Below are positions 1 through 61,092 of a DNA stretch of 61,092 bases, piece after piece (position 1 is the first letter of the stretch; every line of letters starts with the position of its first letter). The position numbers were made by a program, and so were the translations under genes. The notes beneath the pieces were generated by a model. That model ran no database searches, was not told the DNA's origin, and was given only the letters and a program-made list of their open reading frames with translations. Source of the DNA: Ruminococcus sp. (GTDB lineage Bacteria; Bacillota; Clostridia; Oscillospirales; Ruminococcaceae); contig JAFRXL010000027.1 in assembly GCA_017441505.1 (NCBI GenBank), positions 1 to 61,092 on the forward strand, given 5' to 3'.

Positions 1-2189
1 AAAAATATCTAAGAGTTCTTTATTTGCGCCACTAGACAGCTTTTCGAAATCTTCCGCTTTAAATTCTTGACTTGTTATTTTTTCGTCAGCGGATTCAGTA
101 ATCGCAACCGTCTTATTGCTATCTTCATCGCCTTCATTAACCATGAAACCTAAGCCGAGGACTTCTTTTCTGTATTTATCGTTTGGGAATACGAAATCGA
201 ATTCCTTTTCGATAAAGTGCAGGATCTCCATGCCGCGCTCTAATATGCTTTCTGGCGTCCATTCCTTGCTTGGCCATGCAGCTACCATTAATTCGCTCTT
301 GGAACCACTGCTATATCTTTCTTGGATTTTTGAATCAAATGAACGGTTTTGTAGTTTGCTATTAATTCTCGCCGAAAGCGCTAACATATTTCCAAGACTG
401 CCATTAAGTCGCTTTCTCTCATTTGGAGAATACTTATCAAACCTGTCAGACCAATACTTATCAGTGCCTTTTTGCGGATAGATATGTTCGATTGAGCAAT
501 GGTCCTTAGGCTCCTGTTTGAAGTACTCATCCGGATTAATCTTCTTCTCAGAGTCGGTTTTCGTAAGGCTTAAGTCATAAATATAAAGAAGATACTTGAG
601 ACTTCCCCAGCTATAAAAGCCGTCTCGCTTAGATAGCTTTTCGAATTTATCTATAATACCATGCGACGTAACTACGTTATTGTCAGACAAGTAGTCGATT
701 CCGCCAATGACTTCTAGAACCTCATCAAGACCGATTTTATTATAATAAAGGTCACGAGCGAGATTATAAAAGGTGCTATTGCTATATGTCGCAAAATATC
801 CGTTAAGCCTGTAATGTAGGAAGTTAAATCTCTCGATTAGTTTCAGACATTCTATCTTGTCGACATCGGATATCGTCGACTTTGATAAAATTACTGTTAC
901 TAATGGTCTTGAATTAATATAACCGAGAGTATTTAGGCGGAATAAGTATTTAGCGATCTCTGGGTTAGAAACCGAAGAAGGATTAAATGTAGTGTACCAA
1001 TGCGGTATCAGTTCCTTAAGGCTATTGATGTATCGTTTTATATCGGTAAGACGCAATTCTTCATTACTTGTCAGCTTTATATTGCTTTCAGTAGCATCAT
1101 TGTCGGATTCGTCATCAAATCCATATTCCTCGTCCGATACTTGATCAACCGTAAAATCATCTTCGATTGCAGTTTCTTTGCCAGAAACTATACTCCTAAA
1201 GCCAGTTGTCTCTATATTCTGCTGAATAAAGTATTTATTGAGCAGATATGTATAAAACTGAATAGTTTTATTACCGGAAATCTTTCGGGTATTATAACCG
1301 AAGTAAATCATCCAATGATGCTGCAAGAACTCATCGTCACTTAGTGGACGATGTTTGTCTTTTCCAAGATAGCCGTATATCTCTTTCCAGGTCTCATTAA
1401 TATCATTGCGAACAGTCTCTTTTTCGTCTTCATCGTTTTTAAATAGAGTAGAAAGGTATATTAATCTGTTTTTGAGAAGCTCAAGATACGATAGCCTTTT
1501 TCCGCGGTTGTTCATAGTTTCAAAGGCGACAAAAACATTGAAGTCGTCTTCAATATAGTACAAGTTGAACTCTAAATATAACGTAACTTTGCGGAATATA
1601 CTTTCAACTTCCTTTATATCTGAACCTTCTAGCTTCTTCCTAAAGAATTCTTTAGCATTTGACAAATTAAGGGTATAAAATGTCTCTTCAGCCTTAGTCG
1701 CATCGGGATCGTTTAAAATAATCTTTTTGAAGTAAGTATAGCTAGGATTATCCACCTCGTAACCAAATTTATAGGTCCTAATTATCCCCTCATTTTTAGT
1801 TTCACGGATGAACTTTTCAGAGATTTTATCAATACTCATGTCATTTAGCTCAGAGATATTGTTTTTTCTGCAATATTCTAGAGTCTCATTAATAAGTATT
1901 ATGAGTGTAGTAAGTCTCTGCTGGCCGTCTACTATCTCAAAAATCTCATATCCACCATTGATCAGCCATTGCTCATTAATCCATTTATCGGGATTATTAT
2001 TAATGGTCGAGTTCTTAACTTTTTTAGCGAGATCATTCCAGTATAATGGCGTTGCCCTGGCAGAAGACTTATCAAGTCGTCCCAGAACTCTTCAAGCTGC
2101 TGTTCGCCCCACGAATATCCGCGCTGATAGTCAGGGATTCTAAATAATTTATCCTGAAATAGTTTCTGCAGGTTAGTCAAATCGTTCAT
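1..2189 (-). pseudogene. GmrSD-like DUF262/DUF1524 restriction protein, frameshifted and cut by window edge
   Basis: The N-terminal part reads FRIPDYQRGYSWGEQQLEEF, the DUF262 (GmrS, ParB-like nucleotide-hydrolysing) signature. After a one-base frame change the protein continues with an IVDGQQRLTTL motif and, near 500, with SIEHIYPQ and a later LGNMLALS, the His and Asn signatures of the DUF1524 (GmrD, HNH nuclease) half. The family cleaves modified DNA as a type IV defence system. The frame change lies at a run of six A (minus strand) at 2020-2025; a seventh A would join the halves. Start chosen at 2189 because GAGGAAGGA lies just upstream; the longer ATG at 2240 has no such site. I checked several lines of the 3' part and saw no further stop; it runs off position 1. 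It is either a true lesion, a slipped phase-variable tract or an assembly error. Confidence 0.82.
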
Positions 2190-2194
2190 AGTAA

Positions 2195-3499
2195 TTCCTT
2201 CCTCTTCGAGAAGTTGTCGTTTTCGATTATGCTCCGACAATCGTACCTAAGACTTTTCCTGATCCTCACGCTTCATGGCTTCAGACTATTTTCGGCAGCA
2301 TCGAGCAAATAACCAATGAAGCCAGAAAGTCCATCAAGGAGAAATCTGAACAACATTGCTTTCAGGCATTAATTCGCATTGGTGCAAGCGGTGAATATGC
2401 CAGGGGCAATATTAATGGCGTATTGAGCGCCTTAAGAACTCTAGAGTCTGCCGGTGTAAGAATCTATACCGACAGCGAAAAGAATCAAAACCTTAACATG
2501 GCTCATGTTCCGTGGCATTTCCCTTTACGACTATCAGTCAAAGAAGTCGCAAGTTTTCTCATGCTGCCAGTCGGAGACGAAGAACTGCCGGGAACAAATG
2601 GGCTTCATCCGAAAACCACATTACCGCCGTCATGGTATCGCGAGCCTACAAATCGCATGAATGATAGAACATTCGCTATGAGCAAAGACGGCATTAATAG
2701 TAAGAAACTAAGCATATCACCAAAAGACGGACTCGAGCACACGATTCTGCTCGGACCGACAGGCTCCGGTAAATCTACAGCAATGCAAAATCTGATCCTT
2801 TCAGATATTTATGCCGGACGAAGCGTATTAGTTATTGATCCGAAAGCAGATCTTGTTAATAGCATTCTGGAACGCATACCCGAGAGCAGATATAACGACG
2901 TAGTGGTTATTGATCCGTCGGATCCGTGTCCGGTTGGCTTTAATCCATTATCGCTGCCGGGTAATCCTGTTCTTATTGCAGACGCAATACTTGCAGTATT
3001 TAAGGAGATCTTTGCGGAAAACTGGGGTATTCGTAGTCAAGACGTACTGAGCGCAGCTCTATTGACGCTGGCGGAGGTAAAAGGATCCTCGCTGCTCTGG
3101 CTGCCGCAGCTACTCACAGACGAAAACTTCAGGCATAGTCTTACGGATAAGATAAAAGATCAGATTGCTTTAAAGCCATTCTGGAACTCCTACGACAATA
3201 TGCGCGATAGTGAGTGCAAGCAAGAAATAGCACCCGTACTTAACAAGATCAGGCAATTCCTATATCGTCCGGGCTTAAGAGCTATTCTCGGACAGAGTGA
3301 ACCTAAGTTTCAGCTCACCGATTTATTCTACAAACGAAAAATAGTCCTAGTACCGCTCAACAAGGGCACAGTCGGCGCAGAAAGCGCCAAACTACTCGGT
3401 TCCCTTATAGTTGGCCTAACCTGGACACTAACCCTTTCTCGCGCGAATATACCGGCTGAGAAGCGGCATATCATTTCGCTAAGGGAACTTCTTCTATGA
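2195..3499 (+). pseudogene. truncated conjugation-type DNA-transfer ATPase (VirD4/TraG-like)
   Basis: An open frame without a good start runs from 2195; the first start-like codon in the central part is a TTG at 2423. It contains a Walker A motif (LLGPTGSGKST, about 2750) followed by SVLVIDPKADLV, a pattern of conjugative coupling or TraC-like ATPases that pump DNA through type IV secretion systems. Full-length relatives are about twice as long. The 5' end is missing, apparently replaced by the divergent DUF262 gene, whose start overlaps this frame. The 3' end stops abruptly after KRHIISL, before the expected Walker B region. I read it as a remnant of an integrative conjugative element. No relaxase, integrase or attachment site is visible nearby. 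Confidence 0.7.
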
Positions 3500-3806
3500 C
3501 TATATACCAATGTTCGAATTGCGATAGTGAGGTTAAAAAAGGAACTCGTTATTGCTCACAATGTGGCAATAAGCTACCAAGATTGAAGAAAATACCACTT
3601 CATGGTGGACGGACTATAATAAAATCAAGCACAATCGAACCGAAAAGGATAGCAGTGGTCGTTATAACTATCAGAAGGCAAATCTCAAAAATATTCTTCA
3701 TGCTATTGCTTCGTTATATATATTGCTACTGCTCATCGGAAAAGAGTTCGGTTTTGATAATACATCACCTGTTTCCTCAAAACTGTTTCAAGACTATATT
3801 GTATAA
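3496..3806 (+). pseudogene. zinc-ribbon membrane protein, frameshifted
   Basis: The first 27 residues form a zinc ribbon with two CxxC pairs (CSNC and CSQC). In the uninterrupted frame the rest is low-quality sequence ending at 3813. If one base is shifted near 3570-3577, the other frame gives a better protein tail with a hydrophobic segment (ILHAIASLYILLLLIG) that ends at 3806. That matches small zinc-ribbon plus membrane-helix proteins. The ATG overlaps the stop of the preceding ATPase fragment (ATGA). Function unknown. The shift is inferred from reading quality only. Confidence 0.5.
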
Positions 3807-3812
3807 ATATTA

Positions 3813-3834
3813 AGCCGCAGGTCTCCCTGCGGCT
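3813..3834 (+). terminator. intrinsic terminator
   Basis: AGCCGCAGG and CCTGCGGCT form a perfect 9-bp stem with a 4-base loop, followed by GTTTGCATTTTT. It closes the plus-strand remnant cluster; the stem could also serve the opposite strand weakly. Confidence 0.75.
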
Positions 3835-3844
3835 GTTTGCATTT

Positions 3845-3919
3845 TTATTCGTTGATCTCAAGGCACATCATGCTCGTATCCTTGAAGTCGCTGTTGAATT
3901 CAAGGGAGTACGACGTCAC
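3845..3919 (-). pseudogene. C-terminal remnant of an unknown gene
   Basis: A 24-codon minus-strand tail reads VTSYSLEFNSDFKDTSMMCL and ends in a proper stop at 3845. There is a stop two codons upstream of the GTG and no ribosome binding site, so it is unlikely to be translated on its own. Composition is protein-like. It lies just downstream of the ADP-ribosylglycohydrolase gene and next to the terminator of the remnant cluster, and probably marks a deletion junction. I do not recognise the parent family. Confidence 0.3.
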
Positions 3920-3930
3920 ATTTCAAATAA

Positions 3931-5040
3931 TTAGGCATACTTAGAATAATCAGCCTTGATATACTTGCTCTCCCATACTTCATCACGGTACGAACCATAT
4001 TCACTTATTTTACAGTCATTGCACAGATCATCCGCTATTTCAAGGATCAGATCATGCAGTTCGAGATTAGCCTTATATTTCTGCGGTATTTTATCATATC
4101 CAAGGTAAGCACCAAGAATATTACCCGTGACAGCTCCTGTTGAATCACTATCGCCATTATGGTTGACCGAAACTCTGAGAGCAGTATCAAAATCATCTTT
4201 ATACTTTAAAGCACAATATACAGCGATCGCAAGAGTTTCTTCTGCCACCCATCCTTCTCCCAACTGGTGGATAGCAGAAATATCGTCATTCTCTGTTTTG
4301 GCAAGCATTACTGCTTTTTTCATTATTGCACTGAAATCAGCTATATGCTTAGCCTTTGGAAATAATGTTTGCATAGCATCTATAGCCTCATTAACTGCTT
4401 CGTCGATCGTTGCACCATTTTCAACAATGCTCCTGATTATATGCACCAATGCAGCGGCAGGAATATACCCAAGTTCATGACCATGTGTGAGTGCGGCGGA
4501 TTCTGCACCGATCATATCAGAATCTTCATAGCTAATGTTTTTATCACAGAAATATAAACCGATCGGAGCAACACGCATCACTCCTCCGCAGCCTTTACTG
4601 TTGTTGATCGGCTTATGTGTTGAGCCTTCTGCACCTTGCTCAATGGCAGATAAACAAGTCATTCCGGGAGCTCTTCTGCTGAAAAGCTCAGGAATATTCA
4701 ATAGCCAGGAATTTAGATAATCATCATTTATCGGATAGGCTTCTGTTTGTGTTTTGTACCAGCATTTATACATTGTCTGTATATAGCTTTCATAGCTTCC
4801 CATAATGCCTATTGTCATTACTCGGGTCGTACCTAATAATAAACCATTTGCAGTAAATAGAGTCATTTGTGTATCATCTGATATTTGAGCTACACCATTT
4901 TTCAATGAATACTCAGTAATACCGTTTTCACCATACTTACTGAATATCTGCTCCTCTCTGAGGAATTCTACGGCGTAACCTAATGCATCTCCGGCTGCTC
5001 CACCTATCAAGCAACCACGGAATTTATCAATATCTCGCAT
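3931..5040 (-). CDS. ADP-ribosylglycohydrolase (DraG family)
   Basis: Predicted cytosolic hydrolase that removes ADP-ribose from modified proteins, nucleic acids or small molecules. It opens with FRGCLIGGAAGDALGYAVEF, the family's N-terminal signature. It has the metal-binding SDDTQM at residues 54-59 and the second metal site NHNGDSDSTGAVTGNILGA near the C terminus, so both magnesium sites look intact. Length 369 aa is normal. The start is set by AGGAGTG seven bases upstream. No partner transferase is adjacent, so the substrate is open. It could relate to DraG-type nitrogen control, to toxin-antitoxin macrodomain systems or to NAD-derived metabolite repair. It sits beside the decayed accessory patch and may belong to the same acquired region. 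Confidence 0.88.
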   Translation of the reverse strand: MRDIDKFRGCLIGGAAGDALGYAVEFLREEQIFSKYGENGITEYSLKNGVAQISDDTQMTLFTANGLLLGTTRVMTIGIMGSYESYIQTMYKCWYKTQTEAYPINDDYLNSWLLNIPELFSRRAPGMTCLSAIEQGAEGSTHKPINNSKGCGGVMRVAPIGLYFCDKNISYEDSDMIGAESAALTHGHELGYIPAAALVHIIRSIVENGATIDEAVNEAIDAMQTLFPKAKHIADFSAIMKKAVMLAKTENDDISAIHQLGEGWVAEETLAIAVYCALKYKDDFDTALRVSVNHNGDSDSTGAVTGNILGAYLGYDKIPQKYKANLELHDLILEIADDLCNDCKISEYGSYRDEVWESKYIKADYSKYA

Positions 5041-5109
5041 AATATCACTCCTAATTTTGTATATGTCTTATTTTTTAATATAGTCAAATATTTCTGGTTA
5101 TCTAAATAA

Positions 5110-5145
5110 TTAGTCAAGTATTTTTATAGCATCCTCTGATGTCAT
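5110..5145 (-). CDS. possible 11-codon leader ORF
   Basis: MTSEDAIKILD followed by a stop, preceded by TGGAGGGCTATT, a strong Shine-Dalgarno with good spacing, and by a TATAAT-like box around 5175. It lies 70 bases upstream of the ADP-ribosylglycohydrolase gene on the same strand. It may be a leader peptide or the surviving N terminus of a deleted gene. Very short, so low confidence. Confidence 0.3.
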   Translation of the reverse strand: MTSEDAIKILD

Positions 5146-5236
5146 AATAGCCCTCCAACACAATTTATAATATTATAGCATATATTTTGTTAGGTTTCAA
5201 TATATTACAGCAACAATATCTGTCATTTTTCGTATA

Positions 5237-5266
5237 TTGACAACTGTGTATCCCCTGCTTTATAAT
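5237..5266 (+). promoter_or_regulatory. sigma-A promoter
   Basis: TTGACA at 5237-5242 and TATAAT at 5261-5266 with an 18-bp spacer. Both boxes are perfect consensus. It drives the short transcript described next; no long gene follows on this strand until 7078. Confidence 0.7.
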
Positions 5267-5272
5267 AGAGAT

Positions 5273-5395
5273 AACAAAAACGCAAGCGGAGGTTCATTAT
5301 AAAGGCACATAGGATAGTCAGGTATCTGCCCGACTGGAACTAATAAGAAAAAAACTGTCTGAGTATTTGTATAAGACAATATTCAGACAGTTTTT
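5273..5395 (+). ncRNA. candidate small RNA or dead leader unit
   Basis: A roughly 120-base unit lies between a consensus promoter (5237-5266) and an intrinsic terminator (5350-5394). Inside are GCGGAGG at about 5285 and a frame reading KAHRIVRYLPDWN to a stop, but the spaced codon is ATA or ATT, not a normal start. The segment AGTCAGG/CCCGACT can pair around TATCTG. The unit is isolated between two minus-strand genes. It may be a small RNA, or a short peptide gene whose start codon has mutated. I know no family that fits. Confidence 0.4.
5350..5394. terminator. bidirectional terminator
   Basis: AAAACTGTCTGA pairs with TCAGACAGTTTT around an AT-rich loop, flanked by A-runs on one side and T-runs on the other. 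It can end both the short plus-strand unit and the LysR gene on the minus strand. Confidence 0.75.
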
Positions 5396-5525
5396 ATATT
5401 ATTCACGATCTTAAAAATATCTCTGCAAGACTAATATTTTTTAAAACAACTTCTGAGTAAAGATTACTGATAACTCCCTATTCTCAAGAGAATACTTTAC
5501 ATCTTTATATTCTTATCCGACTTCA

Positions 5526-6446
5526 TTATTCCCTTACTTTCAGCTCACGTTTCACCTCGTCAATAAACTGTCTTCCCATATTGCTGAGGAGATTATTTTT
5601 CTTGGTGATATAGCCGATAGTCATAGAACTTTGAATATTATCGTTATCCTTGAACGGGATCACAAGGAACTGGTCGCCGCTGAGCTTTTCGGAATAAATA
5701 CTTGAACAAAGGGTATATCCGTTAAGTCCTGCCATGAGATTCATCATTGTTGCACGGTCTGTAGCCTTGACAGTCTTCTGGTAGGCGTGTTCGATAAGTA
5801 TTTCTTCGGCAAAATAAATCTCCGTTTCATTTTCCTGTTCAAAAGAAAGACAAGGATAAGGATCAAGCTGTTCAAAGGTGAGTTCTTTTTCATTTGCAAG
5901 AGGGTGGGAACGTGCAAGGTAGACACTTGCCGGACATTCTATCAGCGAATGAAAATCAAGTTCATTCTCACGGAGCAGTCTGTATATCACACGCTGATTT
6001 GCCTCGCAGGTATAGATTATACCGATCTCACTTTTCAGCGAGCTTACATCCTTTATCACGTTTGCAGTTGAAGTTTCCCTCAGTGCAAGGTCAAACTGAT
6101 TCGAGTCATAATGTTTAGCCATTTCAATAAACGCCTTGACTGCAAAGGAGTAATGTTGCATTGACACCGCAAAACGTCTGCGGAAGTTCATTTCCTCGCC
6201 ATATTCTTCCATCACTTCCTCATATTGCTGATAGACCCGCTTTATTTTAGAAAGGAATGTCTCCCCCTCAACGGTAGTTGTAACGCCTTTATGAGTACGG
6301 TGAAATATCTGTATCCCCAGTTCGTTTTCAACATCTCTGACAGCACCTGTCAATGTTGGCTGAGCGATAAACAGCTTTTCCGCCGCTTTGTTCATTGAAC
6401 GTGATTCTGATATTGTAATAAGATAATTTATCTGTTGTAAAGTCAT
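5526..6446 (-). CDS. LysR-family transcription regulator
   Basis: A 306-aa LTTR with the winged helix-turn-helix at residues 1-60 (YLITISESRSMNKAAEKLFI then QPTLTGAVRDVENELG) and a two-lobed effector domain from about 90 to 300. Full length and intact. RBS GAGGTG five bases upstream of the ATG. A long 5' region of about 300 bases separates it from its likely promoter at 6742-6771 and contains a Cys-rich short ORF. That promoter shares an operator-like sequence with promoters of the sulfonate importer, the oxoacid oxidoreductase and the CoA ligase some 28-37 kb away. This makes it the best candidate for their shared regulator, with an effector tied to sulfur status (inference). No metabolic partner gene is adjacent. 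Confidence 0.88.
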   Translation of the reverse strand: MTLQQINYLITISESRSMNKAAEKLFIAQPTLTGAVRDVENELGIQIFHRTHKGVTTTVEGETFLSKIKRVYQQYEEVMEEYGEEMNFRRRFAVSMQHYSFAVKAFIEMAKHYDSNQFDLALRETSTANVIKDVSSLKSEIGIIYTCEANQRVIYRLLRENELDFHSLIECPASVYLARSHPLANEKELTFEQLDPYPCLSFEQENETEIYFAEEILIEHAYQKTVKATDRATMMNLMAGLNGYTLCSSIYSEKLSGDQFLVIPFKDNDNIQSSMTIGYITKKNNLLSNMGRQFIDEVKRELKVRE

Positions 6447-6620
6447 AAAACACCTCGTAAAAAAACAGCCCCTTCACTACAGACAATAACGCACAAAGCA
6501 CACCTCACGTTTTTGCACTGGATCTGACAGTACATCTTTTGCCTATAGAAGAAACTGTTTTGTCATTCAATGTATTTTCAGGAGGTTATACACTAAATGT
6601 TTCAGCTAAATTTATATTTA

Positions 6621-6710
6621 TTATCGACATCCTCCATCGCCGCACATTCGGTCTGTTCCTCTGACGATCGAGCGGAGCATACAAAGAATACATGATCTTC
6701 TGTTTTTCAT
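6621..6710 (-). CDS. Cys-rich leader peptide upstream of the LysR gene
   Basis: A 29-codon ORF beginning MKNRRSCILCMLRSIV with four Cys in total (positions 7, 10, 23, 28). It has AAAGGAGCGGTGAAA before its ATG, a strong ribosome binding site, and a promoter (TTGGAC, 18 bp, TATAAT) just upstream. It lies 175 bases before the LysR gene on the same strand. I find no clear terminator between them; a weak hairpin (AGTGTAT with ATACATT) follows. Its likely role is cysteine-sensitive leader translation, by analogy with the two other Cys-codon leaders in this window. An overlapping 61-codon ORF in another frame lacks a good start site. Confidence 0.5.
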   Translation of the reverse strand: MKNRRSCILCMLRSIVRGTDRMCGDGGCR

Positions 6711-6741
6711 TTTCACCGCTCCTTTCGTTTGCTGTGATTAT

Positions 6742-6771
6742 ATTATAACCTGAATAAACACTCTTGTCCAA
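6742..6771 (-). promoter_or_regulatory. LysR gene promoter with GTCCAAT element
   Basis: On the minus strand TTGGAC (6766-6771) and TATAAT (6742-6747) are 18 bp apart. Read on the plus strand, GTCCAATGCAAAA is followed 26 bases later by TTATAG. The same layout occurs at 34357, 37306 and 43748. Suggests autoregulation. Confidence 0.6.
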
Positions 6772-6944
6772 TGCAAAAAATCCATTACTTATTATAGAAA
6801 AACATTATATATCTTAGCACTTTTCTGTATGGTACATTTATCACTCTGCCGCTGGCGGTATAAATACTGTACTTCCAGAAATATTTCTGACAGCACTACA
6901 CTGTGCTATACTCCGAGTAAAGTTCTGCTGATAAATTTGTTGTA

Positions 6945-6973
6945 TTGATTTTACAAATTAAGTGTGATATAAT
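6945..6973 (+). promoter_or_regulatory. promoter of the ABC exporter
   Basis: TTGATT at 6945-6950 and TATAAT at 6968-6973, spacer 17 bp, about 105 bases before the gene start. The preceding 170 bases hold only small palindromes (for example AGAAATATTTCT) and no gene that I can support. Confidence 0.65.
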
Positions 6974-7077
6974 AAAGGTAAATAATTTAAAAGCCCTTTG
7001 CAGATACGTACTGATACACAGTGCTCCCTGCAAATCTGGCAATTACTATTAATAATATTATTAAACAGGAGGGTAAT

Positions 7078-9804
7078 ATGCTACAGATCAAAGATATACG
7101 TAAGGAATATATCACAGGAACACTGAAGCAGACTGCTCTTGACGGAGTTTCACTTAATTTCCGAAGTAATGAGTTTGTGGCAATACTTGGACCATCTGGT
7201 TCGGGAAAAACCACACTTCTGAATATTGTCGGAGGACTTGACCGCTATGACAGCGGTGACCTCATAATAAATGGCATTTCCACAAGAAAGTACAAGGACA
7301 GGGACTGGGATTCCTACCGTAATCATACCATTGGTTTCGTATTTCAGAGCTACAACCTTATTCCTCATCAGAGCATACTTTCAAATGTCGAGCTTGCTCT
7401 GACTATATCCGGAATATCTCGTTCAAAACGCCGGAAAAAGGCTAAGGAAGCACTTCAAAGAGTGGGACTTGGTGACCAGATACACAAAAGACCTAATCAG
7501 ATGTCCGGCGGACAGATGCAGCGTGTTGCTATAGCAAGAGCTCTGGTCAACGACCCTGACATCCTGCTTGCTGATGAGCCTACAGGAGCTCTTGACTCTG
7601 AAACGAGTTTGCAGGTCATGGATATGCTTGCAGAAGTGGCAAAGGACAGGCTCGTTATAATGGTCACTCACAATCCGGAGCTTGCTGAACAGTATGCAAC
7701 ACGTATCGTAAAACTCCGTGACGGCAAAATAACCGATGACTCTGACCCATTGCAATCCGATGAAGAAGAAAAAGAACCGGTACATAAGAGTATGGGAAAG
7801 TCATCAATGTCAAGGCTGACGTCTCTCGGGCTTAGCTTCAATAACCTCCGGACAAAAAAAGGCAGAACTATACTTACCTCATTTGCCGGTTCAATAGGTA
7901 TAATAGGTATCGCCCTTATACTCTCACTGTCAAATGGAGTTAACAAATACATTAACGATATACAGCGTGAGACAATGACATCCTACCCGATAAGCATTGA
8001 TGCACAGGCTTATGATATATCGTCATACATATCAGCATCCAGAAACAGCAGTGATAGTGTTGACCATGAAATGGACGGAGTTTATATCGATAATTCAGAT
8101 TTGGAACGGCGAGCGGAGAGAATGTCGAGCATAACCGAAAACAATCTCACCGCCTTCAAAAAATACCTTGACGATGACAGCAGTCCCATACATGAATATG
8201 TCGGTGAAAACGGCATAGTGTACTCATATGATACTAAGTTCGGAATGTACACATATGACGACAACGGCAGATTCGTGAATACTGACGGAAGTACCCTGAG
8301 AGACGTGGTCTCTCCAAACTCACAGAACAGCTACCGTCTTGCACGAATGATAAGCAATTCGACAGAATGCAGTCAGCTTATCCCTGACAAAGACGGTGCA
8401 CAGGTCGGATTTGCGATCGAAAACAATTATGATGTCGTTTACGGAAAATATCCTGAAAAATATGACGAACTGGTGCTTGTAATGGATGAAAACAACGAAA
8501 TATCCGCCTCAACGCTTTACAAGCTGGGAATACTGCCTACTGATGATTACAAAGCTCTTGTGGATAAGCTGAGCAATGGCGAAAATGTGATCATCAAGCA
8601 AAAAAAGCTTGATTACGAAGATATTTGTGCAAGGGATTACTGGCTCATTCCTCAGTGTGATATGTACATAAAAAAGGACAACGGATATTATGAAGATATT
8701 TCAGCTAACAATGCCAGACTTGAGGGTGTTGTCAGCAGCGGTATAAAGATGAAGATCGTCGGTATCATCAAGCCAAACGGGAAATCAAAAATTGAACTTA
8801 TAGACAGTTCTATAGGCTATACCAAGGCACTTACGGATCACCTTATCAGATATACTAACAAGAGTGAAGTGGTCATTGCACAGAAGGCAAACAAGGACTT
8901 CAATGTTGTATCCGGTCTCAGATTTAACGCAGATACTGACGAAGAAAAAATACGTGATGCCAAGACTTACATTTCCAATATGAATATAAGCGAAAAGGCA
9001 GAGGTCTTCACATCTATTGTTCAGAATATGCAGACTGAACAGCAGTCGGAGTCGGAAGAAAATACCATTACACCTGATATAGACCTTTCTCAGATGAGTG
9101 AAACCGAAATGGCATCAGCTGTGGACAGATTCCTGCAATATCCAGATGATACAGTATTGCTGACTTTCTATGAAAGATATATTTCCGGCGGCGATTATGA
9201 CGATATGCTGTCGACAATGGGCGTGGTAAGTCTGGACACTCCCTCATCCATTGACATATACGCTGACAGCTTCGAGGATAAGGACTCTATTGCCGACTGC
9301 ATAAACGATTACAATAAGACAGTTAGTGAGGAAGATAAGATAACCTATACTGACTACGTCGGACTATTGATGTCATCAGTAACAACTATCGTAAAGGTTA
9401 TAACATATGTACTTATTGCGTTTGTTGCAGTTTCACTGGTGGTATCATCCATTATGATAGGTATTATCACATACATCTCAGTACTGGAACGAACAAAGGA
9501 AATAGGAGTTCTTCGTGCTATGGGAGCTTCCAAGAAAAACATATCACAGGTATTCAATGCGGAAACATTTATCATCGGTCTTTTTGCCGGACTTATCGGC
9601 ATAGGAGTTACGCTCGTATTGCTTATACCGGGCAATGTCATAATACATTCACTAACTGAAAATAATAATGTAAACGCTTCACTTCCTTTACTCAGCGGAG
9701 GAATACTGATATTGCTCAGCATTGGTCTTACACTTATCGGTGGATTTATACCTTCCAAAAAAGCAGCAAAGAAAGATCCGGTCACTGCACTCAGGACGGA
9801 ATAA
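7078..9804 (+). CDS. fused ABC exporter, ATPase plus FtsX/MacB-type permease
   Basis: One 908-aa protein combines an N-terminal ATPase with a MacB/FtsX-like membrane part. Walker A is GPSGSGKTT, the signature is MSGGQMQRVAIARAL, and Walker B is ILLADEPTGALD. A first membrane helix follows near residue 270 (ILTSFAGSIGIIGIALILSL). Next comes a large extracytoplasmic domain of about 450 residues. Three helices at the C terminus end in the typical SVLERTKEIGVLRAMGA motif and PSKKAAKKDPVTALRTE. Such type VII ABC proteins move lipoproteins or peptides, or transmit mechanical force, rather than import solutes. The start is set at 7078 by AGGAGG; a longer frame to 7021 lacks a site. Single-gene unit with its own promoter. 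Substrate unknown. Confidence 0.88.
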   Translation: MLQIKDIRKEYITGTLKQTALDGVSLNFRSNEFVAILGPSGSGKTTLLNIVGGLDRYDSGDLIINGISTRKYKDRDWDSYRNHTIGFVFQSYNLIPHQSILSNVELALTISGISRSKRRKKAKEALQRVGLGDQIHKRPNQMSGGQMQRVAIARALVNDPDILLADEPTGALDSETSLQVMDMLAEVAKDRLVIMVTHNPELAEQYATRIVKLRDGKITDDSDPLQSDEEEKEPVHKSMGKSSMSRLTSLGLSFNNLRTKKGRTILTSFAGSIGIIGIALILSLSNGVNKYINDIQRETMTSYPISIDAQAYDISSYISASRNSSDSVDHEMDGVYIDNSDLERRAERMSSITENNLTAFKKYLDDDSSPIHEYVGENGIVYSYDTKFGMYTYDDNGRFVNTDGSTLRDVVSPNSQNSYRLARMISNSTECSQLIPDKDGAQVGFAIENNYDVVYGKYPEKYDELVLVMDENNEISASTLYKLGILPTDDYKALVDKLSNGENVIIKQKKLDYEDICARDYWLIPQCDMYIKKDNGYYEDISANNARLEGVVSSGIKMKIVGIIKPNGKSKIELIDSSIGYTKALTDHLIRYTNKSEVVIAQKANKDFNVVSGLRFNADTDEEKIRDAKTYISNMNISEKAEVFTSIVQNMQTEQQSESEENTITPDIDLSQMSETEMASAVDRFLQYPDDTVLLTFYERYISGGDYDDMLSTMGVVSLDTPSSIDIYADSFEDKDSIADCINDYNKTVSEEDKITYTDYVGLLMSSVTTIVKVITYVLIAFVAVSLVVSSIMIGIITYISVLERTKEIGVLRAMGASKKNISQVFNAETFIIGLFAGLIGIGVTLVLLIPGNVIIHSLTENNNVNASLPLLSGGILILLSIGLTLIGGFIPSKKAAKKDPVTALRTE

Positions 9805-9897
9805 AAATTATGTCTTTGTAAATATATACGCTCAGTGAAGCCGAGTGCAGAAAAAGCTCAAATACAAAATTGTGCAAAATTTAATAATAATCATGAT

Positions 9898-9934
9898 AAA
9901 AAAGCAATATATGAAAAGACTATATTGCTTTTTT
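9898..9934 (+). terminator. terminator after the ABC exporter
   Basis: AAAAAAGCAATATA pairs with TATATTGCTTTTTT across a 9-base loop. A TATAAT box (9939-9944) directly after it may start the GH11 transcript, but no good -35 is seen. Confidence 0.75.
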
Positions 9935-9980
9935 ATGTTATAATTTAATTATCATATATTTTAAAAACGAGGTGATGTCA

Positions 9981-11756
9981 ATGAAAAAGCAGGTTTTTAG
10001 TCTATTTAGTGCAGCTTTGATCGCATTTTCATCTGTTCCCTCTGCATTTGCTGTAGAGAACGAAGCACCGGAACTTTCTAAGCAAGGAAAAACTCCGGAT
10101 GGTTCTTATGATTACAGAGTATGGAGAGATACAGATAAGGGAACTATCTCCTTTGACGGCGATCAGATCAACGGCGGCTCATTTTCATGTAAATGGAACG
10201 ATGTTGACAGCTGCATATTCTCCAAAGGTCATATTGTAGATCCACTGAAAAAGTCCTACAAAGAACTCGGCGAAATCAGCTGCGATTATTCTATCGAATA
10301 TTCTCCGAATGGCAGTTCATGGTATGGAATAGAAGGCTGGGTCGAAAATCGTGAAAAGGATTACCAGCAGAATAAGTATGCAGAATTTCTTATCATAGAC
10401 GGTTACGCTGAATACAGACCATGGAGCGATGAAGAATCACTTGGGTCGATCACTGTTGACGGAACTACTTATGATATGTACCGTATTTGCCGTGCTGCAT
10501 TTGATGCACCTACTTACTATCAGTATTGCAGTGTTATCTCAGAAAAAGATAATAAAGCTAAAAGCAATAGTCAAGCTGCTATTAGCAGTCATATAAGTAT
10601 CAGCGACCATTTTGCCGCATGGGAAGATACAGGAATAGATATGAGCGGCTCACTATATGAAGTCGGATTTGAAGTTGAAGGCTGGCAATCTTCCGGTGAG
10701 GCAAAAGTTTTAAAGAATGTCCTTGATATAAATGATAAAGCCGAACCTACAGCTAAAAGCGGTGATGTAAATGGTGATAATGAATTCGGTATTGCCGATG
10801 TAGTAACTCTGAAAAGGTGGATGCTTAGAGCTCCGAATGTCGAGATCAGTGATTGGAAGTCCGGCGACATGAACAATGATGATCAGCTCGATGTATTCGA
10901 TCTGTGCCTGATGAAAAAGCAGCTTATCAAGAAAACTGTTACAAAATATATTGAACCCGATTGTCCTGTTGAATTTGGAGCTCCCGCTCATGTAGTGGAA
11001 AAAGACGGTCTGGAGTTTTATTTAGGACCCGATAAAAGCTATAGCACCATTGCTACTATCCCAGACGGAACTCGCCTGAGAGAACTGGGCTACCAGAATG
11101 GTAATAATAAATGGATGTTTACAGAATACAAAGAGCAATATGGCTGGATAAGAACTGTCAAGGATGATGATAAAACTCCCACGATATATTTTGACGAAGT
11201 TGCCAAGAAGCCGGTAATATATCTTTATCCGGAGCAGGAAACAGATGTACACGTTGAGCTTGAACTGACAGAATCAGACCTTTCTACTACATATCCTAAG
11301 TACAATAACGGCTGGGATGTGACTGCTTATCCGGACGGTACTCTTCTGAATAAGGCTGACGGTACTCACCACAGATACCTTTTCTGGGACAGCACTAACT
11401 GCCGCACAAGATTTGATTTCTCAAAGGGATTCTGTGTTGCAGGCAGTGACACTGAAAGTTTCCTCAAAGAAAAACTTTCGTATATGGGACTTACAGAAGA
11501 CGAAATGAACGAATTCATTGTATACTGGCTTCCATTAATGGAGCATAATAAGTACAATCTCATTTCGTTCCAGGATGAAGCGTACACAAATTCTGCCAAG
11601 CTTGATATTACTCCGGCACCTGACAGTATCCTCCGTATTTTCATGACATATGTTCCGCTTGAAGATCCGGTCGATATTGAACCTCAGCAGCTTGAAAGCT
11701 TTGAAAGAAAAGGCTTTACTGTTGTTGAATGGGGCGGCTGTGAGATAAAATATTAA
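9981..11756 (+). CDS. secreted GH11-type xylanase with dockerin, SH3-like and C-terminal domains
   Basis: Signal peptide at residues 1-24 (cleavage after SAFA). Residues about 44-245 follow the GH11 endo-1,4-beta-xylanase fold. Recognisable stretches are SIEYSPNGSSWYGIEGW, YRPW, SDHFAAWEDTGIDM and FEVEGWQSSGEA. Both catalytic glutamates are present: nucleophile E135 in YAEFLIID and acid/base E233 in VEGWQSSG. A two-repeat dockerin follows at 260-318 (GDVNGDNEFGIADVVTLKRW, then GDMNNDDQLDVFDLCLMKKQ), binding cohesins of a cellulosome. Residues 336-395 look like a bacterial SH3 domain, and 408-591 is a KPVIYLYPE domain found in various clostridial surface proteins. A dockerin in the middle of the chain is unusual. 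The start uses GAGGTG; the ATG at 9975 is a weaker alternative. Confidence 0.78.
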   Translation: MKKQVFSLFSAALIAFSSVPSAFAVENEAPELSKQGKTPDGSYDYRVWRDTDKGTISFDGDQINGGSFSCKWNDVDSCIFSKGHIVDPLKKSYKELGEISCDYSIEYSPNGSSWYGIEGWVENREKDYQQNKYAEFLIIDGYAEYRPWSDEESLGSITVDGTTYDMYRICRAAFDAPTYYQYCSVISEKDNKAKSNSQAAISSHISISDHFAAWEDTGIDMSGSLYEVGFEVEGWQSSGEAKVLKNVLDINDKAEPTAKSGDVNGDNEFGIADVVTLKRWMLRAPNVEISDWKSGDMNNDDQLDVFDLCLMKKQLIKKTVTKYIEPDCPVEFGAPAHVVEKDGLEFYLGPDKSYSTIATIPDGTRLRELGYQNGNNKWMFTEYKEQYGWIRTVKDDDKTPTIYFDEVAKKPVIYLYPEQETDVHVELELTESDLSTTYPKYNNGWDVTAYPDGTLLNKADGTHHRYLFWDSTNCRTRFDFSKGFCVAGSDTESFLKEKLSYMGLTEDEMNEFIVYWLPLMEHNKYNLISFQDEAYTNSAKLDITPAPDSILRIFMTYVPLEDPVDIEPQQLESFERKGFTVVEWGGCEIKY

Positions 11757-11766
11757 GGTTTATAGA

Positions 11767-11800
11767 TGCACTCTGCTTTTTTTGCGGAGTGCATTTTTTT
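11767..11800 (+). terminator. terminator of the GH11 gene
   Basis: TGCACTCTGC and GCGGAGTGCA form a 10-bp stem (one wobble) around seven T, followed by seven T. Confidence 0.85.
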
Positions 11801-11808
11801 GATAATGA

Positions 11809-11837
11809 TTGCAAACATGGTCACTGTATGTTATAAT
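11809..11837 (+). promoter_or_regulatory. promoter of the YaiI-family gene
   Basis: TTGCAA (11809-11814), 17-bp spacer, TATAAT (11832-11837), 36 bases upstream of the start codon. Confidence 0.65.
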
Positions 11838-11872
11838 TAAGGCAATCTTTATAAAATAACAGGTGAATAATA

Positions 11873-12310
11873 ATGAAATTACTTATCGATGCAGACGGCT
11901 GTCCTGTTGTTGATATCGCCGTCAGAACAGCAAGAAAAAATGGAATTGAGTGTACTATCATCTGCGACACTGCACACTCAATACAGCGTGACGGTGCAAA
12001 AACAATAATCGTTGACAAGGGAGCAGACAGTGCTGATTTCCGCCTTGTAAATCTTGTCAGCAAGGGTGATGTCGTTATAACTCAGGATTACGGACTTGCT
12101 GCGATGTGCCTTAGTAAACGTGCTATAGTGATAAATCAGGACGGAAAGCAGTATTCTGAGGAGAATATATCCGGTCTGCTTGAATTCCGGGCAGTTTCAG
12201 CTAAAATTCGCAGAAGCGGAGGACGTACAAAAGGAATGTCCAAAAGAACTTCTCAGCAGGATAAAGATTTTGAAAAGTCGCTTATTGATATAATAGGAGG
12301 ATGCAAATGA
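11873..12310 (+). CDS. YaiI/YqxD family (UPF0178) protein
   Basis: A 145-aa protein of the DUF188 family, related in fold to PIN/NYN nucleases. Conserved acidic positions sit in LLIDADGCPV (residues 3-12), VDKGADSADFRL and GDVVITQDYGLA. Length matches the family. The biochemical role is not established. The stop codon overlaps the next start (ATGA), and AGGAGG for that gene lies inside this one, so the two are translationally coupled. Confidence 0.85.
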   Translation: MKLLIDADGCPVVDIAVRTARKNGIECTIICDTAHSIQRDGAKTIIVDKGADSADFRLVNLVSKGDVVITQDYGLAAMCLSKRAIVINQDGKQYSEENISGLLEFRAVSAKIRRSGGRTKGMSKRTSQQDKDFEKSLIDIIGGCK

Positions 12311-13524
12311 AAATACTGAATTTACACGGCTTCATGGGTGAAGCGGATAATAAGAATTACAAGGCTCTTTGTGAGCTATTCCCTGTAGATCATATCATTT
12401 CTCCAAAACTTGATTATATAAATACCGCTCCGGATGAACTTCTTGAAAAGCTTGCGGATATGGTTGATAGTGATGATCTTATCTTCGTCGGACAGAGCCT
12501 CGGGGGTTGGTATGCAGATAAACTCAGCCGCAGATTCAGACGACCGTGCATACTCACAAATCCATGCAATTATCCTCATAAGCTGGAGCTGATAGCGACT
12601 TCGGGGATAGCTTCGGAATATATTGAGCAGTACCGTGATATGTCGTCTCATGACGTAAATGAACGTGCATATACTCTTTGCAGTGACGAAGATACTATAC
12701 TGCCGGATAATTATGCGGACTGCGTGAAGCTTTCTCTTACCGTCAAGGGAGTTCACGGCAGTCACAGTACCATTGAAAATGTTGGGGAGCACATCGCTGA
12801 TCTGCTTTCTGAGATAAGAAACGACCAATTGCTGCTGTTTTTAGGCAGAGGCTCGGCGTTTGCTGATGAGCATAATTCGGCTTTCTTTGCAGAGGATAAC
12901 GATTTGGTGCTTATTGACTGTCCTGCTTCTTCATACCACAAGGTCAAAAAAATGAACTGGGAACAGTACGATAATATTTACATCCTCATCACTCATACTC
13001 ACGGCGACCACAGCGGCGGAGTAGGAACAATGCTGCAATATGTCTGGTTTGTAAGCTGCATGAAAAAGAAGGTTACAATAGTTGCTCCGTCTGCGGAAGT
13101 TAAAGAGGACATCTTGCTGCTGCTTATGAGGATAGAGGGATGCGAGCAGGAGTGGTTCACTATCGTTACAGCTGATGAACTTGACAAAAAGTGGTTGGTT
13201 TCTGCTGTACCAACTACTCATGTCAAACCTCTTGACGGAAAGTGCTTTGGTTATCACCTGAATATCCACGGAAACAATGTTGTTTACACCGGTGATACCG
13301 CTTCGCTCGAACCTTTTAAACCATTCCTGAAAAAGAATTCGTTCCTCTATACTGAAGTGGCTTACTACAAAAGCGGAGTTCACCTGTATCTTGATGATAT
13401 GCTTCCGGAGTTTATTCATCTTGCAAACAGTGGTGTTCATGTGTATCTTATGCATATCGATTCTGAGGATGAAATAGAGAAAATGATAGCTGATACTCCA
13501 TTAAAGTTTGTGCAGCTTTTATAG
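12307..13524 (+). CDS. YqiA-like alpha/beta hydrolase fused to metallo-beta-lactamase fold
   Basis: Residues 1-165 resemble small YqiA/UPF0227 hydrolases: LNLHGFMGE at the N terminus, nucleophile elbow VGQSLGGW at about 64-71, and HGSHSTIEN carrying the likely catalytic His. Residues 175-405 form a metallo-beta-lactamase domain with ITHTHGDHSGG and later metal ligands in VYTGDTASLE and VYLMHIDS. Each half looks catalytically complete. The two domains usually occur separately; here one 405-aa protein carries both, suggesting successive hydrolytic steps or a shared substrate (inference). Start at 12307 because AGGAGG is six bases upstream. No terminator is seen before 13600. The following 150 bases hold only the next promoter. 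Confidence 0.72.
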   Translation: MKILNLHGFMGEADNKNYKALCELFPVDHIISPKLDYINTAPDELLEKLADMVDSDDLIFVGQSLGGWYADKLSRRFRRPCILTNPCNYPHKLELIATSGIASEYIEQYRDMSSHDVNERAYTLCSDEDTILPDNYADCVKLSLTVKGVHGSHSTIENVGEHIADLLSEIRNDQLLLFLGRGSAFADEHNSAFFAEDNDLVLIDCPASSYHKVKKMNWEQYDNIYILITHTHGDHSGGVGTMLQYVWFVSCMKKKVTIVAPSAEVKEDILLLLMRIEGCEQEWFTIVTADELDKKWLVSAVPTTHVKPLDGKCFGYHLNIHGNNVVYTGDTASLEPFKPFLKKNSFLYTEVAYYKSGVHLYLDDMLPEFIHLANSGVHVYLMHIDSEDEIEKMIADTPLKFVQLL

Positions 13525-13634
13525 TGTGTCCTCTGTAGTTTCCATATTAAGTCGGAGTGCAGAAATCAAAATTAATTCACAATTTTATCAGAAAAATAAT
13601 TATTTTATCCACTGAATCTTCAAATAGTGGGTTG

Positions 13635-13681
13635 TTGACATCTTAAAAAAAATCTATACTGTAATAAATACTTTTATTACA
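13635..13681 (+). promoter_or_regulatory. promoter region and inverted repeat before the GH127 gene
   Basis: TTGACA lies at 13635-13640 and a TATACT box at 13655-13660; the spacing is short, so the exact -35 is uncertain. A perfect inverted repeat, TGTAATAAA and TTTATTACA (13660-13668, 13673-13681), sits directly before AGGAGG. It could be an operator or an RNA hairpin beside the ribosome binding site. Confidence 0.45.
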
Positions 13682-13693
13682 GGAGGTCATAAT

Positions 13694-16600
13694 ATGAAAC
13701 ATCGATTCACACAGAAGATCATTTCAGTGTTTTCTGCAGCAGCAGTTGTTTTGGGAACTGCCGGACTTCCTCAAGGGGATATTCCACAAGCAAAAGCTAT
13801 GAAGGCAGATATAGAAGATTTTTCAATATCTGACATTACCATGACGGACGACTACTGCACTAATGCTTTCTCCAAGGAAATGGATTATCTGCTTTCGTTC
13901 GATACGGAAAAACTCCTTGCAGGATTCCGTGATAATGCGGGACTCAGCACTAATGGTGCGACACGCTACGGCGGCTGGGAAAATACTAATATTGCAGGTC
14001 ACTGCGTAGGTCACTATCTTACTGCTATCGCACAGGCATATCAGAATCCGAACATAACCGCTGACCAGAAGTCTGCTCTTAATAAACGAATAAAGACTCT
14101 TATTGACGGTATGCAGATATGTCAGCAGCGTTCCCGTGGCAAGTCCGGATTTCTCTGGGCAGCTCCCGTACCGTCGGACGGCAACGTTGAGCGGCAATTT
14201 GACCGTGTTGAAGTCGGCAAGGCTAATATCTTCGACGATGCATGGGTGCCGTGGTATACCATGCACAAGCTTATCGCAGGAATTGTCGATGTATACAACG
14301 CTACAGGTTATGCTCCGGCAAAGGAAGTCGGTTCGGCACTTGGTGACTGGGTATACAACAGAGTAAGCCGCTGGTCTGCTCAGACTCAGCAGACAGTTCT
14401 TTCCATAGAGTACGGCGGAATGAACGACTGTATGTACGACCTGTACGCTATTACCGGTAAGGACAATCACGCTGCTGCTGCACATTATTTTGATGAAACA
14501 GCTTTGTTCGATAAGGTAATGAAAGGCGGACGAAATGTTCTCGACGGCCGTCACGCTAACACTACCATACCTAAATTTATCGGTGCATTAAAACGCTATA
14601 CTGTTCTTGACGGCAAGACTGTTAACGGTCAGAAAATAGACGCTTCTGTTTACCTGAAATACGCAGAGACATTCTGGGATATGGTAACAACTCACCACAC
14701 ATATATCACCGGCGGAAACAGTGAATGGGAGCATTTCGGCAAGGACGATATACTCGATGCAGAACGTACAAACTGCAACTGTGAGACCTGTAACTCTTAC
14801 AATATGCTGAAGCTGTCCCGTGAGCTTTTCAAGATAACTCATGACAGCAAGTATATGGACTTCTATGAAAATACGTATTACAACTCAATACTCTCCTCAC
14901 AGAATCCTGTCACCGGTATGACTACCTATTTCCAGCCAATGGCTACAGGTTTTTTCAAGGTCTACAGCACTCGCTGGGATAAGTTCTGGTGCTGTACCGG
15001 AAGCGGCATGGAGAGCTTCACAAAACTCGGTGATACGATATATATGCACGAAGATAACACATTGTTTGTAAACTTCTATCAGAGCAGCATACTCGACTGG
15101 GCTGAAAAAGGAGTTAAAATAACTCAGGAGAGCAACATCCCTGATGGTACATCTGTAAAGTTCAGAATTAACGGAAGTTCCTCACTTGATCTGCGTTTCC
15201 GTATACCTGACTGGATAGACGGAAATATGTCAGTATCAGTAAACGGTGAAAAATACAGCTACAAGACCGTTAACGGATATGCTGATGTTATGAAGGATTT
15301 TGCAGACGGCGATGTTGTTGAGCTTACTGTTCCTTCTAAGGTACGTGCTTACCCTCTTCCGGATTCGCCTGATGTTTACGGTTTCAAATATGGTCCTCTG
15401 GTACTGAGTGCTGAGCTCGGTAAAGATGACATGGCTACAGGCAGCACCGGTATGTGGGTCACTATACCTAAAGAGAAAAAAGTTGCAAGCGAGACTATCA
15501 AACTCGGAAAGGAAGGTCAGTCGGTCGCTTCATTCATGGCTGAGATAGACGAACATCTCGTCCGTCAGAACGGCAGTATGAAATTCGTCCTTAACGATAC
15601 GAATACGAAGCTCACATTTACTCCGCATTACAAGCAGTATGAGCAGCGTTACGGTATCTACTGGAAGTTCGTTCCAAACGGCACTGTAATCGAAGAAAAA
15701 CTTCCTCGTGCAAAAGTTACTGCAACTGATACTGTTCAGCCGGGCTACGGTCAGTACGAAAATGATAATCTCCATAAGATGATAGAAACAGGCTCAGTCA
15801 GCGTGACCAATGACAGTACCTATCGTTATGTAAAGAACGGCGGCTGGTTCACCTACAGAATGGCAATAGATGATTCAGCACCTATTATGAGACTTCACGT
15901 AAAACTGCGTAAGTCCGACAACGGAAAAACACTCCGCATAAGAGTTGGCGATGCAGTATTATGGTCCGGAACTCTCAGCTATACCGGCAATGATGATGTG
16001 TATGACCTTCTTCTGACTGTGCCCGACGATGTACGTGAGCGTTGCACATATACCATTACTGCTGACGGCACAGAACACAGCGTTCTGGACGTTACTTTCT
16101 CTTCAGACAAAAACGCAACAGAGTCCGCAAAGGTCTGCGATTTTATCTATATGGAAGCAGTACGCCCTCTGTACGAATACGACAGCAGTATTGCTTACTA
16201 TGTCGACTGCGGTGACCATAATTCAAGTACTGTGACCGGACGTGACAAGCTTGGCATTTACAACAGCTTGACCGAACAGTTATACGGTGCAGATGAAGTT
16301 TCCGGCAGAATGTGGGGACTCATCGATGATCCTACAGACCAGTACAACGGCTCATCAAGGAGCAAAGGATTGTACACTGCGAATACATGGTGTGACGAGG
16401 CTAACACAGCCGACGGTGCAGACAAATCATACAGTTTCCGTTATACTAAAAATCAGTACGAAAATAATATAGCACGTCATCTTGATTATAGTTTCTCACT
16501 TCCAAACGGTACTTACAGCGTTGAAATGTGTTTCTGCGACCCTTGGGGATGCTCCAAGAAACCAACAGCATATACGAACTACGGAAAAAATGACGAGACT

Positions 16601-16942
16601 ATCTTAGTTCAGAATGCACCTACTGACAGAACTGCTGTCAGCGGAATTGCAAAGGTTACAGACGGTGAGCTTACTGTAAATCTCCGCTCTGAGGACAAAG
16701 CTATTAATATTTGCTATATCATAATTCGTCCGATAGACTGCGAATCTGCATCGACCGTTGGAAGAAAAGGCGATATAAATATCGACGGCAATGTTAGTAT
16801 CGCAGACGCTGTTCTCATGCAGAAGTACCTTCTCAGCAAAATAGTTCTTACCGATGAACAGGCTTTTGCAGCAGATATAGCTTCTGATGTTATTATCGAT
16901 TCATTTGATATGCTTAAACTGAGACGTATGCTGATAAAGTGA
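13694..16942 (+). CDS. secreted GH127-type beta-L-arabinofuranosidase with C-terminal dockerin
   Basis: A 1082-aa cellulosomal enzyme. Signal peptide ends near residue 33. The DUF1680/GH127 catalytic region covers about 45-660. It keeps the zinc-site residues of the family: E364 and C366 in NCETCNSYN, and C433-C434 in WCCTGSGMESF. In characterised members these bind zinc, with a Cys as nucleophile. Next come about 140 residues that look like a beta-sandwich carbohydrate-binding module, then a malectin-like stretch (about 830-1005). A dockerin closes the protein (1018-1082: GDINIDGNVSIADAVLMQKY and a second, weaker repeat). Expected role: release of L-arabinofuranose from plant arabinans or glycoproteins. 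GH146 is a close alternative. RBS AGGAGG is seven bases from the ATG. Monocistronic. Confidence 0.85.
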   Translation: MKHRFTQKIISVFSAAAVVLGTAGLPQGDIPQAKAMKADIEDFSISDITMTDDYCTNAFSKEMDYLLSFDTEKLLAGFRDNAGLSTNGATRYGGWENTNIAGHCVGHYLTAIAQAYQNPNITADQKSALNKRIKTLIDGMQICQQRSRGKSGFLWAAPVPSDGNVERQFDRVEVGKANIFDDAWVPWYTMHKLIAGIVDVYNATGYAPAKEVGSALGDWVYNRVSRWSAQTQQTVLSIEYGGMNDCMYDLYAITGKDNHAAAAHYFDETALFDKVMKGGRNVLDGRHANTTIPKFIGALKRYTVLDGKTVNGQKIDASVYLKYAETFWDMVTTHHTYITGGNSEWEHFGKDDILDAERTNCNCETCNSYNMLKLSRELFKITHDSKYMDFYENTYYNSILSSQNPVTGMTTYFQPMATGFFKVYSTRWDKFWCCTGSGMESFTKLGDTIYMHEDNTLFVNFYQSSILDWAEKGVKITQESNIPDGTSVKFRINGSSSLDLRFRIPDWIDGNMSVSVNGEKYSYKTVNGYADVMKDFADGDVVELTVPSKVRAYPLPDSPDVYGFKYGPLVLSAELGKDDMATGSTGMWVTIPKEKKVASETIKLGKEGQSVASFMAEIDEHLVRQNGSMKFVLNDTNTKLTFTPHYKQYEQRYGIYWKFVPNGTVIEEKLPRAKVTATDTVQPGYGQYENDNLHKMIETGSVSVTNDSTYRYVKNGGWFTYRMAIDDSAPIMRLHVKLRKSDNGKTLRIRVGDAVLWSGTLSYTGNDDVYDLLLTVPDDVRERCTYTITADGTEHSVLDVTFSSDKNATESAKVCDFIYMEAVRPLYEYDSSIAYYVDCGDHNSSTVTGRDKLGIYNSLTEQLYGADEVSGRMWGLIDDPTDQYNGSSRSKGLYTANTWCDEANTADGADKSYSFRYTKNQYENNIARHLDYSFSLPNGTYSVEMCFCDPWGCSKKPTAYTNYGKNDETILVQNAPTDRTAVSGIAKVTDGELTVNLRSEDKAINICYIIIRPIDCESASTVGRKGDINIDGNVSIADAVLMQKYLLSKIVLTDEQAFAADIASDVIIDSFDMLKLRRMLIK

Positions 16943-16994
16943 GTTATTTAAGGCAATACCTGTGATCTCAGCTATCTAAAAGTCAATACAAAAT

Positions 16995-17026
16995 AAAGGT
17001 CAGCTCATGATCCGAGCTGACCTTTT
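16995..17026. terminator. bidirectional terminator between convergent genes
   Basis: AAAGGTCAGCTC and GAGCTGACCTTT pair over a 7-base loop, followed by T on the plus strand and preceded by A-rich sequence. It ends the GH127 gene and the purF operon. Confidence 0.85.
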
Positions 17027-17057
17027 CTTAGCTTAATAATGTTATCGTACATCCGGT

Positions 17058-18479
17058 TTATTTATGTATCTTTTCATCAAATTTATTCTTACCGCCTGCA
17101 CCTGAAACATCAACAGGATAATCACCTGTAAAGCATCCGTCACAGTAACCGAATTTATTATCGACAAGTTCTCCAAGACACTCAACAGGCAGATATGCAA
17201 GAGTGTCCGCACCTATAAAATTTGCGATTTCCTCTGTAGAACTGCATTTGCCGGCAATGAGATTCTCCTCAGAATCTACATCTGTACCGAAATAGCAGGA
17301 ATGTAAAAACGGCGGCGATGAAATACGAACGTGTACTTCCTTTGCCCCTGCTTCTCTAAGCAAGCGTACTATCCTTGCACTTGTTGTGCCTCGCACGATA
17401 GAGTCGTCTATCATTATAACACGTTTGCCTTCAATGCTCTCACGGACTGCGTTAAGCTTTATTTTGACTGCATTTTCACGCTGATTCTGGTCAGGCTGTA
17501 TGAAGCTTCGTCCGATATATTTGTTCTTTATGAACCCTATACCGTACGGTATCCCACTTTCATTTGCGTATCCAAGAGCTGCATCAAGTCCCGAATCCGG
17601 AACACCTATAACTATATCCGCATCGACAGGACTGTATTTTGCAAGGAGATTACCGGCACGAAGTCTTGCGTGATGTACCGAAATCCCCTCGATAACTGAA
17701 TCCGGACGTGCGAAATAAATGTATTCAAATATACAAACGTTACTCTTGTTTCCGCAGTTAGTATGTATCGAACGAAGTCCGCAGCTGTCTATAACGACTA
17801 TCTCCCCTGCTTCAACATCCCGGACAAATCCCGCTCCTATTGTTTCAAGTGCACACGACTCTGAAGCAACAACATAAGCTCCGTCAGCAGTCTTTCCAAT
17901 ACAGAGCGGACGGAATCCGTTAGGGTCACGGAATGCAATGAGTTTAGTAGCAGTCATAAGTATGCAGGAGTAAGCTCCCTTTATGAAAGGCATCGCACGT
18001 TCAACAGCTTCCTCAGTAGAGCTGCTTGTAAGCCGCTCACGTACTATTGAATAGGCTATAGCTTCTGTATCGGATGTTCCGTGAAAAATGGCTCCCGACA
18101 TCTCAAACGAACGTCTCAGCTCCGCCGCATTCACAAGATTACCATTGTGGACAAGTGCCATATTTCCCTTGATATGGCGTATAACAAGCGGCTGGATATT
18201 ATTATGGTTGTGACCTCCGGTAGTTGAGTATCTGACGTGGCCGACTGCCATATTTCCGCATCCAAGCTTTTCAAGTTCAGTTTTAGTAAACACCTCGGAA
18301 ACAAGACCGTCTGCACGCTTATGACGGAATACCCCGTCGTCACATACAGTTATGCCGCAGCTCTCCTGTCCTCGGTGCTGAAGAGCATAAAGTCCGAAAT
18401 ATACCGATGCCGCAACATTAGCGGTCTTATTCTCAAAAATGCCGAAAACTCCGCATTCCTCGTGTATCGAATCAAACAT
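17058..18479 (-). CDS. purF: amidophosphoribosyltransferase
   Basis: First committed step of purine synthesis: PRPP plus glutamine gives phosphoribosylamine. The glutaminase nucleophile Cys is in MFDSIHEECGVFG, exposed after removal of a short leader. The PRPP loop is VIMIDDSIVRGTTSA. C-terminal CDGCFTGDYPV supplies two of the [4Fe-4S] cysteines of the Bacillus-type enzyme. Full length at 473 aa. Start at 18479 with GAGGTG six bases upstream; a GTG three codons earlier overlaps that site. It is the last gene of the gltB operon, 11 bp after the ANTAR gene, so purine synthesis would share nitrogen control with glutamate synthesis here. The link is plausible because PurF consumes glutamine. Confidence 0.95.
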   Translation of the reverse strand: MFDSIHEECGVFGIFENKTANVAASVYFGLYALQHRGQESCGITVCDDGVFRHKRADGLVSEVFTKTELEKLGCGNMAVGHVRYSTTGGHNHNNIQPLVIRHIKGNMALVHNGNLVNAAELRRSFEMSGAIFHGTSDTEAIAYSIVRERLTSSSTEEAVERAMPFIKGAYSCILMTATKLIAFRDPNGFRPLCIGKTADGAYVVASESCALETIGAGFVRDVEAGEIVVIDSCGLRSIHTNCGNKSNVCIFEYIYFARPDSVIEGISVHHARLRAGNLLAKYSPVDADIVIGVPDSGLDAALGYANESGIPYGIGFIKNKYIGRSFIQPDQNQRENAVKIKLNAVRESIEGKRVIMIDDSIVRGTTSARIVRLLREAGAKEVHVRISSPPFLHSCYFGTDVDSEENLIAGKCSSTEEIANFIGADTLAYLPVECLGELVDNKFGYCDGCFTGDYPVDVSGAGGKNKFDEKIHK

Positions 18480-18490
18480 TTTTTGCACCT

Positions 18491-19072
18491 CTATAAATAC
18501 TGCTCGCTGAGCTTATCAATGATCGCAAGTGCAGCAAGACTTTTCTTTTTTCGCTTGTTCATAGCATACTGCTCAATATATGCATGAGCTTCACTCTCAG
18601 TCATATGTCTGTATTCCATCAGCATGAACTTCGCCTTGTCGATAGTCTGTATCTCATTAATTTTTTCTTCAAGACGTGCATTCCTGAGATATAGCTCGGC
18701 AGAACGATTTACCGCAATATCTACTGTTCTGAGTATCTGGTAAAGAACGGTCTTGCTAAACGGCTTTCCAACGATTATTATACCTGCTTTTTCAGCCCTG
18801 TCAACTATCTTGTCAGCAGTCTCAGCTTTTATCATAAGAACACAGTTAGCTGTCGTATTCTCTGTGACATACTCGGCAAATTCAACACCAGACTCGTCTA
18901 TAAGCGGAGAGTTTATCATTACAAGCTCGGTAAGCAGATCAGATTCAAGTATCATCTTTGCCTGATACGCTGATTCAACTATCTTAGGAGTACATTTGAA
19001 TGATCCACGGAGAAAATCATTGAGAGTCTCAGAGGCATTTTTATTACTTGAAACTACAAGTATCTTTTCCAA
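18491..19072 (-). CDS. ANTAR-domain RNA-binding antiterminator
   Basis: A 193-aa response-regulator-like protein. Residues 1-120 form a degenerate receiver fold (KILVVSSNKNASETLNDFL...LVMINSPLIDESG). A helical linker runs from 120 to 140. The C-terminal ANTAR domain covers 135-190, with KAKFMLMEYRHMTESEAHAY and the basic NKRKKKSLAALAIIDKL end. ANTAR proteins bind paired hexaloop hairpins in nascent RNA and prevent termination. The gene starts with TTG, placed by GGAGG six bases upstream. Neighbours are gltB, gltD, a GS-like gene and purF, and both nitrogen leaders (26419-26500, 26679-26802) contain matching hairpins. The receiver lacks the clear acidic pocket of phosphorylated regulators, so the input may be protein contact, for instance with the GS-like protein (inference). 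Confidence 0.88.
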   Translation of the reverse strand: MEKILVVSSNKNASETLNDFLRGSFKCTPKIVESAYQAKMILESDLLTELVMINSPLIDESGVEFAEYVTENTTANCVLMIKAETADKIVDRAEKAGIIIVGKPFSKTVLYQILRTVDIAVNRSAELYLRNARLEEKINEIQTIDKAKFMLMEYRHMTESEAHAYIEQYAMNKRKKKSLAALAIIDKLSEQYL

Positions 19073-19084
19073 ATTTTACCTCCA

Positions 19085-20362
19085 TTACAGTGAATAGAAA
19101 TATTTCTTATCAAAGAAAGCTTCCTTATCGTATGCAGAAGTATACTCCTTCCAATCCTCACGGCTTTTTCTTATAAGAACTTCGAGTATATTCTCAGGGA
19201 TATATTTTTTCAGAAAATCAGATTTTTCTGCTATTTCAATAGCCTTTTCGAGAGTCTCCGGCAGTCTGTCATTTCCTTTATTTTTCTCCGGAAGCACAGC
19301 TCCGGAAGCTATACCCTCAAGTGCAGCATATATCATAAGTCCGAGAACGAAATAAGGGTCACAAACGCAGTCGGCTGCTCTCAATTCTACAGAAGTATCG
19401 TCACTATCAGGATTCATTCTTATAAGCTGAGCTCCTTCCTCATCTGACCATATTATATCCCTCGGAGCTGTGAACTCTCCGAGCCTTGCATATGAATTTA
19501 CCGTGGAATTCGTAAACATTGTGAATTCACGGATATGCTCCATAATGCCGGCAGCGGCACTCTTTACAATATCTCCGCACTCAGATGCACGTTCCTCTAA
19601 AAAATCACTGTCAGGGAACAAGGTGAAGCTTATGTGCATACCATTTCCGCAGTCATTACGAAGCGGCTTTGGCATAAAGCTCGCATGGACTCCGTGAGTC
19701 TCAGCAACAGACTTTACGGCAGATTTGAAACTAAGGAAGGTATCAGCAGCTTTCAGAGCTGATGAGGTATTGAAGTCTATCTCATGCTGACCGCATCCGC
19801 TTTCGTGACACGATGAAACAGGATGTATGCCCATTTGTTCGAGCGTAAGGCAAACGTCACGTCTTATATTCTCGCCCTTATCGTCCGGAGCTGTATCACA
19901 GTAACCTGCGAAATCATGCGGAGTTTTAGTCGGAAGTCCGTTCTCATCGAGGTGGAAAAGAGTGAACTCACATGATGTTCCGAAACGGAAGCAATAACCG
20001 GCTGAAACAGCAGCTTTCATCGCTTTTTTAAGGAAGTAACGGCTGTCTCCCTCAAACGGAGTACCGTCCTTGTAGCGGATATAGCAGAACATTCTTATTA
20101 CCCTGCCCTGCTGAGGTCTCCACGGAAGAACGGTCATAGTCTGAGCATCAGGGAACAGGAAAACGTCTTTGCCGCCGGCAGCCTCAAAGCCTGCTATCTT
20201 TTTAGCTGCGATCCTTACCCCGTGCTCAAATGTGACAGCAAGTTCGGATGAAAGTATGGATATATTTTTCAATCTGCCGTGCAGATCACAAAAAGTCAGC
20301 TTTACGAATTTAACATCGTTTTCTTCAATATACTGCAATATCTCATTTTCTGAATAGATCAT
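19085..20362 (-). CDS. glutamine synthetase type I-like protein with degenerate active site
   Basis: 425 aa, clearly GlnA-like along its whole length. It keeps CHESGCGQHEIDF, FMPKPL, GNGMHISFTLF, NSTVNSYARL and SVELRAADCVCDPYF. However, the MFDGSSI motif that carries the ammonium-binding Asp is RIAAKKI here (A52 to K55). The first metal glutamate of GPEPEF is Ser130 (GTSCEF), and the flap motif GYEAP reads EFTAP. The chain is also 15-45 residues shorter than usual. These changes should impair or abolish synthesis. A full-size GlnN lies in the neighbouring operon, so this protein may instead sense glutamine and act on the ANTAR regulator encoded 12 bp downstream (inference). Start supported by GGAGGG six to seven bases upstream. 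Alternative: gamma-glutamyl ligation of another amine. Confidence 0.82.
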   Translation of the reverse strand: MIYSENEILQYIEENDVKFVKLTFCDLHGRLKNISILSSELAVTFEHGVRIAAKKIAGFEAAGGKDVFLFPDAQTMTVLPWRPQQGRVIRMFCYIRYKDGTPFEGDSRYFLKKAMKAAVSAGYCFRFGTSCEFTLFHLDENGLPTKTPHDFAGYCDTAPDDKGENIRRDVCLTLEQMGIHPVSSCHESGCGQHEIDFNTSSALKAADTFLSFKSAVKSVAETHGVHASFMPKPLRNDCGNGMHISFTLFPDSDFLEERASECGDIVKSAAAGIMEHIREFTMFTNSTVNSYARLGEFTAPRDIIWSDEEGAQLIRMNPDSDDTSVELRAADCVCDPYFVLGLMIYAALEGIASGAVLPEKNKGNDRLPETLEKAIEIAEKSDFLKKYIPENILEVLIRKSREDWKEYTSAYDKEAFFDKKYFYSL

Positions 20363-20373
20363 TTTACCCTCCG

Positions 20374-21861
20374 TTATTTCAGGTTTGTGTATCCCATAAG
20401 GTACTCATCAACTTCCGCAGCTGCATCTCGTCCTTCACGTATTGCACGTACAACAAGTGACTGACCGATATGCATATCGCCTGCGGTGAAAATCTTATTT
20501 ACGCTGGTCGAATGTTTGTTGACTTCTGTCTTGACGTTTGTACGGCCGTCAAGCTCAACTCCGAATGCTTCCGCAACATAGCTCTGAGAACCTAAGAATC
20601 CGGCAGCAATGAGACAAAGCTCGCAAGGGAGCGTCTGCTCGCTGCCTTCTATCTCTTTCATAGTACGTCTGCCTGTCTCAGGATCGGTGCCAAATTCAAG
20701 CTTAACAGTTTTTACTGCTGCAAGATCACCTTTTTCATCCTTGATGAACTCTTTTACAGTAGTCTCATAGATACGTGGATCATGACCAAATACCGCTATA
20801 GCTTCCTCCTGACCGTAATCAGTCTTGCATACTCTCGGATACTGTGGGAACGGATTGTTCTCAGCACGTTCGTCCGGAAGCTTTGGCATCATTTCAAGCT
20901 GAGTTACCGACTTGCAGCCGTGACGTACAGATGTACCGACACAGTCGTTACCGGTATCACCGCCGCCGATGATAACTACATTCTTGTCCTTGGCAGAGAT
21001 GTATTTACCGTCTGTCAAATCAGAATCGAGCAGACTTTTGGTTGTGGCTTTGAGAAAATCAACTGCAAAGTAAATTCCGTTTGCATCACGTCCCTCAGCC
21101 TTAATATCACGAGGATTTGATGAACCGCAGGCAAGTACAACAGCATCAAAATTCTCGGTTATCTCCGACGCAGAAATGTCTCCGCCGACATTTGCATTTG
21201 TTACGAACTGCACTCCCTCAGCTTTCATCAGCTCAGCTCTGCGTTCTATGATATGCTTTTCGAGTTTCATATTCGGGATACCATACATGAGCAGTCCGCC
21301 AACTCTGTCTGAACGCTCAAATACAGTGACGCTGTGACCTCTCTTGTTAAGAGTATCAGCTGCGGCAAGTCCGGAAGGTCCTGAGCCAATTACCGCTACC
21401 TTTTTTCCGCTGCGTACAGCAGGCGGCTGCGGAGCTATTATACCTTTTTCAAATCCGTATTCTATGATAGAATTCTCATTTTCCTTAACAGTTACAGGAC
21501 TGTCATAAACTCCGCATATACAAGCTTTTTCACAGAGTGCCGGACATACTCTCGAAGTAAACTCCGGAAAATTATTTGTCATAAGCAGACGTTCAAGTGC
21601 CTGTTCTTTCTGACCGTGATAGATAAGGTCATTCCACTCAGGTATAAGGTTGTTCAGCGGACATCCTGACACCATTCCGCAGAGCATTTTTCCGTTCTGA
21701 CAGAACGGCACTCCGCAGTCCATACATCTTGAAGCCTGCTCACGTCTTTGTTCATCACTAAGCGGAACATGGAACTCATTATAATCATTTATACGCTCTA
21801 AAGGCTCTTTTGCCATACTTTCGATTCTCTGATATTCAAGAAATCCTGTTGTCTTTCCCAT
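20374..21861 (-). CDS. gltD: glutamate synthase small subunit
   Basis: 495-aa beta subunit of NADPH-GOGAT. The N-terminal double [4Fe-4S] region has CMDCGVPFCQ and CPALCEKAC. FAD-binding VAVIGSGPSGLAAADTL follows at about 150, and the NADPH-binding VVIIGGGDTGNDCVG at about 290. It passes electrons from NADPH to GltB. RBS GGAGGCG before ATG. Three bases separate it from the gltB stop, and 11 bases from the next gene. Confidence 0.95.
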   Translation of the reverse strand: MGKTTGFLEYQRIESMAKEPLERINDYNEFHVPLSDEQRREQASRCMDCGVPFCQNGKMLCGMVSGCPLNNLIPEWNDLIYHGQKEQALERLLMTNNFPEFTSRVCPALCEKACICGVYDSPVTVKENENSIIEYGFEKGIIAPQPPAVRSGKKVAVIGSGPSGLAAADTLNKRGHSVTVFERSDRVGGLLMYGIPNMKLEKHIIERRAELMKAEGVQFVTNANVGGDISASEITENFDAVVLACGSSNPRDIKAEGRDANGIYFAVDFLKATTKSLLDSDLTDGKYISAKDKNVVIIGGGDTGNDCVGTSVRHGCKSVTQLEMMPKLPDERAENNPFPQYPRVCKTDYGQEEAIAVFGHDPRIYETTVKEFIKDEKGDLAAVKTVKLEFGTDPETGRRTMKEIEGSEQTLPCELCLIAAGFLGSQSYVAEAFGVELDGRTNVKTEVNKHSTSVNKIFTAGDMHIGQSLVVRAIREGRDAAAEVDEYLMGYTNLK

Positions 21862-21864
21862 GGC

Positions 21865-24800
21865 TCACGCCTCCTTTCTGATACGTTCAAAGGCTTCTAT
21901 TTCAGCCTGTTCATGTGAAACTCCCGACTTTTCAAGCTCGGTTACGGTGCGTTGTATCTTTGCGTAGTCGTGTGGGATTATCTTCTTGAAGAATGGGAGA
22001 TAGTTTTCAAAATCAGCAAGTATCATATTTGCTTTTTCTGAACCTGTAGCTTCTGCGTGTTCAGTGATAATACTTTTCAGCTCTGCAACATCATCTGCAT
22101 CTGTTACGGATTCAAGTGAAACAAGAGCTTTGTTCAGTCGAGTATAGAGGTCATGTTTTTCATCGAGTACATAAGCTATACCGCCTGACATTCCTGCTGC
22201 AAAGTTTTTGCCGGTATTGCCGAGTATAACGGCTCTGCCGCCTGTCATATACTCGCAGCCGTGATCGCCTACGCCCTCACATACTGCAACAGCTCCGGAG
22301 TTTCTAACGCAGAAACGCTCACCTGCGATACCATTGATAAATGCTTTACCGGAAGTTGCTCCGTAGAGTGCAACATTACCTGCGATTATATTTTCGTCAG
22401 CTTTAAAAGCAGATTTTTTCGGCGGATAGAGAACTATCTTACCTCCGGAAAGACCCTTTCCGAAGTAGTCGTTGCTGTCGCCGCAGAGTTCAAGAGTAAG
22501 TCCCTTTGGAATAAATGCACCGAACGACTGTCCTCCGCTGCCATTGCATTTTACAGTGAATGTGTCGTCTGCAAGTACATTCTCACCGTGTATACGTGTT
22601 ATTTCAGCACCCGTAAGAGTTCCGACAGAACGGTCTGTATTCACAACGTCAACTGAAATAGTCTTTGGAGTACCTGCCTTCAATGCTTTTCCTATACTCT
22701 TTATTATAACACGTCTGTCAACAGTGCTGTCAAGTTCAAAATCGTAAACATCTTCCGGAACGAAATGCTGCTTGTCGCACTGAGCATTTGCAGTAAGGAT
22801 ATTTGTGAAATCGATATTTTTCTTTTCAGCATCTGCCTTTGTACGGAGAAGGTCAGTACGTCCAACAAGCTCGTCAACCGTTCTTACACCGAGCTTAGCC
22901 ATATATTCACGGAGCTCCTGTGCAATGAAGTGCATGAAGTTAACAATGTACTCCGGCTTTCCTCTGAATCTCTTGCGAAGCTCAGGATTCTGTGTTGCGA
23001 TACCCATAGGACAGGTATCAAGATTGCATACCCTCATCATAACGCATCCCATTGTTACGAGCGGAGCTGTTGCAAAACCGAACTCCTCAGCACCAAGCAG
23101 TGCTGCAACGAGCACATCACGTCCTGTCATGAGCTTACCGTCAGTTTCTATGCGGACTCTTGAACGAAGTCCGTTGAGCAAAAGTGACTGATGTGCCTCT
23201 GCAAGACCGAGCTCCCATGGAAGTCCGGCATTGTATATCGAGCTCTTAGGTGCAGCACCTGTACCGCCGTCATATCCGGAAATGAGTATTACCTGAGCTC
23301 CTGCCTTAGCAACTCCGGCAGCAACAGTACCTACTCCGGCTTCTGATACGAGCTTGACTGAGATACGAGCCTTATCGTTGGCATTTTTAAGGTCATATAT
23401 GAGCTGAGCCAAGTCCTCGATAGAGTAAATATCGTGATGAGGAGGCGGTGATATAAGTCCGACACCGGCTGTTGAGTGACGTGTCTTAGCTATCCATGGA
23501 TAGACCTTTCCTGACGGAAGATGTCCGCCTTCACCCGGTTTAGCTCCCTGAGCCATTTTTATCTGTATCTCCTGAGCTGATACAAGGTATTCGGAAGTAA
23601 CGCCAAAACGTCCGGATGCTACCTGCTTTATTGCTGAGCATTTATCGGATTTCAGACGCTCCGGACTTTCTCCGCCCTCACCGCTGTTGGATTTACCGCC
23701 GATGCTGTTCATAGCTACTGCCATGCACTCGTGAGCTTCCTGTGAGATAGAACCATAGGACATAGCACCTGTTTTGAATCGAGTGCATATGCTTTCCACT
23801 GATTCTACTTCGTCAATTGAAATACCGCCGTTTTCAGGGTAATTAAAGTCAAGCAGACTTCTGAGCGTGAGTTCGTTATCTTCCCGTGAAATAGCCGCAG
23901 AATAGGACTTGAAAGTCTCATAGCTTCCTGTCCAAGCAGCTTGCTGAAGAAGGTGTATAGTTTCCGGAGTATAAAGATGATCGGACTTTCCGCTGCGGAG
24001 TTTGTGGCTGCCGGCACTGCCGATATTATTATTGACTGCAAGTCCGAGAGGATCAAATGCAGAAGTGTGGAGCTTCTCAGTTCGGCAGCTAATCTCAGCA
24101 AGACCGATACCACCGATTCGGCTGACAGTTCCGGAGAAATATTTATCGATAAGCTCCTTAGAGATACCAACAGCCTCGAAAAGTTTGCTTCCCTGATAGG
24201 ACTGTATTGTGGAGATACCCATTTTTGAAGCTATCTTTACGATACCGTGGAGTATTGCACTATTATAATCGTCCTCAGCAGCATAGAAGTCCTTATCAAG
24301 AGTACCGTCCTCGATGAGTGAACGGATAGTTTCGTGTGCAAGATACGGATCAACCGCACAAGCACCGTAACCGAGAAGTGCAGCAAAATGATGTACTTCT
24401 CTTGGCTCAGCAGATTCGAGTATCATAGCTACTGCGGTACGTTTTTTTGTTGAAACAAGATGCTGCTGCAAAGCTGAAACAGCAAGAAGTGAAGGTATCG
24501 GACAGTGGAATTCGTCCACATCACGGTCTGAGAGGATGAGTATTGAAGCACCGTCACGGTAAGCCTTGTCAGCTTCAATGAAAAGTCTTTCTACAGCCTT
24601 TTCAAGAGAAGTACCGATGTAATATGTTATCGGTATAACAGCACTTTTTAGTCCCTTTCCGTTAAGGCTCTTGATTTTGAGCATATCCGTTTCTGTGAGT
24701 ATAGGATTCTCGATTTTAAGCACATGACAGTTCTCAGGACGCTCTTCAAGAATGTTGCCGTCCTTACCGATATAAACGCTTGTATCTGTAACAACTTCCT

Positions 24801-26409
24801 CACGGATAGCGTCAAACGGCGGATTAGTCACCTGTGCAAAAAGCTGACGGAAATAGTTAAAAAGTGGAGGCAGCTGCTTATCAAGCGGTGGCAAAGGTAT
24901 GTCACTTCCCATAGAAGCAATTGGCTCTGCACCTTTTTCAGCCATTGGCAGGATAGATGTCCTTATATCCTCGTATGAATAACCAAAAACTTTCTGGAGC
25001 TTTTCAAGCTCGTCTTTAGCGTAGGTCTTTATTCCCTTGTTCGGGATATGAAGATCGTGAAGACGAACAAGATTTGCATCGAGCCACTCACCGTATGGCT
25101 GACGTGAAGCGTAAGTGGATTTTATCTCATCGTCCTCGATGATACGTCCCTGCACTGTATCTGCAAGGAGCATCTTTCCGGGACGAAGTCTGTCTTTTTT
25201 GATTATCTTTTCAGCCGGAATATCGATACAGCCTGTCTCAGAAGAAAGTACAAGGTAACCGTCACTTGTAATGCAGTATCTTGAAGGACGAAGTCCGTTT
25301 CTGTCGAGGACAGCTCCCATTACCTCACCGTCTGAAAACAGGATAGATGCCGGACCGTCCCATGGCTCCATCATGGTAGCATAGTACTGATAAAGGTCAT
25401 ATTTCGACTTTGAGATAGTCTTATCATTCTTCCACGGCTCAGGGATAGTTATCATTACTGCCAGAGGAAGCGGCATTCCGGACATTACCATGAATTCCAG
25501 AGCATTGTCAAGTCTTGCCGAGTCCGAACCGTTTACATTTATCGCAGGAAGTATCTTATACATATCGTTCTTAAATACCTCGCATGACATACTCTCTTCA
25601 CGGGCAAGCATCTTATCAGCATTGCCTGTAATAGTATTTATCTCACCATTGTGGACTATCATATGGTTAGGATGAGCTTTCTGCCAGCTTGGATTTGTAT
25701 TTGTGGAAAAACGTGAATGTACCATAGCAATTGCAGACCTGAAGTCGTCATGCTGGAGGTCAGCATAGAACTTTCTCAGCTCGTCAACAAGGAACATACC
25801 CTTATATACGATAGTACGGCTTGAAAGTGAGCACACATATGTATTCTCATTGGACTGTTCAAATTCACGCCTTGCTATAAAGAGTTTGCGGTCGAACTCA
25901 AGACCCTTAGAGCAGTCGTCAGTACGTTTTACGAATGCCTGCATTATACAAGGCATACTTTCAACTGCCTTCTGACCGAGAATATCAGCAGAAGTTGGTA
26001 CAGCTCTCCAGAATAAGAATTCCATACCGTTCTTCTTAATAATGATCTCAAATAATTTCTTTGCCTGATCTCTTTTAAGTTCGTTCTGAGGGAAGAAAAA
26101 CATTCCTACACCGAAATCTCCGATGCCGCCGATGTCCTTTCCGAGCTTTTCTGCTTCACTTATAAAAAAGCTGTAAGGCATCTGAACAAGTATGCCTACA
26201 CCGTCACCGGTTTTGCCCTCAGCGTCCTTGCCTGCTCTGTGTTCGAGCTTTTCAACGATAGTAAGGGCACTGTCAACAACATATCTTGTCTGTTCACCTT
26301 TGATATTGACGACTGCACCTATACCACAGTTATCATGTTCAAACCTTGGATCATAGAGCCCTTGCTGAGCATATGGGGCTTCTGTTCTGAAATTGTCCAT
26401 ATCATTCAC
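21865..26409 (-). CDS. gltB: glutamate synthase large subunit
   Basis: 1514-aa alpha subunit of GOGAT. It converts glutamine plus 2-oxoglutarate to two glutamates, together with GltD. The N-terminal glutaminase nucleophile is the Cys of FEHDNCGIGAVV; relatives remove a short propeptide before it. The central and FMN domains contain GGKSNSGEGGE and PGEGGHLPSGKVYPWIA, and the iron-sulfur cysteines are in MGCVMMRVCNLDTCPMGIATQ. The C-terminal beta-helix (GXXGXXXG repeats) covers about 1260-1450. Full length. It is the first gene of the five-gene operon, and is preceded by a leader with two hairpins that can stop transcription. Confidence 0.96.
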   Translation of the reverse strand: MNDMDNFRTEAPYAQQGLYDPRFEHDNCGIGAVVNIKGEQTRYVVDSALTIVEKLEHRAGKDAEGKTGDGVGILVQMPYSFFISEAEKLGKDIGGIGDFGVGMFFFPQNELKRDQAKKLFEIIIKKNGMEFLFWRAVPTSADILGQKAVESMPCIMQAFVKRTDDCSKGLEFDRKLFIARREFEQSNENTYVCSLSSRTIVYKGMFLVDELRKFYADLQHDDFRSAIAMVHSRFSTNTNPSWQKAHPNHMIVHNGEINTITGNADKMLAREESMSCEVFKNDMYKILPAINVNGSDSARLDNALEFMVMSGMPLPLAVMITIPEPWKNDKTISKSKYDLYQYYATMMEPWDGPASILFSDGEVMGAVLDRNGLRPSRYCITSDGYLVLSSETGCIDIPAEKIIKKDRLRPGKMLLADTVQGRIIEDDEIKSTYASRQPYGEWLDANLVRLHDLHIPNKGIKTYAKDELEKLQKVFGYSYEDIRTSILPMAEKGAEPIASMGSDIPLPPLDKQLPPLFNYFRQLFAQVTNPPFDAIREEVVTDTSVYIGKDGNILEERPENCHVLKIENPILTETDMLKIKSLNGKGLKSAVIPITYYIGTSLEKAVERLFIEADKAYRDGASILILSDRDVDEFHCPIPSLLAVSALQQHLVSTKKRTAVAMILESAEPREVHHFAALLGYGACAVDPYLAHETIRSLIEDGTLDKDFYAAEDDYNSAILHGIVKIASKMGISTIQSYQGSKLFEAVGISKELIDKYFSGTVSRIGGIGLAEISCRTEKLHTSAFDPLGLAVNNNIGSAGSHKLRSGKSDHLYTPETIHLLQQAAWTGSYETFKSYSAAISREDNELTLRSLLDFNYPENGGISIDEVESVESICTRFKTGAMSYGSISQEAHECMAVAMNSIGGKSNSGEGGESPERLKSDKCSAIKQVASGRFGVTSEYLVSAQEIQIKMAQGAKPGEGGHLPSGKVYPWIAKTRHSTAGVGLISPPPHHDIYSIEDLAQLIYDLKNANDKARISVKLVSEAGVGTVAAGVAKAGAQVILISGYDGGTGAAPKSSIYNAGLPWELGLAEAHQSLLLNGLRSRVRIETDGKLMTGRDVLVAALLGAEEFGFATAPLVTMGCVMMRVCNLDTCPMGIATQNPELRKRFRGKPEYIVNFMHFIAQELREYMAKLGVRTVDELVGRTDLLRTKADAEKKNIDFTNILTANAQCDKQHFVPEDVYDFELDSTVDRRVIIKSIGKALKAGTPKTISVDVVNTDRSVGTLTGAEITRIHGENVLADDTFTVKCNGSGGQSFGAFIPKGLTLELCGDSNDYFGKGLSGGKIVLYPPKKSAFKADENIIAGNVALYGATSGKAFINGIAGERFCVRNSGAVAVCEGVGDHGCEYMTGGRAVILGNTGKNFAAGMSGGIAYVLDEKHDLYTRLNKALVSLESVTDADDVAELKSIITEHAEATGSEKANMILADFENYLPFFKKIIPHDYAKIQRTVTELEKSGVSHEQAEIEAFERIRKEA

Positions 26410-26418
26410 TTGCCTTTC

Positions 26419-26500
26419 AAAAGTCCGAGCTCCATTGATCGGACTTTAAATAAAAAAGACGTTCATAACGGCAGTTATCCCGTCATGAACGTCCTTGTTC
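26419..26500 (-). promoter_or_regulatory. gltB leader: terminator plus ANTAR-type hexaloop hairpins
   Basis: In RNA order, hairpin P1 is GAAC-AAGGAC-GTTC (26487-26500), with a six-base loop that has A at position 1 and G at position 4. Its 3' arm lies inside the 5' arm of a 14-bp intrinsic terminator (26458-26493, loop 26472-26479) followed by six U. A second hairpin (26419-26447) has a long stem, AAAGTCCGA with TCGGACTTT; its tip can form a six-base AATGGA loop, again A1 and G4, although one mismatch lies beside it. ANTAR proteins favour such loops and prevent termination by stabilising them. The mutually exclusive pairing suggests that transcription into gltB requires antitermination. Confidence 0.68.
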
Positions 26501-26509
26501 TTGTTTTAT

Positions 26510-26538
26510 ATCTTAGCACGTTAAAGCAGAAATGTCAA
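26510..26538 (-). promoter_or_regulatory. gltB operon promoter
   Basis: TTGACA (26533-26538) and TAAGAT (26510-26515), minus strand, spacer 17 bp. The predicted RNA would start only a few bases before hairpin P1. Confidence 0.7.
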
Positions 26539-26638
26539 TAGAAAATAAGGGAAAAATTCGCTTTCATTTATTTTTACCAGTTATTTTCAGCTAACTCTGA
26601 AATAAAAATGTGAGATACGTCAAATTTTAAAAAAACTA

Positions 26639-26667
26639 TTGACAACTCTCAGCAAATGAGCTATAAT
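26639..26667 (+). promoter_or_regulatory. amt-pyrG-glnN promoter
   Basis: Perfect TTGACA (26639-26644) and TATAAT (26662-26667), spacer 17 bp. About 100 bases of divergent intergenic DNA separate it from the gltB promoter. A second TATAAT at 26812-26817, directly before the amt ribosome binding site, lacks a clear -35. Confidence 0.75.
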
Positions 26668-26678
26668 GGCATTGTAAA

Positions 26679-26802
26679 CAGCAAGGGAGCTGCGGATGAA
26701 AAGTCTGTAGCTCCCTCTTTTTATTTTTAAGCGCTTAATTCCATACACAAAGGGGTGTATGATCTCAGGGTAATTACCTGATGTCATACACCTCTTTTGT
26801 AT
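26679..26802 (+). promoter_or_regulatory. amt leader: tandem terminators overlapped by hexaloop hairpins
   Basis: P1 is CAGC-AAGGGA-GCTG (26679-26692); P2 is ATACAC-AAAGGG-GTGTAT (26743-26760). Both have six-base loops with A1 and G4. P1 overlaps the 5' arm of terminator 1 (26684-26696 with 26704-26716, then CTCTTTTTATTTTT). P2 is the 5' arm of terminator 2, a 19-bp stem (26743-26762 with 26784-26802) that carries an inner TCAGG/CCTGA hairpin and is followed by a short T-rich stretch. Each terminator therefore competes with one small hairpin, the layout expected for ANTAR antitermination, though with one terminator per hairpin. Confidence 0.7.
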
Positions 26803-26838
26803 TTTATGCTGTTATAATTATAGTAGGAGGTAAACACT

Positions 26839-28647
26839 ATGGACTCTCAGACAATTTTACAGCAAGCTGCCGAGAACACTGACGCAACGATCTTCGGCGT
26901 ATGGTTTTTAATAGGTGCTGCACTCGTATTCTTTATGCAGGCAGGATTCGCAATGGTAGAAACGGGATTTACCCGTGCAAAGAATGCCGGCAATATCATT
27001 ATGAAAAATTTAATGGACTTCTGCATCGGTACAGTTGTTTTCATTCTTATAGGCTTCGGTCTTCTCTTCGGTGAAGACCTCGTAGGCATAATAGGACAGC
27101 CTGGATTTGATATTTTCACTTCTTATGGCTCATTTGATTGGTCAAACTTCGTTTTCAACCTTGTATTCTGTGCAACTACAGCAACTATCGTTTCAGGTGC
27201 TATGGCTGAACGTACCAAATTCCTTTCATATTGTGTATATTCAGCTATCATAAGTGCGATCGTTTATCCGATCGAAGCTCACTGGGGCTGGGGCGGCGGC
27301 TGGCTGGCTCAGTGGGGATTCCACGATTTCGCAGGTTCAGCTCACATCCACATGGTCGGCGGTATCGCAGCTCTCGTAGGTGCAGCTATCCTCGGACCAA
27401 GAATAGGTAAATTCCATAAGACTAAGGACGGAGAAGTCAAGGTCAATGCTATTCCCGGTCATAACCTTACAATAGGTGCACTCGGCTGCTTCATCCTCTG
27501 GTTCGGCTGGTACGGCTTCAACGGTGCTGCTTGTACTTCAATAGACCAGCTTGGTTCAGTATTCCTTACAACTACAGTTGCTCCGGCTATCGCAACAGTT
27601 ACTTGTATGATCTTTACATGGTTAAAATATGGCAAACCTGATGTTTCAATGTGTCTTAACGCTTCACTCGCAGGACTTGTTGGTATCACAGCACCTTGTG
27701 ATGTAACAGACTGCCTCGGAGCTTCAATTATCGGTATCGTTTCAGGACTTCTTGTTTGCTTTGGCGTATGGTTCCTTGACTATGTTCTCCACATTGATGA
27801 TCCTGTTGGTGCAGTAGCAGTTCATATGATGAACGGTATCTGGGGAACAATTGCAGTTGGTCTTTTTGCAAACCCTGATGTTCCGGGATATTCACTGGTT
27901 GACCAGGACGGCAAACAGCTTTCCGGTTTATTCTACGGCGGCGGTTTCGGACTCCTCGGCAGACAGCTTGTTGGTTTCGCAGCTATCGCATCATTCACAG
28001 CTGTAAGCATGGCTATCGTATTTGTTATCATCAAAAAGACTATCGGACTTCGTGCTTCCGAGCAGGAAGAGATCCTCGGTCTTGACATTACTGAACACGG
28101 ACTCATTTCTTCTTACGCTGACTTTGCTCCTTCAATGGGCGATGTTTCAATGAAAGGCTACACAAAAGACGATGCAAAGAGCGTCAAGAAAGTTGGCACA
28201 CCGGAGGCTCCTGCTGTACCTGTTGACAAAGCAGTTGAAGTTGAGAACTACTCAGTTCCTTCACCAGACGGCAGACCAAAGATGACTAATATCGTTGTTG
28301 TGTTCAAACAGCAGAAATTACAGCAGTTCATCGAAGCTATGGAGGCTATCGATGTCAAGGGTATCACTGTTACAAATGTTATGGGATGCGGTATGCAGAA
28401 CGGTCAGAGAAACTATTATCGTGGAACTACCGTTGAAATGAACCTGCTTCCAAAGGTAAAAGCTGAAATAGCAGTATGTGCAGTTCCTGTCGATAAGGTA
28501 GTAGCTGCTGCAAAGGCTGCTCTCTATACCGGAAACTACGGCGACGGAAAAATGTTCATTTACGATATTGAAAATGTTATCAAGATACGTACAGGAGAGG
28601 AAGGATACAACGCTCTCCATGATTCAGAGGAATGGGAACGTTCATAA
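26839..28647 (+). CDS. amtB: ammonium channel fused to a PII signalling domain
   Basis: Residues 1-420 form the 11-helix Amt/Rh channel. The pore histidines are in SAHIHMVGG and AVAVHMMNG, and the conserved WGWGGGWLAQWGF is present. After a hydrophilic linker of about 60 residues, a complete PII (GlnB/GlnK) domain starts at residue 482 (MTNIVVVFKQQKL). It has a T-loop region around QNGQRNYYRGTTVEMN and the typical end GDGKMFIYDIENVIKIRTGE. PII plugs the channel under nitrogen sufficiency, sensing ATP/ADP and 2-oxoglutarate; fusion makes the gate intrinsic. The T-loop tyrosine context differs from uridylylated enterobacterial PII. RBS AGGAGG. First gene of the amt-pyrG-glnN unit. Confidence 0.93.
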   Translation: MDSQTILQQAAENTDATIFGVWFLIGAALVFFMQAGFAMVETGFTRAKNAGNIIMKNLMDFCIGTVVFILIGFGLLFGEDLVGIIGQPGFDIFTSYGSFDWSNFVFNLVFCATTATIVSGAMAERTKFLSYCVYSAIISAIVYPIEAHWGWGGGWLAQWGFHDFAGSAHIHMVGGIAALVGAAILGPRIGKFHKTKDGEVKVNAIPGHNLTIGALGCFILWFGWYGFNGAACTSIDQLGSVFLTTTVAPAIATVTCMIFTWLKYGKPDVSMCLNASLAGLVGITAPCDVTDCLGASIIGIVSGLLVCFGVWFLDYVLHIDDPVGAVAVHMMNGIWGTIAVGLFANPDVPGYSLVDQDGKQLSGLFYGGGFGLLGRQLVGFAAIASFTAVSMAIVFVIIKKTIGLRASEQEEILGLDITEHGLISSYADFAPSMGDVSMKGYTKDDAKSVKKVGTPEAPAVPVDKAVEVENYSVPSPDGRPKMTNIVVVFKQQKLQQFIEAMEAIDVKGITVTNVMGCGMQNGQRNYYRGTTVEMNLLPKVKAEIAVCAVPVDKVVAAAKAALYTGNYGDGKMFIYDIENVIKIRTGEEGYNALHDSEEWERS

Positions 28648-28660
28648 GCAGATAAGGTGC

Positions 28661-30319
<1,659 letters not shown>

Positions 30320-30334
30320 TCGGAGGTTTTTATT

Positions 30335-32422
30335 ATGGAAAAGATAACAGATTTTTACGGTTCAATGGTATTTGATGACAGAATCATGAAAGCTACACTT
30401 TCAGAGAAAGTCTATAAGTCACTTAAAAGAACTATCGACAGAGGAACTCCTCTTGATATATCAGTAGCAAATGCGGTTGCCGCAGCTATGAAGGACTGGG
30501 CTATCGAGCTGGGAGCTACACATTATACTCACTGGTTCCAGCCTTTGACAGGTCTGACTGCTGAGAAACACGACAGCTTCATCTCCCCTGCTCCTGACGG
30601 ACGTGTCATAATGGAATTCTCAGGCAAAGAGCTTGTAAAGGGCGAGCCTGACGCTTCATCCTTCCCTTCCGGCGGACTTCGTGCAACTTTTGAAGCAAGA
30701 GGATATACTGCGTGGGATCCAACTTCTTATGCTTTCATCAAGGACGGCACACTTTATATCCCTACAGCCTTCTGCTCATATACAGGTGAGGCTCTTGATA
30801 AGAAAGTACCTCTTCTCCGTTCAATGGAAGCTATCAACAAGCAGGCACTCCGTATCCTCAAACTCTTCGGAAATGCTAAGGTAAAGAGCGTAAAGACTTC
30901 AGTTGGTCCGGAACAGGAATACTTCCTTGTTGACCGTGATATGTGGAAGAAGAGAAAAGACCTTATCATGACGGGCCGTACACTTTTCGGTGCAATGCCT
31001 CCAAAGGGTCAGGAAATGGACGACCATTACTTCGGTTCTATAAAGCCTCGTGTAGCCGAGTATATGGCTGACCTTGACCGTGAACTCTGGAAGCTCGGAA
31101 TCCTTGCTAAGACTAAGCACAATGAAGTTGCTCCGGCTCAGCACGAGCTTGCTCCTATCTATGATACAACAAATATTGCTGCTGACCACAACCAGCTCAC
31201 AATGGAAATTATGCAGAAAGTTGCACTCCGCCACAATCTTGTTTGTCTGCTCCATGAGAAGCCATTTGCTGGAGTAAACGGCTCAGGTAAGCACAATAAC
31301 TGGTCTATCTCGACGGATCAGGGTGAGAATCTCCTTTCACCAGGTGAAACTCCTGCTGAAAACGCACAGTTCCTGCTTTTCCTTGCAGCAGTTATCAAGG
31401 CTGTTGACGATTATCAGGACCTTCTCAGACTTTCAGTTGCTACAGCCGGCAACGATCATCGTCTTGGAGCAAACGAAGCTCCGCCTGCTGTTATCTCCAT
31501 ATTCCTCGGCGACGAGCTTACAGCCGTTCTCAATGCTATCGAAACTGATACTCCATACGGCGGAACAAAGAAAGAGAAGATGCAGCTCGGCGTTGATGTA
31601 CTTCCTAAGTTCAGCAAAGATACTACCGACAGAAACAGAACCTCCCCGTTTGCTTTTACCGGAAATAAATTCGAGTTCCGTATGCTTGGTTCTTCAAACA
31701 GCATCTCCTGTGCTAATATTCATCTGAACGCTGCTGTTGCTGAGGTACTCAAACAGTTTGCAGATGAACTCGAATCAGCTAAAGACTTCAACTCCGCTAT
31801 GCACGATCTTATCAAGCGTACAATAAAAAAGCATAAGAGAATAATCTTCAACGGCAACGGTTACGATGATGAGTGGATCAAGGAAGCTGAAAAACGTGGA
31901 CTTATGAACCTCAAAACAACTGCTGATGCAATGCCGCACATCTGCGACAAGAAGAATGTGGATATGCTCACAGCTCACGGTATCTTCACAGAAGCTGAGA
32001 TATTCTCCCGCCGTGACATAATGCTCGAAAACTATATCAAGACCGTTAACATCGAAGCTGTAACAATGGTAGATATGGCTCGTAAGGAGATCATTCCGTC
32101 AGTTGCAAAATTCGCTTCTGATACAGCTTCCGCTGTTGCAGTAAAGAAGAGCGTTACTGAGGTTGCCTGCAAGTATGAGACTAAACTTGTTTCAGAACTT
32201 TCTGTTCTCATCGATGAAATGGATACCGCAACATCTGAGCTTGAATCAGCAGTTTCAAAGCTCAAGAATATAGCTGATATTTTAGAAGCATCCGAGTTTG
32301 TACGTGACACTATGATCGCAGCTATGGATAAGCTCCGCAGTGCTGCTGATAAGGCTGAAACAATGACTGCCGAGGATTATTATCCATTCCCGACATATGA
32401 TAAGCTCCTCTTCGGTGTTTGA
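30335..32422 (+). CDS. glnN: glutamine synthetase type III
   Basis: 695 aa, the size of GSIII enzymes (about 700 aa, dodecameric) common in Bacteroidetes, cyanobacteria and clostridia. Family motifs include [32 protein letters not shown] with the metal glutamates, [14 protein letters not shown], and [18 protein letters not shown] with the active-site His. [20 protein letters not shown] follows. It makes glutamine from glutamate and ammonium and is probably the cell's working GS, since the GS-like gene in the adjacent operon has lost key residues. RBS GGAGG, 15 bp after pyrG. Ends at a strong terminator. Confidence 0.95.
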
Positions 32423-32463
32423 TAATATAACGATATATACTTTCAGTCAAGAGTCCATATGAT

Positions 32464-32494
32464 AAAAAAAGTCCGTTTCATTCGGACTTTTTTT
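32464..32494 (+). terminator. terminator of the amt-pyrG-glnN operon
   Basis: AAAAAAAGTCCG and CGGACTTTTTTT with a 7-base loop and T-run. Confidence 0.9.
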
Positions 32495-32901
32495 ATTATG
32501 TGATTTTCTGCTATTTCGTTGTCCGGAAGCCTTCTTCACAAGCAGAACGTGCTGATTTTCGAGCATAGTTTTGATGCTATGTTTGACTATGATGTTGTGC
32601 AGCTCCGAAACTAACTATGTCCCCAAAGGCGAAAGCAGAAATGAAATATATGTAGTAAATGCTTATGTATTTCAAGTTCTCTGACGCATAGAAAATCCGA
32701 TTTGTGACGCACTTTGGAATGCAGGGGGTATCCGAGTAATATGCATGGTGCAATACCATAAATAGAACGCATTACGTCGTTGTAATGAAGCGTTTGGATA
32801 TTTTTCGTCATCCGGCTAAAAGCTCCTGATTTTTACCATGAGGATATTACTATTAAACGATGATCTCTTTTGTCAACTACACTAATCATATTGCCTAAAA
32901 T
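32495..32901. other. 400-base intergenic stretch without a supportable gene
   Basis: Lies between two terminators. The short ORFs here (32577-32759, 32611-32811 minus; about 32573-32683 plus, containing ETNYVPKGESRNEIYVVNAY) have no ribosome binding sites and overlap each other. The plus-strand one has protein-like composition and may be a gene fossil. No promoter of good quality and no RNA motif recognised. Confidence 0.4.
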
Positions 32902-32927
32902 AAAAAAAGGACGGAACAAGTCCGTCC
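32902..32927 (-). terminator. terminator of the CoA-ligase gene
   Basis: On the minus strand GGACGGA and TCCGTCC pair over five bases and are followed by seven T. Confidence 0.85.
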
Positions 32928-32939
32928 TAAAACATATTC

Positions 32940-34280
32940 TCAGATAGAATAATCGATCTTTCTTTCATCAATAACACGTCTTGACTTATGCTCTGAACGA
33001 GTATCAAGTCCGCCGTCCTTATGAACTATTACCTTTGCAGGCTTAACACCTATGCGAGCTTTAAGTGCTGCTGAAACCTCAGCTGCTACTGTATCATCGT
33101 CCTTAGTATTGTCAGCTGACTTCTCTATCTCAACTGCATACTTGTTTGTGAAGTCCTTCTCAAAAATACGGATGAGGTACTCACCTGTTATGCCGCTCTG
33201 CTCACGGATAACAGCTTCGATGTCGCTTGGGAAAACGTTAACGGCTGAAACGATAAACATATCGTCCTTTCTGCCGAGGATATGTATTCTTCCGTGAGTA
33301 CGTCCGCATTTGCACTTTGTAGTATCGATACGTCCGATGTCACCTGTCTTGAATCTGATAAGCGGACGAGCGTGTTTGCGAAGTGTTGTGAATACAAGCT
33401 CACCAGTCTGACCTGGTTCAAGTACTTCACCTGTATGAATGTCAACAGTCTCAACGAGGATGTGGTTCTCAGCAATGTGAAGACCATCGTGATACTCGCA
33501 CTGTGCTGCACAAGCTCCGAATATATCAGAAAGACCGTAGAAATCGTATACTTCAGCTCCCCAGAGATCCTCGATAGCCTTTCTTGTTGCATCGATAGAA
33601 CCGCCAAGCTCACCGGCAACGATTATCTTCTTGATATTGAGGTCTTTCTTTGGATCAATGCCGGCTTTGAGTGCCTTTTCACCGAGCTGCCATGCATATG
33701 AAGGTGAAGTCCAGATTATAGTTGGCTGGTAAGTTTTGAGTATGAAGAGAAGTCTTTCACTTGGAAGTGTTCCGCCCCAGATACATAATGCTCCAAGATT
33801 CTGAGCACCGATTACATCAGGACCTCCAACATAAAGTGAGAAGTTTAAAGCGTGTACATAACGGTCATTTGGTCTCATTCCTATCTGCCAGAACCAACGG
33901 CTCTCAGTATCCTGAAACTCATCAAAGTCCTTTTTGGAGAATGGGCTCATAGTAGGTACACCGGTTGAACCTGAAGATGTTGAAATAAATACAACATCCT
34001 CCTCCGGAACAGCTGCAAGCTCACCTAAGAAAGAGCCAACACCCTGTGTGTCACGCTGAGTTTTCTTGTTGATGAATGGGAACTTTTCAATATCCTTGAG
34101 TGTCTTGATGTCCTCAGGCTTAACACCTGCTTCATCAAATGAACGCTTGTAGTATGGTGCATTGTCGTATGCAAACTTTACGATCTCCTTGAGATCTTCA
34201 AGCTGTCTCTTTTCAAGTTCCTCACGAGGGAGAGTTTCAAGTTCCTCGTCCCAGTATTTATTGTTTATATCTCTGCTCAT
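32940..34280 (-). CDS. phenylacetate-CoA ligase family AMP-forming ligase
   Basis: 446-aa PaaK-type adenylate-forming enzyme (acid + ATP + CoA to acyl-CoA). It shows the AMP-binding loop STSSGSTGVPTM at about 108-119 and YDFYGLSDIFGACAAQC, with LIRFKTGDIGRI. The zinc-like KCKCGRTHGRIHILGRKDDM and a C-terminal PaaK domain follow. Start at 34280 with GGAGG upstream; the ATG at 34304 lacks a site. Its promoter shares the GTCCAAT operator with the oxidoreductase operon directly upstream. Together they could convert phenylacetate or indoleacetate to the aryl-CoA and then by reductive carboxylation to the 2-oxoacid, a known route to aromatic amino acids in rumen bacteria (inference). The reverse, catabolic direction is also possible. 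Confidence 0.88.
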   Translation of the reverse strand: MSRDINNKYWDEELETLPREELEKRQLEDLKEIVKFAYDNAPYYKRSFDEAGVKPEDIKTLKDIEKFPFINKKTQRDTQGVGSFLGELAAVPEEDVVFISTSSGSTGVPTMSPFSKKDFDEFQDTESRWFWQIGMRPNDRYVHALNFSLYVGGPDVIGAQNLGALCIWGGTLPSERLLFILKTYQPTIIWTSPSYAWQLGEKALKAGIDPKKDLNIKKIIVAGELGGSIDATRKAIEDLWGAEVYDFYGLSDIFGACAAQCEYHDGLHIAENHILVETVDIHTGEVLEPGQTGELVFTTLRKHARPLIRFKTGDIGRIDTTKCKCGRTHGRIHILGRKDDMFIVSAVNVFPSDIEAVIREQSGITGEYLIRIFEKDFTNKYAVEIEKSADNTKDDDTVAAEVSAALKARIGVKPAKVIVHKDGGLDTRSEHKSRRVIDERKIDYSI

Positions 34281-34332
34281 AATAAAATATCCTCCATTTA
34301 TCATATTTTACATATCTGTTTGGTATGATTAT

Positions 34333-34404
34333 ATTATACACCCTATCAGTGTAATTGTCCAATACCAAAGGATTATGATGAGTTATAGTTTAAAGCTATA
34401 ACTC
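34333..34404 (-). promoter_or_regulatory. CoA-ligase promoter with GTCCAAT operator (site A)
   Basis: TTGGAC (34357-34362) and TATAAT (34333-34338), minus strand, spacer 18 bp. Upstream of the -35, plus-strand sequence GTCCAATACCAAAGG is followed by TTATGA and GTTATAG. The inverted repeat GAGTTATAG / CTATAACTC (34380-34388, 34396-34404) overlaps the end of the preceding gene. Nearly the same block occurs at 37306. Confidence 0.7.
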
Positions 34405-35289
34405 AAAGTTTTTATTTATATACTCCCATTTCTTATCACGGGAAGCTTCAATGATCTTTATATCCTCATCAGTAAGGTGCTTGAAGCGTCCCTGCTTTCT
34501 GAGGTAAGCTTCAACGCTTGAAAACTCCTTAGGCTTATAGTTGAGCCTGAAAGTGCCATTCTCATACTCAGCGAGATACCAGAGTCCGCTTTCAACGACT
34601 TCCTTTGCTATAGCTACAGTTTCATCCGGAGCAACTCCCCAGCCTGTAGGACACGGAGCAATAACGTGTATGTACTTAGTACCCTGTATCTGTGATGCTT
34701 TCTGCACCTTTTTAATAAAGTCCGGCAAATTACCTATGCTTGCTGTAGCTGCATAAGGGATGTCGTGTGCAGCAGCTATCTCGAACATATTCTTCTTCGG
34801 ACGTATATTTCCGTGAATATTTTTTCCGGCAGGAGTAGTTGTGGTCTTTGCACCAAATGGTGTCAGACCGCTTTTCTGTATGCCGGTATTCATATATGCT
34901 TCGTTATCATAGCATATGTAAATGATATTATCGTTACGGTCAATAGCACCTGAAAGTGCCTGTATACCGATGTCTGCTGTACCGCCGTCACCTGCGAATC
35001 CTACTGCTGTAAAGTCCTTATATCCTCTTGCACGAAGTCCGGCTTCAACTCCGGTGAGCATAGACGCAGTACCTGCAAAAGTGGAAATAATAGAGTTATT
35101 TGAGAAACAAAGCTGTGGGAAGTTGAATCCTACTGCGGACATACATCCAGCCGGAAGTACTGATACTGCATTGGGTCCGAGCACTTTCAGTGCCGCTCTT
35201 ACTGCGAGGCTTCCGCCGCATCCTGCACATGCTTTATGTCCGTAGAAAAATTCATCACGGGAAATGCTCTCTGCTGTTTTATTAGCCAT
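34396..35289 (-). CDS. 2-oxoacid:ferredoxin oxidoreductase beta subunit (TPP-binding)
   Basis: 297 aa. It binds thiamine diphosphate through GDGGTADIGIQAL...NIIYICYDNEAYMNTG and carries CAGCGGSLAVRAAL at the N terminus. Together with alpha, gamma and delta subunits it forms a four-subunit PFOR-type enzyme that interconverts a 2-oxoacid and acyl-CoA plus CO2 with ferredoxin. Start at 35289 (GGAGG eight bases upstream); a GTG at 35298 overlaps that site. Overlaps the alpha gene by 8 bp. Pyruvate, 2-oxoisovalerate or an arylpyruvate could be the substrate; the next gene favours an aryl or branched-chain acid. Confidence 0.9.
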   Translation of the reverse strand: MANKTAESISRDEFFYGHKACAGCGGSLAVRAALKVLGPNAVSVLPAGCMSAVGFNFPQLCFSNNSIISTFAGTASMLTGVEAGLRARGYKDFTAVGFAGDGGTADIGIQALSGAIDRNDNIIYICYDNEAYMNTGIQKSGLTPFGAKTTTTPAGKNIHGNIRPKKNMFEIAAAHDIPYAATASIGNLPDFIKKVQKASQIQGTKYIHVIAPCPTGWGVAPDETVAIAKEVVESGLWYLAEYENGTFRLNYKPKEFSSVEAYLRKQGRFKHLTDEDIKIIEASRDKKWEYINKNFEL

Positions 35290-36448
35290 TGTTTCCACCT
35301 CCTATGCCGATAAAATTCACAATTTCAGTTCCGTTAGCAATATCGCTGTATATCTGTTCAATATCAGAAGCGGAGATATTTCTTCCGCCAAGTCCGCCGA
35401 TGAAGTTATATCCCTTTACATTTATTCCAGACTTTTTAAGTGCGGAGTTTACATTTGTGAACACAGTACCCTCGTTGCCGAAACTTATATCCTTTTCCAA
35501 TACTGCATAAGCCTTGACATTACGCAGTACGTCAGCTATTTCATCATTCGGGAAAGGTCTCATGTAGCGTATGCGGACTACTCCAGCCTTTATCCCCTGC
35601 TCTCTTAACTTATCAGCAGTTTCACGGCAAAGACCTGCGATACTTCCAAGTGTAACTATCACATAATCTGCATCATCAGTCAGATAATTCTCGATAAGTC
35701 CGGTGTACTTTCTGCCGAATATCTCTGCAAACTCCTTTTCAGTCTCGTTGATGACCTTGCGAGCAGCAAGCACTCCCTCGTGCTCCTTAAACTTGAAAAT
35801 ATAGTTAGTATCCGGACCTGCTGAGAATGCCATATTCTTTGGATTCTCAAAGTCGATACGGTTATCAGTCTCATAAGGCGGAAGGAATTTATCAGCCTGT
35901 TCACGCTCCGGAATATCAACTGTTTCATATGTATGAGTGAGCACAAATCCGTCCAGATTTGCCATATACGGAGTCGATACGTCCTTATTTTCAGCTATTT
36001 TATAGCTCATCAAAGCAAGGTCAAGAGCTTCCTGAGCGTTCTCTGCATAAGCCTGTATCCAACCGCTGTCGAGCTGAGAAAGGCTGTCACGCTGATCGCC
36101 GTAAATATTCCAAGGGAGAGCAGTTGAGCGGTCTGCATTCATCATAACGATAGGGAAACGTCCGCCTGACGCATAGTAAAGGCACTCAGCCATATAGAGA
36201 AGTCCCTGTGAGGAGGTGGCTGTAAATGCTCTTGCACCGGCTGCACTTGCTCCTATAGCACATGACATTGCTGAATGTTCAGACTCAACATGAACATATT
36301 CAGCTTCAAGACTTCCGTCCTCGACCATTTCTGAAAGTCTTTCAACAACAATGGTCTGAGGTGTTATCGGGTAAGCAGAAATGACCTGCGGACGTGCAAG
36401 ACGGATACCCTCTGCAAAAGCTTCATTTCCTGATAAAAACTTTTTCAT
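35282..36448 (-). CDS. 2-oxoacid:ferredoxin oxidoreductase alpha subunit
   Basis: 388 aa with the pyrimidine-binding region ISAYPITPQTIVVERLSEMV and the family stretch EYVHVESEHSAMSCAIGASA. ATSSQGLLYMAECLYYASG and the C-terminal swivel domain (VVRIRYMRPFPNDEI) follow. It completes the TPP site with the beta subunit. Starts inside the end of the delta gene (4-bp overlap), so expression is coupled. Confidence 0.92.
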   Translation of the reverse strand: MKKFLSGNEAFAEGIRLARPQVISAYPITPQTIVVERLSEMVEDGSLEAEYVHVESEHSAMSCAIGASAAGARAFTATSSQGLLYMAECLYYASGGRFPIVMMNADRSTALPWNIYGDQRDSLSQLDSGWIQAYAENAQEALDLALMSYKIAENKDVSTPYMANLDGFVLTHTYETVDIPEREQADKFLPPYETDNRIDFENPKNMAFSAGPDTNYIFKFKEHEGVLAARKVINETEKEFAEIFGRKYTGLIENYLTDDADYVIVTLGSIAGLCRETADKLREQGIKAGVVRIRYMRPFPNDEIADVLRNVKAYAVLEKDISFGNEGTVFTNVNSALKKSGINVKGYNFIGGLGGRNISASDIEQIYSDIANGTEIVNFIGIGGGNNG

Positions 36449-36738
36449 TTTCTCTCCGCCTCCATTTCAATTGCACCTATCTTGCAAATTTTAGCACATA
36501 TTCCGCAGCCTTTACAGAAGTCATAGTCAATAACTGCCTTGCCATTATTTATCGAGATCACTCCGTCCGGACAGTAAAGGTAGCACTGCTCACAGCCTAC
36601 ACATCTATCACCGTTTATAACAGGTCTGATACTTCTCCAACCGCTGTTTACGGTAGTGAGATAGCCTGCCTCAAATGAGGTATTCTCCGGAACATCGTCA
36701 AAAGTAAAGTTCTTTTTTTCTCTTATATAAGGTCTCAT
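36445..36738 (-). CDS. 2-oxoacid:ferredoxin oxidoreductase delta subunit (ferredoxin-like)
   Basis: 97 aa with two 4Fe-4S motifs, CVGCEQCYLYCP and CKGCGICAKICK. It carries electrons between the TPP centre and external ferredoxin. ATGA-type overlaps with genes on both sides. Confidence 0.93.
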   Translation of the reverse strand: MRPYIREKKNFTFDDVPENTSFEAGYLTTVNSGWRSIRPVINGDRCVGCEQCYLYCPDGVISINNGKAVIDYDFCKGCGICAKICKIGAIEMEAERK

Positions 36739-37250
36739 TTTACCGCCTCCTCTTTAGCTTTCAAAAGAGCTGAAATATTCCGCTCCTGTATTTTCGGAGG
36801 CATATATCCTTTTATGGACTCAACTGCATTCTCTGCTGTAACTATATCCGAACGTCCAATAAGAAGTCCGAACATTACTGTATTAACTGTAGGGAGTCTG
36901 AACTCCGCAGCAATTTTCTCTGCATCAAATGTAAAAGCTTCATTAATAGTCTTTTTTGAGTTGACTATTATCTGTCCGTTATCTTTCAGAAGTTCCTGAA
37001 GCTGCGGACTGTAAAGAGTATCGTCAAGTATCACGATATAGTCAGCTTTTTCGGTCTGACTTCTGTCAACGACAGGCTTTGTATCGAGCTTTGTAAAAGC
37101 TCTTACAGGTGCTCCTCTTCTCTCCGGACCAAATGACGGAAAGGCAAGGGCATATTTTTCTCTGCTATCAATAGTATAAGCCGCACCAAGCAGTTTGGCA
37201 GCTGTAAAAGCTCCCTGACCGCCTCTGCCGAGCCATATTATCTCATTCAT
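36735..37250 (-). CDS. 2-oxoacid:ferredoxin oxidoreductase gamma subunit
   Basis: 171 aa. The N-terminal WLGRGGQGAFTAAKLLGAAY and FGPERRGAPVRAFTKL are typical of the gamma domain, which binds CoA. First gene of the gamma-delta-alpha-beta operon, with AGGAG before the ATG and a short leader from promoter B. The gene order matches pyruvate and ketoisovalerate oxidoreductases of anaerobes. Confidence 0.92.
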   Translation of the reverse strand: MNEIIWLGRGGQGAFTAAKLLGAAYTIDSREKYALAFPSFGPERRGAPVRAFTKLDTKPVVDRSQTEKADYIVILDDTLYSPQLQELLKDNGQIIVNSKKTINEAFTFDAEKIAAEFRLPTVNTVMFGLLIGRSDIVTAENAVESIKGYMPPKIQERNISALLKAKEEAVK

Positions 37251-37281
37251 ATTACTTCTCCTATCAAATTGATATGAATTA

Positions 37282-37349
37282 ATTATACGCCGAACTGCGT
37301 AATATGTCCAATACCAAAGGCTTATGACAGGTTATAGGCAATTCCTATA
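37282..37349 (-). promoter_or_regulatory. oxidoreductase operon promoter with GTCCAAT operator (site B)
   Basis: TTGGAC (37306-37311) and TATAAT (37282-37287), spacer 18 bp. GTCCAATACCAAAGG on the plus strand is followed by TTATGA and GTTATAG. A perfect inverted repeat TATAGG-CAATT-CCTATA (37333-37349) resembles a LysR-type box (T-N11-A). It touches the stop codon of the preceding cysteine gene. Confidence 0.72.
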
Positions 37350-38261
37350 TCAATCGTAAAGTCCTGTACTGAAATAGCGGTCGCCACGGTCAGGGAATAC
37401 TGTTACAATATTTCCTTTTGCTCCGCTTTCTATGAGTTTAACTACCGCTGCCATAGCAGCTCCGGAAGACGAACCAGCAATTATTCCCTCTGATTTTGCA
37501 AGCAAACGAGCTGTATCGAACGCTTCATTATCATTTATTTTTATAACTCTGTCCACAAGGGACATATCCATAGTTTCAGCTATGAAATCATTTCCGATAC
37601 CCTCTATATTGTAGTCGCTGTGCTCACCTCCGCCCATTGTAGAACCTACCGGATCAGCGAGCACTCCCTTTGCATCCGGAACTCTCTCCTTGATGTAGCG
37701 AAGTATACCTGTGTAAGTTCCGCCGCTTCCTGCACCTGCAACAACGTAGTCTATCTTTCCGTCAAGGGATTCAAATATCTCACGACCTGTAGTCTCATAG
37801 TGAGCAAGCGGATTGCTCTGATTTTTGAACTGCTCAAGTGATATTGAATCCGGTATCTGAGCTTTAAGTTCTTCGGCTTTTGCAACAGCTCCGAGCATTC
37901 CCTTTTCACGGGGAGTGTTTATTACCTCAGCTCCGAGTGCTCTGAGCAATGCCTGCTTTTCAGCTGAAAACTTTGTAGGTACTACAAATATTATACGGTA
38001 TCCACGGTTAAGTGCGGCAAATGCAATTCCAAGACCGGTGTTGCCGGCTGTAGCTTCAACGATAGTACCTCCCTTTTTAAGAAGTCCCTTTTTCTCAGCA
38101 TCGTTAATCATGTAAAGACCAGTTCTGTCCTTAACGCTTCCGGAAGGATTGTAAAACTCCAGTTTTGCAAACACATTTACTCCGCTGTTCTGAACGATAT
38201 TTCCAAGTTTTACTAATGGAGTATTTCCTATAAGAGCCTGCATGGAATCAAAATAATTCAT
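37350..38261 (-). CDS. cysteine synthase / cystathionine beta-synthase (CysK/MccA type)
   Basis: 303-aa PLP enzyme of the OAS sulfhydrylase family. The PLP lysine is in PSGSVKDRTG, the phosphate loop is GSGGTYTG, and the substrate loop reads EATAGNTGLG. TAGNTG rather than TSGNTG is a feature of the MccA/CBS-like branch that takes homocysteine as well as sulfide. Its position 10 bp after a cystathionine lyase homologue and a methyltransferase resembles the Bacillus yrrT-mtnN-mccA-mccB unit for methionine-to-cysteine conversion. Under control of the Cys-codon leader at 40415-40516. Confidence 0.88.
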   Translation of the reverse strand: MNYFDSMQALIGNTPLVKLGNIVQNSGVNVFAKLEFYNPSGSVKDRTGLYMINDAEKKGLLKKGGTIVEATAGNTGLGIAFAALNRGYRIIFVVPTKFSAEKQALLRALGAEVINTPREKGMLGAVAKAEELKAQIPDSISLEQFKNQSNPLAHYETTGREIFESLDGKIDYVVAGAGSGGTYTGILRYIKERVPDAKGVLADPVGSTMGGGEHSDYNIEGIGNDFIAETMDMSLVDRVIKINDNEAFDTARLLAKSEGIIAGSSSGAAMAAVVKLIESGAKGNIVTVFPDRGDRYFSTGLYD

Positions 38262-38271
38262 AGTATTTACC

Positions 38272-39432
38272 TCACTTTATCTCTGCTTTTGCGATAGCCT
38301 GTTCAATGTCTGCAAGAATGTCCTCAATGCTTTCAATGCCGACTGAAAGACGGATAAGTCCGTCAGTGATGCCGACCTTCTTGCGGATGTCAGCAGGAAT
38401 TGAAGCGTGTGTCATTGTTGCTGGGTGGCATACGAGAGACTCAACTCCGCCAAGACTTTCAGCGAGTGAGACAAGCTCAAGGCTCTCAAAAAATACTCTT
38501 ATATCATAATTCTCATGAAGCTCGAATGAGATCATAGAACCGCCGTTTTTTGCCTGTCTGCGGTTTATAGCGTAACCCTGACTGCTTTCAAGTCCCGGAT
38601 AATATACGTTCTTTACTGCCTTGTGAGCTGAAAGGTACTCAGCTGCTTTTTGAGCATTATAAACGTGTCTGTCCATACGGACTGCAAGTGTTTTTATACC
38701 TCTTATAAGCAGGAATGAGTCGAATGGTGCGAGCACTCCGCCTGTTGAGTTCTGGATGAATGCTATCTGCTCCGCAAGCTCCTTTGTGCTGACTACCGCA
38801 AGTCCTGATACAACATCACTGTGACCGCCGAGATATTTTGTTGCACTGTGGACTACTATATCAGCTCCGAGTTCAAGCGGCTTCTGCAAGTATGGAGTCA
38901 TAAAAGTATTGTCCACGATAACAAGAAGTCCGTGCTTGTGAGATACTTCTGCAACTGCCTTTATATCGGTAACAGTCATAAGCGGATTTGCCGGACTTTC
39001 TATAATGACTGCCTTAACATCCTCTGTTATCTGACTTTCATAAACTTCAAGATCAGTTGTGTCTGCAATAGTGTAGTTGATAGCAAAATGGTCAAATACT
39101 TTATTGAGAAGTCTGAATGTACCGCCGTACACATTGCTTGAAATGAGTACTCTGTCGCCGCTGTGGAGCAAGCTGAGTACTGCTGTGAGTGCTGCCATTC
39201 CGGACGCAAATGCAAATCCTGCAACTCCGCCTTCAAGTTCAGCGATAAGTGCTTCAAGAGCTTCTCTTGTCGGATTTCCTGTACGTGAATACTCATATCC
39301 ACGCATTTTACCAAGTCCGTCCTGCTTGTAAGTGGAAGTCTGATAAATAGGAACATTAACTGCTCCTGTACGTTCATCGATGGAGATACCTCCGTGTATA
39401 AGTGCTGTTTCAGTGTTTGTAAATTTACTCAT
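38272..39432 (-). CDS. cystathionine gamma-lyase/synthase family PLP enzyme (MetB/MccB)
   Basis: 386 aa. The Cys/Met-metabolism PLP motif is DIVVHSATKYLGGHSDVVSG with Lys at about 198; GYEYSRTGNPTREALE and NAQKAAEYLS are further family sequences. It may cleave cystathionine to cysteine or make cystathionine from O-acyl-homoserine. The MccA-like neighbour favours gamma-lyase. 10-11 bp gaps on both sides. Confidence 0.9.
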   Translation of the reverse strand: MSKFTNTETALIHGGISIDERTGAVNVPIYQTSTYKQDGLGKMRGYEYSRTGNPTREALEALIAELEGGVAGFAFASGMAALTAVLSLLHSGDRVLISSNVYGGTFRLLNKVFDHFAINYTIADTTDLEVYESQITEDVKAVIIESPANPLMTVTDIKAVAEVSHKHGLLVIVDNTFMTPYLQKPLELGADIVVHSATKYLGGHSDVVSGLAVVSTKELAEQIAFIQNSTGGVLAPFDSFLLIRGIKTLAVRMDRHVYNAQKAAEYLSAHKAVKNVYYPGLESSQGYAINRRQAKNGGSMISFELHENYDIRVFFESLELVSLAESLGGVESLVCHPATMTHASIPADIRKKVGITDGLIRLSVGIESIEDILADIEQAIAKAEIK

Positions 39433-39443
39433 AATAATTCTCC

Positions 39444-40340
39444 TTATTCATAATCATAGCCTGCGGTATAAGTTGCCGAGATCAGGCTCACATTTTCAAA
39501 AGCTTTCATGCCGTCCTGTCTGCCGCTGAAATATTCAGTCTGCACCTTTTCAGGCGGCATATACGTATCTATCTGGAATCCAAGCGAATAGAGTGCCCGT
39601 GAAACTTCATTGTAATCAAATCCGCCTCGCATTACTTCACCGAGAGATTCCGTTATCTCGGCAAGTTTCTGGACCCTTCTTGGAAAATCACCGCTCTTTA
39701 TCGGATAATCAAAAACTACCGCACTTCCAAGTGAAGAAAGTTCCATCATTTGGCGTAGTGTGTCAGTAAACACGTCAAGAGTGAGGTAATAGGAAACTCC
39801 GAGTATACTGAAAAAAGTTTTTTTGCTTGGATCAAAACCTGCTGATATAAGCTTATCACACATTCGCTCACGTTCAAAATCGACTGGGACGAAGTGTATG
39901 TTTTTAGGGATATTCCAGCCAAGCTCGTCAATTCTTTCAAGCTTGTAACGCTGTGTATCAGGATGATCTATCTCAAATACTGTGATATTCTCATTTTCGT
40001 TGCGGAACGAAAAAGTATCCGAACCCGCACCGCATATCACATATTGTATATCACCATACTCCGCAGCAAATTTACGAAGTCTTACCTCATTGAAATGAAT
40101 TCTTGAAAGAGGTATCGAAGCAAAATACTCGTTTATTATCTGCTCTGTATCCTCTTTTGAAAATCTATATATTCCGTCAAAACCGCTGCTTATCAGGTCG
40201 TAGATACTGTCATATTCTTCCTTACCCATGAAATCATAAGCAAGGTAATCATCATAAATTTTCTGACGTGCCTTGTTAGAGTGCCATGCTCTTACAAAAG
40301 CACAGATCTTAGCGGTGACGCTTTCTCTCTCATCTACCAT
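39444..40340 (-). CDS. class I SAM methyltransferase, leucine-carboxyl-methyltransferase-like
   Basis: 298 aa. The SAM-binding core reads YVICGAGSDTFSFR at about 113, then ITVFEIDHPDTQRYK. This order and spacing fit the LCMT/TIGR00027 group. The substrate is unknown. First structural gene of the cysteine operon, preceded by CCGGAGG. Between promoter and ATG lies the Cys leader peptide and its terminator. Bacillus has an unrelated-substrate methyltransferase (YrrT) at the same operon place, so a role in SAM-to-homocysteine flow is reasonable but unproved. Confidence 0.8.
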   Translation of the reverse strand: MVDERESVTAKICAFVRAWHSNKARQKIYDDYLAYDFMGKEEYDSIYDLISSGFDGIYRFSKEDTEQIINEYFASIPLSRIHFNEVRLRKFAAEYGDIQYVICGAGSDTFSFRNENENITVFEIDHPDTQRYKLERIDELGWNIPKNIHFVPVDFERERMCDKLISAGFDPSKKTFFSILGVSYYLTLDVFTDTLRQMMELSSLGSAVVFDYPIKSGDFPRRVQKLAEITESLGEVMRGGFDYNEVSRALYSLGFQIDTYMPPEKVQTEYFSGRQDGMKAFENVSLISATYTAGYDYE

Positions 40341-40352
40341 AAATACCTCCGG

Positions 40353-40387
40353 AAAAATAAAAATGCGGAATGCTCAACACATTCCGC
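40353..40387 (-). terminator. attenuator terminator before the cysteine operon
   Basis: On the minus strand GCGGAATG and CATTCCGC (40365-40372 with 40380-40387) pair over seven bases, followed by ATTTTTATTTTT. It stands after the leader peptide and only 13 bases before the methyltransferase ATG, so it must be passed for the operon to be expressed. Confidence 0.8.
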
Positions 40388-40414
40388 TCTCAGCTAAACA
40401 AACTGTTCCCATAC

Positions 40415-40516
40415 TCATTGACATCGATAAAAAGTGCAGTACTGTTGGGCATGGATATGCGAAATATGTTTATATTCTTTCATATTCATACAACAACATA
40501 TCATGTACTTGAACAT
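40415..40516 (-). CDS. Cys-codon leader peptide of the cysteine operon
   Basis: A 33-codon ORF starting MFKYMICCCMNMKEYK, with three consecutive Cys codons at 7-9 and two more (C27, C32). AAAAAAGGAG lies nine bases before the ATG; a sigma-A promoter lies 50 bases further upstream. A terminator follows 28 bases after its stop codon. Consecutive codons for the end product, placed between promoter and terminator, are the hallmark of ribosome-mediated attenuation. I could not define the antiterminator by eye. Too short for standard gene callers. Confidence 0.72.
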   Translation of the reverse strand: MFKYMICCCMNMKEYKHISHIHAQQYCTFYRCQ

Positions 40517-40569
40517 CTTTAGCACTCCTTTTTTATCGTTTTCATAGTATTCCTATTGGAACAATATGA

Positions 40570-40598
40570 ATTATATCATACTATTCATACTTTGTCAA
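40570..40598 (-). promoter_or_regulatory. promoter of the cysteine operon
   Basis: TTGACA (40593-40598) and TATAAT (40570-40575), minus strand, spacer 17 bp. It lacks the GTCCAAT element of the other sulfur-block promoters. Confidence 0.75.
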
Positions 40599-40636
40599 TA
40601 GGTATACTAAATATTTAGCGTTAACTATATTTTTAT

Positions 40637-40653
40637 CCTATAATCAATATAGG
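40637..40653. promoter_or_regulatory. inverted repeat, LysR-type box
   Basis: CCTATA-ATCAA-TATAGG, about 40 bp upstream of the -35 of the cysteine operon. Spacing and symmetry fit a LysR binding box; the arms match the TATAGG/CCTATA arms at 37333-37349. Confidence 0.45.
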
Positions 40654-40681
40654 TATTTGTGATAATTGACAGTAAAACTTG

Positions 40682-41602
40682 TTATCTCTTCCACCTGAGA
40701 AGACTGCTTTGAAGTTTATTGAACAAGAAAGTTACTCCTATAACTACGGAACCTATAACAAGAAGTCCAGTTATGGTACGTGTATAGTCGCCGAAATCGG
40801 AATAATACTTCACATAATATCCCATTCCGTCCTTTGCGGCAATCATCTCTGCTGATGTAAGAAGTATAAACGAAACGCTGAGTCCCTGATTGCAGCCGAG
40901 GAATATCTGATGCAAAGAAGCTGGAAGTATAACTCTGAAAAGCATCTCAGGCTTACCTACGTTAAGTACCTTTGCGGAGTCGATTATTTTCTTGTCAACC
41001 CCAAGAACACCGCTCATAGTACCGGCAAATACAGGCCAGAATGTTGCGAGGAATATAACAAAAACTGATACAGACTTGAAAGTCGGTAAAAGTGCGATAC
41101 CGTATGGGATGTACACTATCGGAGGTATCGAGCTGAAAAACTTTGTGATGTATGTTGCGGCACTTCCTATCCTTGCACTCCAGCCGATGAAAAGTCCAAG
41201 CGGTACAGCAATTGCTGTTGCAAGTAAAAAGCCCTTGATTATTGTAAGGAGCGAACTTTTGACATTCGTCCAAATTTTATCTCTGTCCTCCACAAACTGA
41301 TGAACTATTTTGCCCGGTGCAGGGAAAAGTTGAGGATTAAGATAATTATACTTCGCTGTTACAAGCGACCAGACTGCCAGAAACACAAATAGGAATCCGA
41401 CAATATCAACGAGAAGTGCAAGTGATCCCTCTTTTTTGACCAATGCCGACCCAATGAGAACTACTATTTCTGCTCCTACAGCAAATTTGATCAAAAGTGA
41501 TGTATATACAGGGTATGCAGCCTTATCCGGAAGTAACTGTATAAACAAAAATGCTATAAAAAGAATATGTACTATACGAAGATACCTCTTTTTAATCGTC
41601 AT
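40682..41602 (-). CDS. ABC importer permease, SsuC/TauC type
   Basis: 306 aa with about seven membrane helices and the BPD_transp_1 core. The cytoplasmic EAA-like loop is DSAKVLNVGKPEMLFRVILPASLHQIFLG. Family members import sulfonates, taurine, nitrate or related anions. An extra N-terminal pair of helices (residues 10-85) precedes the usual core. Overlaps the ATPase gene by ATGA. Sulfur context favours an organosulfonate. Confidence 0.88.
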   Translation of the reverse strand: MTIKKRYLRIVHILFIAFLFIQLLPDKAAYPVYTSLLIKFAVGAEIVVLIGSALVKKEGSLALLVDIVGFLFVFLAVWSLVTAKYNYLNPQLFPAPGKIVHQFVEDRDKIWTNVKSSLLTIIKGFLLATAIAVPLGLFIGWSARIGSAATYITKFFSSIPPIVYIPYGIALLPTFKSVSVFVIFLATFWPVFAGTMSGVLGVDKKIIDSAKVLNVGKPEMLFRVILPASLHQIFLGCNQGLSVSFILLTSAEMIAAKDGMGYYVKYYSDFGDYTRTITGLLVIGSVVIGVTFLFNKLQSSLLRWKR

Positions 41603-42420
41603 AATACCACCTCATCTCCACCGATACGCTCGGCAATATCGTTGTAGAGAAGTGAGAGGAGCCTGTTGCGGAATTTTGCGTATTCATCAGTTTTTACCAG
41701 TTCTGCACGGCTGCGTGGACGCTCGAAAGGTACATTTACGATCTCATTTACTGTTCCCGGATGAGCAGTCAATACGACTATTTTATCTGAAAGAAGTATT
41801 GCCTCATCAATATCGTGAGTTACAAATACAACTGTCTTACGCTCCTCTACGCCGTCGCCCTCCCAGAGGTTAAGAAGAAGCTCCTGCAATAATACACGGT
41901 TCTTAGCATCGATAGCACTGAAAGGCTCATCCATGAGAAGTATCTCTGTATTCATTGCCAAAGCTCTTGCGATAGCTGCACGCTGCTGCATACCGCCTGA
42001 AAGCTGTGAAGGATATTTGCTGCCAAAGCCTTTCAGTCCGACTTTAGTGAGGAATTCCTCTGCTATCTTTCCACGCTCACTTCGTTTTACATCGTGACGT
42101 GACTGCTTGATACCGAATTCTATATTCTTCTTTGTAGTCATCCACGGGAACAGTGAGTAGTGCTGGAACACTACTCCCCTTTCTGTGCCTGTTCCGTGAA
42201 GTTCTTTACCGTCTATCTGTACAGTGCCGCCTGCCGGAGCATACAGTCCCTCAAGCACGCTGAGAAGAGTAGACTTTCCGCATCCGCTCGCACCTATCAC
42301 ACTTACAAATTCACCCTTGCCAACTCCAAAAGAAACGTTATGCAAAGCGTTAAAGCTCTTTTTATTTTCTATGTAGTTGACTGTAAGGTCCTTTATCTCA
42401 ATTTTATTCGTAGTCATCAA
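41599..42420 (-). CDS. ABC importer ATPase, SsuB/TauB type
   Basis: 273 aa. Walker A GASGCGKST, signature LSGGMQQRAAIARAL, Walker B ILLMDEPFSAIDA, and the switch His in FVTHDIDEA. Overlaps both neighbouring genes (16 bp with the binding protein gene). Pairs with the permease and lipoprotein to form the complete importer. Confidence 0.93.
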   Translation of the reverse strand: MMTTNKIEIKDLTVNYIENKKSFNALHNVSFGVGKGEFVSVIGASGCGKSTLLSVLEGLYAPAGGTVQIDGKELHGTGTERGVVFQHYSLFPWMTTKKNIEFGIKQSRHDVKRSERGKIAEEFLTKVGLKGFGSKYPSQLSGGMQQRAAIARALAMNTEILLMDEPFSAIDAKNRVLLQELLLNLWEGDGVEERKTVVFVTHDIDEAILLSDKIVVLTAHPGTVNEIVNVPFERPRSRAELVKTDEYAKFRNRLLSLLYNDIAERIGGDEVVL

Positions 42421-43573
42421 AATGCTCCTTTAAAGATTTGTATATCTCGTCATCCGGGTTTTCCTTTAATATGCTTTCGAGAGCCTGCTTGTATATATCA
42501 GTATTGTAATACGGCTCTATATCGTAATCTTCTGTGTATCCAAGCTCTATTATAGTATCTTTAAGTGTAAGAGTACCCTTCTTGTCAGGGTCAGGACTTG
42601 ATACGCTGTATCCGCCGTAAACCTCAGTATCTATGAAGTCTTCTTCAATATCTATATACTTCTTTACATCATCAACTGTTCCCTCGTGGTCAGTCTGAGT
42701 AAAGTGATAAGCCTTGATGAATGCACGTTCAAGTGCTTTATAAGTATTAGGAGAATCACTCAGTGAAGATGTCTTTGCGACCTGACGGCAGCACGGCTGG
42801 TTTTCGAGTGCTTTTTCATGTGCACAGTAGTAAACTACTTTGTAGCCCTGAGACTTTGCAAGTGATGCATATGGTGAGTAAACTGAAGCAGCGTCTATTG
42901 ACTGGTTGAGCAGTGCAGCATATGCATCCTTCTGGCTGTCGAAGTAAACTATATTAACTTCGTCATCGCCTTCTCCGATCTCAATGCCTGCGTTTTTAAG
43001 AAGTATTTGCAGCTCAGCATCCTGAACACTGTTCTTTACTGATGCAACATTTCTGCCTTTGAGTATCTCAACGCCAAGTTCGTCCTCGTCAGCATACTCA
43101 GACTTGATAACATAACCGTGACCATTTGTCATTGCTCCGCCAAAGATCGAAACATCATGTCCCTGACTCTGGAAAGTAAGTGTTGGAACTGAACCAATGA
43201 AAGCAACATCAAGCTTATCAGATTCAAGTCCGTTAACAAGCTCTGCTGCACTTGAGAACTGTGTAAGCGAAACATCAAGTCCCTCTTCTTCAAAGTAGCC
43301 TTCCTCCTCAGCAACAAAAGCAAGAAGATGAGCTGTTGAATTGAGATAACCAATGTTTATATCACTTTTTTCAAGTGAGCCGCCCTCATCCTCACAGCAG
43401 TCACTTGAACCGTCTCCGCAGCAATCCGGAACATCTGAACCGTTTTTATCTTCACAGCAGTCTGAGCTGCTTGAAGCTTTTTTAGAAGACGAAGAACTGT
43501 TATTTAATCCTGCACATCCTGTAAGTAATGAAAGAGATGCGAGTATAGAAATTATCTTTGCTGTTTTATTCAT
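42404..43573 (-). CDS. substrate-binding lipoprotein, SsuA/TauA type, with a Cys-pair linker
   Basis: About 389 aa. A lipoprotein signal ends in LSLLTGC (lipid-anchored Cys near 20). Then comes a Ser-rich linker with three Cys-Cys pairs in similar acidic settings (DCCEDKNG, DCCGDG, DCCEDEGG). The NMT1/SsuA-type periplasmic-binding fold starts at about 72 (DINIGYLNSTAHLLAFVAEEEGYF). A further CC occurs in ENQPCCRQVA. The Cys pairs are unusual for this family and add cysteine demand to a protein made when sulfur is scarce. They might bind metal or act as an additional stall site. Start at 43573 (AAGGTGA six bases upstream). Confidence 0.85.
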   Translation of the reverse strand: MNKTAKIISILASLSLLTGCAGLNNSSSSSKKASSSSDCCEDKNGSDVPDCCGDGSSDCCEDEGGSLEKSDINIGYLNSTAHLLAFVAEEEGYFEEEGLDVSLTQFSSAAELVNGLESDKLDVAFIGSVPTLTFQSQGHDVSIFGGAMTNGHGYVIKSEYADEDELGVEILKGRNVASVKNSVQDAELQILLKNAGIEIGEGDDEVNIVYFDSQKDAYAALLNQSIDAASVYSPYASLAKSQGYKVVYYCAHEKALENQPCCRQVAKTSSLSDSPNTYKALERAFIKAYHFTQTDHEGTVDDVKKYIDIEEDFIDTEVYGGYSVSSPDPDKKGTLTLKDTIIELGYTEDYDIEPYYNTDIYKQALESILKENPDDEIYKSLKEHFDDYE

Positions 43574-43630
43574 ATTAATCACCTTTTATACCTTTAATCA
43601 AAATTATTTTTCTTTTTTTCTTTAATCAAC

Positions 43631-43656
43631 CGAATGCATCAGCAACATCGCATTCG
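43631..43656 (-). promoter_or_regulatory. hairpin enclosing the Cys codons of the importer leader
   Basis: CGAATGC and GCATTCG form a 7-bp stem. The 12-base loop contains exactly the UGU, UGC and UGA codons that end the leader ORF. No U-run follows, so it is not a terminator. A ribosome waiting at the Cys codons would melt the stem. Confidence 0.55.
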
Positions 43657-43689
43657 CTCCGAATTGGTGATATATCTGTAATTATTCAT
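43639..43689 (-). CDS. Cys-Cys leader peptide of the sulfonate importer
   Basis: A 16-codon ORF reading MNNYRYITNSERMRCC, then stop. GGGAGTG lies eight bases before the ATG and the promoter of the importer just upstream (43724-43753). The two Cys codons are the last sense codons and lie in the loop of a stable hairpin. 65 bases of A-rich RNA separate it from ssuA. It resembles Cys-ended upstream ORFs known in actinobacteria, but the sequence is not one I can match. Confidence 0.62.
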   Translation of the reverse strand: MNNYRYITNSERMRCC

Positions 43690-43723
43690 TTTTGAATCAC
43701 TCCCTGTTTTTCTCGATGAATTA

Positions 43724-43772
43724 ATCATACCATACCTATAGGCATTTGTCCAATACGAAAGGCTGATTATGA
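43724..43772 (-). promoter_or_regulatory. importer promoter with GTCCAAT operator (site C)
   Basis: TTGGAC (43748-43753) and TATGAT (43724-43729), spacer 18 bp. Plus-strand GTCCAATACGAAAGG is followed by ATTATGA and CAATAGG. The palindrome CCTATAGG sits in the promoter spacer. Confidence 0.7.
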
Positions 43773-43830
43773 CCAATAGGATTTTTTTATAACCTAACGG
43801 TAACTATAAATCACTTTTGATATGTATATT

Positions 43831-43990
43831 ATTGCTCCTCCAACTAAACCTTGCCAACCAATACTCGTCATAAAGAAAATTTCTCAGCGTCAGAAAAACT
43901 TGAAATGCGTAAGCATTCCTGCGTTTTCCTTCCTTGATAAATTTCCTTTCTGACTTTGCCTTTTTGGCAAAGTTTAATTGGGGGAGCAAT
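43831..43990. mobile_element. MITE-like element with 25-bp imperfect terminal inverted repeats
   Basis: The left end starts ATTGCTCCTCCAACTAAACC and continues to 43855. The right end (43966-43990) is its inverse with three differences. Inside are a perfect CTTTGCC/GGCAAAG hairpin (43954-43972) and a GAATGC-type fold-back around 43905. Length 160 bp, no transposase. Differences in the repeat are mostly wobble-compatible, so the transcript can still fold. No clear target duplication seen. Confidence 0.55.
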
Positions 43991-44062
43991 ATCAGGCTGG
44001 CAAAGCTCTCTTTTCACAGTACATTAAAATATTTTTATTTTAACTTAATTTTTTTGTCCGCT

Positions 44063-44090
44063 TTGAGTTCTTTGCTCCGAGTGTTATAAT
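44063..44090 (+). promoter_or_regulatory. promoter of the secreted HExxH protein gene
   Basis: TTGAGT (44063-44068) and TATAAT (44085-44090), spacer 16 bp. AGGAGG lies before the ATG at 44158. Confidence 0.55.
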
Positions 44091-44157
44091 TGTAAGGATA
44101 AAATCACTTATACTTGCAAAAAAATCTTTATACTTTTATAAATTTAGGAGGAAAAAA

Positions 44158-47124
44158 ATGTACAACAAATCTGATCGCCTTTGGAAAAAAGGCATAGCCG
44201 CTGCACTTGCTCTTACAATAATATGCGGTGCTGCACCATTCAGTCAGCTTGGCAGCAATACTGCTTTAAACGGCATAACTGCTGAAGCCGCAGAAACTTC
44301 ATCCGCATCAAAAAAATCATACATCGAACCTGTTTTCACTTTTAAACAGGATTATGATAATTACTGGGTAAATGCATTTATTCCTGTGAGTGATACCGAA
44401 GGTTTAAAAGTAACCATAAACGGTAAGGCAGTTCCGATATACTATTCAGAGGACGGAATCAACGCTCTTATCAAAACTGAACCTAAGAAAATGGGCGACG
44501 AATTTACTTTGACCGTAAAAAAAGATAAAAAGGTAATATCCGAAAAGAAAACCACTATCAAAGATATTGCAATGAATATCATCAACGCTGACGAAAATGC
44601 TCCCGAAGCTAAAGCTTTTAAATGGATGCTTCATTATGGTGCGGCAGCTCAGAACTATTTCAATTATAAAACAGATTCACTTGTTGATGCTGAAGTAACA
44701 AATACCCCGATACAAGGTATTCCGTCTTTAAACTCATGCAAATTCGACAATAAAGCAATGAACGAATATCTGAAAAGTATTGATGCACCTGTTGTTTACG
44801 ACGGAATGAGCATTATACTTGACGCTGATATTGGATTAAAAATATTGTTCAGTCCTGCTGAAAATGTCGACTTCAAAACAGCTGAAGAATACTTCTATAA
44901 AAAAATAAAATTCGCAGATTCTGATTACATAAAAGAAGTAAACGGAAATAAGTTCTGTATTGTAAAAAAGAACATTTCACTGTACGATGTTTATACAAAT
45001 TATTCATTACAAATTGGAAAAGCTTCAAGAAATGTAAGTCTTATGATGTATATAGCTAATGCTTATACTGAAAAAAAGGATACTGAAGAACATAAGAAAC
45101 TTAAAGAGCTTTTACGTGCACTTATGATGTACAGAAACTTCACATCCAACGTAAATTTAATTGACAGAAATATAGAGATCGAATACCCAAAGAGTGAAGA
45201 AGTTCCGGCAGTAACAACCTCAACCTCATCCCCTGTCATCACAACAACTCTGACTTCAACATCAGGTAACAGCATGGTAACTTCCACTACATCTAAATCC
45301 GATGATAAAACTCCGGAAAACATCACTACTACTGTGACTGCTGAAACAAAGGATGCTATAAATTTTGTCCCGACTAAAGACAAGGGCATATATATTTCAG
45401 ATTACTCATTTGATAAGGACGAAAACATATCCGCATACCACTTCAATGATCCGGATAAAATTTTATTAGTTAGGCACAACCCTACATATACACTCGGAAA
45501 AATAGTCGATACACATACTTTTGAAATTCTGAAGGAAATAAACCTTTCTAAAGAATATACACTATTTTCAGAAAATAATTATATACAAATATATAACAGA
45601 AACACAGAAACAACTGAATTCTATGATCCTTCATTCAATCTCGTACAGTCATTTAAACAAGAGGAAGGAAGCTATATTGTAGCTCATGATAATGATCTGA
45701 ACTATTTCGGTATCGAAAATTATAAAAATGGTGAAAAATATATTTATGATTTAAAAAATGATACAAGAATATCATTGCCGGAAGAATTAGCTAATGGCTA
45801 CATAAGAGGCTTCTGTGACGATCATTTTATAATCGGAACTAATGAAGATATGTATGCTTACTATCTTGACGGCTCTTATGAAATAACATATAATTCACCT
45901 GAAACTTATATGCCGGATTATTATAAATATGATATTATAAAAAATAAAAACAATATGACAATACAATCAACTACAACCGGAGAAAACATTTGTGTAGTTC
46001 ACGATACCGATAAAGATGAATATTTAACAGCATATTTAGGTGACCATTTCATAACAAATTCTAAAAGGAAATATATTACATTCTACGATCGTGTAAACAA
46101 CAAAAAAAGTCAGAAATATACACTCAGTGATTTCTATCTGATGAATGTTACCGATAATAATACTGTATTTGGTGTAGCAATAATGAACAACATAATGTAT
46201 TATGTCAAAATAGACCTCAGCGAGATCGATTACAATATTGACTGCACTATTGATATTCCGGAAAATAAAGAACCGGGCTTTGAAACTTACTTCAAAAAAC
46301 CTGAAACATCCGATCCTGAGCTCCGCTCACTTGTTGATGAACTGGACGAAAAATATAATGTTGCAGTTTCTTTTGAACTTGCTGATGATCTCGATCATTC
46401 TATAGATTACTATGATACAGATGATTTCACCGGTGATAAGGTCGCAATACTCAATGACATAAAGGATTATCTCAGTCTCTGGCCCGAAGATATATGCCGT
46501 GAGATAACCGGCGATCCTGATATGAAAGTCTGGATATATATATGTGATAGTATAACACCTAACGTTAATGATCCGGAAATAATAGAACCTGCGGCATACG
46601 TTACAAAGTACTTCGACACTCCAACTATGGTTACGACCGGTTTCGACAATAATACAGACCGTTTCCTCAATACTTTCTCTCATGAATTCATACATCTTCT
46701 TGATTACCAGCTTACATATGACCAAATTATGGAATGGGAAACTCTCTCTCCGGAAGATGCTTATATGTATTCTTATGCTAATTACTTCGGACTTGATAAG
46801 TACGTTGATTATTATTCCGGTGACACCGACATCTATTTTTCAAGAGATTACGGCCGCACAAATCCTGAAGAAGACCGTGCTACAATAGGTGAAGTACTGT
46901 TTGATTCATATGTTCAGGAAGCAAGAGCAAAGTCTCTTGACTTTGATGGCACAAAAGCTAAATGCGAAGCTCTTTGCAGATTCATCCGTGAAAATTATCC
47001 TTGCCTTGCTTCTGTACCTGTAGGCGAGCTTTACCTCGAAAAGGCTATGAATATGCAGGCTGAGGATTTCGTACCAATGAATTATGAAGATTACGATTAT
47101 AGCTATGGCTTCGGTCAGGGCTGA
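44158..47124 (+). CDS. large secreted protein with a C-terminal HExxH metalloprotease-like domain
   Basis: 988 aa. A signal peptide spans about residues 12-45 (AALALTIICGAAPF, cleavage near AEA). Residues 55-350 are unrecognised. Next comes a Thr/Ser-rich linker (about 352-405) typical of cell-surface or fibre-associated proteins, then a region with repeated Tyr/Asp-rich strands (410-700) that may be a beta-propeller. The C-terminal part has FSHEFIHLLDYQ, with H842, E843 and H846 of a zincin motif; a downstream third ligand is not certain. It may be a secreted peptidase or a peptidase-derived binding module. A 44-codon ORF follows 23 bases after the stop. No dockerin. Confidence 0.65.
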   Translation: MYNKSDRLWKKGIAAALALTIICGAAPFSQLGSNTALNGITAEAAETSSASKKSYIEPVFTFKQDYDNYWVNAFIPVSDTEGLKVTINGKAVPIYYSEDGINALIKTEPKKMGDEFTLTVKKDKKVISEKKTTIKDIAMNIINADENAPEAKAFKWMLHYGAAAQNYFNYKTDSLVDAEVTNTPIQGIPSLNSCKFDNKAMNEYLKSIDAPVVYDGMSIILDADIGLKILFSPAENVDFKTAEEYFYKKIKFADSDYIKEVNGNKFCIVKKNISLYDVYTNYSLQIGKASRNVSLMMYIANAYTEKKDTEEHKKLKELLRALMMYRNFTSNVNLIDRNIEIEYPKSEEVPAVTTSTSSPVITTTLTSTSGNSMVTSTTSKSDDKTPENITTTVTAETKDAINFVPTKDKGIYISDYSFDKDENISAYHFNDPDKILLVRHNPTYTLGKIVDTHTFEILKEINLSKEYTLFSENNYIQIYNRNTETTEFYDPSFNLVQSFKQEEGSYIVAHDNDLNYFGIENYKNGEKYIYDLKNDTRISLPEELANGYIRGFCDDHFIIGTNEDMYAYYLDGSYEITYNSPETYMPDYYKYDIIKNKNNMTIQSTTTGENICVVHDTDKDEYLTAYLGDHFITNSKRKYITFYDRVNNKKSQKYTLSDFYLMNVTDNNTVFGVAIMNNIMYYVKIDLSEIDYNIDCTIDIPENKEPGFETYFKKPETSDPELRSLVDELDEKYNVAVSFELADDLDHSIDYYDTDDFTGDKVAILNDIKDYLSLWPEDICREITGDPDMKVWIYICDSITPNVNDPEIIEPAAYVTKYFDTPTMVTTGFDNNTDRFLNTFSHEFIHLLDYQLTYDQIMEWETLSPEDAYMYSYANYFGLDKYVDYYSGDTDIYFSRDYGRTNPEEDRATIGEVLFDSYVQEARAKSLDFDGTKAKCEALCRFIRENYPCLASVPVGELYLEKAMNMQAEDFVPMNYEDYDYSYGFGQG

Positions 47125-47147
47125 TACATACAGATAGGAGAATTATT

Positions 47148-47282
47148 ATGTTAAATTATATAAAACCAGAACTCGATATTATTCATTTCGATAATGAGGA
47201 TGTTATTACCACTTCCGATCCTAACAGCGAGGTAAATTCCTCAGCTTACGTACCATACGATAACGAGACAAGTATCCACTGA
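47148..47282 (+). CDS. small peptide gene after the HExxH protein
   Basis: A 44-codon ORF starting MLNYIKPELDIIHFDNEDV and rich in acidic and Ser/Thr residues (ITTSDPNSEV). AGGAG is seven bases before the ATG, and 23 bases separate it from the upstream gene, so they are co-transcribed. Short proteins with a KPELxxIxFxxEDVITTS pattern are familiar to me from clostridial genomes but have no known function. No secretion signal and no Cys. A precursor-like or protease-partner peptide is one idea. Too short for usual gene calling. Confidence 0.6.
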   Translation: MLNYIKPELDIIHFDNEDVITTSDPNSEVNSSAYVPYDNETSIH

Positions 47283-47343
47283 TAACATTTGCCTCCTCGC
47301 TTTGTCTGAATATTTATAATATCTCAGACTTAAAATATTAAAA

Positions 47344-47377
47344 AGCTCCGTATGTGAAATTTTTCATGTACGGAGCT
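47344..47377 (+). terminator. hairpin after the small peptide gene
   Basis: AGCTCCGTATG pairs with TGTACGGAGCT, with further inner pairing (TGAAA/TTTCA). The T-tail is poor (ATTCTATCT). Confidence 0.55.
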
Positions 47378-47395
47378 ATTCTATCTCATAAAATA

Positions 47396-47434
47396 CAAAA
47401 AACTTGCCGCATGAAAAATGCAGCAAGTTTTGTA
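47396..47434 (-). terminator. terminator of the MBL-fold gene
   Basis: On the minus strand ACTTGC-T-GCAT and ATGC-G-GCAAGT pair over five bases, followed by TTTTTTGTATTTT. The perfect flanking A/T runs make it usable in both directions. Confidence 0.7.
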
Positions 47435-47441
47435 TATACTA

Positions 47442-48062
47442 TTATATTTTTATAACGACCTTTATTTCACTGTCTACCAGTTTACGGAAATTTTCGCCGT
47501 CCTCCGGACTGCCTGTAACACTTCCATAATGTATCGGCACAGCATACTCAGGCTTGATGATATTTGCAAGCTTTGCAGCTTTCTTGAAATTCATAGTATA
47601 TGTACCTCCGACCGGAAGCATTGCAATATCACACTTTACACCTTGATTCTCTGATGTAATATCAGTATCTCCGGCAATATAAATTCTTCCGTTATCTGAG
47701 CTGTTTATTATATATCCTACCCAGCCATTTGACTTTGGATGAAATGGTTTAAGCTTATTATATGCCGCTACAGTCTCAATACTTATCCCAAGCACCTCTA
47801 TTTTGTCAGAAACAGAAACTCGCACAACTTCAAGTCCCATTTCATCGACTTTTTTCATACCCTCAGGACATACCAACACTGTTTCAGGCTTCATGACCTT
47901 TTTGATGTCATCAGGAGAAAAATGGTCGTAGTGACTATGAGTGATAAGTATTATGTCAGCATCGTGACTTTCGTCTGTTATCCTGAAAGGGTCAATATAA
48001 ATGACCTTCTTATCGTTTATGCGGATACTGCTGTGGGTGTTTACTGTTATAAAATCAAGCAT
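47442..48062 (-). CDS. MBL-fold metal-dependent hydrolase, UlaG-like
   Basis: 206 aa. Metallo-beta-lactamase motif ITHSHYDHFSPDD at about 36, then YIAGDTDIT and a final VPIHYGSVTG ligand region. Length and order match the UPF0173/UlaG-like hydrolases. Substrate unknown. 17 bp upstream of it is the acylphosphatase gene in the same direction. Confidence 0.87.
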   Translation of the reverse strand: MLDFITVNTHSSIRINDKKVIYIDPFRITDESHDADIILITHSHYDHFSPDDIKKVMKPETVLVCPEGMKKVDEMGLEVVRVSVSDKIEVLGISIETVAAYNKLKPFHPKSNGWVGYIINSSDNGRIYIAGDTDITSENQGVKCDIAMLPVGGTYTMNFKKAAKLANIIKPEYAVPIHYGSVTGSPEDGENFRKLVDSEIKVVIKI

Positions 48063-48079
48063 TTTTTACATCTCCTTTT

Positions 48080-48349
48080 TCATTTTACTTCAAATTCATA
48101 GTCCCCGTGAACAGGGATATTTTCAGCTTCCATACGTTCGATACTGCCCCATGAATGATTTTCAAGAGCTTCTATCATATCCTCTATATCACGCACAGTT
48201 CCCTCGGCTTCCATTTCGACTGCACCATTATCAAGATTTCGCACCCAGCCGGAAATACCTAATCGGCGTGCAGTATTTTTTGCTTTCCAGCGAAAACCAA
48301 CGCCCTGCACATAACCGTAGAAAATAATATGTCTGCGGATCTTATCCAT
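48080..48349 (-). CDS. acylphosphatase
   Basis: 89 aa. FYGYVQGVGFRWKAKNTARR contains the phosphate-binding loop with its Arg, and GWVRNLDNGAVEMEAEG holds the catalytic Asn. It hydrolyses acyl phosphates such as acetyl phosphate or carbamoyl phosphate. Start at 48349 by AGGAGG five bases upstream; a longer frame to 48397 runs into the preceding gene. Confidence 0.92.
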   Translation of the reverse strand: MDKIRRHIIFYGYVQGVGFRWKAKNTARRLGISGWVRNLDNGAVEMEAEGTVRDIEDMIEALENHSWGSIERMEAENIPVHGDYEFEVK

Positions 48350-48368
48350 TTTCTCCTCCTGCATCAAG

Positions 48369-48908
48369 CTATCTTTTTCTTTTGAATTTCGGAGCAAGAC
48401 GTTTTATATATGTATTATATATAAGGTCGAGATCAATATCGTAAAGAATGAACAGTATATTACAAAGTCCGAGAATGAAATATTCCCCGTATTTACCGTA
48501 TTCATGCAACTCATCGACCATCTGGTCAAGTCCGAAAATATACACCGTGACAAAAAAATACCCAAGTATACAGCTATTGAAAACTGCAAATTTTACTATC
48601 CAGCTTATAAGCTTTGGTCTCAGCTTTATTATGTACCGCCTTAGTATCGGATAATGTCCGAAAAACATAATGAATATCAAAGCTGCTTCTTTGTCAAAGG
48701 TTATTATCATAGACAATAAACTTACTGATATGTAGGTCATCACAGCCCAGCTGCTGCTGACCTCTATTGCTATCATCATCATGAGTATACCAGCTATCGC
48801 CGGAAGCAAAAGATACAGTGCAGGCAATATTCCTGCAAGGAACATAGTAACAAGACATAAAGCTGAAACTATTCCGCCCAAAGCCACACGATAGCTTATG
48901 TCCCTCAT
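48369..48908 (-). CDS. unrecognised integral membrane protein
   Basis: 179 aa with about five hydrophobic helices (residues 8-30, 33-50, 54-68, 75-85, 100-125) and a basic C terminus. The start YRVALGGIVSALCLVTMFLAG resembles ECF-transporter S components and DUF2232-like proteins. No certain family. Lies between an SDR gene and the acylphosphatase in one direction. Confidence 0.75.
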   Translation of the reverse strand: MRDISYRVALGGIVSALCLVTMFLAGILPALYLLLPAIAGILMMMIAIEVSSSWAVMTYISVSLLSMIITFDKEAALIFIMFFGHYPILRRYIIKLRPKLISWIVKFAVFNSCILGYFFVTVYIFGLDQMVDELHEYGKYGEYFILGLCNILFILYDIDLDLIYNTYIKRLAPKFKRKR

Positions 48909-48923
48909 ATGAATTTCTCCCCT

Positions 48924-49676
48924 TTAAAACTTTTTCTTTGCTTGCTGGACGTTGTAAACTAATGCTGAAAGAAGCTTATTCGGAATAAATCTCTGTCCTA
49001 TCGCAGCAGCCTTTGCTGTCAGCCCCGGAATAGCAAAGAATTTTCCGGCAAGTGCCTTTTCGAGTGCATATTCAGCTGCGTAGCTTGCGGTTATAGGCTT
49101 TGCACTGAAGCTTACTCCAGCACGATTATTAAAATTAGTGTCGACAGGTCCCGGACAAAGCACTGTTATCGTTACATTTGATCTTTCACGGCGGAGCTCT
49201 TCATATATAGCAAGAGAAAGTCTTAAAACGTAGTTCTTGGATGCATAATATGAGGAAAGCAGAGGACCGCTCATGAATCCGGCTACTGATGCTACATTCA
49301 GAATAATACCTTTGTCACGTTTTTTGAAGTCACGCAGAAACAGTTTTGTCAGAATATGGAGTGCTGTAATATTGACGTTTATCATGTTGAGCTCATCTTC
49401 AAGGTCAGTCTCGTCGAATCTTCCGAATATACCGTATCCGGCATTATTTACCAGCATATCAATATTTTTGTCACGGCAAAACTCATATACCTTTTTTACC
49501 TGCTCACGGTCGGCAAGGTCGGCAGCTATTATTTCAGTATTTCCGAGATACTCTTTCATTTTCAGAAGTACTTCTTCATTTCTGCCTGTAAGGATAAGTT
49601 CCCAGCCACGCTCGCTGAGTTTTTCTGCCATTTTTTTGCCTATACCAGATGTTGCTCCCGTTATCAATGCTTTCAT
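48924..49676 (-). CDS. short-chain dehydrogenase/reductase
   Basis: 250 aa. NAD(P)-binding TGATSGIGKKMAEKL, NNAGYG, catalytic Ser in LNVASVAGF and YYASKNYV with Tyr and Lys. It belongs to the classical SDR branch close to DltE-like proteins. Substrate unknown. Adjacent to a DHHW/MBOAT pair in the same direction. Confidence 0.9.
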   Translation of the reverse strand: MKALITGATSGIGKKMAEKLSERGWELILTGRNEEVLLKMKEYLGNTEIIAADLADREQVKKVYEFCRDKNIDMLVNNAGYGIFGRFDETDLEDELNMINVNITALHILTKLFLRDFKKRDKGIILNVASVAGFMSGPLLSSYYASKNYVLRLSLAIYEELRRERSNVTITVLCPGPVDTNFNNRAGVSFSAKPITASYAAEYALEKALAGKFFAIPGLTAKAAAIGQRFIPNKLLSALVYNVQQAKKKF

Positions 49677-49694
49677 AAATTAACATCCTTTCTA

Positions 49695-50825
49695 TTATTT
49701 ATTCAGTAATTCAAACAGATCACTGCTGCTCATGCTGTTTACGCCCATTATAAAAAGAGTCTGCTCATAAGAATCAACATTAACTACACTGCTCAAAGGA
49801 ACTCTGAGTGCTTCCGGTGAAACAACAGCTATCTCACTGTAATGCTGAGTAAGGAATGGTATAAAGCAGTCACCGAACTTATCCTTTATAACGAGCAGTT
49901 TCCTATTATTATTAACTGTTGTTTTAATATTCAGATACGGTTTTGTTTCTCCCATATAAACATCATACTTGTATGGAGAATCAAGTCGTTCCTTATCACA
50001 AAGCTTTAGCTTCTCACGCTTTCCGCTGTTATTATAGCTAACGCAGCTTTTTATTTTATCACCGCTTATACATTTGTAGATGTCTATTGTATCTGGGACA
50101 ATATCTTTATACTGTGTGATGTCATACAAGTCTCCTCTGAAATCAAAGTCAACGTGTTCAACTGTATATTTACTGTAAGGTATCGGACTGAATCCAAGCT
50201 TCTGTATGACCGTTTTATACACACAATAAGCTCCGTATGTCGTCCACTTGTTGTCATTTCTGTAATAGATGTAATTCTCGTTGAGCATCTTCAATATATT
50301 ATACGCATCTATCCTGCGTATATCCGCCGACAAACTATTATAAAATGATGTTATCTGACGGTTTTCTATATTTTTCTGATAGTACTGCGGGAATTCATCG
50401 CCGTAAACTCCGGATGAAGTAGGTACACATACAAAGTATGCAGCACTGCTGTGATCTTCACAGAATTTGTTTATCAGCTCTGCACTTTTATCAGTCGTGT
50501 CTCTTTTCTCAGCACTCATATCCAGCAATCTGTCTCCTGATACATAAACTCCGTTGACTATACTTTCGCTTACAAGAGTACTGAGTTTTGCACTTCCTGC
50601 AATAAAGCGGTCTCTGAAAGGAAAATGATCCGTAAAATACTTTTCGGCATTTTTAGTCAGCTCACCGTCAGCTGCATCAGATATGCTGAACTCCGGTGTA
50701 TCAGCAAGTTCACGGTTTTCATTTTCAGAGAAAGCTTTTTTGTTCCCGAATACAAAGAAAATACCAAACAGTATCATAACGCCGAGAACAAGTACAGCAG
50801 TTATTTTGCTCATATTTTCAGCCAA
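49695..50825 (-). CDS. DHHW/AlgX-like cell-surface polymer acetylation protein with altered motif
   Basis: 376 aa. One N-terminal membrane anchor (VLVLGVMILFGIFFVFG), NRELADTPEF, YFTDHFPFRDRFI and LLVIKDKFGDCFIPFL, all typical of the SGNH-type DHHW partners of MBOAT acyltransferases. The name-giving motif (normally YxRTDHHWT) reads YYRNDNKWT, so both His are lost. Start: TTG at 50825 with GGGAGGG upstream; the ATG at 50813 is too far from it. Located 14 bp after the MBOAT gene. Confidence 0.78.
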   Translation of the reverse strand: MAENMSKITAVLVLGVMILFGIFFVFGNKKAFSENENRELADTPEFSISDAADGELTKNAEKYFTDHFPFRDRFIAGSAKLSTLVSESIVNGVYVSGDRLLDMSAEKRDTTDKSAELINKFCEDHSSAAYFVCVPTSSGVYGDEFPQYYQKNIENRQITSFYNSLSADIRRIDAYNILKMLNENYIYYRNDNKWTTYGAYCVYKTVIQKLGFSPIPYSKYTVEHVDFDFRGDLYDITQYKDIVPDTIDIYKCISGDKIKSCVSYNNSGKREKLKLCDKERLDSPYKYDVYMGETKPYLNIKTTVNNNRKLLVIKDKFGDCFIPFLTQHYSEIAVVSPEALRVPLSSVVNVDSYEQTLFIMGVNSMSSSDLFELLNK

Positions 50826-50839
50826 TCATTTTCCCTCCC

Positions 50840-52219
50840 TTACAGTTTCATCAGTATCATTCCGGAACTTCCGCTGTACGAGATCATTACTGTACATACT
50901 ATCAGTATCCCTGTTACTGCTATCGGAGAAAGAATACTAAAAGCTGTGCTGAGCTTATTCTTTCCCGACCTCATCAGCATATTTCTGAACAAGCTTGTAG
51001 ATGTATACAGTCCTATCAGAAGAATAACTATATAAGATTTCAGCAAATACAATGAGATCGTATCGGCAAATATTCTGTTGCCTCCCAGCATTGCAAGAAG
51101 ATACCTGAAAGCTCCTGAAAAACTTTCCTCTGCTAAAAATACAGTACATACAGCCGCTATCAGGAAAGTATATATCACTCCTGATATGACCATGATCCTT
51201 CTTTTGTCAAGTCTGCTCTCTATGGTAATGGCTGTACCGATAAGAATTCCCCATATAAATCCGTTCATACTGAATGTATACCAGAAGCCGAATACTCCCC
51301 ATACCGCAATGAATACTCCTTTTCTTGCATACATATTCTTTATGTTTCTTGAAACAGGTCTCGTAACATACTTCCTGAACCAGTGAATAACATCGATATG
51401 CCATCTTGCTGCAAAATAACGTATCTTATTGCTTGACATGGGGTAGCTGAAGCTCTTAGGCAGTCTTACTCCGAAACAGTAGCTAATCCCCACACCCATA
51501 TCCGAAAAGCCTGACAGTGTAAAATACAGACATAGTATATATGCGGTTATACCTATCCAAGCTGTAAGTGCCGAAAGCTCACCATAATCCACACGTCCTA
51601 CCGCAGTATAAAGCATATAGAGATTATCAGCAGCAATTATCTTTTTAGCAAGTCCCTTTACAAATATAGTAAAGCCGACCCCCATTTCGTACAAACCGTC
51701 CTTACGCTCCCTTACTGCTTTATTAAAGCTTCCGTACCTCATTACAGGACCCATGATAAGTCTCGGGAAAAAGATGATATACAAAGCAAACCTCAGTACA
51801 TTTTTATCAGACTTCATCTTTCCTGTATAAACATCTATAAGAGTGCCTATAGCAGAGAGCGTGAAAAATGAAATTCCAAGCGGAAAGAAACCATTTGGCA
51901 CTCCTATACTTGATAATAAGCTGACAAAATATTTAGTTCTGAATATCAATATAGCCGTGAGGTCGAAGCAGACTGCCGCTGCAAATGGTATGGACGCAAT
52001 CTCTTTTCGCTCGCTGAACTTATCTATAGTCCGCAGAGCAATATAGTTGACTGCAACATATACAAGGATAAATCCAAGGAACCAGAGATTTATCATGCCG
52101 CAGAAAATAATGCTCAATATAAGCAGAGTTTTTTCACGGTGTTTTGTCGGAGTTACATAATAAAGCAGTATCGATACAGGCAGAAAAATGTATATGAACA
52201 AAAGACTGCTATATAGCAT
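50840..52219 (-). CDS. MBOAT-family membrane O-acyltransferase (AlgI/DltB-like) with altered active-site motif
   Basis: 459 aa, about ten helices. FFPRLIMGPVMRYGSF, RWHIDVIHWFRKYV and the long C-terminal membrane region define the family, which moves acyl groups across the membrane to surface polymers. The usual WHGASWxFIIWGLYHG stretch reads WYTFSMNGFIWGILIG here, so the conserved His is Tyr. Together with the altered DHHW partner this suggests a changed reaction or loss of it. The start overlaps the end of rnmV; ATG at 52219 has better spacing from GGAGGAG than that at 52222. Confidence 0.82.
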   Translation of the reverse strand: MLYSSLLFIYIFLPVSILLYYVTPTKHREKTLLILSIIFCGMINLWFLGFILVYVAVNYIALRTIDKFSERKEIASIPFAAAVCFDLTAILIFRTKYFVSLLSSIGVPNGFFPLGISFFTLSAIGTLIDVYTGKMKSDKNVLRFALYIIFFPRLIMGPVMRYGSFNKAVRERKDGLYEMGVGFTIFVKGLAKKIIAADNLYMLYTAVGRVDYGELSALTAWIGITAYILCLYFTLSGFSDMGVGISYCFGVRLPKSFSYPMSSNKIRYFAARWHIDVIHWFRKYVTRPVSRNIKNMYARKGVFIAVWGVFGFWYTFSMNGFIWGILIGTAITIESRLDKRRIMVISGVIYTFLIAAVCTVFLAEESFSGAFRYLLAMLGGNRIFADTISLYLLKSYIVILLIGLYTSTSLFRNMLMRSGKNKLSTAFSILSPIAVTGILIVCTVMISYSGSSGMILMKL

Positions 52220-52808
52220 CATTCTCCTCCTTCAATTCCTTCACCATCTGTTCAAGTCCGGCACTGTCTGTCATAGTACAAAGAACATCTACAAGTGCAG
52301 ATGCTGACATAAGTGAGGGAAGTCCGAGTTTCTTCTGCAATTTCACTCTGAGTTCACTGCTGCACTTTCCTCCGCTCAGTCCGAGCTCGTATAAAGTCTG
52401 CTTTGTTATATCAGACCTTTTACCTCCGGACGAAGCGGTGATACCGGCTTTTCTGAATGCTTCAAGCAATATATTCGTATCTATGCCTTCAACTCCGAGC
52501 TTGCCCTCTGCTGACGGCTTTTCCTTACGTTTTTCCTTTCCGAATATATCGGGGATATACACGTTCAAGACCTTGCCTTCTGGCACAGCTCCCTTTATAT
52601 ATCCACGTATTTTTCTTCCGGCACTGTCCGAATCGGTCAGGATTATTATACCCGTTTTTTTAGCATAATATCTTATAAGTCCGAGCTTTTCCTTGTCACG
52701 GAATATCCTGAATCCGTTGGTAACTATAATTATGCCGTCAATTACAGAATCGAGCTTTATCTTATCATATTTTCCCTCAACTATTATTGCCTGATCTATT
52801 TTTATCAT
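52209..52808 (-). CDS. rnmV: ribonuclease M5 (toprim domain)
   Basis: 199 aa. Toprim motifs AIIVEGKYDKIKL and IILTDSDSAGRKIR; C-terminal helical domain. RNase M5 finishes 5S rRNA in Firmicutes. The lysine-rich insert EKRKEKPSAEGK (about 100-111) is typical. Ten bases after holA. Confidence 0.88.
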   Translation of the reverse strand: MIKIDQAIIVEGKYDKIKLDSVIDGIIIVTNGFRIFRDKEKLGLIRYYAKKTGIIILTDSDSAGRKIRGYIKGAVPEGKVLNVYIPDIFGKEKRKEKPSAEGKLGVEGIDTNILLEAFRKAGITASSGGKRSDITKQTLYELGLSGGKCSSELRVKLQKKLGLPSLMSASALVDVLCTMTDSAGLEQMVKELKEENDAI

Positions 52809-52818
52809 CTTATCACCA

Positions 52819-53880
52819 TCAGTTCTTAGTCATCAGCATTTTAGTAAGCATTTGTTCCAATACTATCTTCTCATCACCGCTTGTGGAATTGAGCTGTTCA
52901 GATGTATCACGTATAATGCGTATGCAGGCTCTCAGGCGGCGTATACTTATCCTCTGACCATTTCTGTAAAGCTTATCAATAATGAATGAACGGCTGAAAT
53001 ATCCGAAATCCCTGATGACAGTTTCAGCATTCAGTCCGGACTGTCTTGCAAGCTGTACTCTGTAGAGGTCGAGGAAAGAATTGGTAATATTGGCAAGCAC
53101 AGAACCTCGGTTATCCTTATCCTGCATAAGGTCATCAAGAGCCTCAAAAGCTTTGCGTCTATCAAAAGCAGCCACCGCATCAGCAAGCTTGAAAACGTTT
53201 ACATCACTCTGATGATGCACCATGCTGTCTATCATTTCAGACGTTATTTCACGTCCGGCAGCATATGCACATAACTTGTCAATTTCATTTTTAATGGTCA
53301 GTGGGTCGGAAAGGCATATCTCAGCTATAAGACGTGCGTTATCTATAGATATAGCTCCGCCCCTCGCAGAAACACTCGCAGCGATCTCCTTTGCAAGCTC
53401 CTGCGGAGTTTTAAGTGCAAACTCAACTACAGCTCCGGTTTTTGAAATAATATCGGCAATCTTTTTATTCTTGTCTGATATAACACGTCCGCCGGCTTTT
53501 CTGTCGTACTTTGTCTTGACCTCAAATCCGGTTATATTGAAGATCATTACAGTCTGAGAAGGCACATTTTTAAGAGTATCGATCACCTGCTTAGTGACCT
53601 CCTCTCTCTGTTCCTCGCAGTTATAGTCGTTGACAAGAATACAGTTGTACTCCGACATCATCGGCATCAGCTCAGAAATGTCACGCAGCTCGGAGGGATC
53701 AAGATTCTTGCCGGCAATGCGGTTAAGTGCGAACTCCTCATTATCTCCGACTGCCGCTTTTATTATTTTCTTTGTGAGCTTTTCAACTCCGCTGACATCA
53801 GCTCCGTAAATATAATAAAGGTTCTGCAATTCGCCTTTTTTGAGCTGAGTTTCTATCTTTTTTGCGTCAATATACGGCAT
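52819..53880 (-). CDS. holA: DNA polymerase III delta subunit
   Basis: 353 aa. It opens clamp for the clamp loader. N-terminal LYYIYGADVSGVEKLTKKII (AAA+-like fold), EFALNRIAGKNLDP and ISIRRLRACIRIIRDTSEQL near the C terminus match HolA. Stop/start contact with comEC and rnmV neighbours. Confidence 0.88.
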   Translation of the reverse strand: MPYIDAKKIETQLKKGELQNLYYIYGADVSGVEKLTKKIIKAAVGDNEEFALNRIAGKNLDPSELRDISELMPMMSEYNCILVNDYNCEEQREEVTKQVIDTLKNVPSQTVMIFNITGFEVKTKYDRKAGGRVISDKNKKIADIISKTGAVVEFALKTPQELAKEIAASVSARGGAISIDNARLIAEICLSDPLTIKNEIDKLCAYAAGREITSEMIDSMVHHQSDVNVFKLADAVAAFDRRKAFEALDDLMQDKDNRGSVLANITNSFLDLYRVQLARQSGLNAETVIRDFGYFSRSFIIDKLYRNGQRISIRRLRACIRIIRDTSEQLNSTSGDEKIVLEQMLTKMLMTKN

Positions 53881-55952
53881 CAGAGCCTCCTTATCCTGTA
53901 TCCGCCTTTTTCCGGCAGTTTTATCTCGAAATTATTCATACTGTCCTCACGCTTTTTGTCCAGATATATCACTTCATAATTTGCACCAATATCCTTTGCT
54001 GAGGAAGAGCTTCCGTATATCACCAGCAGGTCTGTATCATCAGGCACGTCATCCTCACTGACTGATGCAGGTGCAAATACTATCTTCCGTCCGTCATATT
54101 CGATACTCAGCAGCTTATTCTCATACCTGACAGTGTGATGAGGCGACTCTAAAATATATCCCTCGTCACCATAGCATATTACCGGTTTATCGCCGTATAT
54201 GGATGTATCGCCTGCCATTATCCATGAAGTGTTATCATTTATATCAAGCTCATGTAAATATGCTGAGTACTGCGAATGTACCTTTTGAGTGAGCACGACT
54301 GTATCAATATCATCGATAGCATTCTCGGTCAGGTACTTATGTACATATTCCGGAGATTTATAATTGCCGCTGAGGTCGACTATATCAGTTTCACCTTTAT
54401 ATGTTATCACTATCGCACTGTTGCTTCCCTTGCCAAGCTCAGCGATAACAAATGTATCGTACATTCTTGCTCCGTACAGAGCTGATACAAGCATCACTGC
54501 TCCGAACGAAAATGCAGCAGAGAAACCTGTGATATGACGCTTCTGAAATATAATATGGACTAATATGACTGCACAGAAAAGTCCGAATGCAGCGTTCATG
54601 ACCCTTTCGCTTCCGCATGAAAAGTATATCCCATTTATCTTACTCAGCCTGTCTGTCAAAAAGGTCACGGTACTAAGACAAAGGTCAGCAAACCAAAGCA
54701 CAGGCAGCACTCCAAACGAAATGACGTACAATGCCCCCGCTATAAGTGATGCTGAGCATAACGGAAGCAGTAAAATATTTGTTATCGGTGATATGAGCGA
54801 TGTTTCGCCAAAATATTTCATGCTGAACGGCATTATGAACAACATAGTGCAGAGCATGATAATGAAGCTTTTCCACACACGCTGAATAATAGTCTTTGTT
54901 TCAAACTTTGCCGTCATATACGGTCCCCAGACTCCTATCCCGAATGTTCCGGCAATAGACAGTATAAAGCCACGGCTGTATATGCAGTCCGGATCAAAAA
55001 CAGCTATCAACAGCACCGAAACTGCAAGCGAATTAAAGGTATCATTCTGCCTTCGGAAGATACCGGCAGCATAAACAAAATTCATCATTATTGCTGCTCT
55101 TACAGCTGACAAAGGCACGTCCGCCATTAATATGAACAATGCAGTAATGAGGTCGGTAACGATCAGAGAGTATGCTCTTTTCATCCTGAGCAGACCTAAT
55201 ATCCTCATTATTACAATGGCTATGATCGAGATATGAAGTCCCGATACAGCAAGGATATGACCTATTCCGCACCGATACAGACTTCGCTTCACGCTCTCGT
55301 CCATATTCTGCTTAACTCCGAAAAGCATACCTGCAAGGAAGTCGCCGTTTTCGTCACCAAGCTGAATACGAAGCTCCGAGATAACCTTATCACGGTACTC
55401 CATAAGAGCATTTTTCAGTTTATTGCTATTATTGTGGACTACCTCTGTTCCCTTTGCAGACTCTATCCTGAGGTATATTCCATCCGACTTATAATAGCTT
55501 TCACTGTCAAAAAGGTAGTCACCCTCCGGTACTGAGAATATACAGTCCTTGACTGTGATCGTATCGCCGTACTTAACGCTGAGGTCGGATGTATAAAAGC
55601 TTACTTTAGCTTTCTGACTCTCATTGATCCTGCCTTGAAGTGTGTAGGCAGCCTTATCACCATCATAGTGTTTTATGTCTTTTACTGTTCCGCTGAACGT
55701 ACCGCTGCTGCCATTATATGCAGTGAGCTTCTTGCAGTAAAATTCATTTCTGAGCAGAGTTGCTCCGCATCCGACAGAAAAGACGGCAACAAGCAGAATT
55801 ATGTCCTTGACGGAAAAGCCGTTTTTTCTTCCTATGGTCAGTAAGAGAGCGGCTGATGCAATAAAGATGGGGATATATATTCCGGTAAAAAAGGAAGCGA
55901 AAAATAATCCCGCCATATACGCTGCCGCAGCTCCAATCATTTTTCGCTTCAT
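53880..55952 (-). CDS. comEC: ComEC/Rec2 DNA-uptake channel with degenerate C-terminal MBL domain
   Basis: 690 aa. N-terminal helices, a DUF4131 beta domain (about 90-170), then the competence domain with GILHAVSGLHISIIAI-type sequence (GIGHILAVSGLHISIIA), LSAVRAAIMMN and several helices to about 500. The C-terminal 180 residues keep the outline of the beta-lactamase fold (IAELGKGSNSAIVI...DIVDLSG), but the HxHxDH motif is missing (VVLTQKVHSQYSAYLHEL). So the nuclease function thought to degrade one strand during uptake is probably absent. Confidence 0.85.
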   Translation of the reverse strand: MKRKMIGAAAAYMAGLFFASFFTGIYIPIFIASAALLLTIGRKNGFSVKDIILLVAVFSVGCGATLLRNEFYCKKLTAYNGSSGTFSGTVKDIKHYDGDKAAYTLQGRINESQKAKVSFYTSDLSVKYGDTITVKDCIFSVPEGDYLFDSESYYKSDGIYLRIESAKGTEVVHNNSNKLKNALMEYRDKVISELRIQLGDENGDFLAGMLFGVKQNMDESVKRSLYRCGIGHILAVSGLHISIIAIVIMRILGLLRMKRAYSLIVTDLITALFILMADVPLSAVRAAIMMNFVYAAGIFRRQNDTFNSLAVSVLLIAVFDPDCIYSRGFILSIAGTFGIGVWGPYMTAKFETKTIIQRVWKSFIIMLCTMLFIMPFSMKYFGETSLISPITNILLLPLCSASLIAGALYVISFGVLPVLWFADLCLSTVTFLTDRLSKINGIYFSCGSERVMNAAFGLFCAVILVHIIFQKRHITGFSAAFSFGAVMLVSALYGARMYDTFVIAELGKGSNSAIVITYKGETDIVDLSGNYKSPEYVHKYLTENAIDDIDTVVLTQKVHSQYSAYLHELDINDNTSWIMAGDTSIYGDKPVICYGDEGYILESPHHTVRYENKLLSIEYDGRKIVFAPASVSEDDVPDDTDLLVIYGSSSSAKDIGANYEVIYLDKKREDSMNNFEIKLPEKGGYRIRRL

Positions 55953-55964
55953 ATTATTTATTCC

Positions 55965-56504
55965 TTACTTAAAGAAGAGCGGAAGCTTTTCAAGGAAGAT
56001 TATATCGTCCCTGTCAGCTGCGTCACCCTCGGCGAGGACTGCCGCTTCTCCTGCAATATTTCCCTCAGCAGCTGCTGTAAGCTTTTCAAGTGCTATAAGG
56101 GACTCACCGGTGCTTATTACGTCATCGACTAAAAGTACTTTCTTGCCCTTTAAAAGCTCAGCCTTTTCCTTAGAAAGGTAAAGTGTCTGTTCTGCTGCCG
56201 TAGTTATTGACTTTACAGTAACTGAAATAGGATCAGTCATATAAAGCTTTACGGACTTTCTTGCAACCACATAATTCTTACCGCTCTGTCTTGCCATTTC
56301 GTATGCAAGCGGTATTCCCTTTGATTCTGCTGTGAGGATCATATCGAACTCGCCGCATTTTTTCAGGAGCTCCTCTGCACAAGCCACAGTAAGCTCAACA
56401 TCAGAGAACATTATGAATGCTGCGATGTCTATCTTGTCGTTGAGCGGACAACGCATAAGCTCACGCTCAAGACCTGCTATTTTCATTTTATAGGTATCTG
56501 CCAT
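55965..56504 (-). CDS. adenine-phosphoribosyltransferase-like PRTase
   Basis: 179 aa. PRPP motif VLLVDDVISTGESLIAL at about 122-138 and ILTAESKGIPLAYEMAR. Length and layout resemble Apt and PurR-type PRTases. The start MADTYKMKIAGLERELMRC differs from typical Apt, so substrate is uncertain. 11 bp after the HIT gene. Confidence 0.82.
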   Translation of the reverse strand: MADTYKMKIAGLERELMRCPLNDKIDIAAFIMFSDVELTVACAEELLKKCGEFDMILTAESKGIPLAYEMARQSGKNYVVARKSVKLYMTDPISVTVKSITTAAEQTLYLSKEKAELLKGKKVLLVDDVISTGESLIALEKLTAAAEGNIAGEAAVLAEGDAADRDDIIFLEKLPLFFK

Positions 56505-56514
56505 TTTCTTCTCC

Positions 56515-56868
56515 TTACTCAGTCTTGCCGAGAGACTCAGGTCCCCAGCCCATTTTTACTCCTGCGAGCATATGGAAGTGGATGTGCTTTACAGTCTGAC
56601 CTGCATCATCTCCGCAGTTATTGATTATACGGAAGCTCTCAATGCCCTCGTTTTTAGCGATCTTAGCAGCTGCCTCAAAAACCTTTGCGATAAGACCTGA
56701 ATTTTCTTCAGTTACCTGATCTGCTCCGCTTATATGAGCCTTTGGTATAATAAGGTAGTGTACAGGTGCGATAGGAGCAATGTCCTTGAATGCGAAAACA
56801 AATTCATCTTCATAAACCTTTGTGCTTGGTATATCTCCGTCGATTATCTTGCAGAATAAACAGTCCAT
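56515..56868 (-). CDS. HIT-family nucleotide hydrolase (HinT-like)
   Basis: 117 aa. Cys-Cys start CLFCKIIDGDIPS and the histidine triad HIHFHMLAG. It hydrolyses aminoacyl-AMP and phosphoramidates. Start at 56868 by AAGGAG; a frame to 56886 lacks a site. The palindrome GTGACC/GGTCAC lies in the 50 bases between alaS and this gene. Confidence 0.93.
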   Translation of the reverse strand: MDCLFCKIIDGDIPSTKVYEDEFVFAFKDIAPIAPVHYLIIPKAHISGADQVTEENSGLIAKVFEAAAKIAKNEGIESFRIINNCGDDAGQTVKHIHFHMLAGVKMGWGPESLGKTE

Positions 56869-56918
56869 AATAATTCTCCTTTGCATTTTATATTTACGTG
56901 ACCGTGGTCACATATAAA

Positions 56919-59549
56919 TTACTTTATAGATCCGGCAACGATCTCTTCAGCCTGAGCAAGTGCTTCATCGATCTTAGCAATATCGCCTGCACCAGCCATA
57001 GCACTGTCAGGCTTTCCGCCGCCTTTACCGCCTGTAACAGCTGATACATTTCTGACTATCTGACCTGCATTTGCACCCTTCTTTACAGCTCCCGGTGTAC
57101 ATACGCAGAAGAATGTACCCTTTTCACCAACAGTGCCAGCAAAGAGAGCAACGATGTCCTCGCCCTTGTCCTTTACACTGTCTCCGAGCTTTCTGAGTGC
57201 ATCCGGAGCAGTACCGTCAAGTCTTGCTGCAACGAACTTAACACCGTTTATATCCTTAGCATTATCGAATAATGCTGCTGTCTTTGAATTAGCTATCTGC
57301 TGTGTAAGACTTTCTATCTTCTTGTCCTTATCCTTTGACTCAGCTGCAACTGCTGCACACTTCTCAGGAAGCTCAGTGATATTTGCAAGCTTGAGTGCCT
57401 TTGCTGATCTGATTATAGAATCCTTGAAACCGTTGAGAAGCTCAAGTACACCAAGACCGGTAACAGCCTCGATACGTCTTACTCCGGCAGCTACTGAGCT
57501 TTCGGATACTATCTTGAAAAGACCTATCTGCGAAGTATTTGATATATGAGTACCTCCGCAGAACTCTACTGACTTATCAGCTGTAACAACTCTTACGGTT
57601 GAGCCGTATTTTTCTCCGAACAGAGCCATTGCTCCGAGCTTTCTTGCTTCTTCGATAGGCATTTCCTGCATTGTTACAGGTATCGCACTCATTATCTCAG
57701 CGTTGACTATCTCTTCTACCTTTGCTATTTCTTCATCAGTCATAGCACTGAAGTGGTTGAAGTCGAAACGGCAAGCCTTCTCATTAACGAGCTGTCCAGC
57801 CTGATGAACGTGATCGCCAAGCACCTGACGGAGTGCATACTGAAGAAGGTGAGCTGTTGTATGGTTACGCATAATTGACATTCTGCGGTCTTTTTCAATT
57901 TCAGCGTATACATGGTCACCCTTTGAGATGCTTCCCTGTTCGATAGTAGCGATATGGAGGAAATGTCCCTCTGACTTGATAGTATCGTCAACAGAAGCTA
58001 TGCTTGCATCCTTGATAAGAGCACCTGTATCGCCTACCTGTCCGCCGCTTTCAGCGTAGAATGGAGTTACGTCAAGAACGATAACAACATCATCGCCCTC
58101 AACAGCAGTCTCTATCTCTGCACCGTCTTTATATATAGCAAGTACTTCTGCATCTTTAGCAGCAAAATCAGTATATCCTGTGAATATAGTTGCAGGAGCA
58201 TCTACCTTTATGCTGTTATCAGCCCATGATGAACCAGCCTTTGCAGCGTGGTCAGCTTTAGCTCTTGCTCTCTGTTCTTTAGCGAGTTCAGTAAAGCGGT
58301 CACGGTCAACTTCAAATCCCCTTTCCTCACAGATCTCGACTGTAAGGTCTATCGGGAATCCATATGTATCAGAGAGCTTGAATGCATCGTCACCTGAGAG
58401 TACTTTCTTACCCTCAGCCTTTAAAGCATCAGTGAAACCGTTGAGAAGTTCAGTACCCTTATCGATAGTCTTAGCGAAAGCCTCTTCTTCAACGCCGATT
58501 ATCTTCTTGATGTAGTCACGCTTCTCAGCGAGTTCAGGGTAAGCATCTGCATTCTCGTTGATAACAGTATCGCATACATCACAGAGGAATGGCTTTGTGA
58601 TACCTAAGAGTCTGCCGTGACGAGCTGCTCTTCTGAGGAGTCGGCGAAGAACATATCCTCTGCCCTCATTTGAAGGCATGATGCCGTCGCCGACCATGAA
58701 TGTTGTGCTTCTGATGTGGTCAGTGATAACACGGAGCGAAACGTCCTTCTTAGCGTCCTTTTTATACTCAACACCGGCAATGCGTGAAATGTGCTTCATG
58801 ATATTCTGAACAGTATCGACCTCGAAAATATTGTCAACGCCCTGCATTGCACAAGCAAGTCTTTCGAGTCCCATACCTGTATCGATATTCTTGTTCTTCA
58901 TTTCCTCATAGTGACCGTTTCCGTCACTGTCGAACTGGCTGAAAACGAGGTTCCATATCTCGATAACACGGTCTATCTCACTTGCCTGCTCGAAGTTCTC
59001 GAAAGGACCGTAAGCTTCACCACGGTCAAAATGTATCTCTGAACATGGACCGCATGGACCTGAACCGTGCTCCCAGAAGTTATCCTTCTTGCCAAGACGG
59101 ATTATTCTGTCGTGAGGGATACCGATATGGTTTTCCCAGATCTGTTCAGCCTCGTCGTCGCTTTCAAAAATAGTGATCCAAAGACGCTCAGCAGGTATCT
59201 CAAGAACCTTTGTAAGGAATTCCCAAGCCCACTCGATAGCCTCGGTCTTGAAATAGTCACCGAAAGAGAAGTTACCGAGCATCTCGAAATATGTACCGTG
59301 ACGAGCTGTCTTGCCAACGCTCTCTATATCAGGAGTTCTGATACACTTCTGACAAGTTGTAACTCTCTTGTTAGGAGGTGTAGCCTGTCCGAGGAAGAAT
59401 TTTTTCAGAGGTGCCATACCTGAGTTGATAAGAAGAAGGCTCTTATCCCCCTGAGGTACAAGTGATGCACTTGCCATTCTTGTATGATTTTTGCTTTCAA
59501 AGAAGGAAAGATACTTTTCACGAAGATCGTTAAGTCCTGTCCACTGCAT
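56919..59549 (-). CDS. alaS: alanyl-tRNA synthetase
   Basis: 876 aa, full length. Class II core from MQWTGLNDLREKYLSFFESK, motif 2 region GTYFEMLGNFSFGDYFK and SNEGRGYVLRRLLRRAARHGR. The editing domain has NHTTAHLLQYALR and CGGTHISNTSQIG zinc ligands. The C-terminal DHHA1 domain has GGKGGGKPDSAMAGAG. Preceded by a T-box leader, hence induced by uncharged tRNA-Ala. Confidence 0.97.
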   Translation of the reverse strand: MQWTGLNDLREKYLSFFESKNHTRMASASLVPQGDKSLLLINSGMAPLKKFFLGQATPPNKRVTTCQKCIRTPDIESVGKTARHGTYFEMLGNFSFGDYFKTEAIEWAWEFLTKVLEIPAERLWITIFESDDEAEQIWENHIGIPHDRIIRLGKKDNFWEHGSGPCGPCSEIHFDRGEAYGPFENFEQASEIDRVIEIWNLVFSQFDSDGNGHYEEMKNKNIDTGMGLERLACAMQGVDNIFEVDTVQNIMKHISRIAGVEYKKDAKKDVSLRVITDHIRSTTFMVGDGIMPSNEGRGYVLRRLLRRAARHGRLLGITKPFLCDVCDTVINENADAYPELAEKRDYIKKIIGVEEEAFAKTIDKGTELLNGFTDALKAEGKKVLSGDDAFKLSDTYGFPIDLTVEICEERGFEVDRDRFTELAKEQRARAKADHAAKAGSSWADNSIKVDAPATIFTGYTDFAAKDAEVLAIYKDGAEIETAVEGDDVVIVLDVTPFYAESGGQVGDTGALIKDASIASVDDTIKSEGHFLHIATIEQGSISKGDHVYAEIEKDRRMSIMRNHTTAHLLQYALRQVLGDHVHQAGQLVNEKACRFDFNHFSAMTDEEIAKVEEIVNAEIMSAIPVTMQEMPIEEARKLGAMALFGEKYGSTVRVVTADKSVEFCGGTHISNTSQIGLFKIVSESSVAAGVRRIEAVTGLGVLELLNGFKDSIIRSAKALKLANITELPEKCAAVAAESKDKDKKIESLTQQIANSKTAALFDNAKDINGVKFVAARLDGTAPDALRKLGDSVKDKGEDIVALFAGTVGEKGTFFCVCTPGAVKKGANAGQIVRNVSAVTGGKGGGKPDSAMAGAGDIAKIDEALAQAEEIVAGSIK

Positions 59550-59582
59550 AAAGATTTATCTCCTTTTGATAATATAATTAGC

Positions 59583-59805
59583 CCCAGTACGCAAAAAAAG
59601 CCCCGCCGCCAATGGGACGAAGGCTTTCGTGGTACCACCCAAATTCAAAAGAGCAAAGCTCTTTTCTCATACTCTTTAACGCAGAAATACGCTCCGGTTT
59701 TCCGGAGAGGCTCCGGGTAAGCACCTGTTTTGCACATGAAAACTCGCACCAGCCGCTTTCTCTCTGAAATGTGCTGCTGAACAGTCAGTCCCATCAAAGC
59801 CGTAC
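59583..59805 (-). promoter_or_regulatory. T-box leader of alaS
   Basis: The 13-base T-box GGGTGGTACCACG is at 59628-59640 (minus strand). It is followed by a terminator stem of AAAGCC with GGGGCTTT and seven U (59593-59627). Upstream are Stem I features AGAGAGAAAGCGG and GGTGCGAG. A GCU triplet at 59720-59722 (in GGTGCTTACC) is the likely Ala specifier. Charged tRNA-Ala leads to termination; uncharged tRNA stabilises the antiterminator. Confidence 0.9.
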
Positions 59806-59811
59806 ATTATT

Positions 59812-59839
59812 ATTATACCAGCTTTTGAGGAAATGTCAA
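59812..59839 (-). promoter_or_regulatory. alaS promoter overlapping the end of the FemAB-like gene
   Basis: TTGACA (59834-59839) and TATAAT (59812-59817), spacer 16 bp, minus strand. The boxes lie inside the last nine codons of the upstream gene, and -10 covers its stop codon. Confidence 0.7.
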
Positions 59840-60925
59840 TGGTTTTTCGTTAATTTCTTTCCTGCCGTCCAGCGAAAAATGTGCAGCTGCTTTCAGAAAC
59901 AGCTTTCTCAGACATATAACAGTCTCCACCAGATGAGAAGCTTTTCTGTCATATATCATTTTAAATTCTCCGGCATAGCCTGCTACTTCACCGCCGAAAC
60001 CGCTCTTGAACCTGTATACGCCGTAGTTCGAGTGATTTTCGTCATAGTAGTGCGGAATCCCCTGAAAATCATATACATCGCAGCCTGCATCTATAGAATC
60101 ACTTATCATAGTCCACTGCATGAGATAATTCGGCATCACCTTACGCATATGCACAGTTGAAGCTCCGTAGACATATGATGCTACTTTGCCGTATTTTACG
60201 TAAATAGCTCCGGAAAGCGGAGTACCGTCACAATAGGTCATGTAGAGTTTAGCATCATCTCCCAGATTATCAAGGAAGGCTTCAAAATAGCTCTTATCCC
60301 TCACGCAGAATCCGTCTCTTTCACCTGTCTCACGAACGAGCTCGCAGAAATCATCAAGAGCTTCTCTGCCGTATACTCTGCATTTTACACCGTGACGCTC
60401 CGCAACACGGATATTATAACGCCACTTCTTATGGAATCCTGCAAAGACATCATCCTTTGTACGTCCATAGAAATTCAGCTTGTAATTGTACTTTGACTGT
60501 ATCAGCCTGTCCTCTGAGATGTTTTTGTAAGTAAAACCTGCCGCTCTCATTTCAGCTATGGAAGCTTCGTCATTTTCAGATATAAAGGGATCACATTTAA
60601 ACTGACAAGCCCTGTGTTCGGCAGCAAGATCACGTATAGCGTCCAACAATTCCTTCAATGTATCAGTGTCGCCGAATGTAAATACCGGACCTCTCGGACA
60701 GTAAAAAAATGTTCTGCCGATAAACGGGAGTCTTTTTATAAGTATCAGTGCAGTACCTTTGATATTGCCATTTTCGTCCTTTACCGCAACTGCTTCGTGT
60801 CCCCAGCCCTCTTTAACGTCAGCCCATTTAAGTGACTGTGTGAAACTGCCGTTTTCATGTCCGCTCACAAACCTTTCGTACTCTTCTCTTTCTATATCAT
60901 TATTGAAATCTATTATAACTTTCAT
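59813..60925 (-). CDS. FemABX-like peptidyltransferase (peptidoglycan bridge)
   Basis: 370 aa with twin GNAT-like domains. Signature regions are SFTQSLKWADVKEGWGHEA, YCPRGPVFTF, FYGRTKDDVFAGFHKKWRYN and VYDFQGIPHY. Such enzymes add amino acids from charged tRNA to the lipid II side chain. Proximity to alaS (same strand, directly upstream) makes alanine a reasonable donor guess. The start has GGAGGC seven bases upstream. No terminator separates it from the alaS T-box promoter. Confidence 0.87.
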   Translation of the reverse strand: MKVIIDFNNDIEREEYERFVSGHENGSFTQSLKWADVKEGWGHEAVAVKDENGNIKGTALILIKRLPFIGRTFFYCPRGPVFTFGDTDTLKELLDAIRDLAAEHRACQFKCDPFISENDEASIAEMRAAGFTYKNISEDRLIQSKYNYKLNFYGRTKDDVFAGFHKKWRYNIRVAERHGVKCRVYGREALDDFCELVRETGERDGFCVRDKSYFEAFLDNLGDDAKLYMTYCDGTPLSGAIYVKYGKVASYVYGASTVHMRKVMPNYLMQWTMISDSIDAGCDVYDFQGIPHYYDENHSNYGVYRFKSGFGGEVAGYAGEFKMIYDRKASHLVETVICLRKLFLKAAAHFSLDGRKEINEKPLTFPQKLV

Positions 60926-60955
60926 AGTGATGCCTCCAAAGTGTTTTCTTTAAGG

Positions 60956-61092
60956 CAATACCGCACAAAGATTGTGCTGAAGATGCACCGTGAGATTTTT
61001 CGTCAGATTGTATAGAAATTCCGCAGGCATACTGACGTATGTCAAGGGATTTCTGTGCAAGATGACGGAAAATATCCAAGCAGATTCAGTAC
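60956..61092. repeat. large imperfect palindrome at the right edge, MITE- or RNA-like
   Basis: From 60973 CTGAA pairs with TTCAG at 61085-61089. GATTTTTCGTCA pairs with TGACGGAAAATATC, AGAAATTCC with GGGATTTCT, and GGCATAC with GTATGTC at the tip. Most mismatches are G-U compatible, and no ORF is present. The start GGCAATACC also occurs after the GH127 gene (16952-16960), too short to be conclusive. Probably an interspersed repeat family, cut by the window edge. Confidence 0.5.

Follow-up and report, generated by a model that had tools for sequence, protein, structure and literature searches.

A cysteine-codon leader as a predicted ribosome-mediated transcription attenuator of a methionine-to-cysteine operon in Ruminococcus and other Clostridia

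The window analysed here, a stretch of 61,092 nucleotides of Ruminococcus sp. DNA taken as a whole, carries on its minus strand a predicted methionine-to-cysteine operon, and the question that it raises is how the operon is controlled. The first gene (39444..40340) encodes an LCM-type SAM-dependent methyltransferase (PF04072, 5.2e-38; TIGR00027 over cut-off; distant PDB relative, 2ckd). It is followed by genes for an MccB-like cystathionine lyase/homocysteine lyase (38272..39432; PF01053, Cys_Met_Meta_PP, 7.5e-153; best NCBIfam model NF005810, with a score under its cut-off) and for an MccA/CysK-like PLP enzyme (37350..38261; PF00291, PALP, 5.4e-74; TIGR01136 and TIGR01139 narrowly under cut-off). 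Upstream, on the same strand, lies a sigma-70-type promoter, TTGACA-17-TATAAT (40598-40570), that has 12 of 12 consensus bases and ranks top among the 23 promoter-like sites in the 8 kb scanned. A Shine-Dalgarno sequence, AAGGAG (40525..40530), precedes a leader open reading frame of 33 codons and a stop (40516-40415), with the predicted translation MFKYMICCCMNMKEYKHISHIHAQQYCTFYRCQ, in which three tandem Cys codons, TGT TGT TGT (40490..40498), are the predicted sensor codons. The intrinsic terminator beyond it consists of a 5' arm, strand B (GCGGAATGTG, 40378..40387), and a 3' arm, strand C (CATTCCGC, 40365..40372), with a U tract at 40364-40353; its stem (40387-40365) has 9 pairs, the most among the eight terminator-like sites that the scan found. 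The sequence ATTTTTATTTTT follows the stem and reaches 40353, and the ATG of the methyltransferase gene, at 40340, comes 12 nt later. A preliminary description of this DNA had listed the promoter, the 33-codon frame with its triple Cys, the terminator and the methyltransferase-mccB-mccA operon, and re-reading of the sequence showed its coordinates and description to be right. When leaders were defined mechanically, as an SD-preceded frame of 10–60 codons with at least three Cys including CC, only one of the 32 long open reading frames of the window had one, namely the methyltransferase gene; the same definition was satisfied by 99 of 4000 random 420-nt stretches, some of which are repeat draws of one place.

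Two features were absent from that description. One is an imperfect palindrome, TTCATATTGTTCC-AATA-GGAATACTATGAA (40541..40570, minus strand; 13-nt arms matching at 11 of 13 positions), which spans the likely start site and is a candidate repressor operator. The other is a candidate antiterminator strand, A (CATATTTCGC, 40459..40468, minus strand), which coincides with leader codons 17–20, begins 21 nt past the last Cys codon, is similar to the terminator's 3' arm and can pair with the 5' arm B in its place. With this strand, the locus has the sequence-level features of a trp/his-type attenuator: promoter, Shine-Dalgarno sequence, leader frame, Cys run, terminator and mutually exclusive antiterminator. 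We consider it very probable that the leader is a cysteine-responsive, ribosome-mediated transcription attenuator of the operon. RNA polymerase would start near 40563 and a ribosome would translate the leader. If charged Cys-tRNA were scarce, the ribosome would stall on the Cys run and leave A clear, A would pair with B as B emerges, B could then not join C, and methyltransferase-mccB-mccA would be transcribed for want of a terminator. If Cys-tRNA were plentiful, the ribosome would pass A and proceed to the stop codon, B:C would form and transcription would end at the U tract. The start site, the translation of the leader, the stalling, the termination and the response to cysteine are what we infer from the arrangement of the parts.

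Conservation of the leader was followed first within the genus, where a search of 100 genomes for the methyltransferase gave 44 matches, 39 of them full-length orthologs, the window's own included; G266, G199 and G260 (split or partial) were left out, as were G211 (37%) and G277 (34%), which were counted among the 13 paralogs considered below. The promoter and leader are present in 38 of the 39, the sole exception being L045, where the gene is preceded by no more than 147 nt of dissimilar sequence, and the promoter has a 17-nt spacer in all 38 orthologous loci scanned for it. Leader and Cys codons are likewise kept in all 15 orthologs found in 13 other genera, so that the lack of conservation among relatives that the preliminary description had named as evidence against its reading was not observed. 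The conserved block, used as a pattern to scan the contigs of named genomes, matched at 53 loci. A leader is present at 37 of them, 29 already known and eight additional, and all eight additional ones precede the methyltransferase gene; the other 16 loci have no leader and are taken to be chance matches, one of them in a Ruminococcus genome. Among named genomes the carriers are strains of R. flavefaciens, which is assigned to the class Clostridia, MAGs named Ruminococcus and two further MAGs whose names are broader. A profile of the leader matches 49 of 125 genus genomes, in one place each except for a partial second match in G199; the match in G247, inside a 460-aa frame, was discounted, and the context was viewed for part of the matches. 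The window leader matches this profile with an E-value of 1.7e-12, although its locus is one of the 40 rows from which the profile is made, and it is the most divergent of the aligned leaders (33% identity to the first row). Used as a query against 197 genomes of the family, the window's peptide finds only itself, and the window leader is therefore atypical; the 40-leader profile gave nine matches in 297 family genomes, of which the eight non-self ones are all partial, several lying in longer open frames or having internal stops, with none leader-like among those inspected.

The frame itself is kept. Measured from the start codon, the conserved 3' block lies at one of six distances in each of the 46 genus leaders, all six being multiples of three, and the 43 measured distances from stop codon to terminator occupy all three frame residues. 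A Cys cluster stands at the same place in all 40 aligned leaders, with variants such as CWYC, WCC, ICC, CFRCC, CCMQCCC and CCCCC, and Cys makes up 20.7% of the residues of the 46 leaders versus 0.9% in nine genes of the window. Both Cys codons are used (TGT 231 times, TGC 69 times). A terminator was found by script in 44 of the 46 loci, and those of L024 and L044 are visible in the alignment.

The preliminary description had proposed RNA folding as a check for an antiterminator, and folding does point to one, in that A (40468-40459) pairs with the terminator 5' arm and the pairing shows compensatory changes. In the window the A:B duplex has a predicted energy of -16.2 kcal/mol versus -15.5 for B:C, and none of 200 shuffles was as good. 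Across 32 aligned loci, from which six with an additional hairpin (L020, L027, L041, L043, L047, L048) were excluded, 98.1% of the cells of the A:B helix are paired and 6 of its 10 pairs have a two-sided change in one or more sequences; the corresponding values for the B:C terminator helix are 96.0% and 7 of 11 pairs. Such two-sided changes are few: the antiterminator fold has 11 in 768 cells, where shuffled alignments average 4.4, and the full fold 15 in 1363, where they average 5.5; further pair types exceed those of shuffled alignments in the antiterminator fold (2 of 500 reach the observed value) and do not in the full fold (239 of 500 reach it). Sliding the partners by 1–3 columns lowers pairing from 94.4% to 22.6–53.3%. 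The mean A:B energy is -17.3 kcal/mol; it is -10.3 when A is shuffled and -15.8 when A is taken from other species, and a locus's own A does better than the swapped one at only 21 of the 32 loci (Wilcoxon p 0.007). A:B passes the limit of 10 in 200 shuffles at only 22 of 44 genus loci. The gap between the last Cys codon and A is 21 nt in all 32 aligned loci. When B was left free to choose its best partner in the part of the frame after the run, that partner starts at position 20–23 in 38 of 44 loci, the two without a script-found terminator having been excluded. The component parts and how they are conserved, the two mutually exclusive pairings and the constant spacing are in this way features of the sequences themselves, and leader conservation together with the compensatory changes in the antiterminator argues for the ribosome-mediated Cys attenuator that the preliminary description had suggested.

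Partition functions calculated for the 32 loci are consistent with a switch that depends on when the strands become available. With a ribosome placed on the Cys run and the RNA extending up to B, the mean probability of A:B is 0.80, versus 0.41 without a ribosome; a ribosome at the stop codon gives 0.40, no lower than the ribosome-free value. For the full-length RNA the terminator reaches a mean of 0.86 without a ribosome (A:B 0.09) and 0.91 with a ribosome at the stop codon. Even with the ribosome stalled, the full-length RNA at equilibrium still favours the terminator (0.74 versus 0.22 for A:B), and the predicted switch must therefore be kinetic, with A:B forming first. Against the model, in the window itself a ribosome placed at the stop codon leaves the antiterminator ahead (A:B 0.63 versus 0.18). 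The genus consensus suggests, in addition, a hairpin inside the antiterminator, which was rejected as a part of the window locus, where its computed probability is only 0.03.

Orthologs outside the genus were sought by protein searches of 297 genomes of the family, 394 of the order and 391 of the class with cut-offs of 1e-30, 1e-55 and 1e-55, of which the order and class cut-off would miss weaker orthologs. They gave 15 orthologs with 50–73% identity in 13 genera and 8 families (that of L215 a partial match, residues 1–233), together with 11 matches at 31–40%; the boundary between orthologs (at least 50%) and paralogs (at most 40%) was set after the matches had been seen. Before each of the 15 orthologs stand a Shine-Dalgarno sequence, a short frame that contains a Cys run and, after it, a terminator-like hairpin, the U tract being weak in L201 and L215. 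The leaders range from 15 to 53 codons (examples are peptides with the stretches MKSCRRICCCIMNKSDHH, MMRFVICPCCCCRNNW and AENCCCCPCCIDTGG, and the peptides MMCACCFYLYNRINR and MKNINKSRQMNNCFCCCILCVRIGDTVCL) and, save for close pairs within one genus, differ from one another except in the Cys run, which is as expected if the codons are under selection. None of the 13 paralogs at 40% identity or less (the 11 from outside, L049 and L050) has a Cys leader, and these precede other kinds of operon. The neighbours of the orthologs, identified by eye with five fragments confirmed by Pfam, include MccB-like, LuxS, MetK, CysK-like and ssu transporter genes and would fit a methionine-to-cysteine pathway; in L213, L214, L215, L217 and L218 the leader sits between a CysK-like gene and the methyltransferase. 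With terminator arms chosen by eye, and L196 and L197 being near-duplicates, A:B is stronger than in dinucleotide shuffles (p <= 0.05) at 9 of the 15 loci (Fisher p 5e-7); it fails at the other six, with nothing in L195, L198 and L214 and values short of significance in L200, L217 and L219. From the first Cys of the run to the start of A the distance is 23–29 nt in eight loci for which it was worked out, and 40 nt in L199 and L200.

Control of the operon could instead lie mainly with a repressor, CymR or another Rrf2 protein, bound at the start-site palindrome, the leader setting only a basal level. Of 38 loci, 34 have the palindrome core TTCC-N4-GGAA at the start site, and an Rrf2 gene scores over cut-off in each of the three genomes searched. 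We take the palindrome to resemble CymR sites. The Bacillus yrrT-mtnN-mccAB operon is described as being under CymR control (PMC3519770). The Cys-run leader, however, is kept in distant families in which, save for a partial one in L195, no palindrome was seen by eye, and with up to three mismatches the motif is no commoner than its reversed control in four genomes. We regard predominant control by a repressor as unlikely; the two controls are not mutually exclusive, and a DNA-binding repressor probably adds a second one at the start site. Formation of an RNA hairpin by the same palindrome was considered and rejected, as its changes lack compensation: in four of five pairs every departure is an unpaired cell. 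Most genus loci also carry CTATAACTATTGCCGAATATAG upstream of the -35 box (alignment columns 9–30, by eye), a sequence that we take to resemble a LysR-type site.

It is less likely still that the leader senses methionine, or the sulfur amino acids jointly, rather than cysteine alone. The operon consumes Met, and non-initial Met accounts for 11.6% of residues in the 46 genus leaders versus 1.7% in nine window genes; against this, it is the Cys run that is constant across families, and the leaders of L199, L215 and L220 have at most one Met beyond the start.

The strong conservation, codons included, of the C-terminal (Y/C)AQRCC in genus leaders would suit a small Cys-rich protein with a function of its own, or an arrest peptide acting through its amino-acid sequence. 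For the L213 leader NCBIfam also gives a weak hit, far below cut-off (17.2 of 35 bits, E 0.0035), to the streptolysin S family; it is the best of the few sub-threshold NCBIfam and Pfam matches among outside leaders, and the Cys run of L213 may account for it. The dissimilar peptides and widely varying lengths outside the genus count against such a function, as do the covarying terminator and antiterminator and the lack of any Pfam or NCBIfam match over cut-off for the 40 genus leaders and 10 of 14 distinct outside leaders, and we consider it very unlikely. The block that encodes YAQRCC, TATGCTCAGCGATGTTGC, at the 3' end of the leader frame (as in L011, 2469-2558), is conserved at the nucleotide level and can pair with the leader's own Shine-Dalgarno region; this pairing hardly varies, and is thus neither supported nor refuted by covariation. 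The block is absent from leaders outside the genus, beyond the RRC or RCC endings of L195 and L196.

Control by a T-box or another known riboswitch, as might be supposed from the Cys T-boxes that precede Clostridium ubiG-mccBA (PMC2940859) and from the T-box elsewhere in the window, is improbable in the extreme, as there is no RF00230 covariance-model match at the leader, no Rfam 15 family at threshold there or, in 13 of the 15 outside loci, at any position, and, with E up to 1 in eight genus loci, two weak matches only, both outside the leader. In the loci and peptides scanned, Rfam, Pfam and NCBIfam gave nothing over cut-off at the leader. The T-box of the window (RF00230, 96.6 bits; 59610-59806, minus strand) precedes a gene at 56919-59549 that by eye looks like an alanyl-tRNA synthetase gene; T-boxes therefore occur in this organism.

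The kind of mechanism proposed here is already known elsewhere, and what would be new is a Cys leader-peptide attenuator in Firmicutes, in the class Clostridia. The claim of novelty in the preliminary description stands to that extent, as our literature search, with most subscription papers outside its reach, found no Cys leader-peptide attenuator in Firmicutes. It does not extend to Cys leaders as such, which are predicted for Rhodobacterales (PMC8632094) and Actinobacteria (PMC1262725), nor to leader-peptide attenuation in Firmicutes, which is reported for other amino acids (PMC9413887, PMC5864092). The uORFC-8-2 motif upstream of cysS (PMC8632094) shares a short frame, tandem Cys codons, an intrinsic terminator and proposed stalling on the Cys codons; it belongs to Alphaproteobacteria and a cysteinyl-tRNA synthetase gene, whereas here the carriers are Clostridia and the first gene of the biosynthetic operon encodes an LCM methyltransferase, which places our leader outside that motif. 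The actinobacterial predictions (PMC1262725) are runs of Cys codons in short frames before the cys operons of Mycobacterium and P. acnes and before B. longum cbs, with the run near the stop codon and, in Mycobacterium, no conserved terminator hairpin reported. Unlike the Mycobacterium leaders, the present ones have a terminator and an antiterminator that are conserved within the genus. Experiments on mycobacterial Cys leaders have reportedly been carried out (Canestrari, 2020).

In Firmicutes, the literature describes predicted His leader attenuators (PMC9413887) and Rli60 of Listeria ilv-leu, a branched-chain leader-peptide attenuator whose operon is also under a repressor, CodY, a likeness to the dual control considered above (PMC5864092); both share ribosome-mediated attenuation with the present case and differ in amino acid and operon. 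The Clostridium ubiG-mccB-mccA(-luxS) operon, which is of the same kind, has a Cys T-box, said not to be fully functional in C. acetobutylicum, with the charging of tRNA-Cys as signal and premature termination as output, as proposed here; there the RNA binds uncharged tRNA, whereas the proposed reader of the charging state in the present leader is a translating ribosome (PMC2940859). If the attenuator reading is right, several families of Clostridia sense cysteine for this operon through the translating ribosome, and the ribosome here and the T-box in Clostridium proper are two unrelated sensors of one signal acting at one control point; the element could also help to predict cysteine-regulated genes. 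The S. lividans metL leader, which ends RCMCRRMCAF and is filed as Met-dependent in PMC8079986, is Cys-rich and resembles the RCC endings of the present leaders; it is possibly a Cys leader.

A second leader frame, translated as MNNYRYITNSERMRCC, lies upstream of ssuA in the window (43689-43639, minus strand) behind a promoter, TGGACA-17-TATGAT; in the window the terminator scan found none between it and ssuA. A pattern allowing up to one mismatch matches at 16 sites, distributed over 15 of the 125 genus genomes. The methyltransferase neighbourhood was also read at 14 more loci, 13 of which belong to genomes that the pattern had missed; 13 of the 14 have ssu genes there, and SERMRC is kept in 11 of those 13 (in L238 with a TTG start). 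In L232 and L235 the second CGA is TGA, so that the peptide ends SERM with no Cys, and elsewhere the Cys is followed by C, R, W or L. Both Arg codons of SERMRC are CGA in 27 of 29 ssuA loci, 16 of which were found with a CGN-holding pattern, and in 45 of the 46 methyltransferase leaders the codon before the C-terminal Cys is CGA, 8 of the 46 loci having been found with a CGA-holding pattern; among 12 window genes CGA accounts for 7 of 196 Arg codons. These regularities raise the idea of a second signal in the R. flavefaciens clade, Arg-Cys with the rare CGA codon, at which slow decoding or nascent-chain arrest would report cysteine to a two-leader regulon. We hold this idea to be unlikely, given the two loci that end SERM without Cys and the patterns by which some of the loci were found. 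Since the window shows no terminator for the ssuA leader, and no more than one of its Cys residues is constant, its mechanism would have to be other than classical attenuation if the idea were true. The ssuA leader makes the role of the conserved Arg-Cys ending of a leader peptide directly testable. In many ssuA promoters another palindrome, CCTATAGG, was seen by eye in the spacer.
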